From a virus: DNA of 64,000 nucleotides. This document shows, piece after piece, positions 1 to 64,000 of the stretch (position 1 is the stretch's first letter; the number at the start of each line of letters is the position of its first letter). The stretch lies in the IMG/VR virus record IMGVR_UViG_3300028920_000002, positions 62,001 to 126,000 of that record; one strand, written 5' to 3'. The translations under genes and the position numbers were made by a program. The notes beneath the pieces were generated by a model that had not been told where the DNA came from, did not search any database, and saw only the letters and a program-made list of their open reading frames with translations.

Positions 1-153
1 GAGCCCGAAGTTCAGCTGGTGGCTGAGACCGACCCGGTGAAGGCCCGCCGAGCACCGGTGAAGGTGCGTATTCTTCCTCCGAAGAAGAAGGGGGCTGCGC
101 CTCCGCCGCAGTCGGCGGTAGAATTACCCATTCCCAGCAAGCACGTGAAGTGA
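1..153 (+). CDS. Partial CDS, C-terminus of hypothetical protein
   Basis: The first 50 codons are open in frame 1 and end at TGA (151-153); the start lies outside the window. The visible tail is rich in Lys, Pro and Val with a run of basic residues around codons 28-30. No domain is recognisable. Its stop overlaps the next start (TGATG), so the two genes are translationally coupled. Confidence 0.7.
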   Translation, partial: EPEVQLVAETDPVKARRAPVKVRILPPKKKGAAPPPQSAVELPIPSKHVK

Positions 154-770
154 TGGAAAGCCCCAGCCCCGAGCTGATGCACGCATACGGTACCGACGAA
201 TTCTACGTCGACAACCTGGAGAAGCGTGCGGCTCTGCCGATACTCGCTCGAATGGCTGCGGGTGCCGGTTTCCTCGGCCTGGTGGCTCATCAGAGACGGC
301 ACGAGGAGCGTCTGCGTACTCAGGCTGCCATCCTGAATGAGATGTTCCGCCAGGAGGAGGCGGAGCGCATGGCGGCCACCATCCAGTCGTTTCAGCATCC
401 AGGAGACAGAATGATGGCTGGCATCTATCCGCTCGACCAGGGCATGGAGCGCTTGGCGTCGGTGGCCGCACACATCGGTCGAGGAATGGCACACCAAGAG
501 CTAGAAAAAGAAGCCGGCATAGGTGGCGCGGCGCTGAGTGCCCTCGGCAAGGGGCTGAGCCGGGCCAAAGGAGCCGTAGGCAGCGCCACCAAGATTGGGT
601 GGAAGGGCAAGCTTCTTGGACTGGGTGCCCTTGGCGGAGTTGGATACCTCGGGTACAAGGGCCTGCAGGCGGGCAAGGACTACATGATGCAGCCCACTTC
701 CGGTGGCCGTTGGGGTACGGGGCAGCAGCTCAGGACGCGTGTCAATCAGTGGGGGCAGCCTACCTACTGA
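153..770 (+). CDS. Probable internal virion protein, 205 aa
   Basis: Starts at ATG 153 overlapping the previous stop; a GTG at 150 is an alternative. The middle is charged and helical (about 45-85). A C-terminal part (about 125-175) is Gly/Ala-rich with a weak hydrophobic stretch. The short motif LEKxA occurs twice (LEKRA near residue 25, LEKEA near 120) and recurs in other probable virion proteins of this window (MEKIA at 39028, LQKEA at 40699). The function is not known; a capsid-interior or injected protein is a guess. Its end overlaps the convergent gene by 7 bp without a terminator. Confidence 0.65.
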   Translation: MESPSPELMHAYGTDEFYVDNLEKRAALPILARMAAGAGFLGLVAHQRRHEERLRTQAAILNEMFRQEEAERMAATIQSFQHPGDRMMAGIYPLDQGMERLASVAAHIGRGMAHQELEKEAGIGGAALSALGKGLSRAKGAVGSATKIGWKGKLLGLGALGGVGYLGYKGLQAGKDYMMQPTSGGRWGTGQQLRTRVNQWGQPTY

Positions 771-1490
771 CGCCACCAGTAGGTCGGTGGGGACTCGTCC
801 GGCCCGTCCGTGATGGGCACCAGCGCACCCTCTCGGTACTCCAGTTCGATGGAGTCATCAGCGAGGGCGTCCTCGAGGCTGAGGACATGCTCCAGTGCGG
901 CGGGCACCTGGGACTCCTCTGCCGCTTGTACCTGTGGCTTCGGTGTGCGTCTCGGCTCCGCGAAGTCAAGCACCGCGGCGTCGAGTTGACCCATCTCGCT
1001 TGGCCCGAGCTCGTCGAGCTTCTTCTGGCCCGCGATGAGCTGTTGTAACAAGTCCCCGAGTTCTGGGTTGAACTTCTCGGGTTCCTCCAGGTACTCCTGA
1101 TACAAAACTGCTGGGTCGCCGATAAGGGCCGTGAACAGCCCCTCTCTCCGCTTTGGCTCGGCGTTCGTCTCTGCGCTTTGGGTCAAGGCAAACGGCGTCG
1201 GGAATTTCGGAAGCGCTGGCCGACGCAATAGCCACAAGTTGTTCGGAACTGTAAAATCTGGGTAGCCCAGCCTTTGTAAGTTCCAGCTGAATCTGCGAGA
1301 ACTCTGCTTGGATTCCATTGCCGTGCTCCACTAGGAAGTCTTGCAGGATGGCGCTGACGAGCTTGGACAGATTGGCCATCGGTCGTCCGCTCGTCAGCAG
1401 CCTGTACTGCATCACCGCCACGTACATCCCCAGGACCTTCCAGCAGCCGCCGGTTATCCCGAAGGGCACCCTCGTGTAGACGCGCTTCAC
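764..1490 (-). CDS. Hypothetical protein, probably made by a +1 frameshift
   Basis: On the minus strand, GTG at 1490 overlaps the previous stop (GTGA). That frame reads well from residue 1 to about residue 95 but degenerates into Arg/Pro-rich sequence and ends at 966. A second frame, +1 to it, reads well from about 1200 to its stop at 764 (acidic, helical, ending in two Trp) but has no ATG or GTG near that point. The switch must lie between about 1210 and 1150. Candidates are the CCC-G step near 1200 and a GGGG run near 1142. This is either programmed frameshifting or a one-base indel. Function unknown. Confidence 0.6.
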
Positions 1491-2092
1491 CCTGGAAGAG
1501 TATCTCGCTCTTCTACGTCGGGCAACTGGTTGCTCAGTAGTACGCAGTAGAAGCGGTAGTACTGACTGTTCTCACCCTCTAGCTCGTCGGGCAGCTTCAC
1601 CAGCCGCCCTCCCTGCGACAGGTATTCTAGGCAGGCGTCCTCAACCCGTGCCTCCGACGGCGCTTCTTCGTCAACCAGGTCTGGGCAGAGAGGTAGGTTG
1701 TTTACGTCGTAGCAAAGGGAGATGCCACGACGATGAGACTCTCGCACCACCTCCTTGCTCGCACCGGTGTCGTGTGTGCTGAGCGTCCAGTGTTCACGAG
1801 CGAGGTTCTTGACCACGGCTGGACCTTGGATGAGCTTGAACGGCGTCGCAGAATTGAGCCTCTCTGACGTCCACCGAGGGGCCCACTCTTCTGGTAGGAA
1901 TCCACCCTTCTTCATCCACCCGTTGAGGGCTGCGACGTGGTCGACCAGGTCGTTCACGTTGGCGATGAGCTCGTCTACTTCCTCGGGCTTGGCTTCCTCG
2001 GCCAGCTCAACCCAGGAGCCGTAGCTGTCGATGACGTCGCCGACTTCCTTGTTGAGCTCCATGAGCTCCTTCAAGCACTGGTCAGGGTCCAT
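1487..2092 (-). CDS. Hypothetical protein, 201 aa
   Basis: ATG at 2092 overlaps the end of the upstream gene by 11 nt, and its own stop overlaps the next start (GTGA). The N-terminal third is acidic and helical; the centre has Trp/His-rich segments. I recognise no family. It is the third gene of the minus-strand operon driven from the promoter near 3330. Confidence 0.75.
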   Translation of the reverse strand: MDPDQCLKELMELNKEVGDVIDSYGSWVELAEEAKPEEVDELIANVNDLVDHVAALNGWMKKGGFLPEEWAPRWTSERLNSATPFKLIQGPAVVKNLAREHWTLSTHDTGASKEVVRESHRRGISLCYDVNNLPLCPDLVDEEAPSEARVEDACLEYLSQGGRLVKLPDELEGENSQYYRFYCVLLSNQLPDVEERDTLPG

Positions 2093-2489
2093 CTTCGTCC
2101 TTTTGGTCGGTGCGGGCCCTCATGTCTGCCTCCAGCTGCTCCAGCAACTCGTTGAAGGAGGCAGCTCTGGCCTCGACGGAGAACTCGTGCAGGCGATGCT
2201 CTCGGTTCGCCGCGAGCGCGTGCTCACACTCGTCGTTGTTGCACTCGTAGAAAATCATCATCCAGGTCTCGCCCTGCTGCGGCAGGTCGTCTTCCCAGTC
2301 GATGTCGGAGCCGGAGGTTCCGGCGTGCTTCGGTGACGGGCGAACGAGATGAGCTTCTCGGTGCTGGTCCTGATACTCCCAGACCTTGATGGCTCCAGGC
2401 TGCGTCAGGTCTGCCCCGCACTCGGGGCACTTCTCGGGCACCTCGACTTCGCGGGTGCGAACAATGATGTCGTCAACGGTCAGCTTCAT
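2082..2489 (-). CDS. Zinc-ribbon protein, 135 aa
   Basis: ATG at 2489 overlaps the upstream stop (ATGA). A CxxC pair (CPEC, about residues 21-24) and a second Cys pair spaced CNNDEC (about residues 83-88) suggest one structural zinc site. The C-terminal part is an acidic/basic helix. Enzymatic residues are not apparent; a nucleic-acid or protein-binding role is inferred only from the zinc ribbon. Confidence 0.75.
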   Translation of the reverse strand: MKLTVDDIIVRTREVEVPEKCPECGADLTQPGAIKVWEYQDQHREAHLVRPSPKHAGTSGSDIDWEDDLPQQGETWMMIFYECNNDECEHALAANREHRLHEFSVEARAASFNELLEQLEADMRARTDQKDEDGP

Positions 2490-3316
2490 TGCCGTGGCCT
2501 CTCAATCTTTTCGAGGCCCATGGCCTCGAGCAGGAAACTGGTGAGGTGCTCTTTGAACAGCTTGTAGTGGAGCACCGGTCTAGCATCTGGTGGGAAGCGC
2601 CCACCCTTGAGCTCCAAGGCATAAAGGATTGCTGTGCGCCGTCTGCTCTTGGGTTTGAGCCACTGCCAGTAGTTCTCAGACCAGCAGGCGGGCAGCAAAT
2701 TCTGATGACCTACGGGCGCCTCCCAACGCATCGCACGGTCGATGAGCCAGCCAGGCTGCTCCCCCGATAGCATCAGCTCTGCCACAAGAGGGCCGCGCAT
2801 CGTGTAGTTCGACCGCACCACCGGCTCAGGAATCTTGCCGTAGACGAGGTTGTGGATGTACTTGCTGACGTATGGCCCCATCCGGCTGTAGAATTCGGCT
2901 GCGTCGATGTGATTGGCCGGCTCTGGCTCACCCTCCCCTGCCAGAAGCCTACCGTCGTAGCTGAGCTTCATCTCCGTGCCCAGCGCACGTGTCTTGGTGG
3001 GTGTGCTCAGGAAGCCGTAGCCATCGTAGGAGTAGGCTTGAAACGGCGTCCACTCTGTGACTTGGCGCATAGTGGTGAGCGTGCGCCACGCTCCCAGAGT
3101 CAGCTTGATGAAGTCTGAGTAGAAGTAAGCAATTTTGGCGTCGCGGTAGGTTAGGGTGATGGCCTGGTCCTCGTCGGGGCCATCCAAGTAGGTCGCCCAG
3201 CCCAGCTTGCGGTGCCAGGTCTTCACCTTGACCGGGTATCGGTAGCCGAGTATCCGACGCTCTTCTATCTTCTTTTGGCCACTGGTCAGCTCTGTGTAGG
3301 CACGTTCGTAGTCCAT
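2486..3316 (-). CDS. Hypothetical protein, 276 aa
   Basis: ATG at 3316 lies 10 nt downstream of the GGCATAAGAG promoter-like element, which fixes the start; a longer frame to 3577 would read back through the promoter and the divergent gene. The product is rich in Trp/Tyr (several TW, YW and WE pairs), soluble, with no signal peptide. I do not recognise the family. It is first in a four-gene minus-strand operon (3316 to 764). Confidence 0.75.
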   Translation of the reverse strand: MDYERAYTELTSGQKKIEERRILGYRYPVKVKTWHRKLGWATYLDGPDEDQAITLTYRDAKIAYFYSDFIKLTLGAWRTLTTMRQVTEWTPFQAYSYDGYGFLSTPTKTRALGTEMKLSYDGRLLAGEGEPEPANHIDAAEFYSRMGPYVSKYIHNLVYGKIPEPVVRSNYTMRGPLVAELMLSGEQPGWLIDRAMRWEAPVGHQNLLPACWSENYWQWLKPKSRRRTAILYALELKGGRFPPDARPVLHYKLFKEHLTSFLLEAMGLEKIERPRQ

Positions 3317-3326
3317 GGTTCCGCTT

Positions 3327-3336
3327 CTCTTATGCC
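3327..3336 (-). promoter_or_regulatory. GGGATAA-type phage promoter (variant), minus strand
   Basis: Reads GGCATAAGAG followed by AGCGGA on the minus strand, matching the window-wide consensus GGGATAA[C/G]A + TGGA. It lies just upstream of the gene starting at 3316. The usual upstream GCAAAA box is not clear here. Confidence 0.5.
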
Positions 3337-3395
3337 GGTTTCTGCGGGAGAATGACCCCAACACCTCGCCACAGGCGAAACTAAGGAGCATCGAA

Positions 3396-4409
3396 ATGAC
3401 ACTCGGTTCTGGACTCATGACTGCACAGCGTCCAAAGCAGAGCCGCTTCGTTACCGGCAAGCGTGGTCTGGCCGGCGAGGTGGGCGACCTGCGCGACGAT
3501 ATTGAAGAGGAACTCAGCCCCATGGCGGCCATCGCCGTGCAAGAGTACGTCGACCCTCTGGCTACGGCAGCCAACAACCTGATGGCAGCTACGACCTCTC
3601 AGGCGGCTGAGGATGAGCTGCTGCCGGATGCCACACCGGCGACTGGTGTGCTCACGCAAGCCACCATCGACAACCTGAGCACCGGTGGGCCCCGACAGAT
3701 TCTCTTCACTGTGGCAGGTGGCACACCCGCTCATCGCGCTCCGACCGCTACCATCTACGGTACTGCTGTTGGCGGCGCGAAGACGAGCGAAACGGTGAGT
3801 CTGCCGAGTGTTGCTGGCACGGCTCTCACCGGAACCTTCTTCGTCGACATCGACCGCATCGTTCTCGCTGCAGGCAGCGGCACCGGTGCTACTGTGGCCA
3901 TCGGTCTGGGCGCTCTGCTTGGACTCAGTGCCTCAGTGGTGTCACGTGCTGGGCGCGTTGCGGTCATCCAAGAGGTGGCAGCTGGCTCAGTTGTGACCAA
4001 CGGTACTGTACTCGAGGGTGCGGATGCTGCGGCTACCGTCACTGGCTCACAGGACCTCTCCTCGGGCGGCACGCTCGGTACCGAGACGCTCATCGTCGAG
4101 GTCGATGGAGCTGCTGCTCAGACGGTGACCTTCGCCACTCCGGCGAACACCGCAGCCGTCGTGGCGGCAGTCGAGCTAGTCATCCCCGGCATTGCCAGTG
4201 ATGATGGCTCTGACCACCTGGTGCTCACCAGCCCGACCACTGGCCCCACCTCGAGTCTTGCAATCTCGGGTACCTCGCTCACCAAGCTCGGTATCACCGC
4301 TGGGTACTACCAAGGAACCAGCGGCGGCAAGGGCACCTACGCCCCCAACAGCGCGCCCAACGGCTCCAACGACTACGCGCTGTACTACGAGTACGACCCC
4401 ACCGCGTAG
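3396..4409 (+). CDS. Probable virion surface/tail protein, 337 aa
   Basis: ATG 3396 is preceded by AAGGAG. Residues 1-60 are charged and helical. The remainder is Thr/Ala/Gly/Ser-rich beta sequence with few Cys or Trp, typical of phage structural proteins. Residues about 230-310 look like the hook-IN type module of flagellar hook and phage tail proteins: a beta hairpin, the helix after NTAA, then a beta hairpin ending in LGIT. A similar module appears in the product at 44799. The gene is monocistronic, between a divergent promoter and a strong terminator, as expected for an abundant protein. The specific role (tube, decoration or fibre) is not determined. Confidence 0.65.
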   Translation: MTLGSGLMTAQRPKQSRFVTGKRGLAGEVGDLRDDIEEELSPMAAIAVQEYVDPLATAANNLMAATTSQAAEDELLPDATPATGVLTQATIDNLSTGGPRQILFTVAGGTPAHRAPTATIYGTAVGGAKTSETVSLPSVAGTALTGTFFVDIDRIVLAAGSGTGATVAIGLGALLGLSASVVSRAGRVAVIQEVAAGSVVTNGTVLEGADAAATVTGSQDLSSGGTLGTETLIVEVDGAAAQTVTFATPANTAAVVAAVELVIPGIASDDGSDHLVLTSPTTGPTSSLAISGTSLTKLGITAGYYQGTSGGKGTYAPNSAPNGSNDYALYYEYDPTA

Positions 4410-4457
4410 CTATTCTTCCGGCACGCGGCGGCCATCCGCCATCCCATCCTGGCGACC

Positions 4458-4493
4458 GAGGAGGGGAGCTTCTGGTATGTGGCTCCCCTCCTC
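4458..4493. terminator. Bidirectional terminator hairpin
   Basis: Perfect 12-bp inverted repeat (GAGGAGGGGAGC / GCTCCCCTCCTC) with a 12-nt loop between convergent genes ending at 4409 (+) and 4496 (-). Confidence 0.85.
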
Positions 4494-4495
4494 AC

Positions 4496-5227
4496 CTATT
4501 CTGGTGCGCGGATGTGCGCCGGCACCGTGAACTCGAGCAGGATTGGGTTGAGCCAACCGACGACCTTGCGGCCCCCGCCCTTCTTCGCCCTGAGAGACTC
4601 GTCCCAGGCCCACACCTTGCCACTGCGCTGGTCGAAGAACTTCACTCCTTCACCGATGTGCTGTGACTTGATGCCACCTCGACCCCCATCGATGGTGGAC
4701 CACAACTCACCTCCGTCGATGCTGCAGTCGACGCCATCGAAGTAGAAGACGTGCTCGCTTCTGGGGGTGTTGTTGGACACATAGACGATGTCTCCTGTGC
4801 TGGGGCGCTTGCTCTTGTTCTTGCTGAGCAGGTACTCGACGAACGCCCCCTCCTTACGTCCTCGGAAGAACAAGTAGGATAGGTTCTTTCCCCGCTTCCA
4901 CTTCCTCTTCAGCCAGCCTGTACCGTTGGGGTCTGGTTCATCGAGGTCCCGGTTGAGGATTGGTCCTCGGTAACCCGCACGCTCGAGTAGGAACTGGGCA
5001 AACTCCCCACAGGTACTGAAAAGAGTGCCTGAGTCCCTCATGGGCTCAGCCCGACCCTGGCAGATTTCGATGAACTGCGGGTCGCCGACCTTGGCGTGCT
5101 TGTACATGTGGGCCACGGTCTGGATGTACTCCCGCTGGGTGTCCTCGTCGTACTCCCACAGTTTGATGCTGCGGCTGCCCAAGGTGAGGATGTCGACCCG
5201 CTTCGCGCCGGTGATTCCTGCAGTCAT
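4496..5227 (-). CDS. Possible papain-like (NlpC/P60 or CHAP) peptidoglycan hydrolase
   Basis: ATG 5227 is preceded by GGTGGAGG. The 243-aa product has a Cys at the start of a helix (CGEFAQFLLERAGY, Cys73), then GDIVYV at about 145-150 and an SEHVFYF strand with His159. This order (Cys helix, GD-V strand, His strand) is that of NlpC/P60 and CHAP peptidases. A basic loop (WLKRKWKRGK) sits between them. There is no signal peptide or obvious cell-wall-binding domain. It is alone in its unit and terminates at the shared hairpin. The assignment as lysin or tail hydrolase rests on the motif order only and could be wrong. Confidence 0.45.
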   Translation of the reverse strand: MTAGITGAKRVDILTLGSRSIKLWEYDEDTQREYIQTVAHMYKHAKVGDPQFIEICQGRAEPMRDSGTLFSTCGEFAQFLLERAGYRGPILNRDLDEPDPNGTGWLKRKWKRGKNLSYLFFRGRKEGAFVEYLLSKNKSKRPSTGDIVYVSNNTPRSEHVFYFDGVDCSIDGGELWSTIDGGRGGIKSQHIGEGVKFFDQRSGKVWAWDESLRAKKGGGRKVVGWLNPILLEFTVPAHIRAPE

Positions 5228-5296
5228 GTTCGGCCTCCACCCTCAGTGTAACTATGGGCGTGTTCGGGTACAACAACTACGGGAGTTGGAGTAGCA

Positions 5297-5545
5297 GTGA
5301 GTGAAGAAGTCGTTCAGAAGTTCCGGTTTCTCACCCGCAACAAGCGGTGGAGCGGCTACGTTGAAGTAGCCGAGTGTGAGAAGAACGGCAGAAGCTACGT
5401 CATTTTGCGCTTGCACGTAGGCAATCGGTCAGTTCTACTTCCGAGACGCGGCCTCGAGGATGTAGTCCTAGCTCTGACTCGAGCCTTGGGAGTCGCGAAT
5501 GCCAGGTACGAACGTATCATCGAGAAGATGAACAGGAGAGAATGA
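5297..5545 (+). CDS. Small basic protein, possible ssDNA-binding fold, 82 aa
   Basis: GTG 5297 follows GGAGTTGGAG. The pattern of alternating strands (KFRFLT, SGYVEV, YVILRL, SVLLP) and a final helix (LEDVVLALTRAL) recalls PC4/PUR-type single-strand nucleic-acid-binding folds, but similarity is too weak to name it. A TACAAC -10-like box lies at 5270-5275. Followed after 1 nt by the histone-like gene. Confidence 0.6.
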   Translation: MSEEVVQKFRFLTRNKRWSGYVEVAECEKNGRSYVILRLHVGNRSVLLPRRGLEDVVLALTRALGVANARYERIIEKMNRRE

Positions 5546-5546
5546 C

Positions 5547-6185
5547 ATGGCCGACACGAGCGAGTTCAGGAAGAAGCTGCGGTCGGGCGAATACGTTTCG
5601 CTGACAGGCGCCAAGCGCGCCATCGGGAAGATGAAGGGTTGGAGCGAAGTCGACCGAAACAAGGCCCGTGCGGCAGCCGAGAGGCACTTCGCCGGCGAGG
5701 AGAGTCCTCCCAAGAAGGTTGCCAAGAAGAAGACCAAGAAGAAGGCGCAGTCGAAGCCGGCGAAGAAGGCCGCTGCCAAGAAGGTGCCGAAGAAGCGCAA
5801 GGCCAAGAAGGTTCGCCGCGCCCAGAAGGCAGTGACTACGACGCATCGTGCGTCTCCCAAGCCGAGAGGCGACCAACCGGTGATGCAACGCATCGAGCTC
5901 GCCCACGCTACGGTCGGCACCTACAAGCAGGCCCTCGATACGCTCGAGCGCTGCAAGCAGCTCGCCCCGGAGGTGGACATCACCAAGGGAGTCCAGAAGG
6001 CCACCGACGGTCTGACCCAGCTGGTGCAGGGACTCTTCACCGATGTGGTGGGTACGCTCTCCCCGAATGAGGAGAAGGCGGCGCAGCTGCTGGCCAAGAG
6101 CCAGCCCAGCAACGGCGGCATGGTGGCCCCGACCCCGCCCGTCGTGACTCCCCCGCCTCAGCAGCCGCCCGGAGCTACCATCTAG
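5547..6185 (+). CDS. Lysine-rich histone H1-like protein, 212 aa
   Basis: ATG 5547, preceded by AGGAGAG. Residues 1-50 form a small helical domain. Residues about 55-92 are a run of KK, AKK and PAKK repeats like bacterial histone H1-like proteins (HctB/AlgP type). Residues 110-185 are helical and the last 25 residues are Pro-rich. DNA condensation or packaging, or interaction with the host nucleoid, is inferred from composition. Its stop overlaps the convergent gene by 4 bp. Confidence 0.7.
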   Translation: MADTSEFRKKLRSGEYVSLTGAKRAIGKMKGWSEVDRNKARAAAERHFAGEESPPKKVAKKKTKKKAQSKPAKKAAAKKVPKKRKAKKVRRAQKAVTTTHRASPKPRGDQPVMQRIELAHATVGTYKQALDTLERCKQLAPEVDITKGVQKATDGLTQLVQGLFTDVVGTLSPNEEKAAQLLAKSQPSNGGMVAPTPPVVTPPPQQPPGATI

Positions 6186-6628
6186 CTCTGGCCCTTGGGT
6201 CTCCAGACTAGGCTGAGCAGGTCCTTGTCGTCTTCGACAGTGGGGCTGCCTAGTCCCCTATGGTCACCCCTGTCCTCGATGGGGATGGCCCACCTGCGCG
6301 TGCCGTGTGGGGTCTCCAGCAGGACGTGGATGGCATCCTCATCCTTCTGGCTGGCCAGTAGCACGGCCCAGGCGTTGGTGCGCTTGACAGCCGCCTCCAT
6401 CTGAGAGCGCCAGTTGGCCTCTTCTTCAGGCAGCTCTACGATGACCGGACCGTCACGAACCATGCCGTCGTCATCAACGAAGGAGCGGCCTGGCCACGTG
6501 ATGAAGAACGGAGCGAAGCTCTCATCCTCCCACGAGTCGTAGATGGTTTGGATGCCACCTTCTTCTACTTCTCTGCACAGCTGGTCGTGGATGAATCGCT
6601 GCGAAGTATAGTAGTCCAGGTTGGCCAC
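6182..6628 (-). CDS. Hypothetical protein, 148 aa
   Basis: I place the start at GTG 6628 because a CATAGT -10-like box ends exactly 6 nt upstream, and further upstream the frame would overlap the divergent gene at 6638. The product is acidic with a few Trp, has no membrane segments and no recognised domain. There is no ribosome binding site, so the mRNA is probably leaderless. Confidence 0.6.
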   Translation of the reverse strand: MANLDYYTSQRFIHDQLCREVEEGGIQTIYDSWEDESFAPFFITWPGRSFVDDDGMVRDGPVIVELPEEEANWRSQMEAAVKRTNAWAVLLASQKDEDAIHVLLETPHGTRRWAIPIEDRGDHRGLGSPTVEDDKDLLSLVWRPKGQS

Positions 6629-6634
6629 GGTTGA

Positions 6635-6640
6635 ACTATG
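6635..6640 (-). promoter_or_regulatory. -10 box of a probable leaderless promoter, minus strand
   Basis: CATAGT on the minus strand, 6 nt before GTG 6628, with no Shine-Dalgarno. Same spacing as the leaderless-type boxes at 13195, 40684 and 44235. Confidence 0.4.
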
Positions 6641-6943
6641 AGCCGAACACACCAGGCGATGCAAGTCTTTCGTCGGGAGCTGCGCAGCCGATTCCCTCGT
6701 CTCAAGCGCGCGGCGCACGTAGATGAGCTACTGATAGAGCCAGGCGTACACGGGGAATTCACGCTCGTGTTGCGCTGGTCGCGAGGACCAACCGGCCCGG
6801 GGGAGTACCGCAAGTACTTCAGTCGGCAGTTCGTATTGGGGAGGACGGCTACTGCATCTCCGCTGCAGCAACGGCCGAAGATGAAGACCTGTAGATTCGT
6901 CGACCAGGTAGCGGAGGAAGTTCTCAGAGCAAGAGGTGTCTGA
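6638..6943 (+). CDS. Hypothetical protein, 101 aa
   Basis: ATG 6638, 10 nt from the divergent gene; ATG 6659 is an alternative. A TATAGT box at about 6606-6611 could be its -10. The product is basic, with no recognised family. It ends 8 nt inside the next gene and opens the 17-kb plus-strand array. Confidence 0.6.
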   Translation: MSRTHQAMQVFRRELRSRFPRLKRAAHVDELLIEPGVHGEFTLVLRWSRGPTGPGEYRKYFSRQFVLGRTATASPLQQRPKMKTCRFVDQVAEEVLRARGV

Positions 6944-7391
6944 AGTACCGGGTGCGGTGAGCACCGTCATATCAGTCGTCTGCAGCCACTTTGGGGTGAC
7001 CCAGTCTTCGCTGCTAGGCACGAGAAGAACGGGCAGCATACCCAAAGCGCGCATGATGGCCTACTTCCTCCTGCGCGAGAGGTTTCAGTACAGCTACCCC
7101 CAGATAGCCGCTGCGTTCAAGAAGGACAGCAGCACTATCATCCAAGGCTACAAGAAGCTCAAGCAGCAGATGCAGAGCGACGTAGACCTAATGGCAGCCG
7201 CAACGCTGCTGATGAAGAAAGTGGAGCGGCTGGTTACCTTGAGCAGCGGTAACGTCATCTATACCACGGTGTCGACCCCGGTGAGGGCGCGCTTGGAGGA
7301 GCTGCTCAAGACAGGGATGTACGGAAACGACCTCGGAGACGTGGTCGAGAGATTGGTGTGTCAGCAACTGCAAGGATTGAAGAGCAAATGA
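6936..7391 (+). CDS. DnaA domain IV-like DNA-binding protein, 151 aa
   Basis: GTG 6936 overlaps the previous stop by 8 nt. Residues about 10-80 match the C-terminal (domain IV) DnaA fold: a helix, LLGTRR, an xxARMMAYFLLR helix, the YSYPQIAAAF helix, then KKDSSTIIQGYKK in the place of the DnaA signature loop GRDHTTV-x-A-x-KI. No AAA+ domain is present, so it cannot be an initiator ATPase by itself. It may bind DnaA-box-like sites at a phage origin or compete with host DnaA. The second half is helical and unassigned. Confidence 0.75.
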   Translation: MSEVPGAVSTVISVVCSHFGVTQSSLLGTRRTGSIPKARMMAYFLLRERFQYSYPQIAAAFKKDSSTIIQGYKKLKQQMQSDVDLMAAATLLMKKVERLVTLSSGNVIYTTVSTPVRARLEELLKTGMYGNDLGDVVERLVCQQLQGLKSK

Positions 7392-7690
7392 ATCTAGCTA
7401 CCCACTATGCCGAAGCCACTGAGTGGAACCTGGCAACACTCAGTGAGTTGTGCCACCTGAAGTCCAGCAGCCAGGTACGAATCAACCGGCAGACCAGCAT
7501 CTGCCAGAAGATGCTGCAGGTGTGTCAAGAGTGGGAGCCGGAGATTGTGTGGGGCACGGACCCAGATGACGTGCGCTCGCTGTTTCGCCGCGTGGCACCC
7601 AGAGTGTGGAACCTGCTCAAGGCAGCGAAGGAAGAACCGGAAGGGCTCGAGGTAGCTCTCCTCAAGTGGAGAAGGGAACGAGCGGGATGA
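7388..7690 (+). CDS. Hypothetical protein, 100 aa
   Basis: ATG 7388 (ATGA overlap). Helical, with two Cys and many Trp. It is coupled to the DnaA-IV-like gene upstream and a zinc-ribbon gene downstream. Family not recognised. Confidence 0.65.
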   Translation: MNLATHYAEATEWNLATLSELCHLKSSSQVRINRQTSICQKMLQVCQEWEPEIVWGTDPDDVRSLFRRVAPRVWNLLKAAKEEPEGLEVALLKWRRERAG

Positions 7691-7860
7691 ACAATACCCA
7701 TTGTGACCTCTGTACTGACCCGTACGGTAGGAAGAAGCCCTGCAAGGTGACAGGTATGTCCAAGCTCGGCATCAAGAACGTGTGTCAGGAGTGCGCGGAG
7801 TTCCTGCTAGTAGGCACGCGTCCCAAGAAGAAGAGCAAGAAGGCAGCGAGGAAGAAGTGA
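7687..7860 (+). CDS. Small zinc-binding basic protein, 57 aa
   Basis: ATG 7687 (ATGA overlap). One CxxC (CDLC) and a second CxxC (CQEC) frame a short beta ribbon. The C-terminus is a Lys/Arg tail. Probably a nucleic-acid-binding zinc ribbon. Confidence 0.65.
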   Translation: MNNTHCDLCTDPYGRKKPCKVTGMSKLGIKNVCQECAEFLLVGTRPKKKSKKAARKK

Positions 7861-8046
7861 ATGGCTAGGCACTACAAAATCATCATCAAGGTGGCGTACG
7901 AGGAAGGCACCATTCCTGAGAAGGGAATGGAGGATGACCTACGTCGGGGAGTAGATGCAGCCGTACAGATTGGCTTGCTCAACGATGCGGACGCTAACGC
8001 AGTGGTAGAGGAGTACGACGTTGAAGTGGAGGAAGTGACCAAGTGA
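7861..8046 (+). CDS. Hypothetical acidic protein, 61 aa
   Basis: ATG 7861 directly follows the previous TGA. A predicted beta strand (YKIIIKVAYE) is followed by helices and an acidic tail. Its stop overlaps the thyX start (GTGA). No family recognised. Confidence 0.6.
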   Translation: MARHYKIIIKVAYEEGTIPEKGMEDDLRRGVDAAVQIGLLNDADANAVVEEYDVEVEEVTK

Positions 8047-8822
8047 ACATCGTCAAACCAAGCTACGAAATCCTGGGCATCTTCCCAGGTGAAGAAGACT
8101 GCCTGCAGTGGCTCGAGCGCATCGGGCGCACCTGCTACAAGAGCGAGGACAAAATCACTGCAGAGAGCGCACCCAAGTTCGTGCGCAGCATACTGAAGCT
8201 GGACCGGATGGAGAAACTGGCGAGCAGGTTTCTATCGATTGCCACAGACCCGGAATACGATGGTCCGCATGAGGCCGTGATGGCTTTGATGGAGGCTGTG
8301 CATGACATGCTCGCCGACCCTCCGCACGAGTCCGTCATCGAGCACAGCCTGATGACCGTACGGTTCGTTTTCGACCGGGGCATCTCTCACGAGATGGTGC
8401 GTCACCGCCTATGTGCCTTCAGCCAGGAATCCACCCGCTACTGCAATTACGGCAAGGGCGACGACATCAACTTCATCAAGCCTCCGTTCTGGCCGGAGGA
8501 AGACAGCGGAGACTCAGCCGTGAGCGAGTCAGAGCCCTACGATGTTTGGGAGCACGCTTGTTTGACGGCAGAGAGCGATTACAACGCCCTGGTCAACTTT
8601 CACAAGGCCAAGCCCGAGCAAGCCCGCTCCGTGCTTCCCAACTCCCTCAAGACGGAGATTGTCGTCTCAACCAACTTCCGTGAGTGGCGCCACATCTTCA
8701 GGCTGCGCACCAGCAAGCGCGCTCACCCGCAGATTCGGGAAGTCATGGTGCCTCTGCTGAAGGAGCTCAAGGCCAAGCCCAACCTGGGCCTGCTCTTCAG
8801 TGACATCGAGGTGACCGAATGA
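8043..8822 (+). CDS. thyX: Flavin-dependent thymidylate synthase ThyX
   Basis: GTG 8043, GTGA overlap with the previous stop; 259 aa, a normal length for the family. The ThyX signature RHRx7S is present at residues 120-130, preceded by HEMV and by the HxSxxEH-type segment at 95-101. ThyX makes dTMP from dUMP using FAD, NADPH and methylene-tetrahydrofolate and so supplies dTTP for phage DNA. Together with the dNMP kinase at 12114 it forms the visible nucleotide-supply module. Confidence 0.93.
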   Translation: MNIVKPSYEILGIFPGEEDCLQWLERIGRTCYKSEDKITAESAPKFVRSILKLDRMEKLASRFLSIATDPEYDGPHEAVMALMEAVHDMLADPPHESVIEHSLMTVRFVFDRGISHEMVRHRLCAFSQESTRYCNYGKGDDINFIKPPFWPEEDSGDSAVSESEPYDVWEHACLTAESDYNALVNFHKAKPEQARSVLPNSLKTEIVVSTNFREWRHIFRLRTSKRAHPQIREVMVPLLKELKAKPNLGLLFSDIEVTE

Positions 8823-9265
8823 AAGCGACAGTGAAGACAACGACGTACTCACCGAGAGACAACTTCTGCCGAGGCGTGGCAGAGCTGCTGCAGAAGGCAG
8901 CGGAGGATGGCACCGGCACCGACGACACCACCGATGCCATCTGCGTGTTGGCCAACAAGTGCTTCAGCACAGGGGCTGACTATCCAGACCTGCCCCGACC
9001 GGACTACGTCGACGACCAGATGACCGTGACCTACATCGAAGAGTGGTCGGACTGGTTCTACGCGAACACCGAGACGTTCGAGGGCGAGCTCGGCATGCAG
9101 TTGGCCTACCTGTGGCCGGCCATCATCAAGGGGAACCAGATTGAGGTCGACATCGACTCGGCCATCGTACGGGTGCTCAACGAGAATGCGGTGCCCAACG
9201 ATGAGCAGCCGGAACCCAACTCCATCTGGTCCTACATCGACGCCGTGGCCGAGGTGAGCGAATGA
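8819..9265 (+). CDS. Hypothetical protein, paralogue of the 10448 product, 148 aa
   Basis: ATG 8819 (ATGA overlap). Residues about 70-145 share with the protein at 10448 the pattern W-S-[DE]-W-F-Y-A-[NH]-T-E-x-F, then QLAYLWPAI[IV]K and a terminal IWSYI. The N-terminal halves differ. Acidic, soluble, Trp-rich; family not recognised. The pair points to local duplication within the array. Confidence 0.7.
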   Translation: MKATVKTTTYSPRDNFCRGVAELLQKAAEDGTGTDDTTDAICVLANKCFSTGADYPDLPRPDYVDDQMTVTYIEEWSDWFYANTETFEGELGMQLAYLWPAIIKGNQIEVDIDSAIVRVLNENAVPNDEQPEPNSIWSYIDAVAEVSE

Positions 9266-9462
9266 AACCGCTCTACAAGACGACCATCGTCATCTGGTCG
9301 GCCTACGACCCAGAAAAGTCGAGTATGGAACTTGAGGACTTGGCTCACGACGCCACAGTAGGAGAGGCGTACTGCTCCAAGCAGAAGAGCGAGCGGGTAG
9401 AGAAGCCGGAAGAAAACCCTGATTGGGACGGCACCGAGTTCTTTGGAGACGAGGATGATTGA
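9262..9462 (+). CDS. Hypothetical acidic protein, 66 aa
   Basis: ATG 9262 (ATGA overlap). Begins with a beta strand (TTIVIWSAY) followed by acidic helix. The C-terminus overlaps the next gene by 8 nt. No domain recognised. Confidence 0.55.
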   Translation: MKPLYKTTIVIWSAYDPEKSSMELEDLAHDATVGEAYCSKQKSERVEKPEENPDWDGTEFFGDEDD

Positions 9463-9682
9463 CCCATCTCTGGAAGAGCTGGAGAAGGCAGAAGCACGAT
9501 TCCTCGAGGCTCATGGGTGGAGTCCCGTGCCCAAGCCTCGAGGGGCTGAGAACAACCCGGAAGTTCCTCAGTGGTGGAGAGACCAGTTCGCTGAGGAGGG
9601 AGAGATGAAGGAGTACCGGCAAGACACGGCCGTGGAGTTGCAGAAGGCACGGCTCGTAGACCTGATGAGGTACGAAGGATGA
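9455..9682 (+). CDS. Hypothetical protein, 75 aa
   Basis: ATG 9455, overlapping the previous stop by 8 nt. Charged and mostly helical with a WWRDQF segment. Stop overlaps the next ATG. No family recognised. Confidence 0.55.
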   Translation: MIDPSLEELEKAEARFLEAHGWSPVPKPRGAENNPEVPQWWRDQFAEEGEMKEYRQDTAVELQKARLVDLMRYEG

Positions 9683-10113
9683 CTTACGACCAGGTATCCA
9701 TCGCATTCGACAATCTGCGTGAGCTCGTGGGCGAACTGTACGTACATGAACCTTGTGGAGGGCCTCTTCACATCATCACTGATGATGGAAACATCGAAGA
9801 CACACATCTCGTTAGCTGCTATCGGTGGCTGCACGGGGAGAAGAACACGGCCTTCATCACTTCGGTGTGCAAGGCCATCCTCCATGAGCTCATGCTACTG
9901 ACTGAAGCACAGAGGCTCTTGTGGTGGCTGGAGGGTTCTATCCGAGAACTGAAGCTGGACCCGGTACGTCTTGCCTTCGAGGCTGGTGCAGAGAAGGCGT
10001 ACATCGTGGATAAAAGCAATGGTAGCTACGGCGCCCGGTTGGTAGGTGGAGCAAAGGGCTCCACGTGGTCCTGGGATGGGCTGGAGCAGACCAGGGAAAG
10101 GATGAAGAAGTGA
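9679..10113 (+). CDS. Hypothetical protein, 144 aa
   Basis: ATG 9679 (ATGA overlap). Mixed alpha/beta, with two central helices containing LLWWLE. The gene ends at TGA overlapping the next GTG start. Function unknown. Confidence 0.6.
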   Translation: MTYDQVSIAFDNLRELVGELYVHEPCGGPLHIITDDGNIEDTHLVSCYRWLHGEKNTAFITSVCKAILHELMLLTEAQRLLWWLEGSIRELKLDPVRLAFEAGAEKAYIVDKSNGSYGARLVGGAKGSTWSWDGLEQTRERMKK

Positions 10114-10451
10114 AAGAACCCAAGGTCAGTCCGAAGCCTACATTCTGCGGGCACAAGATGGAGTGGGTCGAGCGCGCGATGCCCAACTACTTCGGCTCGT
10201 TCTGGATGTACCGAAGCAAGGACAGGAAAGTGGTCGTTCGCGCTTGGCCAGCACAGAAGACAGAGAATGACGATTGGGTGATGCCTCCAGAAGTACTGAT
10301 GGTGATAGACCACGCGCATGAAGAGTTCGTCGGCAGGTATAAGACGCACAAGGAGTTGCTACGCGTGCTGAAGCGGGCAGAGTCAGAACTGATGCGTCAG
10401 TACAAGGAAGCAGCCAAGGAGTACAAGATGCTCCTAGAGGTGGTGAAATGA
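10110..10451 (+). CDS. Hypothetical protein, 113 aa
   Basis: GTG 10110 (GTGA overlap). The beta-rich first 60 residues contain one Cys; the C-terminal 50 residues are a Lys/Glu helix that could be a coiled coil. No family recognised. Confidence 0.6.
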   Translation: MKEPKVSPKPTFCGHKMEWVERAMPNYFGSFWMYRSKDRKVVVRAWPAQKTENDDWVMPPEVLMVIDHAHEEFVGRYKTHKELLRVLKRAESELMRQYKEAAKEYKMLLEVVK

Positions 10452-10885
10452 AGTTCAACGTCGACTGGTCTAAGACCTACGTGGCCAGCGGAATCGTGCA
10501 GGTGGAAGCTGAAACGCGAGACGAGGCGGAGAACATCGTGGCTGAGCGAATGGGAAACTATTCAGGCTCGATGAACTACGTTGACGACGAGGACCATGTC
10601 CACGCCTACCCTGTGGATGGAGAGCCGCCTCACCCGGAGCTGCCGAGGCCAGATAGCGACCTGACCATCATCAGGTTCATTCGACAGTGGTCAGAATGGT
10701 TCTACGCGCACACCGAGGTCTTCGGCTGCGGTCTGTCACTGCAGCTGGCCTACTTGTGGCCGGCTATCGTCAAAGACAAGTACATAGATGCCCCCGATAG
10801 CTCTGAGCTCGTCAAGCTCTTGCAGGAGCATGTGGTTCCTGAAGACAACGCCATCTGGTCCTATATCCATATCGAGGCAGAGTGA
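10448..10885 (+). CDS. Hypothetical protein, paralogue of the 8819 product, 145 aa
   Basis: ATG 10448 (ATGA overlap). The C-terminal half repeats the WSEWFYAHTE...LQLAYLWPAIVK pattern of the 8819 product. The N-terminal 50 residues have a ferredoxin-like or YcaO-free alternation of strands (WSKTYVASGIVQVEAETRDEAE would fit a small alpha/beta domain), but this is only a pattern. Function unknown. Confidence 0.65.
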   Translation: MKFNVDWSKTYVASGIVQVEAETRDEAENIVAERMGNYSGSMNYVDDEDHVHAYPVDGEPPHPELPRPDSDLTIIRFIRQWSEWFYAHTEVFGCGLSLQLAYLWPAIVKDKYIDAPDSSELVKLLQEHVVPEDNAIWSYIHIEAE

Positions 10886-11178
10886 GCCGAGAAGTTCATG
10901 GTTCCGTGAAGTGGCGGGACGTGGAGCTGCAGGTGTCATCCAAAGAGAAGGGCGACACCAATTGGCACTACCGAGAGAATGGTACGGAGCTCATGCTTCG
11001 CTATGTTGGAGCACTGGATACCTACCGCGCCACCATCAACGCCATGGGGCTGCAAGGCTTTGGTGTTGGCTATAGCCCGGATGATGCATTGGACGGAGCA
11101 GTGGACAGCTTGGCCGGGAAGGTCGCAAAGGTGGAGGTAGTGCTCACCCGATTTGCCAAGCAGGAGGAGATTGGGTGA
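10882..11178 (+). CDS. Hypothetical protein, 98 aa
   Basis: GTG 10882 (GTGA overlap). Two beta strands are followed by a helix with the spacing of a small alpha/beta domain. No Cys or membrane segments. Function unknown. Confidence 0.6.
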   Translation: MSREVHGSVKWRDVELQVSSKEKGDTNWHYRENGTELMLRYVGALDTYRATINAMGLQGFGVGYSPDDALDGAVDSLAGKVAKVEVVLTRFAKQEEIG

Positions 11179-11351
11179 CCGATAAGAAGGAGAAACGTGC
11201 TCCTCTGGAGCGCTGCGTCATGTGCCTACACTACCGCTCGAGTCCTCAGGGCGTCGTTTGTCATAAGCGGAAGGATGGGCCACTCGACAATGGGATGGGA
11301 TGGTGTCCAGAGTTCACTGACATCGTTCACAGCGGGAAGAAAGAGAAGTGA
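11175..11351 (+). CDS. Small Cys-rich zinc-binding protein, 58 aa
   Basis: GTG 11175 overlaps the previous TGA and the stop overlaps the next GTG. Four Cys are arranged CxxC (CVMC), then single Cys near residues 29 and 44, with conserved-looking His; compatible with one zinc site. Basic N-terminus. Short and easily missed, but both junctions fit the overlap rule of this array. Confidence 0.6.
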   Translation: MTDKKEKRAPLERCVMCLHYRSSPQGVVCHKRKDGPLDNGMGWCPEFTDIVHSGKKEK

Positions 11352-11542
11352 GCGACAAGAGCCAGGCAAGAGCTGTGCAGCGAGTCAGCGGTTGGCCCTA
11401 CCAGAAGTGTCTGCAGTGGGTTCGTGCGGGTAAGACCGTCATCATGAAGTGGAGCATCTACCACGCCATCACCAACAGCGAGGCTGCAGTCAAGCTCTGG
11501 AAGGAGACGGAGGGTGTCAAGACGACTAAGCTTTCAAACTGA
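11348..11542 (+). CDS. Hypothetical protein, 64 aa
   Basis: GTG 11348 (GTGA overlap). Basic, with the sequence SGWPYQKCLQWVRAGK. Possible helix-turn-helix-sized protein but without a recognisable signature. Its 3' end is shared with the next gene for 29 nt. Confidence 0.5.
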   Translation: MSDKSQARAVQRVSGWPYQKCLQWVRAGKTVIMKWSIYHAITNSEAAVKLWKETEGVKTTKLSN

Positions 11543-11753
11543 CATCACTCTTGTTCTTCACCGTTGCTGGAAGTGTGGCAACTGGTGGGGTGTGGAAGAA
11601 AGGGTGAGTACCTCATCCACACTGTGCCCCTGCTGTACACATGCGGAGAACGAGAGTCTGCGAGGTACGGTGACTCAACTGGGAGCCACCATCAGCGCGC
11701 TCAAAGGAGCGCTCACCAAGGCTAAGAAGCGGTGGCAGAAGAAGGGGAAGTAG
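11514..11753 (+). CDS. Zinc-ribbon protein with C-terminal helix, 79 aa
   Basis: GTG 11514 is the only reasonable start before the first zinc-binding pair. CWKC and CPCC pairs about 20 residues apart form a zinc ribbon, followed by a long basic helix. It overlaps the preceding gene by 29 nt in another frame. Confidence 0.6.
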   Translation: MSRRLSFQTDITLVLHRCWKCGNWWGVEERVSTSSTLCPCCTHAENESLRGTVTQLGATISALKGALTKAKKRWQKKGK

Positions 11754-11767
11754 AGAAGGCTCGGGCG

Positions 11768-11902
11768 ATGCAGCATCGGGCGGAGGCGTGGCGCTCTCGC
11801 GCCGGCGCCTTCGCTAGCTTTGCTCTCGGCCTTCTCTACTTGGCGGGGGCCTGGTTCGTCTGGAAGATTGGTTGGATTCTGTATGGAGCATTGAAACCAT
11901 GA
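11768..11902 (+). CDS. Small single-span membrane protein, 44 aa
   Basis: ATG 11768; an upstream in-frame GTG at 11732 would give 56 aa. A basic, Arg-containing N-terminus is followed by about 22 hydrophobic residues (FALGLLYLAGAWFVWKIGWI), an inner-membrane anchor. The stop overlaps the next ATG (ATGA), which supports its being real. Role unknown. Confidence 0.55.
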   Translation: MQHRAEAWRSRAGAFASFALGLLYLAGAWFVWKIGWILYGALKP

Positions 11903-12117
11903 AGAAATACGCGGTGGCCTACACCTACATCGCTGACAACGACCTAGAAATTGAGTTCGTGGAAGCCGAGTCGTGTCGAGACGCCATCATCCAGGTAATC
12001 CGTAAGCAGGACTGGCCCGAAGACCAGTGCCAGCAGTTGCCCGAGGACCTTGAGGCAATCAAGGAATGGATGTTCAACGGAGACAGCCTAGTCGACGTGA
12101 AGGAGCTACCACAATGA
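11899..12117 (+). CDS. Hypothetical acidic protein, 72 aa
   Basis: ATG 11899 overlaps the previous stop, and its stop overlaps the kinase start. Begins with a beta strand and continues as acidic helix with two Cys and two Trp. No family recognised. Confidence 0.6.
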   Translation: MKKYAVAYTYIADNDLEIEFVEAESCRDAIIQVIRKQDWPEDQCQQLPEDLEAIKEWMFNGDSLVDVKELPQ

Positions 12118-12860
12118 TTGTAGGAATCAGCGGGCTGTCCGGTAGCGGCAAGAGCGCTGCCGGCGACGTCCTGGTGAAGAACCATGGCTTCGTGGCCGTG
12201 GCATTCGCTGACGTCATGAAGCGCATCTGCATTGAGGTCTTCGACTTCACGCCCGAGCAGGTGTGGGGAGACGGGAAGAATGAACCTGACGCCAGGTACC
12301 CCATACTTTGCCGCAACTGTGGTTGTACTGGGCGTTCGGTAGTCAGTCCCATTCACTTCGGTCATTGCTGCAGCAAAGAGTGCGCCTACGAGTTTGATGA
12401 CAGGGACGGCATCGGTCAGGTTCTAGGAGAGTGTGGAGGCGGTGAAGGTGATGAGCAGTACCTCACTCCGCGTAAGGCTCTTCAGAAGCTCGGGTCGTGG
12501 GGTAGAGACTGCTACTCCGACGTCTGGGCTGAGGCAGCTTTGCGGGATGCCAAGCTCATCTTGGACAAGCACAAGGATTACAACCGAGAGGTGGGTCCGC
12601 TGCTCGGGTGCGACCGTGACTACGAGGGCGTCGTCATCACCGATGTCCGCTTCAAGAACGAGATGAAGGCGGTGAAGGATGCCGGTGGGAAGCTCGTTCG
12701 CATAGTCCGGCCAGGCTACGAGAAGCCACAGTGGGACCACCCCAGTGAGACCGAGCAGCTCGAGGTGCCGGATGAGGAGTTCGACTACATCCTGGAGAAC
12801 GTAGGGGACTTGAAGGTCCTAGAGTTGTACACCGACCGGATGATGGAGGCACTTCGGTGA
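12114..12860 (+). CDS. Deoxynucleoside monophosphate kinase with zinc insert
   Basis: ATG 12114 (ATGA overlap); 248 aa. The Walker A loop GLSGSGKS is at residues 7-14 and a DVRFKNE segment near 180 matches the dNMP kinase family of T4 gene 1. The enzyme phosphorylates dNMPs to dNDPs. Residues about 65-90 hold an inserted Cys/His cluster (CRNCGC then HCCSKEC) that looks like a zinc knuckle and is not part of the classical fold. It works with ThyX in dTTP supply. Other P-loop nucleoside kinases are possible. Confidence 0.8.
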   Translation: MIVGISGLSGSGKSAAGDVLVKNHGFVAVAFADVMKRICIEVFDFTPEQVWGDGKNEPDARYPILCRNCGCTGRSVVSPIHFGHCCSKECAYEFDDRDGIGQVLGECGGGEGDEQYLTPRKALQKLGSWGRDCYSDVWAEAALRDAKLILDKHKDYNREVGPLLGCDRDYEGVVITDVRFKNEMKAVKDAGGKLVRIVRPGYEKPQWDHPSETEQLEVPDEEFDYILENVGDLKVLELYTDRMMEALR

Positions 12861-13192
12861 CTGGTAAGAAGGTCTGGTGGGTGTACATGATTCAGTCCCG
12901 CAGGCCGACGTGTACGGGAGTCGAATATGGGCGGAAGCCGGACGGGGTCATCTACATCGGAGTCACCACGAATATCGAGCGGCGTATCAAGCAGCACAAC
13001 GAGGGCAAGGGGGCGAGGTACACACGGGGGCGCGGTCCGTGGACCACCCTGGCTTGCCACTCCTACAACAGTCGCAGCGACGCGTTGAAGGTAGAGGCTC
13101 GGTTGAAGAAGCTCAGCCACGCGCAGAAGTACGATGTGTCCGCTTTGCCTGACCCCAGGCATCCACAAGACCCCAACCCCTGGGTTCCGTAG
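12857..13192 (+). CDS. GIY-YIG nuclease domain protein, 111 aa
   Basis: GTG 12857 (GTGA overlap). A WVYMI strand at 8-12 and VIYIGVT at 31-37 carry the GIY and YIG elements, followed by the catalytic Arg helix NIERRIKQHN and a C-terminal Glu in KVEARLKKL. The family includes small UvrC-like single-domain nucleases and homing endonucleases. The loop between the two strands is about 15 residues longer than usual. No DNA-binding add-on is present, so it may be a stand-alone repair or host-DNA-degrading nuclease. Confidence 0.82.
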   Translation: MTGKKVWWVYMIQSRRPTCTGVEYGRKPDGVIYIGVTTNIERRIKQHNEGKGARYTRGRGPWTTLACHSYNSRSDALKVEARLKKLSHAQKYDVSALPDPRHPQDPNPWVP

Positions 13193-13194
13193 CG

Positions 13195-13203
13195 TGATAG
13201 TAT
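13195..13203 (+). promoter_or_regulatory. Extended -10 box, leaderless-type promoter
   Basis: TGATAGTAT ends exactly 6 nt before ATG 13210, which has no Shine-Dalgarno; a start of transcription at the ATG would make the mRNA leaderless. Confidence 0.5.
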
Positions 13204-13209
13204 CCCAGC

Positions 13210-13611
13210 ATGGCTCAACCTCTCGAGTTCACCCTCAGTCAGCAGGAATACGAGGCTCTTGTAGCCCTAGCGCGTCGTGGCTGTGTTGATAGCGAGGGGA
13301 ACACAGACGTGCAGAAGCTAAGAGACTTGGAGGCGTTCCTACGCCTCATCGAGAAGAACAATGGTGTCACTCGGGATGCAGTGTGGGTTCAGTGGCAGGA
13401 GCTAGACGCTCCGCTGCCGGCCGGCACCAACTTCCCAGATGAGTGGCCGGTGAACATGCGCGCCTATGTGGAGTACGTAACTCGAGCCGTCAACCAGAGC
13501 GACGTCGAGGCGGTACTCGAAGCTCAGGCCAAGAATCCCACGAGCGTCCTGGTCACTAGAGACCCGGGCGCCCGAGTGGGCTGGACTCCCATTGACGACT
13601 TCTTCAGATAG
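13210..13611 (+). CDS. Hypothetical protein, 133 aa
   Basis: ATG 13210 is the first gene of the array not overlapped with its neighbour; an extended -10 box sits 6 nt upstream. Acidic, helical, no recognised domain. The unit start suggests that a new transcript begins here. Confidence 0.65.
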   Translation: MAQPLEFTLSQQEYEALVALARRGCVDSEGNTDVQKLRDLEAFLRLIEKNNGVTRDAVWVQWQELDAPLPAGTNFPDEWPVNMRAYVEYVTRAVNQSDVEAVLEAQAKNPTSVLVTRDPGARVGWTPIDDFFR

Positions 13612-13612
13612 G

Positions 13613-13873
13613 GTGGACCTCCGTACCGTTCATGTGCGCACACACATGAATGCGGAGTATGTCTTCCCGGACATGGACATCGCAGAGCTCAAGAAGGCCC
13701 TGCCCGAGAGTGGACGCATCACCACGTCAAATCCGACGCTGGCGCTCATCAACGCAAGCTTCGCGGTGATTTCAATTCCATTTCGCATTGTCTCCACCAT
13801 CGAAGCGGAGGATGATGCGGCGGAGATGGAGCTGCTATGGGCCTGCCCTGCGTCAACTGCAAGCGAGACATAG
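13613..13873 (+). CDS. Hypothetical protein, 86 aa
   Basis: GTG 13613 just after the previous stop. Mixed strands and helices; the last 12 residues are read in a different frame from the next gene (37-nt overlap). Family not recognised. Confidence 0.55.
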   Translation: MDLRTVHVRTHMNAEYVFPDMDIAELKKALPESGRITTSNPTLALINASFAVISIPFRIVSTIEAEDDAAEMELLWACPASTASET

Positions 13874-14244
13874 CGGAGAACGAGGCTGAGTTCTTCGCGG
13901 GCATCTTGGTCTGCAAGGACTGCAACCGAGTCGCCACGCACCTGTGCGAGCGTGCACACAAGGAGCTCAAGTGGCTGCTGCTGATGCACCAAGAGCTCAT
14001 CCGCAACGCCATCGTTCAAGGGAAGCTTCAGCTGCAAGTACAACAGGGGCTGGAAGAGGTCTCGAGGGACGAGCTTCTGGAGGCCCTTGCTAAGATGGCC
14101 AGACAAGCCAGGGAAGAGCAGGAACGTGAATGTCCACTCCCACTACCTACAACGAGAAGGACGGTCTCGAAGGAGAGTACGACGTCCAATGCTCGCACCC
14201 TGGATGCGGATGGGAAGCCAAGCTCCGACTCGAACTCGGAGTAG
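13837..14244 (+). CDS. Zinc-finger protein with helical domain, 135 aa
   Basis: ATG 13837. Two CxxC pairs (CVNC, CKDC) in the first 30 residues form a zinc ribbon, followed by about 60 residues of helix rich in Gln/Glu. The last 38 residues are Ser/Thr-rich and overlap the next gene in another frame for 115 nt, so the real C-terminus may be shorter or the tail may be unconstrained. Confidence 0.6.
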   Translation: MGLPCVNCKRDIAENEAEFFAGILVCKDCNRVATHLCERAHKELKWLLLMHQELIRNAIVQGKLQLQVQQGLEEVSRDELLEALAKMARQAREEQERECPLPLPTTRRTVSKESTTSNARTLDADGKPSSDSNSE

Positions 14245-14399
14245 GGCTAAAGGTTGGGGACTCGGTCTACCGGGACCCCTCGAATGAGATGGTAGGAAAG
14301 TGCCGGAAGTGTCTTCGCTACAGCCTGGTGGTGAAGACTGCACCAACTCAGCACGTGACAACGTCCCCCAACGGTTTCTGGAAGGTGCCGACGGAGTAG
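14130..14399 (+). CDS. Zinc-ribbon protein, 89 aa
   Basis: ATG 14130. A CSHPGC motif and CRKC about 35 residues later make one zinc site, with beta-rich sequence between. The 115-nt overlap with the preceding gene is unusual for this array. Function unknown. Confidence 0.6.
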   Translation: MSTPTTYNEKDGLEGEYDVQCSHPGCGWEAKLRLELGVGLKVGDSVYRDPSNEMVGKCRKCLRYSLVVKTAPTQHVTTSPNGFWKVPTE

Positions 14400-14725
14400 T
14401 CCGTCTGTACTACTCAGACAAGGTGGTGGGCACTGCCGAGGGCGTGCGGTCTTCACTACAACAACACACGAAACAATCGAGAGTGCGTTGGCGCCGATGG
14501 GACATCGAGCGCCTTCGCTTCGAGCACGGCTCGTCGATGCTGCGCATCCAGGGTGCGTCCCTGCAGCAGCTCATCGGCGACCGCTACATCGTCTTGCGGG
14601 GTGAGCTCACCCCCTTCTACGACCCGTGCCCAGCGGCCAAGAACCTCGTTCTCGCCGAGGTTCTTTCGATGCCCAAGGGCATGACTCACAAGGAGCTGTT
14701 CTTCCTGCTCCGACCGCGCGCTTGA
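14300..14725 (+). CDS. Hypothetical protein, start uncertain
   Basis: The frame is convincingly coding from about 14390 to TGA 14725 (basic N-terminal part, then a beta-rich segment ending in a hydrophobic helix). In-frame ATG 14300 would overlap the previous gene by 100 nt; GTG 14423 gives a 100-residue product but leaves some coding-like sequence outside. No family recognised. It is the last gene before a new promoter at about 14755. Confidence 0.5.
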   Translation: MPEVSSLQPGGEDCTNSARDNVPQRFLEGADGVVRLYYSDKVVGTAEGVRSSLQQHTKQSRVRWRRWDIERLRFEHGSSMLRIQGASLQQLIGDRYIVLRGELTPFYDPCPAAKNLVLAEVLSMPKGMTHKELFFLLRPRA

Positions 14726-14755
14726 CGGCCGCGGTTTTCCTAGCTATCAGTTTGG

Positions 14756-14765
14756 GGTGTACAAT
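14756..14765 (+). promoter_or_regulatory. Putative promoter -10 (GTGTACAAT)
   Basis: TTTGGGGTGTACAATG lies 20 nt upstream of ATG 14786, after the short gap behind the previous gene. The box also forms a small palindrome (GTGTACAATGTACAC). A ribosome binding site AGGAGG follows, so this mRNA has a short leader. Confidence 0.4.
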
Positions 14766-14785
14766 GTACACCCGCCAGGAGGCGT

Positions 14786-16150
14786 ATGGCTGACCAGAAA
14801 CCCACGACCCCGTTCTCCCCGCCGCTGCAGGACGTGGCACCGCGGGTAGGACTCACCCCGGCGCAGGCGGCTCAGCTGGCGGCCCAGCAGGCCGCTGTAG
14901 GGCAGGAGGCGTTCATCGACCCCAACATCACGGACCCCGCCGCGCTGGCCTACGCGGCCGGCGCAGCGGCCCGTAGGAGCGCCAAGGGCGCGCTGCCCAA
15001 GTACCAGACCCCGGTGGCCGACGGCCCCGGCCCCGCCATCCCTCCGCTCGAGCAGCCGCACCAGGAGGGCATGACGATGGAGCAGCAGGCGGCGATGTAC
15101 CGGCAGCACAACACCGCCCAACAGGCTGCCCAATTGGCCGGCCAGCCAAGAGGAGCAGGCTCCATCATCGAGTCCGGCGGGGCAGGTGTGGGGAGCATGG
15201 CGGCGGGCGCGCCGAAGCTGACCATGCCCACGCCCGCCCAGATAGGCATCCAGCCGGGCGACATGCTCCCGCCCGAGGCTCAGCAGGACCCGAACTTCCG
15301 CAAGGGTCAGGGGGCTCTGGTGGCCGCCAGTCAGCCAGACATGGCGTTGAAGTACGGGGTGGTACGCAACGGCATGCGCATCCCTCCCCAGGCCCTGCAG
15401 GCCAACGTAGGCCAGTACGGCGGCCCGTCGAGCGGTAATCGGCAGCTGAGCCAAGACAGCGTTCGAGACCTGCAAGCGTTGCAGGGACTGCAGGCTGCCC
15501 AGCAGACGCGCCCGGAGGGCATGCCGCGGGATGAGAAGGAGGCCGAGGAGCAAGCCGCCAAGAGCTCGGCAGCGGCCTCGGCGCACGCGGGGACACCGCC
15601 GAAGCCCGGCGAGGCTACCGACAAGGAGGTCGCTGCGGCCATCAGGGAGATGGACGACTTCGACTTCGACCAGCTGCGCCGCCAGCTGCAGGAAGATGCC
15701 ATCCGCAACCCGGAGCAGAAGCGCATCATCGAAGGGCGCCTCGAGCCTCTCGACATCGATGAAATCATCATGAAGGACCGGGTGAAGCAGAAGGTCCCCA
15801 TCATCCCGGGCCGGCTCGTCTACACCTTCCTCAGCATGACCGGTGATGACGACCTCGCACTCAAGCGCTTGCTGATGAAGGAAAGCAAGAGCGTCGAGGT
15901 GACCGACCAATACCTGCTGGAGAAGTTCTCCTTCATGGCAGTGGCCTGTGGGCTCTACGCCATCAACAACAACGTTCTCCCCTCGCACCTTGGAGACGAC
16001 GGCGAGTTCGACGACAAGAAGTTCTGGGAGAAGTTCCGTTGGGTGCTCAAGCGTCCTCTGCACATGCTGGGTAGCATCGGTGCCAACCACAGCTGGTTCG
16101 AGACCCGTGTGCGCAAGCTGTTCACGGCGGAGAAAGTGGGAAATGGTTGA
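14786..16150 (+). CDS. Ala/Gln/Pro-rich virion-associated protein, 454 aa
   Basis: ATG 14786, RBS AGGAGG 6 nt upstream. Residues 1-285 are low-complexity, rich in Ala, Gln, Pro and Gly, with little predicted structure. Residues about 290-450 form a compact acidic-then-mixed domain (IREMDDFDFDQLRRQL to the end). This long flexible arm plus C-terminal domain is typical of phage head or scaffold-type proteins, but no motif identifies it. First gene of a sub-operon with its own promoter. Confidence 0.6.
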   Translation: MADQKPTTPFSPPLQDVAPRVGLTPAQAAQLAAQQAAVGQEAFIDPNITDPAALAYAAGAAARRSAKGALPKYQTPVADGPGPAIPPLEQPHQEGMTMEQQAAMYRQHNTAQQAAQLAGQPRGAGSIIESGGAGVGSMAAGAPKLTMPTPAQIGIQPGDMLPPEAQQDPNFRKGQGALVAASQPDMALKYGVVRNGMRIPPQALQANVGQYGGPSSGNRQLSQDSVRDLQALQGLQAAQQTRPEGMPRDEKEAEEQAAKSSAAASAHAGTPPKPGEATDKEVAAAIREMDDFDFDQLRRQLQEDAIRNPEQKRIIEGRLEPLDIDEIIMKDRVKQKVPIIPGRLVYTFLSMTGDDDLALKRLLMKESKSVEVTDQYLLEKFSFMAVACGLYAINNNVLPSHLGDDGEFDDKKFWEKFRWVLKRPLHMLGSIGANHSWFETRVRKLFTAEKVGNG

Positions 16151-16572
16151 CCACTCCCGAAGGGTGGGCTCGAGCGAATCTTCTGCTCAAGTCCATGCAA
16201 GCGCCACCCCCAAAGGGGTCGCTTCGGGAGTGGGTACTCATCCTGCTGGTCGGCAAGCTCGAGGACATCGAGCACGCCAGATTCAGGGCGCTTGCTCAGC
16301 TCATCATCGACAAGGAAACCGGCGTCAAGGCGTTCGAGGAGTACATGGACATCGCCTTCCCGAGCCTGGCCGCACGCAAGAAGAAGCAGCATGAGGAAGT
16401 GCTCGAGATTCTGCACAAGGAGGTTGGCAAGACTGCGCTGAAGGTTACACCACTGGCCACACCCAAGATGCGAAGCCGCATGCAGCAGCAGCGGGTCACA
16501 GCACAACGGGCTGACGAGCAAACGCAGCGCAAGTACAGCAAAGCCAGCGTCTCACCATGGAAGCGAATGTAA
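16147..16572 (+). CDS. Hypothetical basic helical protein, 141 aa
   Basis: TTG 16147 overlaps the preceding TGA (TTGA), which matches the overlap rule. Residues 20-100 are helical; the last 40 are basic and Gln-rich. No family recognised. Position behind the Ala/Gln-rich protein suggests a shared structural or assembly role. Confidence 0.6.
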   Translation: MTTPEGWARANLLLKSMQAPPPKGSLREWVLILLVGKLEDIEHARFRALAQLIIDKETGVKAFEEYMDIAFPSLAARKKKQHEEVLEILHKEVGKTALKVTPLATPKMRSRMQQQRVTAQRADEQTQRKYSKASVSPWKRM

Positions 16573-16958
16573 AGACCGTCTACTTCTGCCCAGAGTGCGG
16601 CAGCGCCTCCCTGGACCTGTCCGAAATCATCGGTGGTCTGTCCCGCTGCAAAGCGTGTGCGTGGGAGGGGCACAACAGCCAGCTCGTAGCTACGCCCATC
16701 CCAGCCGAGCTCGAGGGCGACGAGCGCACCTTCATGGAGATGATTGCCGACCTCAGAAAGCTGCTGGGCTACAACGCCAAGGAGTATGGGTCATTCCTGG
16801 TCAAGTACGGCTTCGCGGAGTTGAAGCAGAGCAGGAAGGGAGTTGTGCTCAACCCCAAGCAGATGGCTCGCTACATGTCTGCCATCGGTCGGGCCATGCT
16901 CCTATCGCTCATCGAGGAGCGCTCGGCGATGGAGAAGGAGAGACACAGTGCCAGTTAG
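16557..16958 (+). CDS. Zinc-ribbon protein, 133 aa
   Basis: ATG 16557, inside the end of the previous gene. CPEC and CKAC at the N-terminus form a zinc ribbon like those of transcription-elongation or RNA-polymerase-associated small proteins; the rest is helical. No function assigned. Confidence 0.65.
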   Translation: MEANVKTVYFCPECGSASLDLSEIIGGLSRCKACAWEGHNSQLVATPIPAELEGDERTFMEMIADLRKLLGYNAKEYGSFLVKYGFAELKQSRKGVVLNPKQMARYMSAIGRAMLLSLIEERSAMEKERHSAS

Positions 16959-17328
16959 CGAACTACCTCCGTCAGGCGATGAGATTCTCTTTCACCCAGA
17001 TGTGGTGGATGAGCCCGAGGAAGAGTCGGAAGTAGGGGTCAATCAGCTGTATTGCTTCTTGGATGAGACCAGGCTGTGCAACGCGGCTTGTGTGGCCTGG
17101 AAGACTCACCCAAAAGAGAGCCAGCGCAGCGAGCTCTCCGAGTTTCAGACGCATTGCGTCCTGCTCCACAACGTGGAGCGGCTGGGGCGAAACGTGACCA
17201 TCGCCGCCTCTGCTCTATCCAGTAGCGTGACCCGAGAGAAGACCCGAGAGGCGGATGAACGACGCAAAGCTCAGTTCAATCCAACGTCTCAGACACCAAC
17301 GTCTCCATTTCCGGGGGGCAAGCCATGA
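16948..17328 (+). CDS. Hypothetical Cys-containing protein, 126 aa
   Basis: GTG 16948 overlaps the previous gene by 11 nt and agrees with coding-like sequence; upstream of it the same frame is Arg/Ser-rich noise. Residues 45-80 have Cys pairs (LCNAAC) and a further Cys-His. The C-terminal 30 residues are Pro/Thr-rich. Function unknown. Confidence 0.6.
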   Translation: MPVSELPPSGDEILFHPDVVDEPEEESEVGVNQLYCFLDETRLCNAACVAWKTHPKESQRSELSEFQTHCVLLHNVERLGRNVTIAASALSSSVTREKTREADERRKAQFNPTSQTPTSPFPGGKP

Positions 17329-18011
17329 TTCAAGCCAACATCATCGCCGTCGACCAGAGTCTGGAGCTCGCTTCGGGTCTCACCAAGAACTTCCTCGTGC
17401 TGCAGCTTGCCAACGGAGCCTTCGTTCGCGCGGAGGTCGATGAACAAGCTACGAGGGCGGTGCTCCAGCAAGTCGTGGGCGACGACGAGGAGTTGGGAGA
17501 GGTCACTCCTGCAGCCGCTGGTGCGAAGACCGTGGACATCTCTCCGCCTCCCACGCCGCCGGCGGGCATCAATGTTACGGCGGCGCCTGAGCAGCTGGTG
17601 TCGTGGGATGAACTTCCCGAGGATGTGCTCAGCGAGCACATGAAGCGGGCGCTCGAGATGCTCAATGCCCCGGCAGAGATGCCCTTCGAGCAGCTCAGCG
17701 GTCTGGTGAAGCAGATTCAGGACAGCTTCACACCGGACGACTGGATTGCTGTGGGTGTGAGCCCTGGTGCCATCGAAGGGCCACGCCCACCTCAGCCTGC
17801 AGCTCCTCAGCCGGCACCGCAGCCGCAGCAACCCGCGGTCGGAGAGATTCAGTGGGCGGATGGCAGTCCCATCGTACCCGGCATGGGGCGGGTAGCACGC
17901 ACGGTGCCCAAAGACGACATGGGCTACCCCATCGTAGGGGGTAGTGATGTCGACCCCGGTGAAGTGGTCGGCGGCCTCGACCAGGACGAAGACGGCATAG
18001 GGCAGATGTGA
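17325..18011 (+). CDS. Hypothetical protein with Pro/Gln-rich linker, 228 aa
   Basis: ATG 17325 (ATGA overlap). Residues 1-55 are beta-rich, 90-145 helical. A Pro/Ala/Gln linker runs at about 155-175 and an acidic tail follows. No Cys. Family not recognised. Confidence 0.65.
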   Translation: MIQANIIAVDQSLELASGLTKNFLVLQLANGAFVRAEVDEQATRAVLQQVVGDDEELGEVTPAAAGAKTVDISPPPTPPAGINVTAAPEQLVSWDELPEDVLSEHMKRALEMLNAPAEMPFEQLSGLVKQIQDSFTPDDWIAVGVSPGAIEGPRPPQPAAPQPAPQPQQPAVGEIQWADGSPIVPGMGRVARTVPKDDMGYPIVGGSDVDPGEVVGGLDQDEDGIGQM

Positions 18012-18469
18012 TTTTCATCAGCTGTACAGAGTGCGGCTTCACTGTTCGTGTCTTCGGCAGCGACGACGCGGAGATGGAGAACTTGGTCGGTCCTGGCAGC
18101 GACTGGTACCCGGACAAGTTCCCCTGCCCCAAGTGCGAAGGCTCGGCGGCCATCACCTCTATCGAGGGCAAGATGCTCCCCAACCTGAAGGTCATTGACC
18201 TCAACCCGCAGGAGGCATTCGTGGCCTTCTCGGGTGGAGGTCTACCGCCAGAGTGGGATTGTACGGTCACCTCTGTGCAGAACGTCTTGGTCAACTCGAC
18301 TATCGAGTCGGTGAGCCTGCGCCCCATCGCCGGCACTAAGCGTTGTTGTTTGGACTCCATCACGCTTCGGGGAGGGATGCGCGTCTACCTGGCCTCGAGC
18401 GTACACGGCGCGGCGGTCTACCGGATTGCTGGTCCGCACAGCTACACCAAGGAGGCGGTCGGTGAGTGA
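18008..18469 (+). CDS. Zinc-ribbon/beta protein, 153 aa
   Basis: GTG 18008 (GTGA overlap). Cys pairs CTEC and CPKC about 35 residues apart suggest a zinc site in the first 45 residues; the remainder is beta-rich with a CC pair. Function unknown. Confidence 0.65.
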   Translation: MIFISCTECGFTVRVFGSDDAEMENLVGPGSDWYPDKFPCPKCEGSAAITSIEGKMLPNLKVIDLNPQEAFVAFSGGGLPPEWDCTVTSVQNVLVNSTIESVSLRPIAGTKRCCLDSITLRGGMRVYLASSVHGAAVYRIAGPHSYTKEAVGE

Positions 18470-19277
18470 GACCATCACCATGCGCTACCGACGGGGGCAT
18501 GCGCTCGTGGACAACATCCACTTGTTCACTGGGACCATCCAAGTCACCAGTGATAATCCTATGGACCCGGAGACCGATAATCCGTTCGTAGGACTGAAGT
18601 TCTCACAGATGATGTCTCGGTTGGCACGCGTACTACGAGACCTACCGGACGCTCGAGTGGTGCTGCAGCGCACGGACAATCCGGGACTGCGCGCTGTTCA
18701 GTTGGGTGAGGAGACGCGCGTGCTACTTCGGGACGACCCCGCTGCCGCCATCCGCGCGATGACTCCTCAGGTAGGGCAGCCTGTCCAGCCAGAGGAATCT
18801 GACTTCACCCAGCGCTTCATGGTGGGGCGTACGCGCTGTCTGCGCTCCGGCCATGAGACGTTGGCGGACGCGTTTGGTGAGGAGCTCTACCTCACCATGA
18901 AGTCTGGGCTCATCCAAGACCCGGAGAGTGGACACTGGCTCTCCCTGGGGTTTCATATGAAGAGCGGCAGCTTCAGCATCCGCAAGGATGGGTCGAACAA
19001 GTCGTCGGAGTGGCTGCCCATCGAGCTGGTGGGTGGCCCCCAAGGCGGTTTTGATAGCCCTGAGTTTGCCACCGGTCTGGCTCAGGTGCGATGGGCCAAG
19101 GTCAAGACGGCAGTGCTACTCAAGCGCAGCTGCAAGAAGTTCTACCTCCCACGAGAGTGGAACACGTCGGACAAGCGACCGTGGATTCCGCATGAGGAGC
19201 TACGGCAGAAGTACCAGGACTACCTGGAGCAGAAGGAGAAGGTGACATGCCTCAAGGATTCGGAGGACGCCAAGTAG
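18462..19277 (+). CDS. Hypothetical protein, 271 aa
   Basis: GTG 18462 (GTGAGTGAG at the previous stop). Mixed alpha/beta with no Cys cluster or membrane segment and a Trp-rich C-terminal third ending in an acidic/basic helix. It overlaps the next gene by 31 nt. Family not recognised. Confidence 0.65.
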   Translation: MSETITMRYRRGHALVDNIHLFTGTIQVTSDNPMDPETDNPFVGLKFSQMMSRLARVLRDLPDARVVLQRTDNPGLRAVQLGEETRVLLRDDPAAAIRAMTPQVGQPVQPEESDFTQRFMVGRTRCLRSGHETLADAFGEELYLTMKSGLIQDPESGHWLSLGFHMKSGSFSIRKDGSNKSSEWLPIELVGGPQGGFDSPEFATGLAQVRWAKVKTAVLLKRSCKKFYLPREWNTSDKRPWIPHEELRQKYQDYLEQKEKVTCLKDSEDAK

Positions 19278-19636
19278 GAGTACAGGTTCCCGTCGACCAG
19301 AAGGTCGAGCCGGAGTTCGGCGCGCCCAACAAGGTCATCGACGTCATCCCCTTGGATAACGTGGCGGTGCGCTACACCGATGGTACTGGCCGTGTACACC
19401 GAGAGGTGTGGATGCTCGGCAAGGACGGCACTGCCTACAAGCACCCTGATGCGGAGCAGTGGTCCGGCCAGCTGCGCACCATCAAGGGTGTTCTCCTCGA
19501 GCAGCTGGTGAACAAGGTGAAGACGGTCGCTGCACCCGATGCCGACATCCCAGAGGAGGATGCAGTCGACGTGGTCAGCGCCGAGGTGGCCGAGGAAGCT
19601 CCGGCAGAGGGTCCCAAGCAGGAAGTCCAGGTGTGA
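19247..19636 (+). CDS. Hypothetical acidic protein, 129 aa
   Basis: ATG 19247. A beta-rich domain (about 15-75) with FGAPNKVIDVIPLDN is followed by a long Glu/Ala/Val-rich acidic tail. Immediately upstream of and coupled to the co-chaperonin gene (GTGA overlap). Confidence 0.65.
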   Translation: MPQGFGGRQVGVQVPVDQKVEPEFGAPNKVIDVIPLDNVAVRYTDGTGRVHREVWMLGKDGTAYKHPDAEQWSGQLRTIKGVLLEQLVNKVKTVAAPDADIPEEDAVDVVSAEVAEEAPAEGPKQEVQV

Positions 19637-19965
19637 ACTTCCGCCCACTAGGTGACCGGTTGCTCGTCAAACTCGAGCCCGAGAAGAAGCCGAGCGGCCT
19701 CATCGTACAGCTGGGGCCGCAGCCGGTGCGCACTGCCAAAGTCGTGCGCGTTGGGCCTGGCAAGAGCTGGGCTCCTCCCACAGGAGGCAAGATGGTTTTC
19801 TGGGAGACGCAGGTGAAGCCAGGAGAGCGCGTTGCCTTCTTCAAGGCCGCCGTGGATACCGCCCAGGGCCAAGCCGTCACAGACATCCTGGGTGAGGACT
19901 ACGCGCTCATCAGTGAGACGGATGTGCTGTTCATCGTGGAGGACGAGGTGGAGGTGTCGGTATGA
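19633..19965 (+). CDS. GroES-like co-chaperonin, 110 aa
   Basis: GTG 19633 (GTGA). The start NFRPLGDRLLVKLEP is the hallmark N-terminus of Cpn10 proteins, followed by SGLIV, GKxW...G, PGERVAF and a C-terminal DVLFIVE strand. A mobile loop is present around residues 22-32. Phage Cpn10 proteins (T4 Gp31 type) replace host GroES to fold large capsid proteins with host GroEL. No GroEL gene is visible here. Confidence 0.88.
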   Translation: MNFRPLGDRLLVKLEPEKKPSGLIVQLGPQPVRTAKVVRVGPGKSWAPPTGGKMVFWETQVKPGERVAFFKAAVDTAQGQAVTDILGEDYALISETDVLFIVEDEVEVSV

Positions 19966-20330
19966 CGATGAAGGAATGCCAACCGCCGGATTTGAAGGAT
20001 TGCTTCCCCGGCCGGGAGCCAGGTGACATCTTCACGGAGGGTCGGGTCCATGAGCCGCAGGACGCGCCAGTAGTCGAGAGCGCCATCCGCCTGGCGGCCG
20101 GGGATGAAATCGCAGCCCGCTTCCTGTCCGCGGCCAAGGACCGGCGGGTCACGCCCGCCAAGCTGCTGCAGATAGCGCTGCAGGACTTCCTGACGGAGGA
20201 GCTAGCGCGCCCGGGTAGCGAGCGGGACGAGGAGGTCAACGCCTGCCCCGAAGAGGGGCAGCCCATGGTGGTGGAAGCCGAGCTGGCTTCCTACAAGCGC
20301 GCCCGCCAGAAGGAGGGGAAGTGCGAGTAG
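19962..20330 (+). CDS. Hypothetical protein, 122 aa
   Basis: ATG 19962 (ATGA overlap). Residues 40-90 have a helix-turn-helix-like or small helical domain (AARFLSAAKDRRVTPAKLLQIALQDFL). The segment is compatible with a ribbon-helix-helix C-terminal pair but lacks a clear N-terminal strand. Ends charged and basic. Confidence 0.6.
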   Translation: MTMKECQPPDLKDCFPGREPGDIFTEGRVHEPQDAPVVESAIRLAAGDEIAARFLSAAKDRRVTPAKLLQIALQDFLTEELARPGSERDEEVNACPEEGQPMVVEAELASYKRARQKEGKCE

Positions 20331-20590
20331 TTACCCACCCAGCACCTGGCGTTGTCGAGGTCAACTACATGTGGCTACCCGCCTGGATTGGCCTGAATCC
20401 AGTCGTCATGAAGGAGTTGGGTGACGCCTTGAAGCAGAAGGTGGAGGGCAAGGAGCTCAGCGAGGATGTGCTCGACGAGGTGCACGGCATGGTCGTCGAG
20501 TGGCTGGCTGGGCGATTCGCCGCTGTGAAGGGCCTAAAGGAGCATCTCGACCACCTCTCCGAAGTGGATATCGAGTCCGATGAAGAATGA
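20321..20590 (+). CDS. Hypothetical protein, 89 aa
   Basis: GTG 20321, 10-nt overlap. A short beta segment with Trp residues is followed by two acidic helices. Function unknown. Confidence 0.6.
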   Translation: MRVVTHPAPGVVEVNYMWLPAWIGLNPVVMKELGDALKQKVEGKELSEDVLDEVHGMVVEWLAGRFAAVKGLKEHLDHLSEVDIESDEE

Positions 20591-20750
20591 CCGCACCTAC
20601 ATCCGTATCGATGCCAACCTCAAGAAGTGGGCGCAGGCGTACGCCAAGCGCAGGCACACCACTCTCTCAGAGCTCTTCACCCGCTTCCTGACCAACCTTC
20701 GGGAGCGCGAGAAGGAAAACAAGAACCCAACGGATGCACCGCAAATCTAA
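20580..20750 (+). CDS. Ribbon-helix-helix (Arc/ParG-like) DNA-binding protein, 56 aa
   Basis: ATG 20580 lies inside the end of the preceding gene and the stop overlaps the next ATG (TAATG). Residues 6-11 (TYIRID) form the beta strand, LKKWAQAYAKRRH and TLSELFTRFLTNLRE the two helices of an RHH fold. A charged tail follows. Likely dimeric transcription repressor of phage genes. Too short to appear in most gene calls. Confidence 0.72.
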   Translation: MKNDRTYIRIDANLKKWAQAYAKRRHTTLSELFTRFLTNLREREKENKNPTDAPQI

Positions 20751-21328
20751 TGGAGTACGAGGAGGTCAAGGACACCATCCAGGTGCCGGCGAACACCGGC
20801 ATCGAGGGGTTCCTGCACACCATCAGGGAGATTCTCCGCCGCTCAGGTGTGCAGAGCATCAACATAGATGCACGCGGTATGGTGTCCTACCGACGCTTCA
20901 TCCCCAAGACCAAGGATGGCGCCGACCTGCGCAACATCGGAGTGAGCTTCGAGGAGCTACAGCCCAGCGGCATAGTACGCAATGCGAACGTCGAAGAGGT
21001 GCAGCTCTACGACAACGTCAATGCCTCTGTGGTGGTGGGTGCTCTCTGCGATATGGCTCGGACCATCCGCTTGAACCCAACTGCATTCGTCAGCGGTGCG
21101 GACACCGTGTTCTGGGAGTGGCATCGGGCCACTACAGGGGTGAGTCTGCGAAGTCGCGACCATCTGTATGGTCTCCCCTTCCTGACCGACCGACTGATTC
21201 CCGACACGGCGTTGCTGCTGTGCGCGGGATACGGCAGGGACGCTTCCTTCGCCGACACACGACAGGTCTACAAGGTGGAGATGCCCTCCGCTGAACTACC
21301 GAACTCCGATGTGGAGGTAATACCATGA
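20750..21328 (+). CDS. Hypothetical protein, 192 aa
   Basis: ATG 20750 (TAATG). Balanced alpha/beta composition throughout and no recognisable motif. It could be a virion or enzyme subunit; the sequence gives no way to decide. Stop overlaps the next ATG. Confidence 0.65.
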   Translation: MEYEEVKDTIQVPANTGIEGFLHTIREILRRSGVQSINIDARGMVSYRRFIPKTKDGADLRNIGVSFEELQPSGIVRNANVEEVQLYDNVNASVVVGALCDMARTIRLNPTAFVSGADTVFWEWHRATTGVSLRSRDHLYGLPFLTDRLIPDTALLLCAGYGRDASFADTRQVYKVEMPSAELPNSDVEVIP

Positions 21329-21816
21329 GACCAGTGGCCAAAGCAGTTATCCGTGCCGGCCTCGTCCCACCGGACGTGCTTGCTCAAATGCAGAAGTGGG
21401 GTGTGGACGTAGAGCCTGTGCCGGAAGACCAGATTCTGGATAGCCCAGACAAGATTGTCGCTCACATCCAGGAGGCGCTGGAAAGCAAGGCGCAGGTGGA
21501 AATCACCGAGACCGACCTCGACATTCTGCATCGCTACCTGGACTCAGCCAAGCAGAAGCAGGGCCGCCTGCATCTGCGTGATGGCGAGGACAAGACGGTG
21601 GCCAAGGTGAGCTTCTGCGTCACGCAGATGGGCGACTTCGCCATACCCTGGCTCGATGAGGCCAACCCCGACATGTTCATCAACGGGGAGTCGTTCCTCC
21701 GCTACAAGGAGGGTGACGAGAGCCGGGATGTGTACTTCATCGATATGCGGGAGCTGCACTTCGGCGACCGCAAGGCATTCGTCGTCTGCACTCCTGGGGC
21801 GTCGAAGGAGGAGTGA
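21325..21816 (+). CDS. Hypothetical protein, 163 aa
   Basis: ATG 21325 (ATGA overlap). Helical N-terminal half, beta-rich C-terminal half. No family recognised. Confidence 0.65.
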   Translation: MRPVAKAVIRAGLVPPDVLAQMQKWGVDVEPVPEDQILDSPDKIVAHIQEALESKAQVEITETDLDILHRYLDSAKQKQGRLHLRDGEDKTVAKVSFCVTQMGDFAIPWLDEANPDMFINGESFLRYKEGDESRDVYFIDMRELHFGDRKAFVVCTPGASKEE

Positions 21817-21817
21817 G

Positions 21818-22282
21818 ATGTCTGAACAGGTAGCTGAGCTCTACCGAGCGTTGAAGCAGCGAATCGGTTACGAGGTGGTCAAGGAGCAGGTGACCAACAG
21901 CCAGATTCGTGTCATCGGCAGAGTTCCTCAGCAGCTGACGCGCAACTGGATTGTGGTCATGCATCACCTGCTGCTGGGGGAGAATGCCGCTCCTTGGAGC
22001 CTGGATGTCTCGAAGCAGTACTTCCTGCGCGGAGGTCAGGTGGTGTGGGGTTGGCGACTCATCTTCCAGGCAAGCAGCATCGAGGACCACATACCCGGCA
22101 TCATTCAGCTGCTGGGTAGTGCTCCAAAGGCCAAGTTCATGGTGGAGGAGCAGCGGCTGCCTGGTGTGCGCGGTCAGCGCGTGACCATGAACGACAGAGG
22201 CAAGGGTGCTTCGGGCGTGCTCAAGAGCCAAGCCGGTCCTCAAGCGGTGAAGCACGCTCAGCGCGTAGCTCGAGGTGCATGA
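21818..22282 (+). CDS. Hypothetical protein, 154 aa
   Basis: ATG 21818 directly after the previous TGA; RBS GGAGGAG. Residues 10-120 are alpha/beta with GWRLIFQ; the C-terminal 35 residues are basic and flexible. Function unknown. Confidence 0.65.
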   Translation: MSEQVAELYRALKQRIGYEVVKEQVTNSQIRVIGRVPQQLTRNWIVVMHHLLLGENAAPWSLDVSKQYFLRGGQVVWGWRLIFQASSIEDHIPGIIQLLGSAPKAKFMVEEQRLPGVRGQRVTMNDRGKGASGVLKSQAGPQAVKHAQRVARGA

Positions 22283-22974
22283 TGCCAGGCACGGTCAGCA
22301 AAGAGCCGGTACAGTACGTCGACCCTGCGCTTCAGGAGGAGCAGAAGATTGCCACCGAGCTCCCAGAGGAGGAGCTGGAGGCCATCAAGTCTCGGATGAA
22401 GGCGCTCGATGAGCTCCTCGGCGAGAAGGGGCTGGCGAAGTACAAACTCGAAGTGATGTTCGGCAAGGACCACTCACTGCGCAAGCCGACCGGGGGCATG
22501 GTGAGTTTCTGGGAGAGTGGCAACAAGCTGCACGGTGGCGGGGACTCCAAACTCTACGTCTGCGATTCCATGGACCCCAAGAAGACCAAAGGGCCGGGCT
22601 GCGGTGCCTTCATCCCGGACAGCGCCAACGGGTTGAACTTCATCGTGTGCCCTGCCTGCGGCAAGATGTGGAAGAACGACCACATCACCGGCGAGTACTT
22701 CTACAAGCTCCCCATTCAGAGCTGGGCGGATGTACTACTCAAGTGGTTTCTGAAGCTGGAGATGAATGCCGACATCCGGGTGAAGTACCACAAGGACGAC
22801 ATCCGCAATGCGGCTGCGATTGAGCAAGAGAAGGAGAAGCGAGGAGAGGTTCTAGGCAAGGCTCGTAGTTTCGCTCAGCGTCCGTGCTACATTTATCCCC
22901 TGCGCAACATTATCAAGGACACGTCCGCCGGTGCCGATTTGCGCGGGCGGATTCTCGCGTTTCTGACGGCTTGA
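22279..22974 (+). CDS. Zinc-binding protein, 231 aa
   Basis: ATG 22279 or 22282. Acidic helix in the first 55 residues, then a Cys cluster: one Cys in LYVCDSM, GCGAF, and CPACGK. The C-terminal 80 residues are helical and basic. The cluster suggests a structural zinc. Function unknown. Confidence 0.65.
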   Translation: MMPGTVSKEPVQYVDPALQEEQKIATELPEEELEAIKSRMKALDELLGEKGLAKYKLEVMFGKDHSLRKPTGGMVSFWESGNKLHGGGDSKLYVCDSMDPKKTKGPGCGAFIPDSANGLNFIVCPACGKMWKNDHITGEYFYKLPIQSWADVLLKWFLKLEMNADIRVKYHKDDIRNAAAIEQEKEKRGEVLGKARSFAQRPCYIYPLRNIIKDTSAGADLRGRILAFLTA

Positions 22975-22977
22975 GCC

Positions 22978-23364
22978 ATGACCCTCCGAACCAACCCCGC
23001 CTACGCCCACATCGCCTATCGCAAGGCCATCCTCGGGCGCACGATTCAGTTCCTCTCCGACAACTTCCTGGCTCTCAGCGCGGATGAGCCCAAGGACGTC
23101 ATCCTCTGTGAAGACGTCTTCCGAGAAGACAGTGAGGTGGACATCCGTTCCATCGAAGAGTACATCGAGGAGCTGCAGCAGGAAGAAGAGTCGCTGCGGT
23201 TGGAGCTTGCGAAGTTCGACTTCGTGAAAAAGGATGAGCATGAAGGGTTCAGAGGCAAGAAGAAAGAAGCGGGTGGAGCGCCAGGCCAGCAAGCGGGTGC
23301 AGAAGAAGGTCGTAAAGGCGGCCGGTCCCGGAAGCGTGCCGGCGGACGTCAGGCAAGTTCGTAG
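22978..23364 (+). CDS. Hypothetical protein, 128 aa
   Basis: ATG 22978. Residues 1-85 form a good alpha-helical/acidic protein. The last 40 residues are Gly/Arg/Lys-rich and overlap the next gene for 131 nt in another frame, so the native C-terminus may be longer than needed or the tail may be unconstrained. Confidence 0.6.
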   Translation: MTLRTNPAYAHIAYRKAILGRTIQFLSDNFLALSADEPKDVILCEDVFREDSEVDIRSIEEYIEELQQEEESLRLELAKFDFVKKDEHEGFRGKKKEAGGAPGQQAGAEEGRKGGRSRKRAGGRQASS

Positions 23365-23821
23365 GGCGTTCGACCAGGTCGGCCACCACCTGCAGGTGCT
23401 CGGCAAGACCGTCAACGCCAACGTCCAGGTGATGCAGCAGGGCTTCTTCGCCAACGACATCTGGATGGAGTGCCTGAAGCGAGCTCTCGACGACGTGGCG
23501 ATGGGCACGCCCCGTCTCAGAACCAGGCAGGAGGATGCCGGCGACCGGGCCATCGAAGAAGCCGAGGGTCTGGATTGGGAGAGCTACTGGAAGGATGCGC
23601 ACGACTTCGTCATGGAGAAGGCGAAGGAGCAGGAGCGCGCCCGGCTAGCTCGGCAGGAGGCGGAAGACGCAGCTGCCAAGGAACAGGATGAGGAGGTCAA
23701 CGAGGCCGAGGAGGCTGCAGACCTCATCGAATTTGGAGGCGACTATGCACGTCCAGAAGAGCAAGAAGAGGGAACCGGCGAAGCTGGTGAAGGACTCGAA
23801 CGTGGCGGTGGTGAAGACTAA
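23234..23821 (+). CDS. Highly charged helical protein, 195 aa
   Basis: ATG 23234 or 23240. Basic N-terminus (RRKKRVERQ), central helical region (60-115), then a long Glu/Ala coiled-coil-like stretch (130-175) and a Gly/Glu tail. Overlaps its upstream neighbour by 131 nt and its downstream neighbour by 77 nt. Possibly a nucleic-acid-associated or scaffold protein; not identified. Confidence 0.6.
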   Translation: MSMKGSEARRKKRVERQASKRVQKKVVKAAGPGSVPADVRQVRRAFDQVGHHLQVLGKTVNANVQVMQQGFFANDIWMECLKRALDDVAMGTPRLRTRQEDAGDRAIEEAEGLDWESYWKDAHDFVMEKAKEQERARLARQEAEDAAAKEQDEEVNEAEEAADLIEFGGDYARPEEQEEGTGEAGEGLERGGGED

Positions 23822-23954
23822 CACCGTCGGCGGCATGCGTCAGATGCGCTGCCCCAAATGCCACAACATGGCCGTTCCGCAGAGGACGTCCGGCGGGCAG
23901 CCGGTGATGCGCTGCGGCAGCTGCGGCATGATGTTCAAGTGCACGGCTATGTGA
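23745..23954 (+). CDS. Zinc-ribbon protein, 69 aa
   Basis: ATG 23745, RBS TTGGAGG. Basic N-terminus followed by CPKC and CGSC 19 residues apart, a clear zinc ribbon. Last gene of the long plus-strand array; overlaps the convergent acetyltransferase by 8 bp. Confidence 0.7.
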   Translation: MHVQKSKKREPAKLVKDSNVAVVKTNTVGGMRQMRCPKCHNMAVPQRTSGGQPVMRCGSCGMMFKCTAM

Positions 23955-24345
23955 GCCGCTTCATCACCCAGGCGGTGGATGCCAGCTCCCCAGCGATGTA
24001 GAACCCGAAGTCGATGTAGAGTTTGATGGCAGCTCGATTCTCTCTACGAACAGTGAGCATGGCTTGCGGCCTGGCGCCCAGGGCCATGTTCAGCATCTGC
24101 CTTGCCAGCCCTCGCCTGCGGAACTCTGGCACCACACCCAGACGAAGTACGTCTACCAGGTTGCCATCCATCGCCGCTAGTAGGTAGCCGATGATTCCAC
24201 GCTGCTTGTCCACAGCCACTAGACCGAAGCCGTACTCGAGCTCGCGGGCAATGGTGGCGGAGTTGAAGCAGTTCTCTCTGAAGAGTTCTATCTCGAGCGC
24301 TTCTAGCTCTTCAGCGTCGTCTTCGGTGGCGTCCCGGATTTCCAT
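23947..24345 (-). CDS. GNAT-family N-acetyltransferase, 132 aa
   Basis: ATG 24345 (MEIRDATEDD). A longer frame to 24426 would overlap the divergent gene. The acetyl-CoA loop is VPEFRRRGLARQML, preceded by the LRLGVV strand and followed by NRAAIKLYIDFGF, the RimI-like order. It would acetylate a protein N-terminus or small molecule; the substrate is unknown. Phages use such enzymes to modify host RNA polymerase or counter toxins, but that is inference. Confidence 0.85.
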   Translation of the reverse strand: MEIRDATEDDAEELEALEIELFRENCFNSATIARELEYGFGLVAVDKQRGIIGYLLAAMDGNLVDVLRLGVVPEFRRRGLARQMLNMALGARPQAMLTVRRENRAAIKLYIDFGFYIAGELASTAWVMKRLT

Positions 24346-24388
24346 GAGGTCGTAGTAGCAGAGTGGTATCGGTTGGAGGGTAGATTCC

Positions 24389-24637
24389 GTGGAAAAGCTC
24401 TGGTTCATTATCCGATTCTTCCGCAACGATGAGGAGCTCCCTGACTACGAGCCTGCTGAGGACAAGCGGCGGGTAGAGTCCTGTGTAAACGAGGACATCG
24501 CTCAGTTCAACAGCTTCTTTCAAGGACTTGGTAATGACCCACTCAGCAAGTTCGAGGTCTCTGCTATCAAGACCTACCTCGCCTGGAAACTTGGCCTCGC
24601 TCGGGAGAAGAAAGATGAGCTACCGCCCAGTAGTTGA
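24389..24637 (+). CDS. Hypothetical protein, 82 aa
   Basis: GTG 24389 after TTGGAGGG. Charged and helical with two Phe/Trp clusters. Overlaps the next gene by 23 nt. No family recognised. Confidence 0.6.
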   Translation: MEKLWFIIRFFRNDEELPDYEPAEDKRRVESCVNEDIAQFNSFFQGLGNDPLSKFEVSAIKTYLAWKLGLAREKKDELPPSS

Positions 24638-24935
24638 GTATTCGTGTGGTCGCTGCGCTCGGAAGTGGTACTCGGACCCACCGAAGGAGGAGCAGAAGGG
24701 CCCCGTCGCTCCTACGGTTGCGGTGAGCTACAGCGAGCCGGGAGAGGAGCCCATCGACATCTCGTTCGATGTACTCTGCGAGGGGTGCAAGAACACGGTG
24801 AAGAACCTGGTTCAATCCATCTCCAAGGAAATCAAGGGCAAGAGTCCGGCGCGACGGAAAGGTGGGGCTAAGAAGAAGGAAGAGCCGCGCACTCCTCCCT
24901 CTTCTTCCAAGGCGCATCCGAACCGGATGCCCTGA
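24615..24935 (+). CDS. Zinc-finger basic protein, 106 aa
   Basis: ATG 24615. CGRC at 11-14 and CEGC near 55-58 form one zinc site; the C-terminal 35 residues are Lys/Arg/Pro-rich and likely bind nucleic acid. Ends 1 nt before the convergent gene. Confidence 0.65.
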   Translation: MSYRPVVEYSCGRCARKWYSDPPKEEQKGPVAPTVAVSYSEPGEEPIDISFDVLCEGCKNTVKNLVQSISKEIKGKSPARRKGGAKKKEEPRTPPSSSKAHPNRMP

Positions 24936-24936
24936 C

Positions 24937-25638
24937 TCACGCTTGAGCGCGGTCGTTGCGGTAGCGCCGCCGTCCAGCGGGCTTCTTGCGTCGGTAGGAG
25001 CTGTAGTGCCGCTTCGAGCTCGCCGGGCGGAAGACGCGCAGCCGACCGCCGGGCCACGCCACCACGAGCACCGGCACATCCGTATGCTCCGCTGGCTCAC
25101 GGTGCACTCGCAGACTTGAGCCTGGGTACATCTTCACTAGCCAGTGGCAGACGTTGCCCTCCACGCCGTGGTAACCGAAGTGGCCCGTGGACTCACTGAG
25201 GTCGGTGTTCCGCACCAACTCTACACCGGGGTTGTTGGAGAGGTCATGGTAATCACGCTCGATGCGTGGGCCCATGCGCGGGTGCTCCACCAGCTTCTCG
25301 GTGTAGGTGTTCGCTCTCAGGAACACCTTGCCACCGGGCGGGGCCGGGATGGCGATGTGCACCAGAGCGAGCGGGTCACTCTGCCGCGCTTCACGCTTCA
25401 TCGACACCAGGCGGAACGGACCTCGGTCAGCAATACGTGCATAGGGCAGATGTAAGTCCTTACCCTCGGCGTACTTCTCGAAGTCCTCTACCAGCTGACC
25501 ACCAGCCATCAGAAAGCGGTCGGCGATGTAGACACCTACGCCGGCGTCGCCATCACAGATGCGGAGGAATCTCGTATGCGGCTCCGGCTCATCCTCGCGG
25601 AGAGTCGGGTAGTCTTCCGTCACCAAGTAGCACTTCAT
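24937..25638 (-). CDS. Hypothetical protein with basic tail, 233 aa
   Basis: ATG 25638, RBS AGAGGAG, downstream of a GGGATAA promoter. A beta-rich body (about 1-205) with a HWLVKMYPG segment is followed by a 25-residue Arg/Lys/Tyr tail. No motif identifies it. The strong promoter and monocistronic layout suggest a needed product in quantity. Confidence 0.7.
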   Translation of the reverse strand: MKCYLVTEDYPTLREDEPEPHTRFLRICDGDAGVGVYIADRFLMAGGQLVEDFEKYAEGKDLHLPYARIADRGPFRLVSMKREARQSDPLALVHIAIPAPPGGKVFLRANTYTEKLVEHPRMGPRIERDYHDLSNNPGVELVRNTDLSESTGHFGYHGVEGNVCHWLVKMYPGSSLRVHREPAEHTDVPVLVVAWPGGRLRVFRPASSKRHYSSYRRKKPAGRRRYRNDRAQA

Positions 25639-25680
25639 GGTGTCTCCTCTCGTTCTGGGAACGTGGTTCCCACCAGGATT

Positions 25681-25688
25681 CTTATCCC
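25681..25688 (-). promoter_or_regulatory. GGGATAA-type promoter, minus strand
   Basis: Minus strand reads CCAAAA, 14 nt, GGGATAAGA, then CCTGGTGGGA. A short inverted repeat (GGGAACCACGTTCCC) lies between it and the start at 25638 and may be an operator or leader hairpin. Confidence 0.7.
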
Positions 25689-25708
25689 GTATTCGAGAGG
25701 AGTTTTGG

Positions 25709-25969
25709 TTATGCTGCCGCGGGACGAAGTGCTCCCTCAACTGCATTGACCGCGAAGGACAAAGCAGTCTGGACATCTTCAGTGCTCGCGTCGATGCCCT
25801 TCAGGACACCCAGAGCGACCTCAGCCCCTGCCGGGCTCGAGACCTCAAGCCCACGCAGTTGCTGGGCCTCCTTGGTGTGCCCTGAACGCGCGAGCACGTC
25901 ACGGCACAGCTCAACGCTGATGGTGGCGTTCTCGTAGTTCACTGGGTTCACCTGAGGGATGAGGTACAT
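25709..25969 (-). CDS. Hypothetical protein, 86 aa
   Basis: ATG 25969 without a clear RBS; a GTAAAT box lies 4 nt upstream, so it may be leaderless. Mostly helical (Ala/Glu/Val). No family recognised. The 170 bp upstream are AT-rich relative to the rest of the window. Confidence 0.55.
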   Translation of the reverse strand: MYLIPQVNPVNYENATISVELCRDVLARSGHTKEAQQLRGLEVSSPAGAEVALGVLKGIDASTEDVQTALSFAVNAVEGALRPAAA

Positions 25970-26096
25970 CTCTATTTACAATTTGGTTCTTCTTCCGTGT
26001 ACTTGCAAGAGAAAATCGTCATTGTACTTCAACGGTCAAGTGAACAATCGATGAAGTAATTGGGGCTAGAAGAAGAAAACTCTAGTGTTCACAAGA

Positions 26097-26128
26097 CCTT
26101 GCGCGGGGCGCCCCACGTTGGGACGCCC
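26097..26128. terminator. Terminator hairpin downstream of 26142 gene
   Basis: CGGGGCGcCCC / GGGaCGCCCCG stem (10 pairs with one mismatch) and a 5-nt loop, 15 nt past the stop of the minus-strand gene at 26142. Confidence 0.7.
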
Positions 26129-26141
26129 CGGCACAGTCCGG

Positions 26142-26555
26142 TCACGGCAGCGGGAACGGCAGCACCTTCTTGGCGATGAAGATGAGCGCCACGCCGGCGA
26201 TGGTCATCGCGCCAGCGTTGCACAGCACATCGACGGACCGATGGCCCGCGGCGCGCAGCGCGACTCTCGTCCTGCTCTCGGTCTCGGTGACCGGAGCGGG
26301 GGTGGGTGCAGGCGCGCTCTGAATCGGGGCGCCGTTGCCGGGCTGGGGATTGGTCTGGGTTGCGTCGCTCATGATTCTCTCCTCTGCAGAGTGTGGGCTC
26401 TTTGCCCTTCCACTCTTCTTATCCCGCTTCCTGCGCGGTTTTTGCTCTGGCTGGGGAAGCGCGTAGCCAGCATCTGACAGGGTGTACGTGAGCGGGCGCT
26501 TCTCGGGGTTCCGCTCGTACGTCTTCTTCGACTCTCGTTCTTGAATCTCCGGCAC
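26142..26555 (-). CDS. Pro-rich protein with C-terminal membrane span; nested in-frame short form
   Basis: GTG 26555 behind GGAG and a GGGATAA promoter gives 137 aa. Inside it, without a stop, are a second GGGATAA promoter (26419-26425) and ATG 26372 with RBS AGGAGAG, giving a 76-aa C-terminal product. The short form is a Pro/Ala/Thr-rich segment plus one membrane span near the C-terminus (AGAMTIAGVALIFIAKKVL). The long form adds a charged, Lys/Arg-rich domain. Two isoforms from one frame, or a fusion of two former genes, would explain this. A single-span holin-like or membrane-targeting role is only a guess. Confidence 0.6.
   Translation of the reverse strand: MPEIQERESKKTYERNPEKRPLTYTLSDAGYALPQPEQKPRRKRDKKSGRAKSPHSAEERIMSDATQTNPQPGNGAPIQSAPAPTPAPVTETESRTRVALRAAGHRSVDVLCNAGAMTIAGVALIFIAKKVLPFPLP
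26419..26425 (-). promoter_or_regulatory. GGGATAA-type promoter inside a coding frame, minus strand
   Basis: Minus strand: GCAAAAA, 13 nt, GGGATAAGA, then AGTGGA. It is read through in frame by the longer gene starting at 26555. Confidence 0.75.
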
Positions 26556-26582
26556 CGGGTCTCCTTTCCGCGTCCACTTTTG

Positions 26583-26589
26583 TTATCCC
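26583..26589 (-). promoter_or_regulatory. GGGATAA-type promoter, minus strand
   Basis: Minus strand: GCAAA, 15 nt, GGGATAACA, then AAGTGGA; RBS AAAGGAG and GTG 26555 follow. Confidence 0.75.
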
Positions 26590-26722
26590 TTCAACCGGAC
26601 GAAGTTTGCGGGAGGGGCGAGCCACAAGAGGGACCGGCAAGCCACACAGTGGCGAACGAGCACTCTGCTCCGCCGGCAGGACCAGCGGTGGAAAGGAGGT
26701 GTGACTCACCCCTCCAGAACTG

Positions 26723-26729
26723 TTATCCC
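26723..26729 (-). promoter_or_regulatory. GGGATAA-type promoter, minus strand
   Basis: Minus strand: GCAAA, 15 nt, GGGATAACA, then TCTGGAGGGGTGAG. The GTG just downstream opens a frame to 26419 of doubtful coding quality (see rejected list), so this promoter may drive an untranslated leader or a very small peptide. Confidence 0.7.
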
Positions 26730-26762
26730 CACTTCCCTGCTAGCTTTGCGGGGTGGGTCCCG

Positions 26763-26771
26763 TGGTAGAGT
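26763..26771 (+). promoter_or_regulatory. Extended -10 box, leaderless-type promoter
   Basis: TGGTAGAGT, 9 nt before ATG 26781, no Shine-Dalgarno. Would drive the tape-measure gene. Confidence 0.5.
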
Positions 26772-26780
26772 TGAGTGGTC

Positions 26781-29700
26781 ATGGTGATGACATCCACCGA
26801 GATTGCTGCGCTCAACGCGGGCTTCCAGCAGCAGACTATGGCCGGCATGCAGCACGCTGGGATGATTAGTCAGTACGCTGCGACGAGAGACCCATCTCAA
26901 GGGGCGGACCAACTGGCGGGCAACATAGTCAACCGAACTGCAGCCATCGGAGCTCCGATGGCTGGACTCGGTATGATGCTGGCCGGGGTAGACCCCATTA
27001 GCATGGGCATCAAAGGCGGCATGGGCGCTGCCGCCATGGGTGCTAGTGGATTCGGAATTGGTGCTGCTGCGCTGGGTGGTGCTGCCGCGGTAGGTGTTCC
27101 GATGATGGCCGCCCAATATGCCGGTGGTCAGATGATGACCGGTATGCAGCAGCAGCAGATGCTGCAAAGCACCATGCGTCAGTACTACCGAGAGCCGAAT
27201 ATGTACGGCCAACTCGGTCCTACTCGAGGTCAGGTGGGGGACATGGGCGCAAGCATGCGCATGATGTCTCAGCAGCGTGGCCCTGGTGGTGAATTCACCA
27301 GTATGGAAGAGCTAGGTCGCCTGGCTGCCAACATGGGTCGGATGGGACTCGACCAGGGCGTGCGCAACGCCAAGGACTTCAACGAGCAGTTCCAGAAGAT
27401 GCTCAAGGCGGTGAAGCAAGTAGCCACCGACCTTGGTACTTCGCTGGAGCAGGCGCAGCAGACCATGGCGTCCATGCGCGCTGCCGGCGTACTTGAGCGT
27501 GGTGGCCAAGTACGCATGGCCGCACAGATGCGGCAGGGGGCCTTGGCGGGAGGCATCGCTACCTCAGAGATTGCGGGCATGGCGATGGTCGGCTCGCAAA
27601 TCTCGAGGATGATTGGTGGGAGGGGAGCCGCTGGTGCAGAAGCGGGCGCCTCTTTGATGACCGACATCGGCGCCGCCCAGCGGGTAGGAGCGTTGAGCGA
27701 AGAGCAAATCTACAACGCTACCGGCCTCACCGGCGCCGAAGGGCGAAGGGCCCTGGCTACCGGGATGATGCAGAATACTGCTCGCTTCCTCAAAGGAGGA
27801 CTGGGCCGGCGCTTCTTGGCATCGGTAGCCGGAGAGAACGGTCAGGTCAACCAAGAGGACATTGATGAGTATCTGGCTGGCGGCGTTGGTACTGGACGCA
27901 CGATGCAGATGGCCGCCCGCAACCTCGGTCGTGTGGGCAGGGCGGGTTTCATCCGAAATGAAGGCAGGTATCGTGGAGAGGCCATGCGCGCCCTGCGTGG
28001 CCAGGGCTCAGCCCTGGTTCTTCGTAGCTGGATGAATCAGCGCGGCATGAACGTCGATGACATGGACGACCGCTCCATGATTTGGATGAAGCGGCGTACT
28101 GGCATGGACTACGAGCAGCTAGAGGCAGCGATGAGTCTGCTGCGCAACCAGACACGCATCTCCATGCGCCGAGAGATGTCTGCGGAGCAAGACCAGAACG
28201 TCCAACGGTTGAATCGTCAGCGCCAGCAGCGCGGTGTTCAGGGAGTCAAGAGGCAGGTAGAAGATTTTCGGGCCAAGGTACAGGGCACGCTTCAACAGAT
28301 GGGCGCTGACTTGTATGAGGGCGCGTCAGAGCTGACTGAGGCGTTCATCAACAAGTTGACCGACAACTACGTCACTTCGATGAACCGCGACGTGACGGAG
28401 ATAGCCAGGGAGCTGCGAGTTGGTGGGGCGGCAGCTCGCCAAGGAGCTCTTGGAGAATTGGGTGTTGGACCTCAAGGTGGCATCCTTGGCTTTAAGCGCG
28501 GGGCTACGCTTGGAGTGGGTACGACTGGTCAGATGGGCATGCGTCAGTTGTACGGTGAAGGACTCACGGGTGGTTACGCAGGGGTGCAAGCTCGCAACCA
28601 ACGGGTCTTCTCTGACGTTGACCGTGCTGGGTTTGCTGGGTCGGATATCGATACCGGCAGCATGGCGAGCGTTCGTAAGGGCTTGCTCGAGTACAACCAG
28701 GTCCAAGACTCCTTCTTCACTGAGCGACACCAGAGTGCACGAGACCTCGGCAAGAAGTACGAGCTGGAGTTCAAGGCGGCTATCGGGTCCCGGGAGATTC
28801 GTGGGCAGCGCATGAATCGTGTGCGCTCATTTCAGTGGTGGCTCTCGGAAAAAGCCAAGACGGACAAGGATGCTGCTGCGCTCTATTCGCAGATACAGGG
28901 TGGTGGAATTGAGGGTAAGAAGAGGGCGGCTGCTATCTATGGAGAGCTTGCTCGTGGTGCCAACGCAGGCGCTGAAGCGCAATTCATGGGCACTCCCACC
29001 CTTGAGGGCATCTATGGTGGAGGAGCATTCCTCACCACGGGACAACGTGAACGGGCGGTCGGTGGCGCGTTTCTTCAGGGACGCCAACTTCGGGAAACCG
29101 TAGTCGAGGCCGAGACCCGAGGGCGCGTAGAAGACGTAGCTGGCGCCTTGGGGGGCGCGGCCGGTACGGTGGCGGAGATTGCCGGTTTCGGCCTGGTCAG
29201 TGCTAGGGAGGGTAAGGAGTTTGGTCAGCGTGTTGCTGATTGGCTCACACCAACAGTGGCCAAGGTCGCCGGTGTTGAGGGGGCGGTCGGTATTACTGGT
29301 CGTGACCGTGCGGCTGTAGGCCGCTTCATGGAGGGTGAGCGCGGTCAGGAGATGATGCGCGCCATGCTGAGCGAGGACCACGCTGTTCGTCGAGCAGCTA
29401 TGGGCCAAGCTGCCACGCGTTTCATGGAGCTGGGTCAACGGATGGAGAAGGCCGGTCTAGGAGGGCTCACACAAGAGGAGCGTACTCAGTACCTGGCTAC
29501 TCAAGGAATGCTGGCGGGCTCGCAGTATGCTGAGATGTTGTCAGAGTATGGCGTGACTTCCCTGGACCAACTATCCGAAGCGGACCGTGAAATCGCTGAG
29601 GGTAGGTTGAAAGAGATTGCCACACGTTGGGGTATGGGAGACCCCAAAGCTGTGGTCAATGCACACGCCACAATGGGCGCAAGTCTCACCAGAGCACAGT

Positions 29701-30587
29701 ACGAGAAGCGTAAGGCGTATTTTGGTCAGGAAGGTAGGCGAGCTAGGGGCTTGATGACGGTGCTCAAGACTAGCGGAGTGGTGAACGAGTATGGCGTACC
29801 CCAAGGAGAGCTGTCCGAGAAGTTGAAGGGCGTCAAGGGTCAGCGCGGAGCTGAGCTGGCAGGCAGGTTCCTGAAGGGGATGTTTGGGGCTACAGCGGCT
29901 AGGGGTCAGATGACTGGACTCTCTCCGCAACAGGACCTACAAGCGCTGATGACTGCTGAGCAGGACACTGGTTCGGCGATGCAGGCTCTGCAGCAGATGA
30001 CGGTTGCTCAGCAGCGGCAGATGGCGGAGCAGCTGAAAGGCGTGCCTGGAGCACAGGATGTACGCAAGCAGGTACTTAGGCAGACTGCGGCTACTCAACG
30101 CATCGAGAAGGCCAGAGGAGGTCGTTGGGGGCAGGTGAAGGCCATGTTGGGTGTGGCCGGAGTATCTGCACAAGATTTGAAGGAGGCTGGACTTACCAAA
30201 GAGAAGTGGTCGAAGATGAACGCGGAGGAGGAAGTCCGCGCTCTGGCCGCTGCGGCGGGAATCGACCCGACAGATGAAAAGGCCATGGGCTCACTCCGCG
30301 AAGGAGTCATGTCACTCCGTCAGGGCGGACAGGCAGGGCGCGGTGCTGCAGCTACCGCTGGTCTCGACTTGGCGGCGATGGGGGCCTCGAAGGAGGCGCA
30401 AGAAAAGAGGGATGCGCAAAACCGAGCGGCACAGCAGAATGACCCCAGCTACCGTGCGTTGGTCGACATCAAGGGTGCCATCGAGAACCTGCCCGGCAAT
30501 ATTGCTGCAGCGATGCCAGTGCAGGGCGAAGGCGCCGAGCCGTCGAATCCCCCGGGTGCCCACGGTACTAGGACGACTGGGCCATGA
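26781..30587 (+). CDS. Probable tape measure protein, 1268 aa
   Basis: ATG 26781, or ATG 26787, 9-15 nt behind an extended -10 box. The N-terminal 120 residues are Met/Gly/Ala-rich with two or three hydrophobic stretches; the rest is long, helical and rich in Gln, Arg, Glu and Ala without Cys or Trp clusters. The C-terminus carries a short LVDIKGAIENLPGNI helix of the kind that ends many tape measure proteins. Length, composition and position before the baseplate-like genes support the call. At 0.15 nm per residue it would set a tail of about 190 nm. Confidence 0.7.
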   Translation: MVMTSTEIAALNAGFQQQTMAGMQHAGMISQYAATRDPSQGADQLAGNIVNRTAAIGAPMAGLGMMLAGVDPISMGIKGGMGAAAMGASGFGIGAAALGGAAAVGVPMMAAQYAGGQMMTGMQQQQMLQSTMRQYYREPNMYGQLGPTRGQVGDMGASMRMMSQQRGPGGEFTSMEELGRLAANMGRMGLDQGVRNAKDFNEQFQKMLKAVKQVATDLGTSLEQAQQTMASMRAAGVLERGGQVRMAAQMRQGALAGGIATSEIAGMAMVGSQISRMIGGRGAAGAEAGASLMTDIGAAQRVGALSEEQIYNATGLTGAEGRRALATGMMQNTARFLKGGLGRRFLASVAGENGQVNQEDIDEYLAGGVGTGRTMQMAARNLGRVGRAGFIRNEGRYRGEAMRALRGQGSALVLRSWMNQRGMNVDDMDDRSMIWMKRRTGMDYEQLEAAMSLLRNQTRISMRREMSAEQDQNVQRLNRQRQQRGVQGVKRQVEDFRAKVQGTLQQMGADLYEGASELTEAFINKLTDNYVTSMNRDVTEIARELRVGGAAARQGALGELGVGPQGGILGFKRGATLGVGTTGQMGMRQLYGEGLTGGYAGVQARNQRVFSDVDRAGFAGSDIDTGSMASVRKGLLEYNQVQDSFFTERHQSARDLGKKYELEFKAAIGSREIRGQRMNRVRSFQWWLSEKAKTDKDAAALYSQIQGGGIEGKKRAAAIYGELARGANAGAEAQFMGTPTLEGIYGGGAFLTTGQRERAVGGAFLQGRQLRETVVEAETRGRVEDVAGALGGAAGTVAEIAGFGLVSAREGKEFGQRVADWLTPTVAKVAGVEGAVGITGRDRAAVGRFMEGERGQEMMRAMLSEDHAVRRAAMGQAATRFMELGQRMEKAGLGGLTQEERTQYLATQGMLAGSQYAEMLSEYGVTSLDQLSEADREIAEGRLKEIATRWGMGDPKAVVNAHATMGASLTRAQYEKRKAYFGQEGRRARGLMTVLKTSGVVNEYGVPQGELSEKLKGVKGQRGAELAGRFLKGMFGATAARGQMTGLSPQQDLQALMTAEQDTGSAMQALQQMTVAQQRQMAEQLKGVPGAQDVRKQVLRQTAATQRIEKARGGRWGQVKAMLGVAGVSAQDLKEAGLTKEKWSKMNAEEEVRALAAAAGIDPTDEKAMGSLREGVMSLRQGGQAGRGAAATAGLDLAAMGASKEAQEKRDAQNRAAQQNDPSYRALVDIKGAIENLPGNIAAAMPVQGEGAEPSNPPGAHGTRTTGP

Positions 30588-30853
30588 AGTCACTCATCTA
30601 TCAGGGCGTGACGCCTCTCGTTGAACCTTCTGGTTGTGGGGCCATTCCCTGCCGAACCGAGGTTCCCATTCGCATCAAGCGTGGGAGTCGAGTGTACAAT
30701 TTCATACTCCGGGACAAGGTGATTCCAGAGGACCCTTACCTCATCCTGGTGAAAGCCATCGCCTTCTCCATTCAGCAGCGTGAACCGTACGTGGGTAGGC
30801 CCCCGGACCGAGGTGTGCGAGACTTCCTCATCAAGAACACGGTGATTATCTGA
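30584..30853 (+). CDS. Small tail-module protein, 89 aa
   Basis: ATG 30584 (ATGA overlap with the tape measure stop). Beta-rich with a basic patch (RIKRGSRVYNF). Position suggests a baseplate or tail-tube-associated component. Family not recognised. Confidence 0.6.
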   Translation: MKSLIYQGVTPLVEPSGCGAIPCRTEVPIRIKRGSRVYNFILRDKVIPEDPYLILVKAIAFSIQQREPYVGRPPDRGVRDFLIKNTVII

Positions 30854-31008
30854 TGGACCGGTTCTGGGACAAGGTTTCGCTTCTACGTAAGCACTTCAAG
30901 CAGGGTCGCCGAAAGGCCGATTTGGCACGTGAGTATGGCCTCAGCCGTACTACTGTAGGCCGTATCGTGAGCGGAAAGCTCTGGCCTCACGTGGAAGGTA
31001 GGGTGTAG
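30853..31008 (+). CDS. Small helix-turn-helix protein, 51 aa
   Basis: ATG 30853 (TGATG overlap). Residues 17-45 (RRKADLAREYGLSRTTVGRIVSGKLW) form a resolvase/Hin-type helix-turn-helix. Too short for anything but a DNA-binding unit. Finding it between tail genes is odd; it may regulate the late module or be a domesticated remnant. Confidence 0.65.
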   Translation: MDRFWDKVSLLRKHFKQGRRKADLAREYGLSRTTVGRIVSGKLWPHVEGRV

Positions 31009-31166
31009 CCATCGCCGTCTTCATCGAGCTCACCACCAACCCTGTAGAGCAGAACTACAGCAAGAACATCGACAAGCATCGTGCCGGCGGTCGTAGCTCT
31101 CGTGCTGGCAAGCAGGTCGCCCGGCGTCCACACCGAGGTATCGAAATCAAGGAAGACACCTACGCC

Positions 31167-33047
31167 ATGCTCAAGGTCATCACGGCCAGTGGCGAGGACA
31201 TTCCATTAGTCGATTCGAGCTCGTTCTTGGGGACCACGACTGGTGGCTACTCCAACTTCCTACTGCAGCAGGTGGTGGAGTCTCGGATGGAGCGGCATCA
31301 AATCATCGAGACCTTTGGGGCCTCGTACGTGTTCTTCTTCGGAGAGTCCCCACGCTTCCTGGATTGCGCATCCATCATTCTCAACACACACGACTTCAAC
31401 TGGCGTGCAGAGTGGTGGACCAACTACAACACCTACCTGCGTGGTACTCGGTTGGTAGAGATGGGTGCGCGCTGCTACTTGTTCTACGACGACAACATCA
31501 TCGAGGGCTACATCGTGCAGGCATCCGCCACCGAGCAGGCGGGCATGCCGTACCACATCAATCTGAACTTCCGCTTCTTCGTCACCAACTGCAGCAACCT
31601 CTCGATGGAGGGCAATATCGGCGAGTTCCCCATCCGCTCGAGCGTGGTGCTCCCGGACGGGGTGGAGCTCGGCAGTGGGGACGCTTGGCGCCGCATCATC
31701 AACGCGTATCGAGGTGAGGCTGCGTCGGCATTGGCTGGTCGAGAGGCCAGCCGACGTATGGCAGAAGCAGCGCGTACCAAGGCAGAGAGTGAGAAGACTG
31801 GCCTGTTTGGCCTACCTGCTCCTACGAAACTCGGGGCGCCAACCAGGCAGAGCCTGACTAGTATCATCCGTGAAGCCGGTCCTACTTTCTCTGCTGACCC
31901 TTCGGTGCTAGCCGGCTTGGGAGCAGGGCCCGGCATCCTGGTGGACCCAGCTAACCCGGCCAACCCGATGATGAGCATCCCGCGGGATGGCAAGCCCCTG
32001 CGCGGCTACATCGCGGAGAACTACGACGAATACACCGGCCTCGGCTATGCGCTCACCTACGCCTCCTTCGCTCCCGGAGCCAATCGCCCACCGCTGTTCA
32101 TGCAATCCCATCTCACCAGGGACCTGCAGGAGTCGGACGACGCGTTCCGGCAGGCCATTGAGGCCCTCACCTGCTTCGGAGCCAACATCAACGGCCCGGA
32201 GCCGCTCATCAGCCTGGGTCTCGGTCCCAACTTCTTGCGTGGAGGCAAGCTGGACGCCGCCAGCTTCAGGGCGATGGCCCTAGACCCTACCGGCTACTCC
32301 ACCGCCAAGGAGCTGCTGTACGAGCCACTGAAGGGGCAGTATGAGCGCACACAGGATTGGTGGAACAGCGGTCGGGCCGCCGAGCAGTTTGACCGCTCTC
32401 AGCGACGCTTCGAGGAGGGAGCCAGCCGCTTCGGGGACGCCATCCTGCGGGCCCACGACCCATTGGGGGTGGTCTATGGCGGGCGCCAGCCTCAAGAAGA
32501 GAACCTGGTCACCAACTCCCGTTACACCGAGGGCGCCGGCGACCCGCTGTACGGCTACCCGAGCGACTTCGCTGAGGGTCCTGGCTACGGACAGACCGGC
32601 TTCGGCAACTTCGGCGGAATCAGCTTCGGTTCCGGCTCGAGTACGGGGGACCCGGGCTTCAAAGACCCGAACAAGTTCACCTTCGCCGGAGTGGCAGATG
32701 AGCGTGATGCCTTCGACCGCTTCCTGCTGCCGCAAGATGATGGTACCTCGCTCAGCGGGCGTAATCGAGACCGTCGTGGCTTCAACTCTGGCGGTGCCTC
32801 CTTCGAGATTGGAGGGGAGATGAGCGCCTTCTCCCTCATCTCCGTAGATGGCATTCTCACTCCTGAAGGCGACGCGCGTAGCCAGGTCGACGCCATTCGT
32901 GAGCGCCAGGAGGCGCAGAAGTTCGGATTCTCCGTGGACAATCCGTTCGGCGTGCAGTGTCCTACTCCACCAGGCACCGTCAGCTTTAGCGATAGCACTG
33001 GCACAGATAGTAGCTATTCAGATGGCTTCAGCCATTCATTCCCATGA
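31167..33047 (+). CDS. Probable baseplate protein, 626 aa or longer
   Basis: ATG 31167 is the first standard start, but the frame is open and protein-like from 31002 (in-frame stop at 30999). The 50 codons upstream (FIELTTNPVEQNY onwards) read as genuine protein with no ATG, GTG or TTG. A GGAAGG lies at 30993-30998, so ATC 31011 may be the true start. Residues 1-160 are beta-rich and Tyr/Trp/Phe-rich; 190-420 helical; the C-terminal 200 are Gly/Ser/Asp-rich and flexible. Position after the tape measure and before the hub-like protein supports a baseplate role. Confidence 0.65.
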   Translation: MLKVITASGEDIPLVDSSSFLGTTTGGYSNFLLQQVVESRMERHQIIETFGASYVFFFGESPRFLDCASIILNTHDFNWRAEWWTNYNTYLRGTRLVEMGARCYLFYDDNIIEGYIVQASATEQAGMPYHINLNFRFFVTNCSNLSMEGNIGEFPIRSSVVLPDGVELGSGDAWRRIINAYRGEAASALAGREASRRMAEAARTKAESEKTGLFGLPAPTKLGAPTRQSLTSIIREAGPTFSADPSVLAGLGAGPGILVDPANPANPMMSIPRDGKPLRGYIAENYDEYTGLGYALTYASFAPGANRPPLFMQSHLTRDLQESDDAFRQAIEALTCFGANINGPEPLISLGLGPNFLRGGKLDAASFRAMALDPTGYSTAKELLYEPLKGQYERTQDWWNSGRAAEQFDRSQRRFEEGASRFGDAILRAHDPLGVVYGGRQPQEENLVTNSRYTEGAGDPLYGYPSDFAEGPGYGQTGFGNFGGISFGSGSSTGDPGFKDPNKFTFAGVADERDAFDRFLLPQDDGTSLSGRNRDRRGFNSGGASFEIGGEMSAFSLISVDGILTPEGDARSQVDAIRERQEAQKFGFSVDNPFGVQCPTPPGTVSFSDSTGTDSSYSDGFSHSFP

Positions 33048-36000
33048 CCGGTGAGCACGTCTCCTTCGCTCTCCCTCTGCGCATCCGCCTCTTCTTGGAA
33101 GGGGTGGAGGTGCCCATCATCTCTGCCACCATCCAGACCTCCCCCAATAGTCCAAGCATGGCGACGTTCCAAGTGCCACCGCTGGTGGAGGGCACTCGCC
33201 TACTGCCCCGTACGTTGGTGCACCTGTTCTTCCTCGACATGTACGCGACCTCCAATCCGTACGTGACCGCGACGAATCTGCGCACCTCAAGAGAAGACGC
33301 CAACCAGAGTCCCACGGCAGTCGATGAGGCTCAGGCATCTCGTGGGATAGCTATCACTCCATCGCCTTGCGGACATCGAGCCCTAGGCGACTCCGAGAAC
33401 AGGCGATACAAGCTGCTCTTTGTAGGTGAGGTGATTGGCTTCCAATGGACCAAGAGCCCAGTAAGCCGCTCGCTGGTGCTGCAGTGCCAGGACCTCAGCA
33501 ACTACTGGGACTACGCGTATCAGTGGGGTAATACCGGCATCTTCGGTCCCGGGTACAAGGCCATCTTCTCAGGTGGAGCCACGAATCTTTTCACCGACTT
33601 TCTCTCGAGCAAGGGCAGCGTCATCACGCAGATTGTGTCTCGAGGAAAGTGCAACACCTACCCCCAGCTCAAGGGGCTGGCAGCCGGCATCATCCGACTC
33701 ATCGAGGCCATCGGCGGAAGCTACTACGCTCGACCTGACCCCAAGGGTAAGGCCACGCGTAAGTACGCTGGTCAAAACGTCTTCTTCAGTACGGCAGAGC
33801 TACGCCTGCACATCACGCAGATGATAGCGGCGGTGGAGGACGACCCGACCTCCAAACGCATTCTCAGCCGCCAGGGCTACAGCGGGATGTTCAACCGTGC
33901 CATCGGTGGACAAGGTGCCCAGGTCTCTATCCGCAAGGCCATCAACGCCTTGAGCGCCATCATGTTTCACGAGACGTACGCTCAACCCTGCCCGCTGTAC
34001 ATCCCTGGGAAGGAGGGGCAGGTCAGTGGTGTGCGTAGAGTGAACATCCGCAATTCAGAGTGGAAGATAGTATCGGACAATGCCCTGGACGTACTGGCTA
34101 CGGTAGAGGCAGTACAATCTTCGCTGGCCAGCTTGGCTACGCTATCTGCTCAAGCTAAGTCCGACAGCATCGCTGCAGAGGCGTGGAAGGACGGAATTGA
34201 GGACGCCAGGCTACGTCTGCAGCGTGCTGCCAAGTTCCTCAACGAGACTCTTCCTCTGATTCGTGGAGCGCCTCCTCCCTCCAGTACTATCTTCAGCGCT
34301 TCCTCGAAGGCGTTGCGGAACGCGGATGCGTGGGTCAAGAAGTGGACCCCGAAGTCTCCCGAGAGCATCAAGAAGAAGGTCGACAAGTTCCTGGAGGAGG
34401 CTGCGGTGCAACTGCGCCGTGCGGAGTACCTGACGGTGAACACCACTCCGCTCAAGGACCGTGAGCCGGCACGGATGGCTCAGCAAATCTTCCGCCCCGA
34501 CATCTGGTTCGGAGCTCCACCGCGCTGCAACGTCCTCTTCCCCGAGAACTACATGCAGCTCACCTATCAGCGTATCTACCTGCAGGAACCCACGCGGTTC
34601 ATGCTCAAAACCAATGACGAGTTCTACGGTGAAGACTTTCTGTTCGACCGGTTCTACTTCGCGCCACAAGCTGGGTCTTTGAAGAAGGAGAAGGCCAACC
34701 TCAAGAGCATGCTTCGCAACGATTTGCTCGACCACGAGCTCTTCACTGGCATCCTACCGGTGTTCGAGAAGATGGGAGAGTTCAACATCTTTGCGTCGAA
34801 GAGTTGGACCACTGAGGGCAAAGTGCCGAAGGTGGGTCTGGCACAGCGCTCGGCCAACTTCCTGTACTTCAAGCATCGGTTCAACTCGCGCCAGATGCAG
34901 GTCAGCGGACGCTTCAATCCGTACATCGCCTGCGGATTCCCTGGTCTCATCTTGGACAAGTGGGTGGACACCACCGTAGCGGACCAACTCCAAGCGATGC
35001 GCAAGGCGTATCAGGAGGCGACTGGGCAGACCATCCTCCCGGAGTTCACTCGGGGGCTGTTGGGTACGAACTTCCTCGGCAACTTCATGGAGGTGACCCA
35101 CTCCCTGTCTCACCAGCAGGCGCAGGGGCGTACTGAGATTCGTTGTACCTACCCTCGGCAACCTGAAGAGAGCGTAGAGTTCTTGGGTACTGCGGAGCGA
35201 GCACAGAACGTTCAGGTGAGAGATGACCTGGACGCCAAGCGCTCAGTGGACGTGGCCGCCCTTTCCCCACCAGCGGTGAACTCTCTTGGTCCGAACGGCG
35301 GCAAGATTGTCGCAGTCAAGGAAGTGACAACAGAGTACAGCCGAGCTCGAGCTGGAGAGAAACCTGGTTTAGACGACGATAACATTGGCCGATTCCTACC
35401 CGTTTTCTTTGGCGGAACGCGTAGGAAGGGAGGCAAACCACCAGACGCGTCGGTGCCGGTTGGCACCTATATGACGCTGCGCGAGATGGGAGCGGCGGAA
35501 AACAAAGAGCTGCTCGACCTCATCGGCGACCCGGACAAGACCATCGTCTTCCGCGCCTTCAGGCTCACTGAGGAGATTCCTCGCTACCGACGTGAAATCA
35601 TCGACCTGCCTGCAGAAGAGCTCATCCGCCCGGGGTGGTACGGGGACATATGGACACCCGGCAAGATTGGTAAGGTGTACAACCAGTTCTTCGCTACGGG
35701 TGCCATCACCGACCCGACCTACGTACTTGATAGCGACGGGAGCGCGCTGGGTAGTACTAGTGAAGAGATGGCCCGTAGTTCAGAAGAGGGTGAGAAGGTT
35801 GAAGGGACGGAAGAAGACCCGCGCATCAATGTGCCGGCCGTCACTTCCCTGGCTGAGGGCTCGAGCATCGAGCAGGCCGTGGAGTTCCTCACCCTCACCT
35901 ACTCCTACGTGAAGACGGCTGGACTCGACGTAGATGAGTTCATCCGAGCCTACACTTGGCGGCCCATCGCCACCATGTTGGACATCTTCGGCTCGCATGA

Positions 36001-36235
36001 CCTCGAGTACAGTCCTGGTGGTGAGGAGGTCACTTCAGGGACCGAAGGGTTCCACTCCAGGTCTTTCGGCCCGTACAACAACTTGTTTGGTTTGGTGAGC
36101 CCAGAGATTGAAGACGTGCTGGGGTTCCGCCGTGGCTCTACTACGGCGCAGAAGGCGGACACGCGAGCTCGCAAGTTGGAGGCAGTACTGTCCTTCGCTT
36201 CACAGCTCAGTTTCTCCCGAGCCATACTCGGCTAG
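33044..36235 (+). CDS. Probable baseplate hub protein, 1063 aa
   Basis: ATG 33044 (ATGA overlap). The start (PLRIRLFLEGVEVP, then a P-rich strand SATFQVPP-like) and the segment GEVIGFQWTKSPVSRSLVLQCQD resemble the N-terminal beta domain of late-control-D/gp27/Mu gp44 hub proteins, in which a tail-tube-like barrel binds other hub subunits. A helical middle (340-480) and beta-rich remainder follow. The size is above that of classical hub proteins, so extra domains are fused. No lysozyme motif was seen. Confidence 0.6.
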   Translation: MTGEHVSFALPLRIRLFLEGVEVPIISATIQTSPNSPSMATFQVPPLVEGTRLLPRTLVHLFFLDMYATSNPYVTATNLRTSREDANQSPTAVDEAQASRGIAITPSPCGHRALGDSENRRYKLLFVGEVIGFQWTKSPVSRSLVLQCQDLSNYWDYAYQWGNTGIFGPGYKAIFSGGATNLFTDFLSSKGSVITQIVSRGKCNTYPQLKGLAAGIIRLIEAIGGSYYARPDPKGKATRKYAGQNVFFSTAELRLHITQMIAAVEDDPTSKRILSRQGYSGMFNRAIGGQGAQVSIRKAINALSAIMFHETYAQPCPLYIPGKEGQVSGVRRVNIRNSEWKIVSDNALDVLATVEAVQSSLASLATLSAQAKSDSIAAEAWKDGIEDARLRLQRAAKFLNETLPLIRGAPPPSSTIFSASSKALRNADAWVKKWTPKSPESIKKKVDKFLEEAAVQLRRAEYLTVNTTPLKDREPARMAQQIFRPDIWFGAPPRCNVLFPENYMQLTYQRIYLQEPTRFMLKTNDEFYGEDFLFDRFYFAPQAGSLKKEKANLKSMLRNDLLDHELFTGILPVFEKMGEFNIFASKSWTTEGKVPKVGLAQRSANFLYFKHRFNSRQMQVSGRFNPYIACGFPGLILDKWVDTTVADQLQAMRKAYQEATGQTILPEFTRGLLGTNFLGNFMEVTHSLSHQQAQGRTEIRCTYPRQPEESVEFLGTAERAQNVQVRDDLDAKRSVDVAALSPPAVNSLGPNGGKIVAVKEVTTEYSRARAGEKPGLDDDNIGRFLPVFFGGTRRKGGKPPDASVPVGTYMTLREMGAAENKELLDLIGDPDKTIVFRAFRLTEEIPRYRREIIDLPAEELIRPGWYGDIWTPGKIGKVYNQFFATGAITDPTYVLDSDGSALGSTSEEMARSSEEGEKVEGTEEDPRINVPAVTSLAEGSSIEQAVEFLTLTYSYVKTAGLDVDEFIRAYTWRPIATMLDIFGSHDLEYSPGGEEVTSGTEGFHSRSFGPYNNLFGLVSPEIEDVLGFRRGSTTAQKADTRARKLEAVLSFASQLSFSRAILG

Positions 36236-36257
36236 CTTCCGATAGGGCTTCCGTGGG

Positions 36258-36266
36258 TGGTACAAC
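36258..36266 (+). promoter_or_regulatory. Extended -10 box, leaderless-type promoter
   Basis: TGGTACAAC, 7 nt before ATG 36274, no Shine-Dalgarno. CTAGC lies 28 nt upstream, as in the other promoter class. Confidence 0.5.
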
Positions 36267-36273
36267 TACTGGG

Positions 36274-37362
36274 ATGTCGAGTCACGTCGGTCTGGTGAAG
36301 AATGCTGTGTCCAAGGGCCGGATGACGGTCTCGCAGACGCGCTCCGGCCGCCGTCCCATGCGGGTAGATACCCTCCTCAAGAAGGAGAAGGAGGGGACGC
36401 TCTACAAGTACACCAAGATGGCAGAGGCGCTGAGGCGTCGGGGCGTCGGCTTGGGTCTCCTCAAGCAGGCTCTGGGCGTCCCCATGACGCCCATGACCTC
36501 GATGACCCCGTCTGCAACGCAGCAGATGAAGGCTCCGCAGAGTACGGCGAGTGGGCCTAAGATGCCCGGTGTCGGCGTGGCTCCTCCGTCGGTACCGGGG
36601 CTGTCCAACTCGGGGGCGCAGCCCGCCGCGATGCCGAAGATGGGACAGGTGCGCTTGCCAGAGTCTCTGGACGAGGCTGGGGAGCAGGCCCAGAAATTGG
36701 TGGCCTTGCGGAAGAAAGTGTTGCCGGAGACCGTCAGCTACATTCGTGATGCGCTCCGTGAAGGTCTGACCGAGAAGACGGCTGAGCCGCCTCCGCCGGA
36801 GGGCATCTCTATGGAGCAGTGGGACCACCTACTCAACAAGGGGACGCATGACGAGAGTGCGCGTGCGCCCACCAATTCCAAGAAGAAGCCAGGAGACGTC
36901 CCCACGCTAGAGGATGACTACTTGGGCTCCAATCGGGAGGAGCTGCCCGTGTTGGCCATCGCCAAGTTCGGGGCGGCAGCCGATGAGATGCGCAAACTCT
37001 GCGCCATGACTACCGAGCAGGCACGTCAGTCCCTGTCCAGGCTCGAGACGCTCAAGAAGCAACCTACTGGAGAGCTGGCTAGAGGAGCTGCCGTTGGTGC
37101 CATAGCCGCACCTTTGCTTGGTGTTGTCACGCGCCGCGTGCGCGGCGGTGAGCCGGTAGCAGCTGGGCTGAGAGCACTCATGGCTAAGGGTGGCAGGAAT
37201 CTAGCCGCCGATGCCATCACAGGGGCTACTTACGGAGGGGCTGTACCCGCCGTCCGTAATCTACTGGAGCGCAAGGTGGAAACTGAGCGTCTGCAGGACT
37301 ATGTCGCTGGCGGAAAGAGAAGGGGTCTCCGTCGCACTGTGGCCCGACATGTAGGAGTCTGA
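36274..37362 (+). CDS. Probable internal virion protein, 362 aa
   Basis: ATG 36274 is chosen because of the -10 box 7 nt upstream. Basic N-terminal 45 residues, Met/Pro/Thr/Ser-rich linker (70-125), then helical domain (130-175) and an Ala/Gly-rich C-terminal part. Composition like other probable virion-interior proteins of this module. No motif identifies it. Confidence 0.6.
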   Translation: MSSHVGLVKNAVSKGRMTVSQTRSGRRPMRVDTLLKKEKEGTLYKYTKMAEALRRRGVGLGLLKQALGVPMTPMTSMTPSATQQMKAPQSTASGPKMPGVGVAPPSVPGLSNSGAQPAAMPKMGQVRLPESLDEAGEQAQKLVALRKKVLPETVSYIRDALREGLTEKTAEPPPPEGISMEQWDHLLNKGTHDESARAPTNSKKKPGDVPTLEDDYLGSNREELPVLAIAKFGAAADEMRKLCAMTTEQARQSLSRLETLKKQPTGELARGAAVGAIAAPLLGVVTRRVRGGEPVAAGLRALMAKGGRNLAADAITGATYGGAVPAVRNLLERKVETERLQDYVAGGKRRGLRRTVARHVGV

Positions 37363-37363
37363 G

Positions 37364-39028
37364 ATGCCCGCGTGGATTCACAACCGAGCTGAACACCTCT
37401 TGGCGAAGAACCCGTCCATGAAGAAGGAGACGGCCTTCGCTATCGCCACGCAGCAGTCCCACAAGGTGGGCAAGACCCCGAAGGGGTACGGCACTTCTGA
37501 GGGTAAGCGTGAGGCGAAGGCAAAGTTCGACAAGCCCAAGAAGGAGTACGTCAAAGGCGCCAACCCTGGAAATCTCGAGACCCCAAAGCTCAATGACAAA
37601 CCGAAGACACGTTGGACAGGGAAGAAGTTGGTGAAGGCAGCGGCCGAGCTGCCCTCCTACGACAAGGTACCAGAAGGGCACTTCGAGTTTCGGGGCAAGG
37701 TCTACAAGAAGGATGCGGAGCTATCAGCGCGCAACAAGAAGCTGACCTCTGAGGCGCGAGAGAAGGGTTTGTATGTCACTCCTTCAATGGGAACACCGGT
37801 GGGCCAGATGAAGACAGCTATGGTTGAGGAGTTCATGTTCATCATGCTCAACCGCAAGGAGAAGCTCGCGGAAGAGCACAAGGACAAGACTCCTGGCGGC
37901 AAGGCCGACGACAAGCAGCTCAAGGACTACCCCAAGGACCAACTCGAGATGGGTCAGAAGGTGGAGATGGAGCACACCGATGACCCTGCTCTCGCTCGCG
38001 AAATCAGCATGGACCACCTCGAGGAATTCCCCGACTACTACACCCGCCTGAAGAAGATGGAGGAAGAGGGAGAGAAGGACAAGAAGGCGAAGGAGAAGAC
38101 CGCCAACGGCGTAGAGGAGAAGGGTGAAGATGAGGGGCCTGGAAGAGCGGCGACCAAGAAGGACGTCGCGAACATCATCGCCTACATGAAGAAGCGCAAG
38201 CCGGGCGAAGAGGATGACGAGTTCCACGAATTCGCCGAGGGTCGTGGGATGAACGTTCACGAGGCTGAAGAGGCCGTCTACGACGAGCTGGGCAAGGCCC
38301 TGAAGAAGCAGGGAGAAGCCGGCCCTTTTGAACAGAGGCTGCCCTGGTATGCGAGCGCGGTGGGAGGCACTGGCGGCGCTCTGCTGGGGCAGCATCTGTT
38401 GAAGAGCCGACCTGTTGCCGGGGCTCTGCTGGGGACGCTAGCCGGTACTGCCGCCGGGTTGGAGGCTGGCACTGCCGCTGGTAGGCAGCTGGACAGAACG
38501 ACCGGCGGAGCGTTGAAGAAGCAAGGCATGATTCCCACAGCTAAGCCACAGGGTTTGATGACCCCGCAGCAGCGCCTGAAGGAGTCTCAGAACGTCGGTA
38601 ACGTGGGCGCCTTCAACCAGAAGACTCAAGGCATCAAGCTCCAGAAGTTCAAGCCGATGAGTATGATGAAGCAGAGCTCCAGCAAGCTCGCGTTTCAGAC
38701 CTCTCAGTACTCCGGCCCCCTCGGCCCGGGGCGGATGAGCTACCGTCACCCGGATGCCATGCCGGGCTTCGTGGACCCTCCGGTCAAGACGGCGGGCCCG
38801 CCTCCGGGTGAGGAGGGAGAGCGTCGGGAGGGTGTCAAGGCCATGAAGGAGGCGGCAGCACGTCTCAAGATGGCTGCAGCAGCCACCACTCCGGCGGGGC
38901 GGTTGGCGAGCAGTCAGCAGGAAGGTCAGCCGAAGACCACCAATCCTCCTGGTCCGAGCATCCAGCAGATTTCCAAGCCGGTCGGCTACGGCCGCCCCCT
39001 CCCCGGGACCACTCTGGGGATTTCCTGA
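37364..39028 (+). CDS. Virion protein with RAEHLLAKNP and DUF5661-like domains, 554 aa
   Basis: ATG 37364 follows the previous stop by 1 nt. The N-terminal 60 residues (NRAEHLLAKNPSM, AFAIATQQSH, then a YGT and a K-rich segment) are a short domain that I recognise from large phage virion proteins. Residues about 195-225 (GQKVEMEHTDDPALA followed by DHLEEFPDYYTRLKKME) match the DUF5661 pattern. Long Lys/Glu stretch, a Gly/Ala-rich membrane-like segment (about 325-365) and a flexible Pro/Gln tail follow. Presumably a capsid or injected protein. Confidence 0.65.
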   Translation: MPAWIHNRAEHLLAKNPSMKKETAFAIATQQSHKVGKTPKGYGTSEGKREAKAKFDKPKKEYVKGANPGNLETPKLNDKPKTRWTGKKLVKAAAELPSYDKVPEGHFEFRGKVYKKDAELSARNKKLTSEAREKGLYVTPSMGTPVGQMKTAMVEEFMFIMLNRKEKLAEEHKDKTPGGKADDKQLKDYPKDQLEMGQKVEMEHTDDPALAREISMDHLEEFPDYYTRLKKMEEEGEKDKKAKEKTANGVEEKGEDEGPGRAATKKDVANIIAYMKKRKPGEEDDEFHEFAEGRGMNVHEAEEAVYDELGKALKKQGEAGPFEQRLPWYASAVGGTGGALLGQHLLKSRPVAGALLGTLAGTAAGLEAGTAAGRQLDRTTGGALKKQGMIPTAKPQGLMTPQQRLKESQNVGNVGAFNQKTQGIKLQKFKPMSMMKQSSSKLAFQTSQYSGPLGPGRMSYRHPDAMPGFVDPPVKTAGPPPGEEGERREGVKAMKEAAARLKMAAAATTPAGRLASSQQEGQPKTTNPPGPSIQQISKPVGYGRPLPGTTLGIS

Positions 39029-39576
39029 TGGACCTCCTCTCCATCCGCGCATGCGCCGACGAGATGGAGAAGATTGCTCTCCTTCGTGAGGCAGTGAGGC
39101 TTGGGCTGAAGGATGTGCCGGGTACCCCACGCCTGGTGATGCGTAAGCGGAACTTACTGGAGCGGGCTGCCGCTTCCGAGAAGGCAGTCCGGGCGTACGA
39201 GCGGGCAATATCCGACCCCATCAAGAAGAAGCTGACGCCAGTGGCGGAAAAGCTGCCCGAGTCGGTTCGGATACCGCTCACTTCCAAGTCGGTGAAGCCA
39301 CGGGCGGCGGCCACGCGTGGGGTGGAGATGATGGCCGCTGACCCGATAGGCAACGTGGCCTCGAATCTGGTGCCCGCCCCCGGTGCATTCGCGGCCTACC
39401 ACGGCGCGAAGAAGGGTGGAGAGGTGCTCATCAACAAGGGTGTGCAGATACCCCACCCAGCACGGTTGGTGAGTAGGGCGGCGCGTGCTGAAGGCAAGAA
39501 GCTCAGACTGGTGCCTGCGTTGGACCCCATCTCTCCAGAGATGTCTCAGCAGGCAAGGATGCTCGCTTCCGCCTAG
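39028..39576 (+). CDS. Probable virion protein, 182 aa
   Basis: ATG 39028 (TGATG overlap). It begins with a helix containing DEMEKIALLREA and a GTPRLVMRKR segment. The (L/M)xKxA element recurs in the products at 153 and 40699. The rest is helical and basic. Ends the sub-operon before the GGGATAA promoter at 39595. Confidence 0.6.
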   Translation: MDLLSIRACADEMEKIALLREAVRLGLKDVPGTPRLVMRKRNLLERAAASEKAVRAYERAISDPIKKKLTPVAEKLPESVRIPLTSKSVKPRAAATRGVEMMAADPIGNVASNLVPAPGAFAAYHGAKKGGEVLINKGVQIPHPARLVSRAARAEGKKLRLVPALDPISPEMSQQARMLASA

Positions 39577-39594
39577 CATTAGGAAGCCACTCCG

Positions 39595-39601
39595 GGGATA
39601 A
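39595..39601 (+). promoter_or_regulatory. GGGATAA-type promoter
   Basis: CCTAGCATTA, 13 nt, GGGATAACA, then CTCTGGAGG (also RBS) and ATG 39618. The upstream box is weaker than in other copies. Confidence 0.65.
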
Positions 39602-39617
39602 CAGCTCTGGAGGTGAC

Positions 39618-40277
39618 ATGCCTATGCAACACTGCCCGGTAGTCACCGGCTACTTGAATGGCATCAAGGATGCGCTGCCGATAGAAGATGCTCTGTCAGC
39701 TGATGTCTGGGACGAAGTACGGGAGTTGTGCGCTCTCGTACAAGAGACCTATGCGATGGTGGCCGCACAGCGGCTGCGCGCCTTCTACATCACAGAAGCG
39801 TATTACCACTCGCTCCTACCCTCGCAGGCGTGGCTGCTGGATGAACCAGAGCTCAAAGCCAGGATTCTGGAGCTGCGACTACCACGCTCGAAAGAAGGTA
39901 TCGAGGAGCTCGAGTCTTTGCTACGCACGCTCGAGAGGAAGGTTGTAGTTCGCCAGTCTTGCCTGCTGCTCAGAGAAGAGCGCGGTGTGGGTGGCGGTTA
40001 CACCACCAACGATGCTCAGCTCGCTTCCATGTTAGAGAAGCCGGGTGTCGTGCTGAAGTATGGCATTCAGGCCGCCGAGTTGTTCAAGACCCAACTTCGA
40101 GGCGAAGCTCTGCAGCTCAAGCGTGTGGGGGAGCTGTTCGGCAGAGCTTTCGTGGAATCGGGGACGGAGTCCCAGTACTACATACGACATGCTCGGGTGA
40201 TGTTGCACATCACACCGACGCGAGGAGTGAGCCCATGGAACACGACGAGCGAATTCCTGGAGTCACCTTCTTTGTAG
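39618..40277 (+). CDS. Hypothetical protein, 219 aa
   Basis: ATG 39618, TGGAGG 7 nt upstream. Helical throughout, with an acidic N-terminus and Leu/Glu-rich centre. The final 43 nt overlap the next gene. Family not recognised. Confidence 0.65.
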   Translation: MPMQHCPVVTGYLNGIKDALPIEDALSADVWDEVRELCALVQETYAMVAAQRLRAFYITEAYYHSLLPSQAWLLDEPELKARILELRLPRSKEGIEELESLLRTLERKVVVRQSCLLLREERGVGGGYTTNDAQLASMLEKPGVVLKYGIQAAELFKTQLRGEALQLKRVGELFGRAFVESGTESQYYIRHARVMLHITPTRGVSPWNTTSEFLESPSL

Positions 40278-40660
40278 AAGAAGCTACGCAGAATCCGACC
40301 AACAACCCCAAGCTACAGGCGAGGGGCAGGGTCGTGCTCGAGGCAGACATTGTCGACGATAAAGTCTGGGATGTAGTCACCAAGAAGTTGGATGGGTGGC
40401 GCGTTTACGAAGGGGCAGACCTATCCCAGGCGATGATTGAAGCAGCCCAGCTACGGCGTAAGCGTGCCGAGGAAGAAGCTGAGAAGCTCAAGACCGAGTA
40501 CCAGCGTGAGCTGGAGACTCTTCGGCAGCGCAACAGCTTCCTCGAGGAGGAGAACCGTCGCCTGCTGAAGGAGAAGGTGGAGCTTGAACGGGGTATCCAC
40601 CAGGCCCTCAAGCCCGTGGACGAGCTCGAGGCCGCCCTCGCAGACCTCAAAAAGGCGTAG
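40235..40660 (+). CDS. Coiled-coil protein, 141 aa
   Basis: ATG 40235, RBS CGAGGAGTG. Residues 1-70 are a small alpha/beta domain; residues about 75-140 form a continuous Glu/Lys/Leu coiled coil (EEEAEKLKTEYQRELETL onwards). Structural or oligomerisation role inferred. Confidence 0.65.
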   Translation: MEHDERIPGVTFFVEEATQNPTNNPKLQARGRVVLEADIVDDKVWDVVTKKLDGWRVYEGADLSQAMIEAAQLRRKRAEEEAEKLKTEYQRELETLRQRNSFLEEENRRLLKEKVELERGIHQALKPVDELEAALADLKKA

Positions 40661-40683
40661 TCTTTCCGCTTTGGGGCCCGGTG

Positions 40684-40692
40684 TTGTACACT
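40684..40692 (+). promoter_or_regulatory. Extended -10 box, leaderless-type promoter
   Basis: TTGTACACT, 6 nt before ATG 40699; no Shine-Dalgarno. TTTGGGG lies about 10 nt upstream, as at 14750. Confidence 0.5.
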
Positions 40693-40698
40693 GGGCCC

Positions 40699-41130
40699 AT
40701 GGACCAGTACGACCGGGCATTCTACGACGACCTGCAGAAGGAAGCGGCCTCGACGGTGGAAGACAACGAGGACTCCATGACCGGTGGAGAGAATCCGGTC
40801 GAGCCCAAGGCTGGGGACCCGCCTTCCGACGAAGGCACCATCGATGCCTCATGGGGTGAGAACGACACTCCCGGCAAGAAGAACGACCCAGTTCACCTCA
40901 GCGATGCGGTGGCGAGCTCGATTCAGGAGAGCCGACAGAAGCTCCTGGACCGATGCTTCGCTCAGAAGCCAGCGGCCCAGCGGGCTGCGCAGAGCTTCGT
41001 GAGCCAGCATCTCTCGCACGCCGCCAGCGGAGACTTCGAGAGCCGTGCCCCTCTACTCGAGGGAAAAGCCAAACAGGCATCAGCCTGCGAAACGCTGAGG
41101 GACCAGGTCTCTCGCGTCTTCGAGGACTGA
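40699..41130 (+). CDS. Acidic protein with LQKEA motif, 143 aa
   Basis: ATG 40699, leaderless-type start. N-terminus YDRAFYDDLQKEAAS shares the (L/M)xKxA element with other probable virion proteins. Central acidic, disordered part and helical C-terminus with two Cys. Stop overlaps a potential ATG at 41130. Confidence 0.6.
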   Translation: MDQYDRAFYDDLQKEAASTVEDNEDSMTGGENPVEPKAGDPPSDEGTIDASWGENDTPGKKNDPVHLSDAVASSIQESRQKLLDRCFAQKPAAQRAAQSFVSQHLSHAASGDFESRAPLLEGKAKQASACETLRDQVSRVFED

Positions 41131-41154
41131 TGCTGAAAACTGCTGCGCTGCTCG

Positions 41155-41161
41155 GGGATAA
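41155..41161 (+). promoter_or_regulatory. GGGATAA-type promoter upstream of the sigma-like gene
   Basis: GCTGAAAA, 15 nt, GGGATAAGA, then CAGTGGAGAG and ATG 41178. If the sigma-like product reads this class, the gene is autoregulated. Confidence 0.75.
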
Positions 41162-41177
41162 GAGCAGTGGAGAGCAA

Positions 41178-41963
41178 ATGGCGCGCAAGAATCCACTGGA
41201 CAGTGCGCTCTCCGCAAAGGAGAAGCTCGCGGCTCAGCGCCGCGCAGAAGATATCCAAGCGTGGGAAACGTGGAAGAAGCAGCCCACGCCCGAGAACACT
41301 CACGTCCTGCTGAACCGTTTCGAGCCAGTCTTTCGCCAGAAGGTGAGGGACTGGAAGGCCCCCAACACGAGAACTGGCGCCTTCAAAGCTAACCTCAAGC
41401 TTCACGCGGGCAACGCGTTCGAGAGCTACGACCCCAACCGAGGGGCTAGCCTGCGTACCCACGTGGAGAACCATCTGAAGAAGTCGATGCGCTTCAACCA
41501 GAGGTACCAGAATGCTCGCTACATGCCTGAAGGGCAGACCGAGCTCATCGGACCTATCCAAAAAGCGCACGGCACTTTGATGGACCAGCTGGGACGGGAC
41601 CCGACGCACCGAGAGATTGCTAGCTACATCAACCAAACCCCGGAGCTCATAGGCCGACGTAAGCCGTTGAGCGCCGCGAAGGTGAAGCGCATCTCCACAG
41701 CTGCGTTGGAAAAGGACATCATCGGGTCCACCTTCGAGAGCGACCCGACGCCTCGAGCGTCAAAGAGGGAGTTCGAGGTCATTGGGCAGCTACGCCCGAC
41801 GCTGACGCGTGATGAACAGGAAGTCTTCGACTACCTGTACGGCCAAAACGGCAAACCGCGTATCGGCTCCACCAGCCAGCTGGCTGGCAAACTAGGTAAG
41901 AGTCAGTCACAAGTCTCACGTTTGAAGAGTGGGATTCTGGCCAAGTACAAGCACTACTACTAG
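41178..41963 (+). CDS. Sigma-70-like RNA polymerase sigma factor, 261 aa
   Basis: ATG 41178 with RBS TGGAG behind a GGGATAA promoter; an in-frame ATG 41130 would read through the promoter. Residues 81-103 (FESYDPNRGASLRTHVENHLKKSM) match region 2 of group 3/FliA-type sigma factors. Residues 116-150 contain a region 3-like stretch with LGRDPTHREIASYI. Residues 209-256 (LTRDEQEVFDYLYG ... SQLAGKLGKSQSQVSRLKSGIL) form the region 4 helix-turn-helix. The protein should redirect host RNA polymerase. The GGGATAA element is a natural candidate for its target. Confidence 0.78.
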   Translation: MARKNPLDSALSAKEKLAAQRRAEDIQAWETWKKQPTPENTHVLLNRFEPVFRQKVRDWKAPNTRTGAFKANLKLHAGNAFESYDPNRGASLRTHVENHLKKSMRFNQRYQNARYMPEGQTELIGPIQKAHGTLMDQLGRDPTHREIASYINQTPELIGRRKPLSAAKVKRISTAALEKDIIGSTFESDPTPRASKREFEVIGQLRPTLTRDEQEVFDYLYGQNGKPRIGSTSQLAGKLGKSQSQVSRLKSGILAKYKHYY

Positions 41964-41968
41964 TCGGG

Positions 41969-41974
41969 TACAAC
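41969..41974 (+). promoter_or_regulatory. -10 box, leaderless-type promoter
   Basis: GGGTACAAC with TACAAC ending 9 nt before ATG 41984; no Shine-Dalgarno. Confidence 0.45.
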
Positions 41975-41983
41975 AACCCTGAC

Positions 41984-43144
41984 ATGCAGTACGACCAAGC
42001 TCGGGATACTAAGCGTGCGCGTTTAGCGCGTGAACGCTTGGAGACGAGGTTCAGGCTTGGCGAGCGCGAGCAGACGGCACTTCTCGAGCGTGTCTCGAAG
42101 ATGGTCATCGTCGACAAGCTCGTGCCCCCTGCGCGGATGTACTTCTCCTGGAAGGGAGGAGTCCGCGTAGCATACGGCTCCGAGGACGCGACCGCGATGC
42201 CTATTCACGGCCATGCCCTATCGCAGATGTGCGGTGTGGCGGGTATCGCTAAGGTCTACGTGAACAGACTCGCCAAGGGAGAGGCTTGGGAGCACACGCT
42301 CCTGGTCCACAACTTGAACGAGCTATTTCACCGAGGCAAATACAAGGACCGGCGTGGGCAGCCCGCCAAGTTCCTGAGTCGCAGCGTGGACGATGAAGTG
42401 CGCGGGTTCCTCTCGCGTAGTTTCAATCGACACTTGGCGAGCGCTCCTCTCCTTAGAGCGTTCATTGCCAGCTGTGGGCAGATGGGAGCGAAACCGGTCG
42501 AGGCTGGAGCCTCACCCATTCACTTCAGCCTGAAGTGCTTTCTCCCCTACGTATTCGAGCCTGTGGACGGCGAGTTCCTGAGCGTTGGATGCGGGTGGGC
42601 GAACTCGGACTTCGGCTCGGGCAGGATGCGGGTGGCGCTTTCTGGCTTGCGGGTCAGCTCGGGAACTACTTCCGTCCTGGAGGACGCTATCAGTAGGGTC
42701 CACATCGGCTCCGTCATCCAGGAGTCCGACATCGAGCTGAGCGACGAGGCATCACGCAAGGAGATGGAAGCTCAGGCGGAGGCAATCCGTAGCAGCGTCC
42801 ATAAGCTGTTGGAGCCGGCCAATGTGACCCGGCTTCTGAAGCTGGTCCGAATGGCGCATGAGGAGGCAGTTCCGTGGCACAAGCTCAAGGATGAATTGGG
42901 CAGACTGCTGCAGAAGAAGGAGCTCGAGACCGTCGAAGAGATGTTGAGAAGCAACGCAGACGACATCATCGACCTCCCGCCGCCTAGTTACAACGACGAC
43001 AACGAACCAGTGGCCAACCGATGGTGGGCGAGCAACGTCCTAGGACACCTGGCCAACAAAGAGTCGAGTGTGGAGCGCAAGAAGGACCTTCAGACCCTCG
43101 CGGGCAGCATCCTTGGTAAGACCAAGGGAGCCAACAAGCTTTGA
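41984..43144 (+). CDS. Possible DUF932-like phage protein, 386 aa
   Basis: ATG 41984 behind a -10 box. Residues about 120-260 (FLSRSVDDEVRGFLSRSFNRH, then FLPYVFEPVDGEFLSVGCGWANSDFGSG, then RVHIGS) follow the strand order of DUF932/YfjQ-type phage and plasmid proteins. The C-terminal 120 residues are helical. The similarity is weak. Terminated by a perfect hairpin at 43148. Confidence 0.5.
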   Translation: MQYDQARDTKRARLARERLETRFRLGEREQTALLERVSKMVIVDKLVPPARMYFSWKGGVRVAYGSEDATAMPIHGHALSQMCGVAGIAKVYVNRLAKGEAWEHTLLVHNLNELFHRGKYKDRRGQPAKFLSRSVDDEVRGFLSRSFNRHLASAPLLRAFIASCGQMGAKPVEAGASPIHFSLKCFLPYVFEPVDGEFLSVGCGWANSDFGSGRMRVALSGLRVSSGTTSVLEDAISRVHIGSVIQESDIELSDEASRKEMEAQAEAIRSSVHKLLEPANVTRLLKLVRMAHEEAVPWHKLKDELGRLLQKKELETVEEMLRSNADDIIDLPPPSYNDDNEPVANRWWASNVLGHLANKESSVERKKDLQTLAGSILGKTKGANKL

Positions 43145-43147
43145 GGT

Positions 43148-43169
43148 TTGGCGGGCGAAAGCCCGCCAA
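43148..43169 (+). terminator. Terminator hairpin
   Basis: Perfect 9-bp stem TTGGCGGGC / GCCCGCCAA with GAAA tetraloop, 3 nt after the stop at 43144. Confidence 0.8.
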
Positions 43170-43184
43170 CCCTCTACTAGCTAC

Positions 43185-43191
43185 GGAATAA
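43185..43191 (+). promoter_or_regulatory. GGGATAA-type promoter (GGAATAA)
   Basis: GCCAA, 15 nt, GGAATAAGA, then TCTCGGAGG. ACTAGC separates it from the terminator at 43148. Confidence 0.65.
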
Positions 43192-43209
43192 GAGTCTCGG
43201 AGGTAGACT

Positions 43210-43434
43210 ATGTTTCACCTGTACCAGTTGTTGAAGCTACTGGAGTTGGCGTACGCCGCCGACCCCAACCAGGCGATGGGAGAGCTGGGCAAACTGTTGC
43301 ACCACGCTGAGAAGAACGGTCACTCCGTCACCGCATCTATGCTACGAGAAGCAGCGGCCAACTTGGCCGATGGGTTGCCACTGAGGGTCCTCGGGCATCA
43401 GGGGCAGTTGCAGGGAGTACGAGAATGTCAGTGA
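43210..43434 (+). CDS. Hypothetical protein, 74 aa
   Basis: ATG 43210, RBS CGGAGG. Helical, with an amphipathic N-terminal helix rich in Leu. Overlaps the next gene by 10 nt. Family not recognised. Confidence 0.6.
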   Translation: MFHLYQLLKLLELAYAADPNQAMGELGKLLHHAEKNGHSVTASMLREAAANLADGLPLRVLGHQGQLQGVRECQ

Positions 43435-43598
43435 ACAAGCCAGCGCGGTTCACACTGCGCAAGAAGAAGGAAGCCAGGGCCGACTTGTTGAGAATCATCA
43501 AGGAAGGCTTCGAGCCGCACCCTTCCACGTGCGAGCTGCTTGAGTGGCTGAGCTACGAGATTCAGAAGGCGGAGGAGAAGTCCACGCGCAATGGCTAA
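43425..43598 (+). CDS. Small basic protein, 57 aa
   Basis: ATG 43425, RBS CAGGGAG. Lys/Arg-rich N-terminal half and a helix with ELLEWLSYEIQKAEE. Its stop lies inside the first codons of the RNase HII gene (ATGGCTAA), the same 8-nt junction seen between 58499 and 60461. Confidence 0.6.
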   Translation: MSVNKPARFTLRKKKEARADLLRIIKEGFEPHPSTCELLEWLSYEIQKAEEKSTRNG

Positions 43599-44247
43599 GC
43601 CGGTTACGGTGAGCCCGTCTCAGCAGGAGGCCCTGCGTCGAATCGAGGAAGCCGATGTGGAGTACATCATCGGTATCGACGAAGTGGGTCTCGGTCCTTG
43701 GGCGGGCCCCGTCACCGTCGGTGCGGTGGTGGTGCCCAAGGGCTGGAGACATCACAGTGTGCGGGACTCCAAGCAGCTTTCTGCTAAGGCCAGGTTGGCG
43801 GCCACGAGATTCATCTACGACGCGGCGGTAGCCCACTGTGTCATCAGCTCTCCGGTTGAGGACATCGACAAGTACGGGTTGAAGAAGGCGCATGCCTTGG
43901 TCACGGAGGGTGCCGCCCTCTACTGCCTGAAGCGCTATCCTGATGCACTCATCGTTCAAGACGGCGACATCCCAGTCACCGTGGATGGCCGCCCGCAGAA
44001 GATGGTCTGGCTCCCCAAGGCCGACGTCCTGGTCCCAGCAGTGAGTGCGGCTAGCATCATCGCCAAGCTGAACAGGGATGCTTTCATGACGAAGGCGGCC
44101 AAGGAGTTTCCTGGCTACGGATTCGCTCAGAACAAGGGCTATGGGACCAGTCAGCACATCGAGGGGCTGAAGAAGCATGGTGTCTGCTCTCTCCACCGCA
44201 AGAGCTACAAGCCGGTGAAGCGGTTCCTCGAATCTGGTAGACTCTGA
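43591..44247 (+). CDS. rnhB: Ribonuclease HII
   Basis: ATG 43591; 218 aa. IIGIDEVGLGPWAGPVTVGAVVV at 27-49 carries the DE(A/V)G catalytic start, KQLSAKAR the second segment, QDGD near 128 the third Asp and SAASIIAKLNRD the fourth; KGYGTxxH and HRKSY end the fold. The enzyme removes RNA from RNA/DNA hybrids, i.e. primers or misincorporated ribonucleotides, in phage replication. Confidence 0.95.
   Translation: MAKPVTVSPSQQEALRRIEEADVEYIIGIDEVGLGPWAGPVTVGAVVVPKGWRHHSVRDSKQLSAKARLAATRFIYDAAVAHCVISSPVEDIDKYGLKKAHALVTEGAALYCLKRYPDALIVQDGDIPVTVDGRPQKMVWLPKADVLVPAVSAASIIAKLNRDAFMTKAAKEFPGYGFAQNKGYGTSQHIEGLKKHGVCSLHRKSYKPVKRFLESGRL
44235..44243 (+). promoter_or_regulatory. Extended -10 box, leaderless-type promoter
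   Basis: TGGTAGACT, exactly 6 nt before GTG 44250; no Shine-Dalgarno. It sits inside the last codons of rnhB. Confidence 0.45.
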
Positions 44248-44249
44248 AC

Positions 44250-44480
44250 GTGGCTCAGGGCGAACAAGAGAAGCGGGCGGCTCGAGACGAGCGGCTGACC
44301 AAGCTGCAGCAGGCCACTAACGAGTGGGCCGACAAGGAAGAAGACAGGCTCAACAAGGAAGTCGCGCTGGCGAAGAAGATACTGCTCGGCCGAACTGGAG
44401 CTGAGCGGCTCAACAACGCTTCGGTCCAGTCGGCATCTGAGCTGTTGGTCGATGAACTCAACAACTTTCTAGCAGGATGA
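44250..44480 (+). CDS. Charged helical protein, 76 aa
   Basis: GTG 44250, leaderless-type start. Glu/Lys/Arg-rich helix throughout, no Cys or aromatic cluster except one Trp. Small coiled-coil protein of unknown role. Confidence 0.6.
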   Translation: MAQGEQEKRAARDERLTKLQQATNEWADKEEDRLNKEVALAKKILLGRTGAERLNNASVQSASELLVDELNNFLAG

Positions 44481-44483
44481 GAC

Positions 44484-44795
44484 ATGACGGAAGAAGTGAA
44501 GAAGGTGCCCGCAGCACCGACCCCGAACAAGGACAACGGCCAGACCACCAAGGAGAGCCTCCCGGTCATCGAGGAGCTCGATAGGCTGAAGCTGGAGAAT
44601 GCCGAGCTTCGGCTGCGCAATCTTGGGATGCAGCACGACCGTCTTCATGAGGACTTGAAGGACTGTCGGGCGCAGATGACCAAACAGGTTCAGGAGCTCG
44701 AGGCATTCAAGGTCCAGCTTCAGGTGAAGTACAAGGTCGACCTCAGCATGTATCAGATGCGTGCCGGCGACGGTGCGCTCATCCCAAAGGGGTAG
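44484..44795 (+). CDS. Coiled-coil protein, 103 aa
   Basis: ATG 44484, RBS AGGATGAG. Disordered N-terminus (Pro/Thr/Lys), then leucine-heptad helix from about 27 to 85 (LDRLKLENAELRLRNLGM onwards). Role unknown; directly precedes virion genes. Confidence 0.6.
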   Translation: MTEEVKKVPAAPTPNKDNGQTTKESLPVIEELDRLKLENAELRLRNLGMQHDRLHEDLKDCRAQMTKQVQELEAFKVQLQVKYKVDLSMYQMRAGDGALIPKG

Positions 44796-44798
44796 CTC

Positions 44799-45830
44799 AT
44801 GGCAGTCAGCATCGTCAGACCCGTCAACCTCAGCTCGGAGGAGCTGCAGCTGGTCGAGCTGCACATCTTCGTGGTTGACGAGGATTGGGTAGGGGACTTT
44901 GACCAAATCGAGGTCTGGCGTTCCAAGACCACGTCCTCGGGCCCATATGAGGAGCTGACTGCCGAGACCTGGCGTTACGCGCGACTCCCCCACGGCGCTG
45001 GTGACATTCCATCCACCCCGGTGACTGGGGCTGACGTCATCGTCGTGGGGTCGGACCTGCAGCTGCGCCTCAACGAGAGGGATGACCTGACCATCCTGTT
45101 CACTGGGACGGACCCCCTGACCCTCACGCAGGTGGCATCCCAGATTGTGGCGGGCGGACTCACCCGGGTGAACAGCTACGTGGACGAAGATGGCCTGCTG
45201 GTCATCGAGACCACTGAGCCCGGAACCGGCGCCCTGCTCCGCATCGTGGGCGGGGAGGCCACCGGCATACTGGGCCTGCCCACCGAGGAGCCGGAGAGCC
45301 TGGCCAACGGCCGGGACCCGCGCATCACCCTCATGCAGGGGACCAGCGAGTACATCTTCAGCGACATCCGCGGCTCTGAGGGCTACTACTACAAGACCAG
45401 GTTCCGAAACAGCTTCAGCCAGGCGGTCAGCGAGTTCTCACAGCCCTTCCCTGTAGGACAGGCCCTTGGCCTCTCGGCCGCTCGGGTGGTCTGCGGGCGG
45501 CTCGACCTGGTGGCCCAGGACGGCAAACCGCTGCGCAACGTGGAGGTCCACGTATTCAACGGCCACAGAGGTCAAATCGTCGATGACAAGCTGGTGGCTG
45601 GCCCGGTCCAATCGCAGCTCAGCGACCGCTCTGGACGCGTGGAGTTTCACCTGGTGCGCGGAATGAGGGCGACCGTGACCATCATGGGCACTGACATCAC
45701 CCGGGATATCGAGGTGCCCTCTGACGAGAACGTCAAGGTTTTCAACCTGCTGGACCCCACAGTTTCAGTAGAGGATGTGTTCACCGTTCAGGTGCCCAAC
45801 ATCGTCTATGCCCAGCGAAGAAGCCTCTGA
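44799..45830 (+). CDS. Probable virion beta protein with hook-IN-like and Ig-like modules, 343 aa
   Basis: ATG 44799. Residues about 1-75 form a beta domain, 75-170 a hook-IN-like module (DLTILFTGTDPLTLTQVASQI then strands and GILGLP). Residues 170-215 form a beta segment with YYYKTRFRN, and about 225-320 an Ig/transthyretin-like domain (GRLDLVAQDGKPLRNVEVHVF, SGRVEFHLVRG). This last domain resembles the middle of the product at 46076. Expected to be a baseplate, neck or fibre component. Confidence 0.65.
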   Translation: MAVSIVRPVNLSSEELQLVELHIFVVDEDWVGDFDQIEVWRSKTTSSGPYEELTAETWRYARLPHGAGDIPSTPVTGADVIVVGSDLQLRLNERDDLTILFTGTDPLTLTQVASQIVAGGLTRVNSYVDEDGLLVIETTEPGTGALLRIVGGEATGILGLPTEEPESLANGRDPRITLMQGTSEYIFSDIRGSEGYYYKTRFRNSFSQAVSEFSQPFPVGQALGLSAARVVCGRLDLVAQDGKPLRNVEVHVFNGHRGQIVDDKLVAGPVQSQLSDRSGRVEFHLVRGMRATVTIMGTDITRDIEVPSDENVKVFNLLDPTVSVEDVFTVQVPNIVYAQRRSL

Positions 45831-46065
45831 CGCGCGCATCACCGTAGTCTTCCCCGGAAAGGGCGGGCGTACGGGAATTTGCCCGCTGAGCCACGTCCCT
45901 GGTAAGCGCATCAAGGACTACCTGCGGACCCCTCCTCTCGCAGCACAGGGGCTCGTGGGCATGGTGGCCAAGCGGGGGAAGATGTACACCCGCGGTGGCC
46001 AACGGATTCGTTTTTACTACGTCCCCAATCCCGGAGATGTCATAGTGCTCATTGCTATGGGCTGA
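45808..46065 (+). CDS. Small virion-module protein, possible beta-grasp, 85 aa
   Basis: ATG 45808 inside the end of the previous gene. Strand-helix-strand-strand order (RITVVFPG, KRIKDYLRT, YVPNPGDVIVLIAM) fits a ubiquitin-like beta-grasp of the kind used in some tail-assembly proteins. The match is only to the topology. Confidence 0.5.
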   Translation: MPSEEASDARITVVFPGKGGRTGICPLSHVPGKRIKDYLRTPPLAAQGLVGMVAKRGKMYTRGGQRIRFYYVPNPGDVIVLIAMG

Positions 46066-46075
46066 AGGAGGGAAG

Positions 46076-46978
46076 ATGTCGGCCTACGAGCAAGTCGATG
46101 TCTACGTCAAAACGAAGGCGGAGCCGAACACACCCGTCGAGGGAGTACTCGTTCGGGTTTACGAGCAAGACGGCTCCCTCATCTTCAGCGAAGCCGCCAC
46201 CGATGCCGACGGTCACGTCGGCTTTCTTTTGTGGTCGGGCAAGACGTACTCTCTGCGCTTCTACAAGTTCCAGGTGGGCTTCACCCAACCTCAGCTCATC
46301 GAGGTGAAGACCGAGGTGATGACGCCCGGGACTACGCCCAACACGTTCGACGTTGAGGCTGAAGTGCTCGAGTTCCCAGTGGCCAACGACTCCCGTTTGT
46401 GCCGGGCGTCTGGCTATTTCCGAGACATCACTGGGGCGCCCTACGCTAACCTAGACATGCACTTTCGTGGGCGTTTCCCCGTAGCTCTACTCGAGGGCTC
46501 TGGAGTGGTGAACGCCACCCGCATCGTGCGTACTGACGATGACGGCTACGCCTGTGTGGACTTAGTGCGCTGCGCGTTGTACGAAGTGACGATGGAGACT
46601 CTCGAGGGTGTGCGCCGCTGCATCAAGGTGCCGGACGCGCCGAGCGTGAATCTGCCAGACCTACTGTTCGCAAAGGTGGAAGCGGTGGGCTTCGAGCCGG
46701 AGGGTCCGTTCCAGTTGACCGTCGGCGGCGAGCTCGAGCTGGTCACCACTGTGGTCGGCACCGACGGGGTGCCCCTGGACGGGCCGGCCATCCAAGACGT
46801 CTTGTGGAAGACCAGCGACAACGGGGTCTTCTCCTTCACCACCACCGCCACGGGCCTGCTCCTTCGGGGCGTGGGTGTTGGGACTGCCGAATTACAGGCA
46901 GAGCGGAAGGATGAGAGCATCGTGAGCATTCCGGCCGCGCCGATATCGGGCGTGCCCATCGCCGTCGTCGTAACGTGA
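46076..46978 (+). CDS. Probable virion protein with transthyretin-like and Ig-like domains, 300 aa
   Basis: ATG 46076, RBS GGAGGGAAG. Residues about 5-85 look like a carboxypeptidase-regulatory/transthyretin-like domain (VEGVLVRVYEQDG, TDADGHVGFLL, YSLRFYKF). Residues 105-190 form a second beta domain related to the C-terminal domain at 44799. Residues 205-300 form a BIG2-type Ig domain (GGELELVTTVVGTDGVPL, VGTAELQAE). Adhesin-like decoration of tail or capsid is inferred. Confidence 0.65.
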   Translation: MSAYEQVDVYVKTKAEPNTPVEGVLVRVYEQDGSLIFSEAATDADGHVGFLLWSGKTYSLRFYKFQVGFTQPQLIEVKTEVMTPGTTPNTFDVEAEVLEFPVANDSRLCRASGYFRDITGAPYANLDMHFRGRFPVALLEGSGVVNATRIVRTDDDGYACVDLVRCALYEVTMETLEGVRRCIKVPDAPSVNLPDLLFAKVEAVGFEPEGPFQLTVGGELELVTTVVGTDGVPLDGPAIQDVLWKTSDNGVFSFTTTATGLLLRGVGVGTAELQAERKDESIVSIPAAPISGVPIAVVVT

Positions 46979-47637
46979 CCGCCTCTGCCGCCGCCTCCGC
47001 CGTGTACACGCTCTCCGCTCTGCTGGAGGTGCAGGTGGAGGCTCTGGCGCTGGGGGCGCCTGTGCGGCCCATCCTGGCCGCCACGATGGCAGCGCTCGAG
47101 GCCACCCTGGGGAGCCTGTCGTCGCCCCCACCGCCTCCTGTGGCGCCCCTGGTGCCCGAGGAGATGCCTCTCAGCGCCTGGGACCCCGAGCCGCACGACG
47201 TGGTCATGGAGGCCAGCAAGTGCCGTGCACTGCTACTGGAAATTGTCCGGCGGGCCGCCCACGACTGGGTCTTGTATCGGCTCAGCAAGAAGATGACCGA
47301 GCTCGAGCTCGCGGAGGACGCCTACGTCTGGATGTTCGAGGAGGACCCGGCCCATTCTTGGGCGCGCCGTCGGGAGGGCACACCCAAGATGCTCACCAGC
47401 TTCCTGACCATCTGTGAGCTGCTGGACCTCAACCCGCGGGTGGTGCGGGAGCGCGTCAAGAAGATGACGGTCAAGAGCATCATGACCGCCGGCAGGCCCG
47501 CCGAGCGTCGGCGGCAGTACCGGGACGAGCCGGCACGCGTGGAGGACTACTCCTTGGTGGATGGCATGAGCGTGCCGCCTGAGGACGAGTCCGACTACCG
47601 CACGTCCTACGAGGCTCACTTCGCCATCGGAATGTAG
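46975..47637 (+). CDS. Conserved-type phage protein, helical, 220 aa
   Basis: GTG 46975 (GTGA overlap). N-terminal Ala/Leu/Pro segment; residues about 82-165 (CRALLLEIVRRAAHDWVLYR, AEDAYVWMFEED, LTSFLTICELLDLNPRVVRERVKKMT) form a helical domain that I have seen in many tailed-phage hypothetical proteins but cannot name. The final VRERVKKMT helix could be DNA-contacting. Ends at a bidirectional terminator. Confidence 0.65.
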   Translation: MTASAAASAVYTLSALLEVQVEALALGAPVRPILAATMAALEATLGSLSSPPPPPVAPLVPEEMPLSAWDPEPHDVVMEASKCRALLLEIVRRAAHDWVLYRLSKKMTELELAEDAYVWMFEEDPAHSWARRREGTPKMLTSFLTICELLDLNPRVVRERVKKMTVKSIMTAGRPAERRRQYRDEPARVEDYSLVDGMSVPPEDESDYRTSYEAHFAIGM

Positions 47638-47648
47638 GGCTAGCGAAA

Positions 47649-47668
47649 CGGCCGGTTTGCACCGGCCG
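47649..47668. terminator. Bidirectional terminator hairpin
   Basis: Perfect 8-bp stem CGGCCGGT / ACCGGCCG with 4-nt loop between convergent stops at 47637 and 47674. Confidence 0.8.
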
Positions 47669-47673
47669 CCTCG

Positions 47674-47901
47674 CTAATTCATGAGGCGGTGCCGCTCCTG
47701 GTAGAGTCTCTCGAGCGCGTCGTTGACGGCCTCCACGGTAGAGGCTCCGTAACCGTTGAAGGTCTTCTGCTGCATCAAGTCCTGAAGCGGTTGGTGCACC
47801 AAACCGCCGGCGAGTCTGCCTACGCCCATGGCGATGTTCTCGTCAGCGAGTCTCTTCATCAGCTCGCCGTAGGTCATCATCGGGTCAGCTCGAACGGTCA
47901 T
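47674..47901 (-). CDS. Hypothetical protein, 75 aa
   Basis: ATG 47901, RBS AAAGGAG 12 nt upstream, behind a GGAATAACA promoter. Helical with two Met-rich segments. Function unknown. Confidence 0.65.
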   Translation of the reverse strand: MTVRADPMMTYGELMKRLADENIAMGVGRLAGGLVHQPLQDLMQQKTFNGYGASTVEAVNDALERLYQERHRLMN

Positions 47902-47953
47902 GCGGTCACATTAGCTCCTTTCCGTGGTGGAACGGTAGGGTCCACCACTCTTG

Positions 47954-47960
47954 TTATTCC
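47954..47960 (-). promoter_or_regulatory. GGGATAA-type promoter (GGAATAA), minus strand
   Basis: Minus strand: GCAGAAA, 13 nt, GGAATAACA, then AGAGTGGTGGA. Shares its spacer with the divergent promoter at 47981. Confidence 0.65.
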
Positions 47961-47980
47961 GCAACGCGCTCTCTTTCTGC

Positions 47981-47987
47981 GGCATAA
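47981..47987 (+). promoter_or_regulatory. GGGATAA-type promoter (GGCATAA)
   Basis: CCGCAA, 16 nt, GGCATAAGA, then GCGACGGAGG and ATG 48006. Divergent partner of the promoter at 47954. Confidence 0.65.
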
Positions 47988-48005
47988 GAGCGACGGAGGA
48001 AGACT

Positions 48006-48215
48006 ATGGTCGACAAGAAGAAGCGTGCGAAGAAGACCTCGAAGATTGAGGTCAGCCACAAGCAGTGGGCGGAGTACAAGAGTGCTCTGCACTGCATTCA
48101 AGACATCTGTGCGCTGCTCTACGACGAGGAGGGCGAGGAGCTCGGCGACGTCAGTGGCGCAGACTTCCTGCAGGAGGTCGATACCTACCTGCGCAACTAC
48201 GGGTTCGTGAAGTGA
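48006..48215 (+). CDS. Hypothetical protein, 69 aa
   Basis: ATG 48006, RBS ACGGAGG. Basic N-terminus (KKKRAKKTSK) followed by acidic helices. Stop overlaps the next GTG (GTGA). Confidence 0.6.
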   Translation: MVDKKKRAKKTSKIEVSHKQWAEYKSALHCIQDICALLYDEEGEELGDVSGADFLQEVDTYLRNYGFVK

Positions 48216-48412
48216 CCATCTTCAGCAACGAGACCCACAAGCTGTACGTCATCAGCGTGCAGAAACAAGAAGTAGTGCAGCTCGCCAAGAGATGGGCGGA
48301 GCAAGGCTCCCGGAGTAAGTGGAGTACCGGGCCCTCTCTGGCTCTCTACGACGCCGTGCAAGAGCTGGTCGAATTGGAGGAAGCCGATGTTTCTACTAGC
48401 AACCGTGAATGA
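48212..48412 (+). CDS. Hypothetical protein, 66 aa
   Basis: GTG 48212 (GTGA). A beta strand (KLYVISVQ) and helices; overlaps the next gene by 26 nt. Function unknown. Confidence 0.6.
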   Translation: MTIFSNETHKLYVISVQKQEVVQLAKRWAEQGSRSKWSTGPSLALYDAVQELVELEEADVSTSNRE

Positions 48413-48803
48413 CCCACATGAGCTGGGCCCGATGTTTCTCTGCGCGGAGCTCGACGAGCGACATGTCAAAGACATCAAGCGCAGACATGAGCATTTCATG
48501 CAGACGAAGGGGGTCGATGAGGACCTGGCCTACGTCGAGTACAACGATGATGCTGCGTTCTACTACTCTGTCCCCATCAGCGGGGATGTAGAGCGCGGTG
48601 AGGTGGAAGACCTGCTCTACGACAAGGGGTACGTCGAGGTGCCTCAGGTTGCTACGGAGGGGGCCGAGCAGGTTGAAGTGTATGGCTTGCGTCTAGTCAT
48701 CAGCGAAGACACCTTCTTCTGGAGTGCCTATGTCAAGCACACTGCATGCGAGGTGAGCTCTCAGGACATCTATTTCAAGACGTGGGGAGGGAAGGATGCT
48801 TGA
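48387..48803 (+). CDS. Hypothetical protein, 138 aa
   Basis: ATG 48387, RBS TGGAGGA. Alpha/beta, acidic, with two Trp near the C-terminus. Coupled to the PolA-like gene by an 8-nt overlap. No family recognised. Confidence 0.6.
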   Translation: MFLLATVNDPHELGPMFLCAELDERHVKDIKRRHEHFMQTKGVDEDLAYVEYNDDAAFYYSVPISGDVERGEVEDLLYDKGYVEVPQVATEGAEQVEVYGLRLVISEDTFFWSAYVKHTACEVSSQDIYFKTWGGKDA

Positions 48804-49473
48804 ACAGTCCTATCTCACCCGTCCACTGGTGAGCCCCGATGACCGCTTCTTCGGAGAGACGCCTAAGCATGAAGGTCTGCCACAGGAGACGGTGTTCAAG
48901 AAGGGGGCGTTTGCGCTCCAACTGTGCGAACGACGTAGCGGCAAGTCCATGCTCGCAGAAGCGATGTCGTCACACATCCGGGACAAGCTTCGGGAGCAGG
49001 AATTCGCCCGCAAGATTCTGCCGGTAGAGGTGACTGGCGTCGATGTCTCTGGCAGCATGACGCGAGAGCTACTCGAGCTCCCTTCAGGTACCAGGAGCGG
49101 TCGAGTCAGCTCTGGCTCGCTCAATCTGCAGAATGTCCTGAAGGTGGACGTGCCGGCGAGCTATCAGTCGAAGCTGTACCACCTCGATGCCCCGCTGAAG
49201 GCGCAGCGCCTCATCATGAACAAGGCGGACTACGACGACATCCTCACCTGGTCTCAGAAGGCTGCGAGGCAGAACGCCAAGCTCATCAACTTTGGGTTGG
49301 CCTACGGCGCTTCCCCGAAGCAGGTGGCTGACGCCATCTATCACGGAGGGAAGACCGCTACTCGCTTTCTCGAGGACGCGTACTTCCACGGTCCGAAGTA
49401 CGTGCTCAAAGCACCTGCCATCACCAAGGAAGACCGCAAGGCATATCAACACGGAGGAGATGATGACGCATGA
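48796..49473 (+). CDS. Truncated DNA polymerase I-like protein lacking catalytic motifs, 225 aa
   Basis: ATG 48796, RBS GGGAGGG; the stop overlaps the ligase start. Residues 101-113 (SGRVSS ... NLQN) match the TGRxSS ... NLQN element that precedes motif A in family A polymerases. Residues 158-171 (R-x3-K-x3-F-x3-Y-G) reproduce the O-helix Arg, Lys, Phe and Tyr with exact 4-residue spacing. The motif A aspartate (DYSxIExR) and motif C (HDE) are absent, and the segment between the two elements is about 45 residues instead of about 85. The protein cannot polymerise alone. It could bind primer-template, complement another subunit encoded elsewhere, or be decaying. Confidence 0.72.
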   Translation: MLEQSYLTRPLVSPDDRFFGETPKHEGLPQETVFKKGAFALQLCERRSGKSMLAEAMSSHIRDKLREQEFARKILPVEVTGVDVSGSMTRELLELPSGTRSGRVSSGSLNLQNVLKVDVPASYQSKLYHLDAPLKAQRLIMNKADYDDILTWSQKAARQNAKLINFGLAYGASPKQVADAIYHGGKTATRFLEDAYFHGPKYVLKAPAITKEDRKAYQHGGDDDA

Positions 49474-50593
49474 GTGGGATGGTCGGGGCAAGTCACCCTG
49501 GCTGTACGCAAAGAGCGCTGGTGGCGCCATCAACGTCTGGCGCTGTTGGACTGAGGCGCACGAAGTTGTAGTCGAATGGGGTCAGGAGCACGGTGCCATG
49601 CAGACCGCACGCTTCGAGTGCGAGGGCAAGAACGCTGGCAAGAAGAACGAGACCTCATCGGCAGAGCAGGCCGTCAAGGAGGCCATCGCCAAGTTCAAGA
49701 AGCAGCGCAAGAAGAAGTACTTCCTGTCTTCAGAAGAGGCGAGCACGACGCTCAACATCAAGCCAATGCTGGCCAAGTCGTTCAAGGACCGGAGGGGCAA
49801 GGTGACCTACCCTGCCTACATCCAACCCAAGTTCGATGGCGTGCGTTGCTTCGCCTATCGACCGAATGGGCACAAGAGCTCGGTCATCCTCCAGTCTCGA
49901 GGCGGCGACCCCTACGACGTGGAGCACATTCGAGAAGAGCTGGAGGCGGTGTTGCGTGGAGACACGGTGCTCGACGGCGAGCTGTACATCCACGGCACCA
50001 GCTTGCAGAACATCACCTCGTTGGTGAAGCGTCCCCAACCGGGGAGCATCAAGCTGCAGTTTCACGTCTACGATGTCACCAGTCTGAAAAGCGGAGGCGC
50101 ACAGAGACTACCGTGGCACCAACGTGAGCAGTTGCTGCGCGACTGGTTTCACTACCACAATCGCTTGTTCTACTGTCATTACGTTCGCAGTTGGATTGTG
50201 GACAATGAGCAGCAGGTCAAGGAACATCACGACCGCTTTGTGCAAGGTGGCTACGAAGGTGCCATCATTCGCGCGCAGGATGGCGTCTACAAGTTCGGCC
50301 ACCGTAGCTCGGACCTACTCAAGTACAAGGACTTCCAGGACGCCGAGTTCCCCATCGTCAGCTTCACTACCGGTAAGGGTAAGTTCGCCAACGTGCCCAT
50401 CTTTCGGTGTACTACTGGCGAGGGGAGGGAGTTCGACGTGGCGCCGAAGGGCACCGACGCCGAGCGCGCCGAGATGCTCCGCAATGCGCACAGGCTCATT
50501 GGGGCCCAGCTCACCGTGCGCTTCTTCGATTGGACCGACGACCGCGTGCCCCACTTCCCGGTGGGTGTGTGCATCAGGGAGCCAGGAACGTGA
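49463..50593 (+). CDS. ATP-dependent DNA ligase with N-terminal WGR domain, 376 aa
   Basis: ATG 49463 (ATG 49460 is an alternative), RBS GGAGGAG. Residues about 12-85 form a WGR domain (VWRCWTEAHEVVVEWG). The adenylation motif KFDGVR has its nucleophile at Lys123. Motifs DGELY, FHVYDV, EGAIIR and LLKYKDF follow in order, and an OB-fold ends the protein. It seals nicks in phage DNA. WGR fusion is known in some bacterial and phage ligases and may direct binding to DNA ends. Confidence 0.92.
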   Translation: MTHEWDGRGKSPWLYAKSAGGAINVWRCWTEAHEVVVEWGQEHGAMQTARFECEGKNAGKKNETSSAEQAVKEAIAKFKKQRKKKYFLSSEEASTTLNIKPMLAKSFKDRRGKVTYPAYIQPKFDGVRCFAYRPNGHKSSVILQSRGGDPYDVEHIREELEAVLRGDTVLDGELYIHGTSLQNITSLVKRPQPGSIKLQFHVYDVTSLKSGGAQRLPWHQREQLLRDWFHYHNRLFYCHYVRSWIVDNEQQVKEHHDRFVQGGYEGAIIRAQDGVYKFGHRSSDLLKYKDFQDAEFPIVSFTTGKGKFANVPIFRCTTGEGREFDVAPKGTDAERAEMLRNAHRLIGAQLTVRFFDWTDDRVPHFPVGVCIREPGT

Positions 50594-50605
50594 AGGTCGT
50601 CTGAG

Positions 50606-51022
50606 ATGAACGAAATGGCGGAGAAGTTGGAGAAGATGTCCAACGACCTAGACGAGTTGGGTTTTCCGACGAAGGTGAAGATGGATGTAGACGCAGCTGA
50701 AGGTGTGTACCTGGTGTTCGCAAAGATACGGGCGCCCAACGGCACACTACTCGAGGTGTACGTGGAGCTGGACCAAGAGAAGGGCCGCAAGCTCTTCAGC
50801 GAGCTCACCGCCCAGCAGCTGTTGGAGGGTCAGCCCGTGCTGCCGCCCGGCATGCGGCGCTACACCCCGGCGCCGCCCGCGGGTGAGGTACACCTCACCG
50901 GTGATGTACACATCAAGGACGGAGACGTCCTGGAGCTCAAGGAGGGCGAGGCCCACATCGTGGACGCCAGGGGCAACCGCTTCAAGGTCAGCTCGGACAA
51001 CAAGCTGAAGATTATGACTTGA
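50606..51022 (+). CDS. Hypothetical protein, 138 aa
   Basis: ATG 50606. N-terminal helix, then beta-rich domain; the C-terminal 45 residues carry a two-fold repeat of short turns (VHLTGDVHIKDGDVLELKEGEAHI). Terminated by a hairpin at 51031. Family not recognised. Confidence 0.65.
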   Translation: MNEMAEKLEKMSNDLDELGFPTKVKMDVDAAEGVYLVFAKIRAPNGTLLEVYVELDQEKGRKLFSELTAQQLLEGQPVLPPGMRRYTPAPPAGEVHLTGDVHIKDGDVLELKEGEAHIVDARGNRFKVSSDNKLKIMT

Positions 51023-51030
51023 GGCTACAG

Positions 51031-51054
51031 AAAGCGCACCCGAGGGCGCGCTTT
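51031..51054 (+). terminator. Terminator hairpin
   Basis: AAAGCGC / GCGCTTT stem with a GC-rich loop, 8 nt after the stop at 51022, followed by CCTAGC. Confidence 0.7.
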
Positions 51055-51055
51055 C

Positions 51056-51411
51056 CTAGCCCTCAATTGTCGTGCCCGAACCGAGGGCTAAAAGACGAAC
51101 GCCGCAACCCAGAGGTCACGGCGCCCGCCCCAAGGAGACGAACTTCAGAGTCGGCGAGAGGATGACAAGGGCTGATGTTTCAACGCTGAGTGCTTGATGC
51201 TCAGTGCTGAGGGCTGCCCTGACTGAGGGCTGAGAGCTGCCTGCTTCCATCCCGCTTCTACGCCGAAGCTCCACGAGACGTCGGTGTCGGAACCGATATG
51301 AGTCAGGTCTTCTCATGTTTCACCTTAACAAGGTGAGTGCCCTTTGCCGGGGCGGCGGTACTTGACGTTGTACCCACGCCTCTCGCTCCCTCGTCCGTCC
51401 GTTCCAAGGTC
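51056..51411 (+). ncRNA. 355-bp non-coding region, possible transcript
   Basis: No convincing gene on either strand. At 51057-51093 a promoter-like sequence reads CTAGCCCTCAA, 16 nt, GAGGGCTAAAAG, one base from the GGGATAA consensus. It also forms an 8-bp inverted repeat (TAGCCCTC / GAGGGCTA). Between about 51180 and 51240 the string GCTGAG recurs several times (direct and inverted), which could fold. The region abuts the convergent gene ending at 51412. A small RNA is possible; without a clear terminator this is weak. Confidence 0.3.
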
Positions 51412-52008
51412 CTAGACCAGCGTTGTGTGATTCGCTGCTTCGAGCAACGCGTTGAGCTGGTCGAAGGCGGACTGCGCCTTCTCGAGCGCCTCGGTGGCGT
51501 CGTTGATGGTGACCTCGCTGACCACCGAGTACTTTTCGGTGGCGGGCACGCGCTCCGGGCGCTTCCGACCCTTGTCGTCAGCCACCATCTGAATCTTGGT
51601 GGTCTCACGCTCCAGGTTGGTGATGCGCTTGGCCCGGATGCCGTTCTGCCCGTAGCGGGCCTCGTCGTCGGTGGTCGCCGTGTCGAGCAGCGCCTTGTTG
51701 CTGGCGCAGGCACCCTTCAACTCGGCCAGGACGCGCAGGCATCGAGCCAGCGTCATCTTCTTGCCGTTGTAGGTGACGTGGGCCTTACCATTGGCCTCGG
51801 CGATGCGCGCTGCCAGGTCCACCAGCTCTTCACGAAGCGGCGTCACCTTGGACAAGCACTGCGTGTACGAGAACGCAGGTTCCTTGCCTTTCTCGTAGAC
51901 CACGGAAGCAGCCAGGCGCGTCTGCCACGTCTGCAGCTCACCCTTGATGCGGGAGATGCGACGGAGGGCCTGGGAGACGGTCATCTTCTTGGAAGTCTTT
52001 GGTGCCAT
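51412..52008 (-). CDS. Helical protein, 198 aa
   Basis: ATG 52008, RBS AAAGGAG, behind a GGGATAA promoter. Almost entirely helical. The pattern of TVSQALRRISRIKGEL, GKKMTLARCLRVLAELKG and a central RYGQNGI segment, then two more helices, recalls the DIP1984-like/DUF6847 helical family, but the match is not strong. Function unknown. Confidence 0.65.
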   Translation of the reverse strand: MAPKTSKKMTVSQALRRISRIKGELQTWQTRLAASVVYEKGKEPAFSYTQCLSKVTPLREELVDLAARIAEANGKAHVTYNGKKMTLARCLRVLAELKGACASNKALLDTATTDDEARYGQNGIRAKRITNLERETTKIQMVADDKGRKRPERVPATEKYSVVSEVTINDATEALEKAQSAFDQLNALLEAANHTTLV

Positions 52009-52037
52009 GTGAATGCTCCTTTTCCAGTCCACAGTCG

Positions 52038-52044
52038 TTATCCC
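52038..52044 (-). promoter_or_regulatory. GGGATAA-type promoter, minus strand
   Basis: Minus strand: TAGCTGCAAAAA, 13 nt, GGGATAACG, then ACTGTGGA. Confidence 0.8.
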
Positions 52045-52087
52045 CACAATCGGTACGTTTTTGCAGCTAACAGAGAGGAGCTTGCGC

Positions 52088-52549
52088 TCAACTCTCTGCC
52101 CCCAGCTCACGGCACTGAGGGAACTTCTTCACGACGGCCATCCAGATGCGCTTCAGCGCCCGCCTCTCGTCCGGGTCTTGCACCGGGTTCTCATCTTCGT
52201 CGTAGGCTTGGTTGTCGATGAGCCAGTACGAGAAGTCGTCGACCCCGTCGTCCTCCGGCCAGAACGGATGAGCGCTGACGTAGTAACCGCCGGCCTCACG
52301 CGTGGCGCGATAGAGACACAGTTCGAGACCACCGGGAGCCTTCAGGTCGACGCAGTGGACCGGGGGCTTCTCGTTCTTGTAGTCGTCGATGACCCCGTGG
52401 GGGTACTGGCTCAACTCGCAGAGCTCTGCAGCGTCCACGATGGCGAGGCACAGCCGCAGCTTCTCTTCGAGGGTGGGCTCCCCGCGCTGCACCAGGAACC
52501 ACTTTTTCCGAACGTCCTGCACCAGTTGCGGTGTGAGGTTTTCTTGCAT
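52088..52549 (-). CDS. Hypothetical protein, 153 aa
   Basis: ATG 52549, RBS AAAGGAG. Acidic alpha/beta with Cys scattered (LCLAIVDAAELCEL), an HPFWPEDD segment and no known motif. Monocistronic behind its own GGGATAA promoter. Confidence 0.65.
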   Translation of the reverse strand: MQENLTPQLVQDVRKKWFLVQRGEPTLEEKLRLCLAIVDAAELCELSQYPHGVIDDYKNEKPPVHCVDLKAPGGLELCLYRATREAGGYYVSAHPFWPEDDGVDDFSYWLIDNQAYDEDENPVQDPDERRALKRIWMAVVKKFPQCRELGAES

Positions 52550-52572
52550 CGTGCTCTCCTTTTCCGTCTCTG

Positions 52573-52579
52573 TTATCCC
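52573..52579 (-). promoter_or_regulatory. GGGATAA-type promoter, minus strand
   Basis: Minus strand: GGAAAA, 15 nt, GGGATAACA, then GAGACGGAAAAGGAG. Confidence 0.75.
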
Positions 52580-52717
52580 TGAAAAGTCACCGTCTTTTCC
52601 GGGGACGGTTGGCAGCACGTTCTCTGACAGATAGACTTCTGCCTATGTTCTTCGCCCACCTCCGTCAGTGGCTCGGCATAGGCGCGCGGGTTGCGCCCGC
52701 CAGCAACGGAGGACTGC

Positions 52718-52909
52718 ATGCATCACAAGCGAGGGAAGCCGAAGAACGCGCGGGCCGGTTGCCTGCTCTGCAAGCCGCACAAGGCCAATGGCGTTGGCAA
52801 GCTCAACCAGGCCAAGCCCAGTCTGCGCAGGACCCTGCAGGAAGACTATGGAGGAAGGGCCCAGAAGGGCTGGAAGTTCACCCTCAACAAAGGTGGCATC
52901 CCCGGATAG
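52718..52909 (+). CDS. Small basic protein of the HKRGKPKN type, 63 aa
   Basis: ATG 52718, RBS CGGAGG. The start HHKRGKPKNARAGCLLCKPHK has one CxxC and a strongly basic surface; I recognise this short motif from small bacterial and phage proteins of unknown function. The leader contains a GC-rich hairpin (GGCGCGCGGG / GCGCCCGCC). Nucleic-acid binding is inferred from charge. Confidence 0.7.
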   Translation: MHHKRGKPKNARAGCLLCKPHKANGVGKLNQAKPSLRRTLQEDYGGRAQKGWKFTLNKGGIPG

Positions 52910-52995
52910 GGGTTGACAGGCTCGAACGGCTGGTTAGGCTAACGAACATGACCTGTCGACTTTGACAGTCAGACCGCTTCGGCGGGTATCCAGAG

Positions 52996-53046
52996 AGCCC
53001 TAGACGCTGCCATCAAGGCTCGGCAACAGCGTCCAGGGCTTTCTTG
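52996..53046 (+). terminator. Terminator hairpin
   Basis: AGCCCT-ag-ACGCTG pairs with CAGCGT-cc-AGGGCT (12 bp with small internal loop), followed by TTCTTG, between the small basic gene and the tRNAs. Confidence 0.75.
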
Positions 53047-53051
53047 CATTT

Positions 53052-53126
53052 GCGGGTGTACCTCAGCTGGCAGAGGGCCGGGCGTAAAGAACCCGGACGT
53101 CGGTGGTTCGAGCCCATCCACCCGCG
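53052..53126 (+). tRNA. tRNA with 9-nt anticodon loop (TAAAGAA)
   Basis: Perfect 7-bp acceptor (53052-58 with 53119-25), 4-bp D stem CCTC/GAGG with GG in the loop, 5-bp anticodon stem CCGGG/CCCGG, and T stem with loop TTCGAGC. The anticodon loop is CGTAAAGAA, nine nucleotides rather than seven. If a C-A pair closes it, a seven-nt loop GTAAAGA would present AAA after U33. No CCA is encoded. Amino acid identity is not assignable. Confidence 0.8.
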
Positions 53127-53130
53127 CTAG

Positions 53131-53204
53131 GGGCGGTTAGCTCAATGGCAGAGCAGCAGGACTAAAGAATCTGCAGGCTGCGAGTTCAAGTCTCGCACCG
53201 CCCC
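53131..53204 (+). tRNA. tRNA with 9-nt anticodon loop (TAAAGAA)
   Basis: Acceptor GGGCGGT/ACCGCCC, D stem GCTC/GAGC, T stem GCGAG/CTCGC with loop TTCAAGT. Anticodon stem GCAGG/TCTGC encloses ACTAAAGAA, again nine nt. G53130 could pair with C53204 as an eighth acceptor pair. The body differs from the first tRNA but the loop ends in the same TAAAGAA. No CCA encoded. Confidence 0.8.
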
Positions 53205-53212
53205 CTAGGAGT

Positions 53213-53292
53213 GCGAGCACCGGGTGTTTCATGACGAACAAAGAATCAAATCGCGTCCTGGGCTCTCCCCAGGCACCATGCCCGGTGCTCGC
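53213..53292 (+). ncRNA. Structured RNA between tRNAs and the peptidyl-tRNA hydrolase gene
   Basis: A perfect 12-bp stem (GCGAGCACCGGG / CCCGGTGCTCGC) closes an inner region with a second hairpin CCTGGG/CCCAGG (53257-53273) and a short GACG/CGTC stem around AACAAAGAATC. It carries the same AAAGAA string as the two tRNA anticodon loops. It lacks a T-loop, so it is not a normal tRNA. It ends beside the RBS of the gene at 53305 and may be a leader or tRNA-like decoy. Confidence 0.6.
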
Positions 53293-53304
53293 AGGAGTGT
53301 AACC

Positions 53305-53631
53305 ATGAACAAGCTGTACGTCATCATCAGGAATGACCTCGAGCCAGGTCTGCAAGCTGCTCAGGCTTGCCATGCCCTGCGGCTCTTCGTGGAAGAGCAC
53401 AGGCTCGAGGAGAATGAGTGGTATCGCTTCAGCAACAACATCGTGGTGTTGCAGATACCCTCCAAGGAAGCGCTAATGGAGCTCGCCTACAAGGCTACCT
53501 GCGACGACATCCCGGTGAGCATCTTCAAGGAGCCGGATGTCGATGACGAGCCCACTGCCATCGCCATCCTCGGACGTGGGGCTAAGAAGATGGTCAGCCA
53601 TCTTCCCCTCGCCTTGCGACGAGCGGCATGA
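53305..53631 (+). CDS. Peptidyl-tRNA hydrolase 2-like protein, 108 aa
   Basis: ATG 53305, RBS GCAGGAG. The start KLYVIIRNDLEPGLQAAQACHALRLF follows the Pth2 pattern (K-x-Y-V-V-R-x-D-L-x-x-G-x-x-A-A-Q-x-x-H-A) with His23; strands and the C-terminal GP-like glycine follow. Pth2 releases peptides from tRNA. Placement right after the tRNAs fits a role in tRNA recycling. Confidence 0.8.
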   Translation: MNKLYVIIRNDLEPGLQAAQACHALRLFVEEHRLEENEWYRFSNNIVVLQIPSKEALMELAYKATCDDIPVSIFKEPDVDDEPTAIAILGRGAKKMVSHLPLALRRAA

Positions 53632-53633
53632 GT

Positions 53634-53783
53634 GGCCTCCCCGTAGACGAGCCTGGCATGGATGGGGAGGCCATCATCCATGCGTCGTTAGAGACAGTGG
53701 CAGGCTCGACCATCCACTGAATCCCGTACTTGGATGATTCGGCGTACGGGTACCTGTCAGGTACAATTCCTGACTCCACTATT
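53634..53783 (-). ncRNA. Four-hairpin small RNA candidate, minus strand
   Basis: Behind a GGTATAACA promoter (53785-53791) there is no good gene but a row of perfect inverted repeats. They are GTACCTG/CAGGTAC (53750-53764), CCCGTAC/GTACGGG (53723-53750), CAGTGG/CCACTG (53695-53719) and GGCCTCCCC/GGGGAGGCC (53634-53672). The last also serves as terminator for the plus-strand Pth2 gene. A transcript of about 140 nt would be fully structured. The 15-bp palindrome at 53750-53764 could instead be an operator. Confidence 0.5.
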
Positions 53784-53784
53784 G

Positions 53785-53791
53785 TTATACC
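53785..53791 (-). promoter_or_regulatory. GGGATAA-type promoter (GGTATAA), minus strand
   Basis: Minus strand: CTAGCCATACAA, 15 nt, GGTATAACA, then ATAGTGGAG. A terminator-like inverted repeat GTGGAAGA/TCTTCCAC lies just upstream (53818-53848). Confidence 0.7.
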
Positions 53792-53817
53792 GGAAGTAGC
53801 ACTCAATTGTATGGCTA

Positions 53818-53848
53818 GTGGAAGAGGAGCTTGCGCCCATCTTCCACC
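53818..53848 (-). terminator. Terminator hairpin after the 53851 gene
   Basis: GTGGAAGA/TCTTCCAC 8-bp stem next to the stop of the minus-strand gene at 53851, followed by CTAGC. Confidence 0.55.
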
Positions 53849-53850
53849 GC

Positions 53851-54120
53851 TCAGTTCGGCGGCTCATCGTCGGTCTTGTGGACCAGGCGCAGCACCGTCG
53901 CCGGCTCTGGGGGCCTGAGCCCCATGTCCACGGCCACCTTGCGTAGTGCACTCAACGCGTCATCCAGGGAGCGGTTGGACCTGTCGAGCATGCTCTTCAT
54001 CTCGTCCATGAGCTCCTTGTCGTTCTCCCACTGGCGCTTGCGCCCGTAGCCGTAGGCGGCGAAGCTGGCGCCAAGCACCAGGCTGACCGTCCCGAAGACG
54101 GTCCATCCGAGATGCGTCAT
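53851..54120 (-). CDS. Small membrane-anchored coiled-coil protein, 89 aa
   Basis: ATG 54120, RBS GGGAGG. One N-terminal membrane span (about 6-24), then a helical charged region (DKELMDEMKSMLDRSNRSLDDAL) and a Pro-containing tail. Signal-anchor plus periplasmic helix resembles inner-membrane spanins in layout only. Overlaps the upstream stop. Confidence 0.6.
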   Translation of the reverse strand: MTHLGWTVFGTVSLVLGASFAAYGYGRKRQWENDKELMDEMKSMLDRSNRSLDDALSALRKVAVDMGLRPPEPATVLRLVHKTDDEPPN

Positions 54121-54305
54121 GCCGACCTCCCTTCTGTTCGACGGCGGTTCATGCCCCGCAGTTCCATCTCGCACTCGATGGCGCGTAGGCGCTCCTGCTC
54201 TTCCCAGTTGAGACCGCTCTCCCCGCGACGGCGGCGCAGGTTGCGTGCTTCCATCGCCAGCTCCCTACGCTTCATCAGGAGCGGCTTCATGGCGAACTGC
54301 ATCAT
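54117..54305 (-). CDS. Basic helical protein, 62 aa
   Basis: ATG 54305 behind AAGGTG; ATG 54326 is an alternative. Met/Arg/Glu-rich helix throughout, no aromatic cluster. Stop overlaps the next ATG (ATGA). Function unknown. Confidence 0.55.
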   Translation of the reverse strand: MMQFAMKPLLMKRRELAMEARNLRRRRGESGLNWEEQERLRAIECEMELRGMNRRRTEGRSA

Positions 54306-54573
54306 GGCTTTCACCTTCCTTCCCATTCTGTAGCCAGGAGATGAGGTCAGGTAACAGCTCGAGCTGTTCTTGCCTGGACGCCCTGGCCAGCATCAGCAGC
54401 TCCCGAGCCACGAGAGTCGCTGCGCGCACGCACGCAGCTCTCCTGGTCAGGCGAATGCTGCCACTCTTCTCATCTACCACGACCTCGCACTCCAGCGGGT
54501 CGTAGGGATGCTGACACCAGATGCGTAGACCATCAGCGGTGCGCGCCGCATACAGAGTCGTGCTGTTTGTCAT
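54265..54573 (-). CDS. Hypothetical protein, 102 aa
   Basis: ATG 54573, RBS AAGGAGAGG, behind a GGGATAA promoter. Beta-rich first half (ECEVVVDEKSGSIRL) and helical second half; overlaps the next gene by about 40 nt. No family recognised. Confidence 0.65.
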   Translation of the reverse strand: MTNSTTLYAARTADGLRIWCQHPYDPLECEVVVDEKSGSIRLTRRAACVRAATLVARELLMLARASRQEQLELLPDLISWLQNGKEGESHDAVRHEAAPDEA

Positions 54574-54595
54574 CGGACCTCTCCTTCCAACACTT

Positions 54596-54602
54596 TTATC
54601 CC
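54596..54602 (-). promoter_or_regulatory. GGGATAA-type promoter, minus strand
   Basis: Minus strand: TAGCCCTCAA, 16 nt, GGGATAAAA, then GTGTTGGA. Confidence 0.75.
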
Positions 54603-54881
54603 CGAAAGGCTCGTGGAATTGAGGGCTAAAACGAGCGCTCCACCCGCCACGGGGAGCTGCTCGTATCCCTGCCCTTCATGCAGGAGTTCGACTGGCTGTG
54701 CTCCCTCCGGTTCAGGCGGGGGAGCCGCCGTCCTACCCTGTGGTCTCGCCTGCGCTTGTTTCGCGCAGGTCCCCACTCACGTGCGGGTGGTCGCACACGG
54801 CCGAGTATCCCTCTCGGCGGGGGCCGTGCCCCGGACCCGTATGTCGGTCCGTGGGGTCTTACCGATTTGTATCCGTCCTCC
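54603..54881 (-). other. Structured intergenic region, no confident gene
   Basis: About 280 bp between minus-strand genes. It contains a perfect hairpin CCTGCGC/GCGCAGG (about 54752-54773) and other short GC-rich inverted repeats around 54720 and 54820. One frame (54570-54776) reaches exactly to the next start but reads through the promoter and is not convincing. An RNA element is possible. Confidence 0.35.
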
Positions 54882-55088
54882 TCAGTGGGGTAGCCGGTGT
54901 GGCATGTCCATCAGGAGAGAACCACTGCGCATTGCTGCCAGGCGGTCCTGCCGACGACGAGCGTTGTTGCTCTCTTCCTCTTCCTCCATGAGGTCGAGGA
55001 CGAGCTCACGCTCCTCTTCGGTTTCCGCGCCCAGGAGCTCAGACACAGCAGCCGCCCGACGGAGTTTCCACTGCAGCGGGGTTGCCAT
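54882..55088 (-). CDS. Acidic helical protein, 68 aa
   Basis: ATG 55088, RBS TGGAGGAAG. Leading basic helix (LQWKLRRAAA) followed by an acidic stretch (ETEEERELVLDLMEEEEE) and basic tail. It has a 110-nt leader with GC-rich hairpins after its promoter at 55218. Function unknown. Confidence 0.6.
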   Translation of the reverse strand: MATPLQWKLRRAAAVSELLGAETEEERELVLDLMEEEEESNNARRRQDRLAAMRSGSLLMDMPHRLPH

Positions 55089-55217
55089 GCACTTCCTCCA
55101 GTGCACTTTGCTTCCCGAAGTTGACCGTCCACTCTCGTGGCTTCGGGGAGGGGACTATTCCCCTTCGCGCTGCGGGCCGCGCAGCGCAGGTCAGAAGGTC
55201 TTCTCCTTCTACTATTC

Positions 55218-55224
55218 TTATCCC
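55218..55224 (-). promoter_or_regulatory. GGGATAA-type promoter, minus strand
   Basis: Minus strand: CTAGCTGCAAAA, 14 nt, GGGATAAGA, then ATAGTAGAAGGAG. Long leader (about 110 nt) before ATG 55088 with hairpins GCGCTGCG/CGCAGCGC and GGGGA/TCCCC. Confidence 0.8.
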
Positions 55225-55252
55225 GTAACAGCCCCCAATTTTGCAGCTAGTG

Positions 55253-55277
55253 AAACGGGCGCTGGGCACCCGTTTCG
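55253..55277 (-). terminator. Terminator hairpin
   Basis: GAAACGGG/CCCGTTTC 8-bp stem with a 9-nt loop, between the gene ending at 55326 and the next promoter; CTAGC follows directly. Confidence 0.7.
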
Positions 55278-55325
55278 TTCTGCGGGAGCTCACGAAGAGC
55301 TCGACCTGCAGTGTTGGCAGACGTA

Positions 55326-55736
55326 CTACATCTGCCTGTAGAGCTGTTCCACCTCCATCTCGAGGCTCAGTCGCAGACAGGTGCCGGGGGTGGTGATGGC
55401 ACGCCCGAAGGTGTCCAGCATCTCGTCGATGTCGCGCATGTGCCACCATGAGCCCAGCACCTCGGTGGCGGTCTGCGGAGTCTCGGGGTCGCGCTCGTCG
55501 AAGAGCAGGCCGTGGAAGTTCGGCAGCACGACGACCCCGCTCTGCTCCTTGAGCGACTCCCTGAGGGCGTTGGTGAGCCGCGCGATTATGAGCCGACGTG
55601 CGTACCGCGAAGTGGCTCCGTGGCCGACCCGCTTCTGCACGGGTTCGACCATGGCCCTCTCGTAGACCGCCTCAGCGGCGCGCTCGATGTCGGTGTGGGT
55701 GACGGTGAAGATTTGAATCCTGGGAATGCGGAACAT
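55326..55736 (-). CDS. Hypothetical protein, 136 aa
   Basis: ATG 55736, RBS AGAGAGGA. A beta strand (RIQIFTVTHTDIERA) and helices; a WWHMRDID segment and several Arg-rich stretches. No family recognised. Own promoter and terminator. Confidence 0.65.
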   Translation of the reverse strand: MFRIPRIQIFTVTHTDIERAAEAVYERAMVEPVQKRVGHGATSRYARRLIIARLTNALRESLKEQSGVVVLPNFHGLLFDERDPETPQTATEVLGSWWHMRDIDEMLDTFGRAITTPGTCLRLSLEMEVEQLYRQM

Positions 55737-55760
55737 GACTGTCCTCTCTTTCCAATACTC

Positions 55761-55767
55761 TTATCCC
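55761..55767 (-). promoter_or_regulatory. GGGATAA-type promoter, minus strand
   Basis: Minus strand: CTAGCCATCAAAA, 14 nt, GGGATAAGA, then GTATTGGA; the clearest full copy of the element. Confidence 0.85.
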
Positions 55768-55795
55768 CGAACCGTCGATGATTTTGATGGCTAGC

Positions 55796-55818
55796 GAACG
55801 ACTCACGAGGAGTCGTTC
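55796..55818 (-). terminator. Terminator hairpin overlapping a stop codon
   Basis: Perfect 9-bp stem GAACGACTC/GAGTCGTTC with 5-nt loop; it spans the last codons and stop of the minus-strand gene at 55803 and is followed by CTAGC and the promoter at 55761. Confidence 0.75.
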
Positions 55819-56009
55819 GGCAGACCATTGAAGAGCTTAGGTACTTCGCACTCTTCCTCGCCTGCATCGCACGTCATACAAATCCACTGTCGGTCGGTGC
55901 ACCCCCGTGGGCAGTACCACTCCAGGCTGATGCGTACACAGGGCAGACCCATCTTTCCTGAGACGACTTCCTTCTCGACAGTGAACGGCTTGCCCGGTTT
56001 GCGATTCAT
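55803..56009 (-). CDS. Cys-rich zinc-binding protein, 68 aa
   Basis: ATG 56009 (ATGA overlap). Six Cys in a short stretch (one in GLPC, CPRGC, CMTC, EEC) suggest zinc binding, with basic N-terminus. Last gene of a three-gene unit starting at 56754. Confidence 0.65.
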   Translation of the reverse strand: MNRKPGKPFTVEKEVVSGKMGLPCVRISLEWYCPRGCTDRQWICMTCDAGEEECEVPKLFNGLPNDSS

Positions 56010-56575
56010 GGCACCTCCATCACGAGAGAGCGCACTTCATCGAAGGGAGCGGGCCCGTAGTTCCACGCCTCGACGCAGACACAGATGCGGTTATCCACCC
56101 GACGCTTGTTCGAGTGCGTGTGGCCGTGGATGAGCACCTCACCCCGAATCTTCTTCGGCGCACGGCTGACGTACCGCAGGTCACCAGCCCGAGCGAGTCC
56201 GGCGTACGGATAGTGGCTCAACCGGCAGGTGCGACCACCAATACGAGCCACCAGCTCTTCGGCCACCAGCTCGAAGCCCAGCGAGGCCATCGCCGCCTGC
56301 CCTCGGTCGTGGTTGCCTCGTATGAGCAGCTTGTGTCCGTTGAGCCTCCTCATGATGGCGACGTTCTCGTCGTACGTCCCCTTGAAGAAGCAGTCGCCGA
56401 GCCAGAGCACTCTGTCTTGCCCGCCGACCCGTGCGTTGTACTGCTCGATGAGGTGCTCGTTCATCGCTTCGACGGTCCCGAACAGAGTTCCGTCAGGCCC
56501 ACAGCGGTCGCAGTACCGGATGATGTTTTTGTGGTTGAAGTGTGGGTCGCTGTAGATGGCGTGTACGATGCCCAT
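56006..56575 (-). CDS. Metallophosphoesterase, 189 aa
   Basis: ATG 56575, RBS GGAAGG. The calcineurin-like motif set is complete: SDPHFNH (Asp10, His12), GD at 60-61, GNHD at 87-90, SHYP at 120-123 and HGHTH at 150-154. The family hydrolyses phosphoesters in nucleotides or RNA/DNA ends. Single-domain phage versions are often 2',3'-cyclic phosphodiesterase or nuclease-like; the substrate cannot be read from sequence. Confidence 0.9.
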   Translation of the reverse strand: MGIVHAIYSDPHFNHKNIIRYCDRCGPDGTLFGTVEAMNEHLIEQYNARVGGQDRVLWLGDCFFKGTYDENVAIMRRLNGHKLLIRGNHDRGQAAMASLGFELVAEELVARIGGRTCRLSHYPYAGLARAGDLRYVSRAPKKIRGEVLIHGHTHSNKRRVDNRICVCVEAWNYGPAPFDEVRSLVMEVP

Positions 56576-56754
56576 CACGGACCTTCCTTTCTGCACCGCA
56601 GGTAGTCTTCACGGCAGCGCCAGCTGCAGCGGACTTGCTCTTGGGTGATGCCGTGGTCTTCTACACAGCGCTTGTCGCACTCACGCCAGCGTGAGCGGCA
56701 GATGAGGTCGCAGTCGTAGTCGCAGAGCGACAGCAGCAGAATCAGTGTGAACAT
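56575..56754 (-). CDS. Cys-rich possibly secreted protein, 59 aa
   Basis: ATG 56754; its stop overlaps the next start (TGATG). Hydrophobic N-terminus (about 2-10), then nine Cys with repeated CxxxC spacing in a strongly charged sequence (three CxxxC units). The N-terminus is short for a signal peptide and ends in LC, so a small lipoprotein is possible. Function unknown. Confidence 0.6.
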   Translation of the reverse strand: MFTLILLLSLCDYDCDLICRSRWRECDKRCVEDHGITQEQVRCSWRCREDYLRCRKEGP

Positions 56755-56776
56755 CTCTTTCTCCCTTCCACTTCTT

Positions 56777-56783
56777 TTATCCC
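56777..56783 (-). promoter_or_regulatory. GGGATAA-type promoter, minus strand
   Basis: Minus strand: CCGCAA, 16 nt, GGGATAAAA, then GAAGTGGA. Shares its spacer with the divergent promoter at 56804. Confidence 0.75.
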
Positions 56784-56803
56784 TGAAACTACGAGCTGCT
56801 TGC

Positions 56804-56810
56804 GGGATAA
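56804..56810 (+). promoter_or_regulatory. GGGATAA-type promoter
   Basis: CTGAAA, 15 nt, GGGATAACG, then ACTGTGGAGACATG. Divergent partner of the promoter at 56777; the -10 boxes are 20 nt apart. Confidence 0.8.
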
Positions 56811-56823
56811 CGACTGTGGAGAC

Positions 56824-57237
56824 ATGAACACATTTCTTCCGTACGCAGACTTCACTAGGACTGCTCAAGTGCTGGACCGTAAGCGATTGGGCAATCAGCG
56901 CAACGAAGTGCTGGTGCTGATACGAGGGGGATGGCCGAATCATCCGGCCTCCAAGATGTGGCAAGGCTACTTCTACTGGCTGGGCTGCTATGGACTTGCC
57001 ATCTGTAGAGAGTGGAAGAAGCGTGGGTACGTGGACAACGTGGCGCCGAAGCTCATCGAAGAGATGGGCAAGTACAGGGACACAGGCGCTCCATGGTGGC
57101 TCGGCGACAAGCTCTTCCACCGAGCGCACCAAAGCAATCTGGTTCGCAAGCTGCCGGAGCACTACCGACGCTTCTTCCCCCGAGTACCTGACAACCTGCA
57201 GTATTGGTGGCCACAGCAACGGAGGGAGCGAAAGTAG
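56824..57237 (+). CDS. Pyrimidine dimer DNA glycosylase family protein, 137 aa
   Basis: ATG 56824, RBS GTGGAG. The start MNTFLPYADFTRTAQVLDRKRLG, followed by QRNEV, a GGWPNHPASKMW segment and EWKKRGY, matches the Pyr_excise family (T4 endonuclease V-related and MSMEG_6728-type proteins). In T4 DenV the N-terminal Thr and a Glu are catalytic; here Thr3 and the RLG/QR-E region are in place. It would remove UV-damaged bases from phage or host DNA. Confidence 0.82.
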   Translation: MNTFLPYADFTRTAQVLDRKRLGNQRNEVLVLIRGGWPNHPASKMWQGYFYWLGCYGLAICREWKKRGYVDNVAPKLIEEMGKYRDTGAPWWLGDKLFHRAHQSNLVRKLPEHYRRFFPRVPDNLQYWWPQQRRERK

Positions 57238-57446
57238 TGCTGACTGTAGCCGAGATGCTCGAGGAGCTGACCGAGGCGGTGGAGAATTACAACAATGCCA
57301 GGCACTTCCCAGCGAAGTATGGGGAGGCGAACGTGGCTTACGACCGACTGCTCAAGTCCATGCGGCGAGCTCGCAGTCGGCTCAATCATAGGGACAGTTT
57401 GGAGACGGCGTACAACCGCCTCAGGAGAGAGATGAATGGAAGCTAA
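57237..57446 (+). CDS. Helical protein, 69 aa
   Basis: GTG 57237 (TAGTG overlap). Glu/Arg-rich helices with Tyr (ENYNNARHF, AYDRLLKSMRRARSRLNH). No family recognised. Confidence 0.6.
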   Translation: MLTVAEMLEELTEAVENYNNARHFPAKYGEANVAYDRLLKSMRRARSRLNHRDSLETAYNRLRREMNGS

Positions 57447-57801
57447 CTTCATCTGCACGAGCTGTGACGAGCCGTGTGAAGAGAGCGAAGTCAACGAGAA
57501 GGGCGAGTGCCCCTACTGCGCCGGGCACTGGGAATGCGTCGACTGCAACAAGGAGTTCGGCGAGGACGACACGAAGGTCAGCACCGACGACGGTCCAGTC
57601 TGTAGTGACTGTGCCTATGACCGGGGGCACTGTGACAAGTGCGATGGTACCGGTGAAGGAATGGTCGATGGCTCCCATTGCACCAAGTGCGGCGGGAGTG
57701 GTCAGCTTCCTGTAGGGAGCAAGGACGACTTCGACCCTCCCGACCCAGATGACAACTTCACCACCGACCGGGATTACGGTCCGTGGGGGTACGAAGGATG
57801 A
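57436..57801 (+). CDS. DnaJ-like zinc-finger protein, 121 aa
   Basis: ATG 57436. Six CxxC pairs over residues 7-83 including CDKCDGTGEG and CTKCGGSGQ, the CxxCxGxG repeat of DnaJ zinc domains, but no J domain or substrate-binding domain. The C-terminal 35 residues are acidic. Likely a stand-alone zinc-ribbon/adaptor. Confidence 0.75.
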   Translation: MEANFICTSCDEPCEESEVNEKGECPYCAGHWECVDCNKEFGEDDTKVSTDDGPVCSDCAYDRGHCDKCDGTGEGMVDGSHCTKCGGSGQLPVGSKDDFDPPDPDDNFTTDRDYGPWGYEG

Positions 57802-58052
57802 GTGCGATTGAAATAGCGGACTTCGTGTTCGTGTACATCGTGGGGCCGTTGGCGGCGGTGGCTACTCTGTGGGTCATCTTTCTGACGGTCTTCACCCGCC
57901 TGAAGTTCGTACGCCGCATTCGCTGTGGTCGGATGGGCTGGCACAGTCACCCACACTTCGAGACCACTGGCTTCGACGGTGCTTCCGTACATGCTCGCTG
58001 CGAGTGGTGTGGGTACGAGGGTATGATAGACAGCCAGGGAAACTTGTTCTGA
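57798..58052 (+). CDS. Membrane-anchored protein with C-terminal zinc-like motif, 84 aa
   Basis: ATG 57798 (ATGA overlap). One membrane span (about 8-33), followed by basic residues and a cytoplasmic HSHPHF/CEWC segment that may bind a metal. Function unknown. Confidence 0.6.
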   Translation: MSAIEIADFVFVYIVGPLAAVATLWVIFLTVFTRLKFVRRIRCGRMGWHSHPHFETTGFDGASVHARCEWCGYEGMIDSQGNLF

Positions 58053-58258
58053 TGTTGAACCTACAAGACCCAGAGGAGTTCGAGGACCAGATGGTGCGAC
58101 TGGAGCGCGGTGCTCTCATCGCTGCCAACAAGGGCTGGAGGTACGCAGAGCCTAATGCCCTGCCCGTGTTCATCATGGACGGGAAGACGCGCATCGAGCA
58201 TCACCGCCCCACCAACCTCAGATGCCCATTCGGGTACGTCAAGCACTCATGGCTATGA
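58052..58258 (+). CDS. Hypothetical protein, 68 aa
   Basis: ATG 58052 (TGATG overlap). Short helix-strand protein with one Cys near the end. Overlaps the next gene by 10 nt. Confidence 0.55.
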   Translation: MLNLQDPEEFEDQMVRLERGALIAANKGWRYAEPNALPVFIMDGKTRIEHHRPTNLRCPFGYVKHSWL

Positions 58259-58506
58259 AGAAGTTGAAGGAAGACCCCAAGAGCTGGGGAGGACATCTAC
58301 GGCGCAAGTACGACAAGCACGTCGAGGACGTCTTCGAGAAGCTGCCACCGGCCAGTCCAGCCATGAAGAAGATGGCTGAGGCTGGTGGTGAGGCCATGAG
58401 CATCGTGAAGAACCTTCATGATGGGCTGAACTCTGCCAAGGAGGCGGCGTTCTCCAACCCCTACCCCGACTTCCCAGTCTCGGAGTTCGAGGACGAAGAT
58501 GGCTAA
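58249..58506 (+). CDS. Helical protein, 85 aa
   Basis: ATG 58249; ATG 58222 is an alternative. Basic N-terminus, helices and an acidic C-terminus ending in DG. Function unknown. Confidence 0.6.
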   Translation: MAMKKLKEDPKSWGGHLRRKYDKHVEDVFEKLPPASPAMKKMAEAGGEAMSIVKNLHDGLNSAKEAAFSNPYPDFPVSEFEDEDG

Positions 58507-58708
58507 GACCATCAAGTACCAGCTCGATAGAGTAGGCCCACTGGTCACAGTCCAGTGGGGTGAGAACACCGAGAACACGGTCATTACTACCGAGGCTGAG
58601 CTCAAGGCGCACAACACCAAGCTGCCGGACGACCTCGAGGATGAGGTGCGTGAGCGGCTGGGACTCAATTCAACCTGTGACCCAGGGATGACGGAGAAAC
58701 ATGGCTAA
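58499..58708 (+). CDS. Hypothetical protein, 69 aa
   Basis: ATG 58499, joined to the previous gene by an 8-nt overlap (ATGGCTAA). Beta-hairpin then helix with DDLEDEVRERLG. No family recognised. Confidence 0.6.
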   Translation: MAKTIKYQLDRVGPLVTVQWGENTENTVITTEAELKAHNTKLPDDLEDEVRERLGLNSTCDPGMTEKHG

Positions 58709-58925
58709 GCCCGTCCCAGAGCAGGAGGAGAAGCTCAGCCGGGCGTTGGATACCGAGGAGGGCCGGCTCAGGATAGGCATGGCCATCCACCAGCGCATCC
58801 AAGACTTCAGAAGGATACGGTACGCCCTGGGCGTCCAGCAGCTACCCGACCGGGTGCTGCACGAGAACGGGATGAAGACCCACGACGAGATAGCCAGGGA
58901 GATACTGGAGAAGAAGGATGGCTGA
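58701..58925 (+). CDS. Hypothetical protein, 74 aa
   Basis: ATG 58701, 8-nt overlap. Charged helical protein ending in KKDG. Function unknown. Confidence 0.55.
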   Translation: MAKPVPEQEEKLSRALDTEEGRLRIGMAIHQRIQDFRRIRYALGVQQLPDRVLHENGMKTHDEIAREILEKKDG

Positions 58926-59445
58926 ACAACACGAATGCGCCCACCACGGGCTCACGGAGTACACCGAGCCCGACAAGAACGGGGACAGCTTCTGCAAGAA
59001 GTGCTGCGAGGAAGTCCCGGAGTGCAACCCGCCCCACCTGAACATGACCATCGACGGCCCGCCCGAGGATGGAGTCTTCTACTGGGATGAGCTCTGCGTC
59101 TGTGGCCACTCCGGCACCGCCCACTGCAACGACGACCAGTGCTGCGTCTGGGACATCAAGTACCACGAGTACGGGGGTGCGTGCATGGAGCCTGACTGCG
59201 ACTGCGCTACTTTCAGACCCCGCAGCATGCACCCCTGTGCTGGAGGACTGAGAATGGTTGAGAAGTCAGACGATACCAGTTGGCTCGATGAAATTGTCAC
59301 CAGACATTTGAATGCCAACATCGACAATCTCGCCAAGGGTAGAGAGCACATCATCAACAAGCGAAGCCGTGAGCTGCTCATAGCCATATCGGGCAACGTG
59401 GTGCTGGATGTACTGGCGGAGCTGCTGGAGGAGAAGGATGGCTAA
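58918..59445 (+). CDS. Cys/His-rich zinc-binding protein, 175 aa
   Basis: ATG 58918, 8-nt overlap. Residues 1-115 carry more than a dozen Cys and several His (CAHH, CKKCC, CVCGHSG, CNDDQCC, DCDC), enough for two or three zinc sites; residues 120-175 are helical. Function unknown. Confidence 0.65.
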   Translation: MAEQHECAHHGLTEYTEPDKNGDSFCKKCCEEVPECNPPHLNMTIDGPPEDGVFYWDELCVCGHSGTAHCNDDQCCVWDIKYHEYGGACMEPDCDCATFRPRSMHPCAGGLRMVEKSDDTSWLDEIVTRHLNANIDNLAKGREHIINKRSRELLIAISGNVVLDVLAELLEEKDG

Positions 59446-59995
59446 GAAGTCCAAAGTAGTAGTGGAGGTCACCGAGGAGTACTCGGCAGTGTACCCGGAC
59501 ACCACCAAGCTGTTCGGCCGTCCCTTCCTACCGAACAACTGCCCCATCCTCGAGCGTACAGCAGACAACCGCCCCGTGGGGCGCTGCTGCTTCCATCTCA
59601 AAGACGGCGTGTGCCCCAGGCACGGCAACGTCTCCAGGTATCAGAAGCACTACCAGGAGACTGGTAAGCTGACAGACGAGAACGAGATGAGGCCAATCAC
59701 TCTTGGTGGGCGTGTTATGCCAGACCAGAGTGACGAGCCCTGGCCAGATGAGTTGGAGAAGAAGGTGCTGGGTCGACGTACGCGTGTACCGAGCTATCCT
59801 GTCAGTACTACACCGCTGACGCTTCCAGCGTTCTCCGAGGAGCAGAACCGGCGCACTGAAGAACAACTTGCTGGGCGTACACCCCAACAGATGATTGAGG
59901 ACGATGTCTGTAATACCCAACCCATGAAGGTGCTCAAGCCGGTCTCCATGGCTGGCGCCGTCGCTGACCCCTTTGAGGAAGACGAGGATGACTGA
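59438..59995 (+). CDS. Hypothetical protein with KVxVEVxEE start, 185 aa
   Basis: ATG 59438, 8-nt overlap. The first 20 residues (MAKKSKVVVEVTEEYSAVYPD) resemble those at 60273, and more distantly 59988. One CC pair near residue 50. The rest is flexible with a Pro/Thr/Glu-rich centre. Function unknown. Confidence 0.6.
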   Translation: MAKKSKVVVEVTEEYSAVYPDTTKLFGRPFLPNNCPILERTADNRPVGRCCFHLKDGVCPRHGNVSRYQKHYQETGKLTDENEMRPITLGGRVMPDQSDEPWPDELEKKVLGRRTRVPSYPVSTTPLTLPAFSEEQNRRTEEQLAGRTPQQMIEDDVCNTQPMKVLKPVSMAGAVADPFEEDEDD

Positions 59996-60269
59996 GCCTG
60001 AGGTCACCATCGAGGTAGTAGGCAAGCAGGGCAATTGCATCTGCTGCGGCAAGCCAGGACGCAAGCGTACTATCAGAGCTCAGTACGGCAGGCATATCGC
60101 CAGGGAGTCGGACATCTACTGCATTCCCTGCGCCAATCGAGTGGCCAGGGGATTGAAGTGGGAAGTCTACTACGCTGACCCACCCGTCTGCTGTCAGAAC
60201 ACAGTGAGCTTCGGGGTGGCCTACAGTGACCAGCAACAAGGTAGGGTGCCTGTGCGAAAGGTAGGATGA
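59988..60269 (+). CDS. Zinc-binding protein, 93 aa
   Basis: ATG 59988, 8-nt overlap. N-terminal TEPEVTIEVV strand like its neighbours, then CICC and CIPC pairs and a CC pair. Basic region between them. Function unknown. Confidence 0.6.
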   Translation: MTEPEVTIEVVGKQGNCICCGKPGRKRTIRAQYGRHIARESDIYCIPCANRVARGLKWEVYYADPPVCCQNTVSFGVAYSDQQQGRVPVRKVG

Positions 60270-60272
60270 AGG

Positions 60273-60461
60273 ATGGCTGAGAAGCCCAAGGTGTCTGTGG
60301 AGGTCATCGAGGAGTTTCCGGCATGCAGCCCAGACCTGAGCAGGCTAGCGGAGAAGCTCGCTCCGGGAACGGCCTACTCTTTTACCGAGCCCGAGTTCAT
60401 CGGCAAGGTAGAGATAGACCACAACAAGAAGTACCCCCTGCCGGAGAAGAAGAATGGCTGA
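60273..60461 (+). CDS. Small protein with KVxVEVxEE start, 62 aa
   Basis: ATG 60273, 3 nt after the previous stop. N-terminal 20 residues similar to those at 59438 (KVSVEVIEEF). It is translationally coupled to the large virion gene (8-nt overlap). Confidence 0.6.
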   Translation: MAEKPKVSVEVIEEFPACSPDLSRLAEKLAPGTAYSFTEPEFIGKVEIDHNKKYPLPEKKNG

Positions 60462-63400
60462 CTACACCCCCACCGAACTGTCCGCTGCAGTAGAGAAGCT
60501 GGTGCGTACTTCCATCCGTCGGGAGTACGGGGGCTTGGGAACCAGAAGAACGGATATCACCTTCTCGGACACTCAAGACGCAGCGGCCGGGGTGTTCACC
60601 CTCTACCAGAATGCCCCCTTCTATGTCCTCAAGCTGGGTAGGGACCGTGTACAAGAGCTCGTAGACACAGAGAAGGCCCTCATCGATGACTTCCTGGAGG
60701 CGGTTGTCGATGTGGGCCGTACTGTGACGCCCGTCTCCAACTTAGCCCCTCTTGCTAACGCTAGGAGTGCTCTACAAGCCCTTTCGTCGGCAACGGCAGA
60801 GCGCATCACACCCCTCGCACGCGTGGAGGACTCGGCTGCGTACAACCGTTTCGAGAGCAACACTACTCGCTTCCTGCGTGACTCGAGCAAGAACATCCGT
60901 AGCTCTGGTGCCATCGTACGGACCCCGCAAGAGTCCAAGAGCTTGCTCGCCGGCTACGTTTCTAGCCTCAAGTCTCAGCATGAAGCTCTGCTCCAGCGTG
61001 TGGGCTACCTGACTGGCGGGATTGACGAGTTCAACTCGATGAACCTGCCGGCGACGCTGAGCGCCAGCATCATCGCCAACGCCCAGTCCGTGCTCGCTGA
61101 GCACTACGATACCCTCGCCGACCTGACCGACGCCCAGCGACTGGCAAGGATGCGGGAGGTGACGCTGGATGTACTGGCAGCTCGAGCCGTGGTTCGTGGC
61201 TTCGGAGCGCTGCCTCCACTGACCACCTTCGTGGTGATGGAAGGCTTCGGCTCGCCCTATGCTGATGCCGACCACCCAGCTACTCCAGCCAGCCTCGCCT
61301 CCGACAAGTACGGTCCGTACATCATCGTGGAAGGGGGCAATCAGCTCTACTTCCAGGTGGACAGCTCTGAGAACATCAACGTCCAGGTCCCCGGCTCCTA
61401 TTCGGCGCAGGTGGCGTCGCAGCTAGTCGAGACCTATGATGTCGACACCGGCGGGGACTACCTCTACATCTTCTCCGAGGCGGATAGCGGGAGCTGGTTC
61501 TACGGCGTGAACGTCACGTTGAGTCATGGAAGCGCGCAGAGTGCCCAGGACATCGCTGACGACATCAACGGGGCGGTGACTACCGAACCCATCTTCGCCG
61601 AGCCATACAACCAGCGGGTGAAGTTCAGCGGGCCCGTCTACATCAAGAATCCCTCTGGGGCCAACGCCGACTTCGAGAAGGCGGTGGACCCGCCCGCCAC
61701 CACTGGGGACTGGGGCGACCTGACCTATCAGCCCGAGGCAGGAGACTACTTCTACGTCGACAGCAGCGTGGAGCCCAGCAACACTGGCTGGTGGGTCATC
61801 AACAACGTCACTGGCTTGCCTACCTCCTTCAACGCCGACCGGGTGGCGGGTGGCACCGTCGTGGAGGAGATAGCCCCGTTGACCGCTCCTAGCCTGGAGC
61901 TAGGACAAGATGCTCGGGGCGTGCTCATCCGCTTCACGGATGCGGTCATTCGAGACTCCATTGAGGAGCGGGCCAAGTTGAGGGTGAGCGGCAATGCGTG
62001 CGCCACGTTGGGCTACGCAGAGTCTGCCGTATTCACTTCTCAGCCTACTCCAGTAGCCGATGTGGTGAGGGCCCTGAACGACTCCTTCTCCATCGCACCT
62101 GTAGGCACGGCGAGGATGCGAGCAGACGTGGGGTACACGGCCAACGTCTACGACGGCACGATTCGTACTGTGCCTACGAATCCACTCAAGGTGGTGGCGA
62201 GTGTCGCCGAGGGTACGGGTGACCTCATCACCAACTCAGGCATTCACCGATTCAACAACCTGAGCTTCGCCGCAAGTGAGGCCACCATCTACAGAACCGT
62301 GTTGGTCGCCCGAGGTAGTACGCAGGAGGGCGTTGTAGACACCTGGGGAATCGTTGTGGGCGTGGGCGCTGACTACCTGGATGTGGACTGGCAGGGCCCA
62401 GACATTCCAGCGCTGGAGACTGGCATGCAGCTCGAGCTGGGGTGGCACCTGCGCTCCGGGTCTCAGCCAGCTATCAAGCACATCGTGATGGTCATCGAGG
62501 ATGATGGGTTGAACGACGGCACCTACCTCGAGTGTGAGGCAGAGCCACTCATACCTTCGTGCGAACTGACGCTGACCCGCCCGCTGCCGGTGCCCTACGA
62601 CCTGGGCTCTCAGCCGCTGAGGCACACAGGCTCGATGGGGCAGCAGCGTGCCGTCTTTGCCAGCACCAGCGTGTTGGCCGACAGCGCCATCGAGATGCAG
62701 AGTGGTGATGACGATGCCTACGACGAGTTCTTCAACCCCGCCACTCCCCTGCCGTCTGCTGTAGGCTCCACGCGTTTCTTCCAGACGCCAGAAGAGCCCA
62801 AGCAGGTGGAGCCAGATGACCTGCTCGAGCTCTACGATACGAACGCCATCACAGCGAGCTACATCTGCACCATCGACAACGTCGAGGTGGACGACTCATT
62901 GGTTCGAGTGGAGGAGGGCAGTGAGCTGGACCTGGACCTGGGCTCCTTTGACCTCGACCCGGACAACGGCATCCCGCTGGCCCGCATTCGCAAGGGTAGG
63001 CTGAACAACTTCACCGAGTTCGCCGACCAGGCAAACGATTGGGTAGAGCTGCCTGTCAACGAAACCGTGGCCTACTTCCGTGAGCTCAACCGGCTGGTGA
63101 ACGTCCTGGCGGTGAACGCCAATCCCACACCAGGGCAAATCAACACCGTGGTGGGCACCCTGCAGAGTCTCAGCAATACGCTGGACCAGCTCGAGCCCAT
63201 CTTGGCCATCTACGAAGCCGACACGGTGGAGCAGGTGGATGCCCTACTTGCCGCCTACAAAGAGAAGGGCTCGGACCGAGCTTCAGACATCTTGCTCGAA
63301 GGCAGGTTCAGGGACTTCTTCAACCTCAGCCAGGATGAGGTGAGCTACGCCGGCGCTGTGCAGGCAGGGGTCAAGGAAGTGATGCGCGCCGACCTACCCG

Positions 63401-63549
63401 TCAGGCGCTACGACCGTCCTCGAGATGGCTACATCGTCGCCGAGTACGAGGAGAAGGACTTCGAGTACGACTGGAGCGACGCCGAGGATGATTATGAGGA
63501 CGTGAGTGCTCCAGCTGAGGACGTCGTTTTCCCCCGCTCGGCCTTCTAG
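60454..63549 (+). CDS. Large virion protein, 1031 aa
   Basis: ATG 60454, RBS AGAAGAAG. Residues 1-220 are helical, with repeated ALQALSS-type heptads. Residues 230-850 are beta-rich, Gly/Ser/Asp-rich with repeated short domains (about 230-330, 330-430, 440-560, 600-700). The C-terminal 180 are helical and acidic. No enzymatic motif. Likely a baseplate or fibre component. Confidence 0.65.
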   Translation: MADYTPTELSAAVEKLVRTSIRREYGGLGTRRTDITFSDTQDAAAGVFTLYQNAPFYVLKLGRDRVQELVDTEKALIDDFLEAVVDVGRTVTPVSNLAPLANARSALQALSSATAERITPLARVEDSAAYNRFESNTTRFLRDSSKNIRSSGAIVRTPQESKSLLAGYVSSLKSQHEALLQRVGYLTGGIDEFNSMNLPATLSASIIANAQSVLAEHYDTLADLTDAQRLARMREVTLDVLAARAVVRGFGALPPLTTFVVMEGFGSPYADADHPATPASLASDKYGPYIIVEGGNQLYFQVDSSENINVQVPGSYSAQVASQLVETYDVDTGGDYLYIFSEADSGSWFYGVNVTLSHGSAQSAQDIADDINGAVTTEPIFAEPYNQRVKFSGPVYIKNPSGANADFEKAVDPPATTGDWGDLTYQPEAGDYFYVDSSVEPSNTGWWVINNVTGLPTSFNADRVAGGTVVEEIAPLTAPSLELGQDARGVLIRFTDAVIRDSIEERAKLRVSGNACATLGYAESAVFTSQPTPVADVVRALNDSFSIAPVGTARMRADVGYTANVYDGTIRTVPTNPLKVVASVAEGTGDLITNSGIHRFNNLSFAASEATIYRTVLVARGSTQEGVVDTWGIVVGVGADYLDVDWQGPDIPALETGMQLELGWHLRSGSQPAIKHIVMVIEDDGLNDGTYLECEAEPLIPSCELTLTRPLPVPYDLGSQPLRHTGSMGQQRAVFASTSVLADSAIEMQSGDDDAYDEFFNPATPLPSAVGSTRFFQTPEEPKQVEPDDLLELYDTNAITASYICTIDNVEVDDSLVRVEEGSELDLDLGSFDLDPDNGIPLARIRKGRLNNFTEFADQANDWVELPVNETVAYFRELNRLVNVLAVNANPTPGQINTVVGTLQSLSNTLDQLEPILAIYEADTVEQVDALLAAYKEKGSDRASDILLEGRFRDFFNLSQDEVSYAGAVQAGVKEVMRADLPVRRYDRPRDGYIVAEYEEKDFEYDWSDAEDDYEDVSAPAEDVVFPRSAF

Positions 63550-63573
63550 CTGGATAGCTAGTTGAGCGGAGAC

Positions 63574-63602
63574 CAGAGCGATTATAGCTATAATTGGCTC
63601 TG
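63574..63602 (+). repeat. Inverted repeat in the 63549-63682 gap
   Basis: CAGAGC-g-ATTATAGCTATAAT-tg-GCTCTG, an almost perfect 29-bp palindrome whose AT-rich core is unlike its surroundings. It lies just after the large virion gene, followed by a T-run at 63630. It may be a terminator or an operator. Confidence 0.5.
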
Positions 63603-63636
63603 TAAGAAGCCACCGGATCGTGGAGCCTGTTTTTAC

Positions 63637-63643
63637 GGTATAA
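63637..63643 (+). promoter_or_regulatory. Possible GGGATAA-type promoter (GGTATAA)
   Basis: TTTTTACGGTATAAAGG followed by CTGTGCGGTGAGG, 40 nt before ATG 63682. The upstream GCAAAA box is missing; weaker than the others. Confidence 0.35.
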
Positions 63644-63681
63644 AGGCTGTGCGGTGAGGACACGCCGTGGATTGGAGCGCT

Positions 63682-64000
63682 ATGACGAACAGGCAAACAG
63701 AGGACAAGTATGAGTTCGACGTCGAGCTGAGCATCCCCGTACTGGAGCAGCTCTTGGAGATGGCCAAGGAGGCCAAGCGCGCCGGTACGATGCGGCGCAA
63801 CCGTAAGGGCGAGGAGGTCTTCCCGGTCTTCACCGTATCGACCGACCGTTCCTTCGGTCGCCACTGCCCGGGGCGCAAGGGCGTCTGCAAGTGCGGTGGC
63901 AAGTTCGCCTTCGTGGAAGACGTCGGCTGGCGCACGGTGGTGGAGTACACCGAAGTACGCACCCTCAAGGGTGTTGAAAAGCGAGTGTCTAGGGTCATGG
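63682..64000 (+). CDS. Partial CDS, N-terminus of zinc-binding protein
   Basis: ATG 63682, RBS TTGGAG; 106 codons are visible and the gene continues past the window. N-terminal helical region (IPVLEQLLEMAKEAKRAG) then a Cys/His group (HCPGRKGVCKCGG) and beta sequence. Family not recognised. Confidence 0.7.
   Translation, partial: MTNRQTEDKYEFDVELSIPVLEQLLEMAKEAKRAGTMRRNRKGEEVFPVFTVSTDRSFGRHCPGRKGVCKCGGKFAFVEDVGWRTVVEYTEVRTLKGVEKRVSRVM

What the first reader, a model, noticed from the sequence alone, without database searches (positions are those of the whole stretch)
41155..41963. A phage sigma factor preceded by its own promoter class
The protein at 41178 has sigma region 2, 3 and 4 patterns, and its gene begins directly behind a GGGATAA element. 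Together with the previous finding this suggests a phage-encoded sigma that recognises the element and autoregulates.
Basis: inference. Interest (0 to 1): 0.8.

Follow-up and report, generated by a model that had tools for sequence, protein, structure and literature searches.

The report
Phage sigma factor with early promoters
A roughly 190-kb phage carries a bacterial-type sigma factor, its own single-chain RNA polymerase and about 27 copies of a matching promoter; in a cultured relative the equivalent sigma and polymerase are found inside the virus particle, so these phages probably inject a ready-made transcription machine that reads their own early promoters.

Summary
41178-41963 encodes a divergent sigma-70-family protein, 16 nt behind GGGATAA. 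GGGATAA is the core of a real promoter class: GCAAA-N15-GG(G/A/T)ATAA-N6-TGGA. There are about 27 sites in the 186.7-kb phage genome, 24 of them intergenic; one precedes a tmRNA gene. The same geometry recurs in the other five sigma-bearing phage genomes scanned. A blind search of 2.9 million viral contigs with the promoter alone returned six contigs; four encode the phage RNA polymerase and three the sigma.

This phage encodes a 2151-aa beta-beta' fusion RNA polymerase. In the cultured relative, Salmonella phage Arash, published virion proteomics found both polymerase subunits and the P0001-like sigma (Gp10, 100% coverage) in particles. Arash's version of the promoter lies almost only on the strand carrying non-virion genes; virion genes have a different motif.

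Best explanation: P0001 is the promoter-specificity subunit of a phage-encoded, virion-carried RNA polymerase that starts early transcription, not an adaptor for host core polymerase. The sigma gene has its own promoter in four of six close relatives. Binding to the phage polymerase, and packaging in this phage, are inferred. Bacterial-type sigmas are reported absent from RNA-polymerase-encoding jumbo phages.

The parts
41178..41963 (+). P0001, 261-aa sigma factor; ATG with GGAG 5 nt upstream. An in-frame upstream ATG at 41130 exists but the close homologue in G001 supports the start at 41178.
41155..41161 (+). -10 core GGGATAA of the sigma gene's own promoter (about -14 to -8)
   Evidence: PWM score 39.3; G001 has GGTATAA, G011 and G021 have GGGATAA at the same place
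41135..41139 (+). -35-like element GAAAA of the same promoter, 15 nt before the core
   Evidence: A at -18/-17 in 19/23 unselected GGGATAA sites
41168..41172 (+). TGGAG: predicted transcription start (G 41169) and Shine-Dalgarno GGAG
   Evidence: T at +7 after the core in 16/23 sites
39595..39601 (+). promoter core before the 39618-40277 gene; position conserved in G001 (160970 -)
43185..43191 (+). promoter core GGAATAA before a 74-aa ORF upstream of the RNase HII-like gene; position conserved in G001 (157418 -)
25682..25688 (-). promoter core GGGATAA
26419..26425 (-). promoter core GGGATAA
26583..26589 (-). promoter core GGGATAA
26723..26729 (-). promoter core GGGATAA, divergent from the 26781-30587 gene
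47954..47960 (-). promoter core GGAATAA, divergent pair with 47981
47981..47987 (+). promoter core GGCATAA, divergent pair
52038..52044 (-). promoter core GGGATAA
52573..52579 (-). promoter core GGGATAA
53785..53791 (-). promoter core GGTATAA
54596..54602 (-). promoter core GGGATAA
55218..55224 (-). promoter core GGGATAA
55761..55767 (-). promoter core GGGATAA
56777..56783 (-). promoter core GGGATAA, divergent pair with 56804
56804..56810 (+). promoter core GGGATAA, divergent pair

Best explanation
P0001 is a genuine sigma-70-family factor that works as the promoter-specificity subunit of the phage's own bacterial-type RNA polymerase, a single 2151-aa beta-beta' chain encoded outside the window at record position 23816-30271. 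The holoenzyme reads a dedicated promoter class: a -35-like CAAA contacted by region 4, about 16 bp of spacer, an extended -10 GG(G/A/T)ATAA contacted by region 2, and a start at the conserved TGG. It is probably made late, packed into the virion with the polymerase and injected, so that it switches on the early and takeover genes without needing host sigma. In this phage and three close relatives the sigma gene also carries its own copy of the promoter, giving positive feedback once infection begins. Shown here: the protein family, the promoter class and its co-conservation with the sigma, and the polymerase gene. Shown by others for Arash: sigma and polymerase in virions. Inferred: sigma-polymerase binding, packaging in this phage, early timing. 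My separate estimates: sigma factor 0.95; reads this class 0.85; uses the phage polymerase 0.7; virion-carried in this phage 0.6.
For: Promoter class: a PWM built from GGGATAA sites finds 27 sites against 0-2 for column-permuted controls; 24/27 are intergenic where only 8.9% of the genome is (P=1e-22). The matrix, unretrained, finds 24 sites in G001 against 0-2. Unselected core matches in five genomes share A near -18 and T at +7. A site lies 38 nt before a tmRNA gene, so it acts on transcription. Link to the sigma: the class is found in all six sigma-bearing genomes scanned. A blind pattern search of 2.9 million viral contigs gave 6 contigs; 4 encode the Rpb2_6 domain in an open frame of about 2,160-2,200 aa and 3 the sigma. 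Polymerase: Rpb2_3, Rpb2_6, Rpb1_1, Rpb1_2 and Rpb1_5 in one chain, NADFDGD intact, and the beta' clamp-helix stretch, the sigma-2 docking site in bacteria, aligns. Rpb2_6 is in 16 of 18 sigma-bearing genomes tested; the two misses are 107- and 117-kb contigs. Virion: Arash Gp10 (P0001 relative, 26% identity) was detected in particles at 100% coverage with 24 unique peptides, Gp206 beta was the most detected protein and Gp216 beta' the fifth; the second Arash sigma, Gp196, is not listed (PMC10585845). Timing: GGTATAA in Arash is 1 on +, 40 on -, next to metabolism, replication and tRNA genes; + strand virion genes instead carry (C/T)TAAA(A/C)TA, 19 on + against 3 on -.
Against: No biochemical or expression data exist for any member. 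P0001 alone fails the Pfam region 2 profile and scores below cut-off for regions 3 and 4. AlphaFold pTM is only 0.41 and the Foldseek TM-scores are about 0.2-0.35, so the fold support rests on local domains. The Arash virion list holds 116 proteins, including replication enzymes with few peptides, and its authors name carry-over as an alternative. Many Arash minus-strand genes near the motif could be middle rather than early. If the class is purely early, a copy in front of the virion-sigma gene itself is unexpected. G017 has the promoter and the polymerase but no sigma was found.
Confidence: 0.62

Rival explanations
1. P0001 redirects the host core RNA polymerase to the GGGATAA class (as T4 gp55 and most phage sigmas do), while the phage polymerase reads something else.
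For: Reviews state that sigma-encoding jumbo phages usually lack their own RNA polymerase and use the host's (PMC7598289, PMC13282480). P0001 has regions 3 and 4 and the promoter has a canonical -35/-10 geometry that a bacterial core could accept.
Against: The sigma co-occurs with a phage polymerase in 16/18 genomes tested; both are in Arash virions; the promoter pattern alone retrieves polymerase-bearing contigs.
Confidence: 0.22
2. A host alternative sigma of the FliA/WhiG kind (-10 GCCGATAA) reads the GGGATAA class, and P0001 does another job.
For: GGGATAA shares GATAA with the sigma-28-type -10 (my knowledge of the consensus); the host of this phage is unknown.
Against: The same geometry recurs in phages of Salmonella and Vibrio with a different core (GGTATAA, G(T/C)TATAA) that is not the FliA consensus; a pattern search over all viral contigs returned mostly polymerase/sigma-bearing phages.
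Confidence: 0.06
3. The phage polymerase recognises the class without P0001 (or through another factor), and P0001 serves a different promoter set.
For: AR9 and phiKZ polymerases use non-sigma specificity proteins (PMC7598289). G017 shows promoter and polymerase but no detected sigma.
Against: The element has a -35 and an extended -10 at bacterial holoenzyme spacing, which fits sigma regions 4 and 2; G017 may be incomplete; the clamp helices are retained.
Confidence: 0.09
4. GGGATAA...TGGA is an RNA-level signal (ribosome binding or processing), not a promoter.
For: TGGAG often serves as the Shine-Dalgarno sequence, as at 41169-41172.
Against: A fixed-distance CAAA lies upstream of the core; sites precede a tmRNA and an Arash tRNA, which need no ribosome-binding site; divergent intergenic pairs occur.
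Confidence: 0.01

Closest known systems
Salmonella phage Arash Gp10 with RNA polymerase Gp206/Gp216 (PMC10585845) and Vibrio phages D69/D148/D181
   Same: Homologous sigma (Arash: 26% identity over 90% of P0001), homologous polymerase, terminase, portal and capsid; same promoter geometry
   Different: Arash polymerase is split in two chains; core is GGTATAA; extra sigma Gp196 and a TAAAATA class; the sigma gene lacks its own promoter copy. No promoters were described in the Arash paper.
phiKZ / AR9 multisubunit virion and non-virion RNA polymerases
   Same: Phage-encoded bacterial-like beta/beta' without alpha; virion polymerase reads early promoters
   Different: phiKZ/AR9 cores are split into several polypeptides and no sigma homologue is reported; here one fused chain plus a bona fide sigma and a -35/-10 promoter
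T4 gp55, SPO1 gp28 and cyanophage sigma factors
   Same: Phage-encoded sigma-family specificity factor for a dedicated promoter class; cyanophage sigmas are weakly similar to Arash Gp10
   Different: Those act on host core RNA polymerase for middle or late genes and are not known as virion partners of a phage polymerase (from my own knowledge)
N4 and crAss-like virion RNA polymerases
   Same: Polymerase carried in the virion to start early transcription; the crAss enzyme is also a beta-beta' fusion (PMC7481178)
   Different: Unrelated or much more divergent enzymes; no sigma factor (from my own knowledge)

Membership tests
Sigma-70 family | Region 2 (core binding, -10 recognition) | tested here: met
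   Pfam region 2 fails on P0001 alone and matches 6/12 members weakly; the family profile aligns 2.2-2.4 to SigA at 1.9e-13. Met at family level only.
Sigma-70 family | Region 3 | tested here: met
   12/12 members, best 5.6e-10; P0001 itself 6e-4, below the Pfam cut-off
Sigma-70 family | Region 4 helix-turn-helix | tested here: met
   P0001 5.5e-3, below cut-off; family profile covers it; C-terminal helices 232-239 and 243-260 in the model
Sigma-70 family | Binds RNA polymerase core and directs promoter-specific initiation | not testable with these tools
   Needs biochemistry; the docking stretch on phage beta' is conserved
Arash-like RNA-polymerase-encoding phage lineage | Shared terminase, portal, capsid, polymerase and sigma | tested here: met
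   phmmer hits for all five between this genome and Arash/D69
Arash-like RNA-polymerase-encoding phage lineage | Sigma and polymerase present in the virion | not testable with these tools
   Known only for Arash (PMC10585845); inferred here
phiKZ/AR9-type jumbo phage RNA polymerase systems | beta and beta' split into several polypeptides, no sigma homologue | tested here: not met
   One 2151-aa fused chain and a sigma gene in the same genome
T4 gp55-type late sigma acting on host core | Phage without its own RNA polymerase; late promoter TATAAATA | tested here: not met
   Own polymerase present; TATAAATA-like strings absent in G000

The most novel reading that the evidence does not exclude
A lineage of about 165-195-kb phages packages a complete bacterial-style RNA polymerase holoenzyme, catalytic core plus a true sigma factor, and injects it to transcribe early genes from a dedicated -35/-10 promoter class that diverges along with the sigma.
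Probability: 0.55. Interest if true: 0.85.

Novelty: new variant of a known kind. Interest (0 to 1): 0.76.

Why it matters
Published reviews describe RNA-polymerase-encoding jumbo phages as lacking sigma homologues and sigma-encoding ones as depending on host polymerase. This lineage appears to have both, with the sigma in the particle. It would be a minimal natural sigma-polymerase pair without alpha subunits, in this phage with a single-chain core, and it offers a series of diverged promoter-sigma pairs suited to testing how sigma specificity evolves. It also predicts promoters for cultured phages such as Arash, for which none were described.

Tried and rejected
Single-protein viral-contig scans with P0001 gave no relatives, and with the G001 sigma only its own contig; alignments were needed. 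Megablast of 24 kb against phage records gave no match. One genome-contig scan found no bacterial or prophage relative, so the host stays unknown. PHROGs on ten neighbouring window genes were mostly empty. The Arash and D69 matrices do not find the class in G011 above control, while the G000 and G001 matrices do, so the core sequence diverges between subgroups. The idea that the element might be a host sigma-28 site was set aside because the core changes within the lineage at constant geometry. An own promoter before the sigma gene is not universal: no site in G016 or G019.

Full report
What is there. The window is 62001-126000 of a 186,723-nt virus record. The ORF at 41178-41963 encodes 261 aa (P0001). 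GGGATAA at 41155-41161 lies 16 nt before its ATG. GGGATAA occurs 15 times in the window against 2.45 expected and 23 times in the record against 1 for the reversed pattern.

The protein. Pfam alone is weak: region 3 at 6e-4 and region 4 at 5.5e-3, below the gathering scores, and nothing for region 2. PHROG 351, RNA polymerase sigma factor, matches at 7e-10. With 12 relatives the profile reaches SigA structures at 1.9e-13, aligned from region 2.2 through region 4. All 12 members match region 3 and six match region 2. The AlphaFold2 model is all-helical (pLDDT 76.5, pTM 0.41), and the Foldseek hits listed are nearly all sigma chains, with low global TM because the domains float.

The element. 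Aligning the sites shows a bipartite promoter: GCAAA, 15 nt, GG(G/A/T)ATAA, 6 nt, TGGA. A matrix from these finds 27 sites in the genome; column-permuted controls give 0-2. 24 of 27 are intergenic where 8.9% of the genome is. Without selecting on the flanks, 19 of 23 GGGATAA sites have A at -18 and -17 and 16 of 23 have T at +7; A at -18 and T at +7 also stand out in G001, Arash, G012 and D69. If the core is placed at -14 to -8, the CAAA lies near -33 to -29, a normal sigma-70-family spacer of about 16 bp, and transcription would start at the G of TGG (inference). A site lies 38 nt before a tmRNA gene (record 143071 and 143109), and in Arash one lies 20 nt before a tRNA-Asn, which argues against a translational role.

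Conservation with the sigma. The closest relative, G001 (50% identity), has 24 sites by the untouched G000 matrix against 0-2 in controls, one of them directly before its sigma gene. Arash has 36 and D69 30 sites by refined matrices, and G011 and G012 also carry the class. The third base of the core drifts (GGG/GGT/GTT/GCT) while the geometry stays. In reverse, an exact-pattern search of all IMG/VR contigs with the promoter alone returned six contigs: four have the Rpb2_6 polymerase domain in an open frame of about 2,160-2,200 aa and three have the sigma. The two without either are 45% and 41% GC at the matched stretch and are probably chance hits. The sigma gene has its own promoter copy in G000, G001, G011 and G021, but not in G016, G019 or Arash.

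The polymerase. A 2151-aa protein at record 23816-30271 carries Rpb2_3, Rpb2_6, Rpb1_1, Rpb1_2 and Rpb1_5, the catalytic NADFDGD and a stretch aligning to the beta' clamp helices where bacterial sigma region 2 docks (the docking role is established knowledge, not tested). No alpha-subunit domain was found in six genomes. Rpb2_6 is present in 16 of 18 sigma-bearing genomes tested; the two without it are 107-kb and 117-kb contigs.

The virion link. In Arash, tandem mass spectrometry of particles found Gp206 (beta) as the most detected protein, Gp216 (beta') fifth, and Gp10 with 100% coverage and 24 unique peptides (PMC10585845). Per 100 residues that is about 10 unique peptides for Gp10, 8 for Gp206, 7 for Gp216 and 10 for the major capsid protein (my arithmetic). 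Gp10 is the only Arash protein that P0001 finds, and the order of neighbours is similar though weakly so. The second Arash sigma, Gp196, is not in the particle list and has no match in G000, G001 or G011.

Timing. In Arash GGTATAA is 40 to 1 on the minus strand, next to nucleotide-metabolism, replication and tRNA genes; plus-strand virion genes carry (C/T)TAAA(A/C)TA instead, 19 to 3 on plus. G012 repeats this, 51 to 4 and 22 to 5. G000 and G001 lack that late-type motif. In G000 ten plus-strand genes, including the polymerase gene, have TA(G/C)AN(T/C) 6-10 nt before the start codon, a second, possibly leaderless class.

Mechanism. The simplest reading is a virion-carried sigma-polymerase holoenzyme that opens infection from the GG(N)ATAA promoters. 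Family, promoters, co-conservation and polymerase are shown here; packaging is shown by others for Arash only; binding, packaging in this phage and early timing are inferred. The copy before the sigma gene would add positive feedback in part of the lineage.

Known and new. Reviews state that RNA-polymerase-encoding jumbo phages lack sigma homologues and that sigma-encoding ones use host polymerase (PMC7824862, PMC7598289, PMC13282480). The paper on RNA-polymerase-encoding Caudovirales contains no mention of sigma or promoter in its main text (PMC7481178). The Arash paper lists the sigma but no promoters. The literature search covered open-licence PMC papers only, so a description elsewhere cannot be excluded. 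I file it as a new variant of a known kind.

Noticed in passing
G000 record 143109-143475 (L018:17609-17975): Phage-encoded tmRNA (tag ANDNATPALAVDKAA), preceded 38 nt upstream by a GGTATAA-class promoter.
   Followed up: partly
G000 record 129247-129684 (L018:3747-4184): 145-aa protein with only a sigma region 4-like HTH (Pfam 1.7e-9) and a cysteine-rich N-terminal part; its start lies 6 nt behind TACACT.
   Followed up: partly
window 26781, 36274, 40699, 41984 and other plus-strand starts: Second promoter-like class: TA(G/C)AN(T/C) 6-10 nt before the start codon of ten plus-strand genes, suggesting leaderless mRNAs read by another sigma, possibly the host's.
   Followed up: partly
Arash (OQ632216.1), G012 and D69, plus strand: Late-type motif (C/T)TAAA(A/C)TA before virion genes; together with Gp196-like sigma, both absent from G000 and G001.
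   Followed up: partly
window 53052-53205: Two adjacent tRNA-Phe genes with the same AAA anticodon.
   Followed up: no
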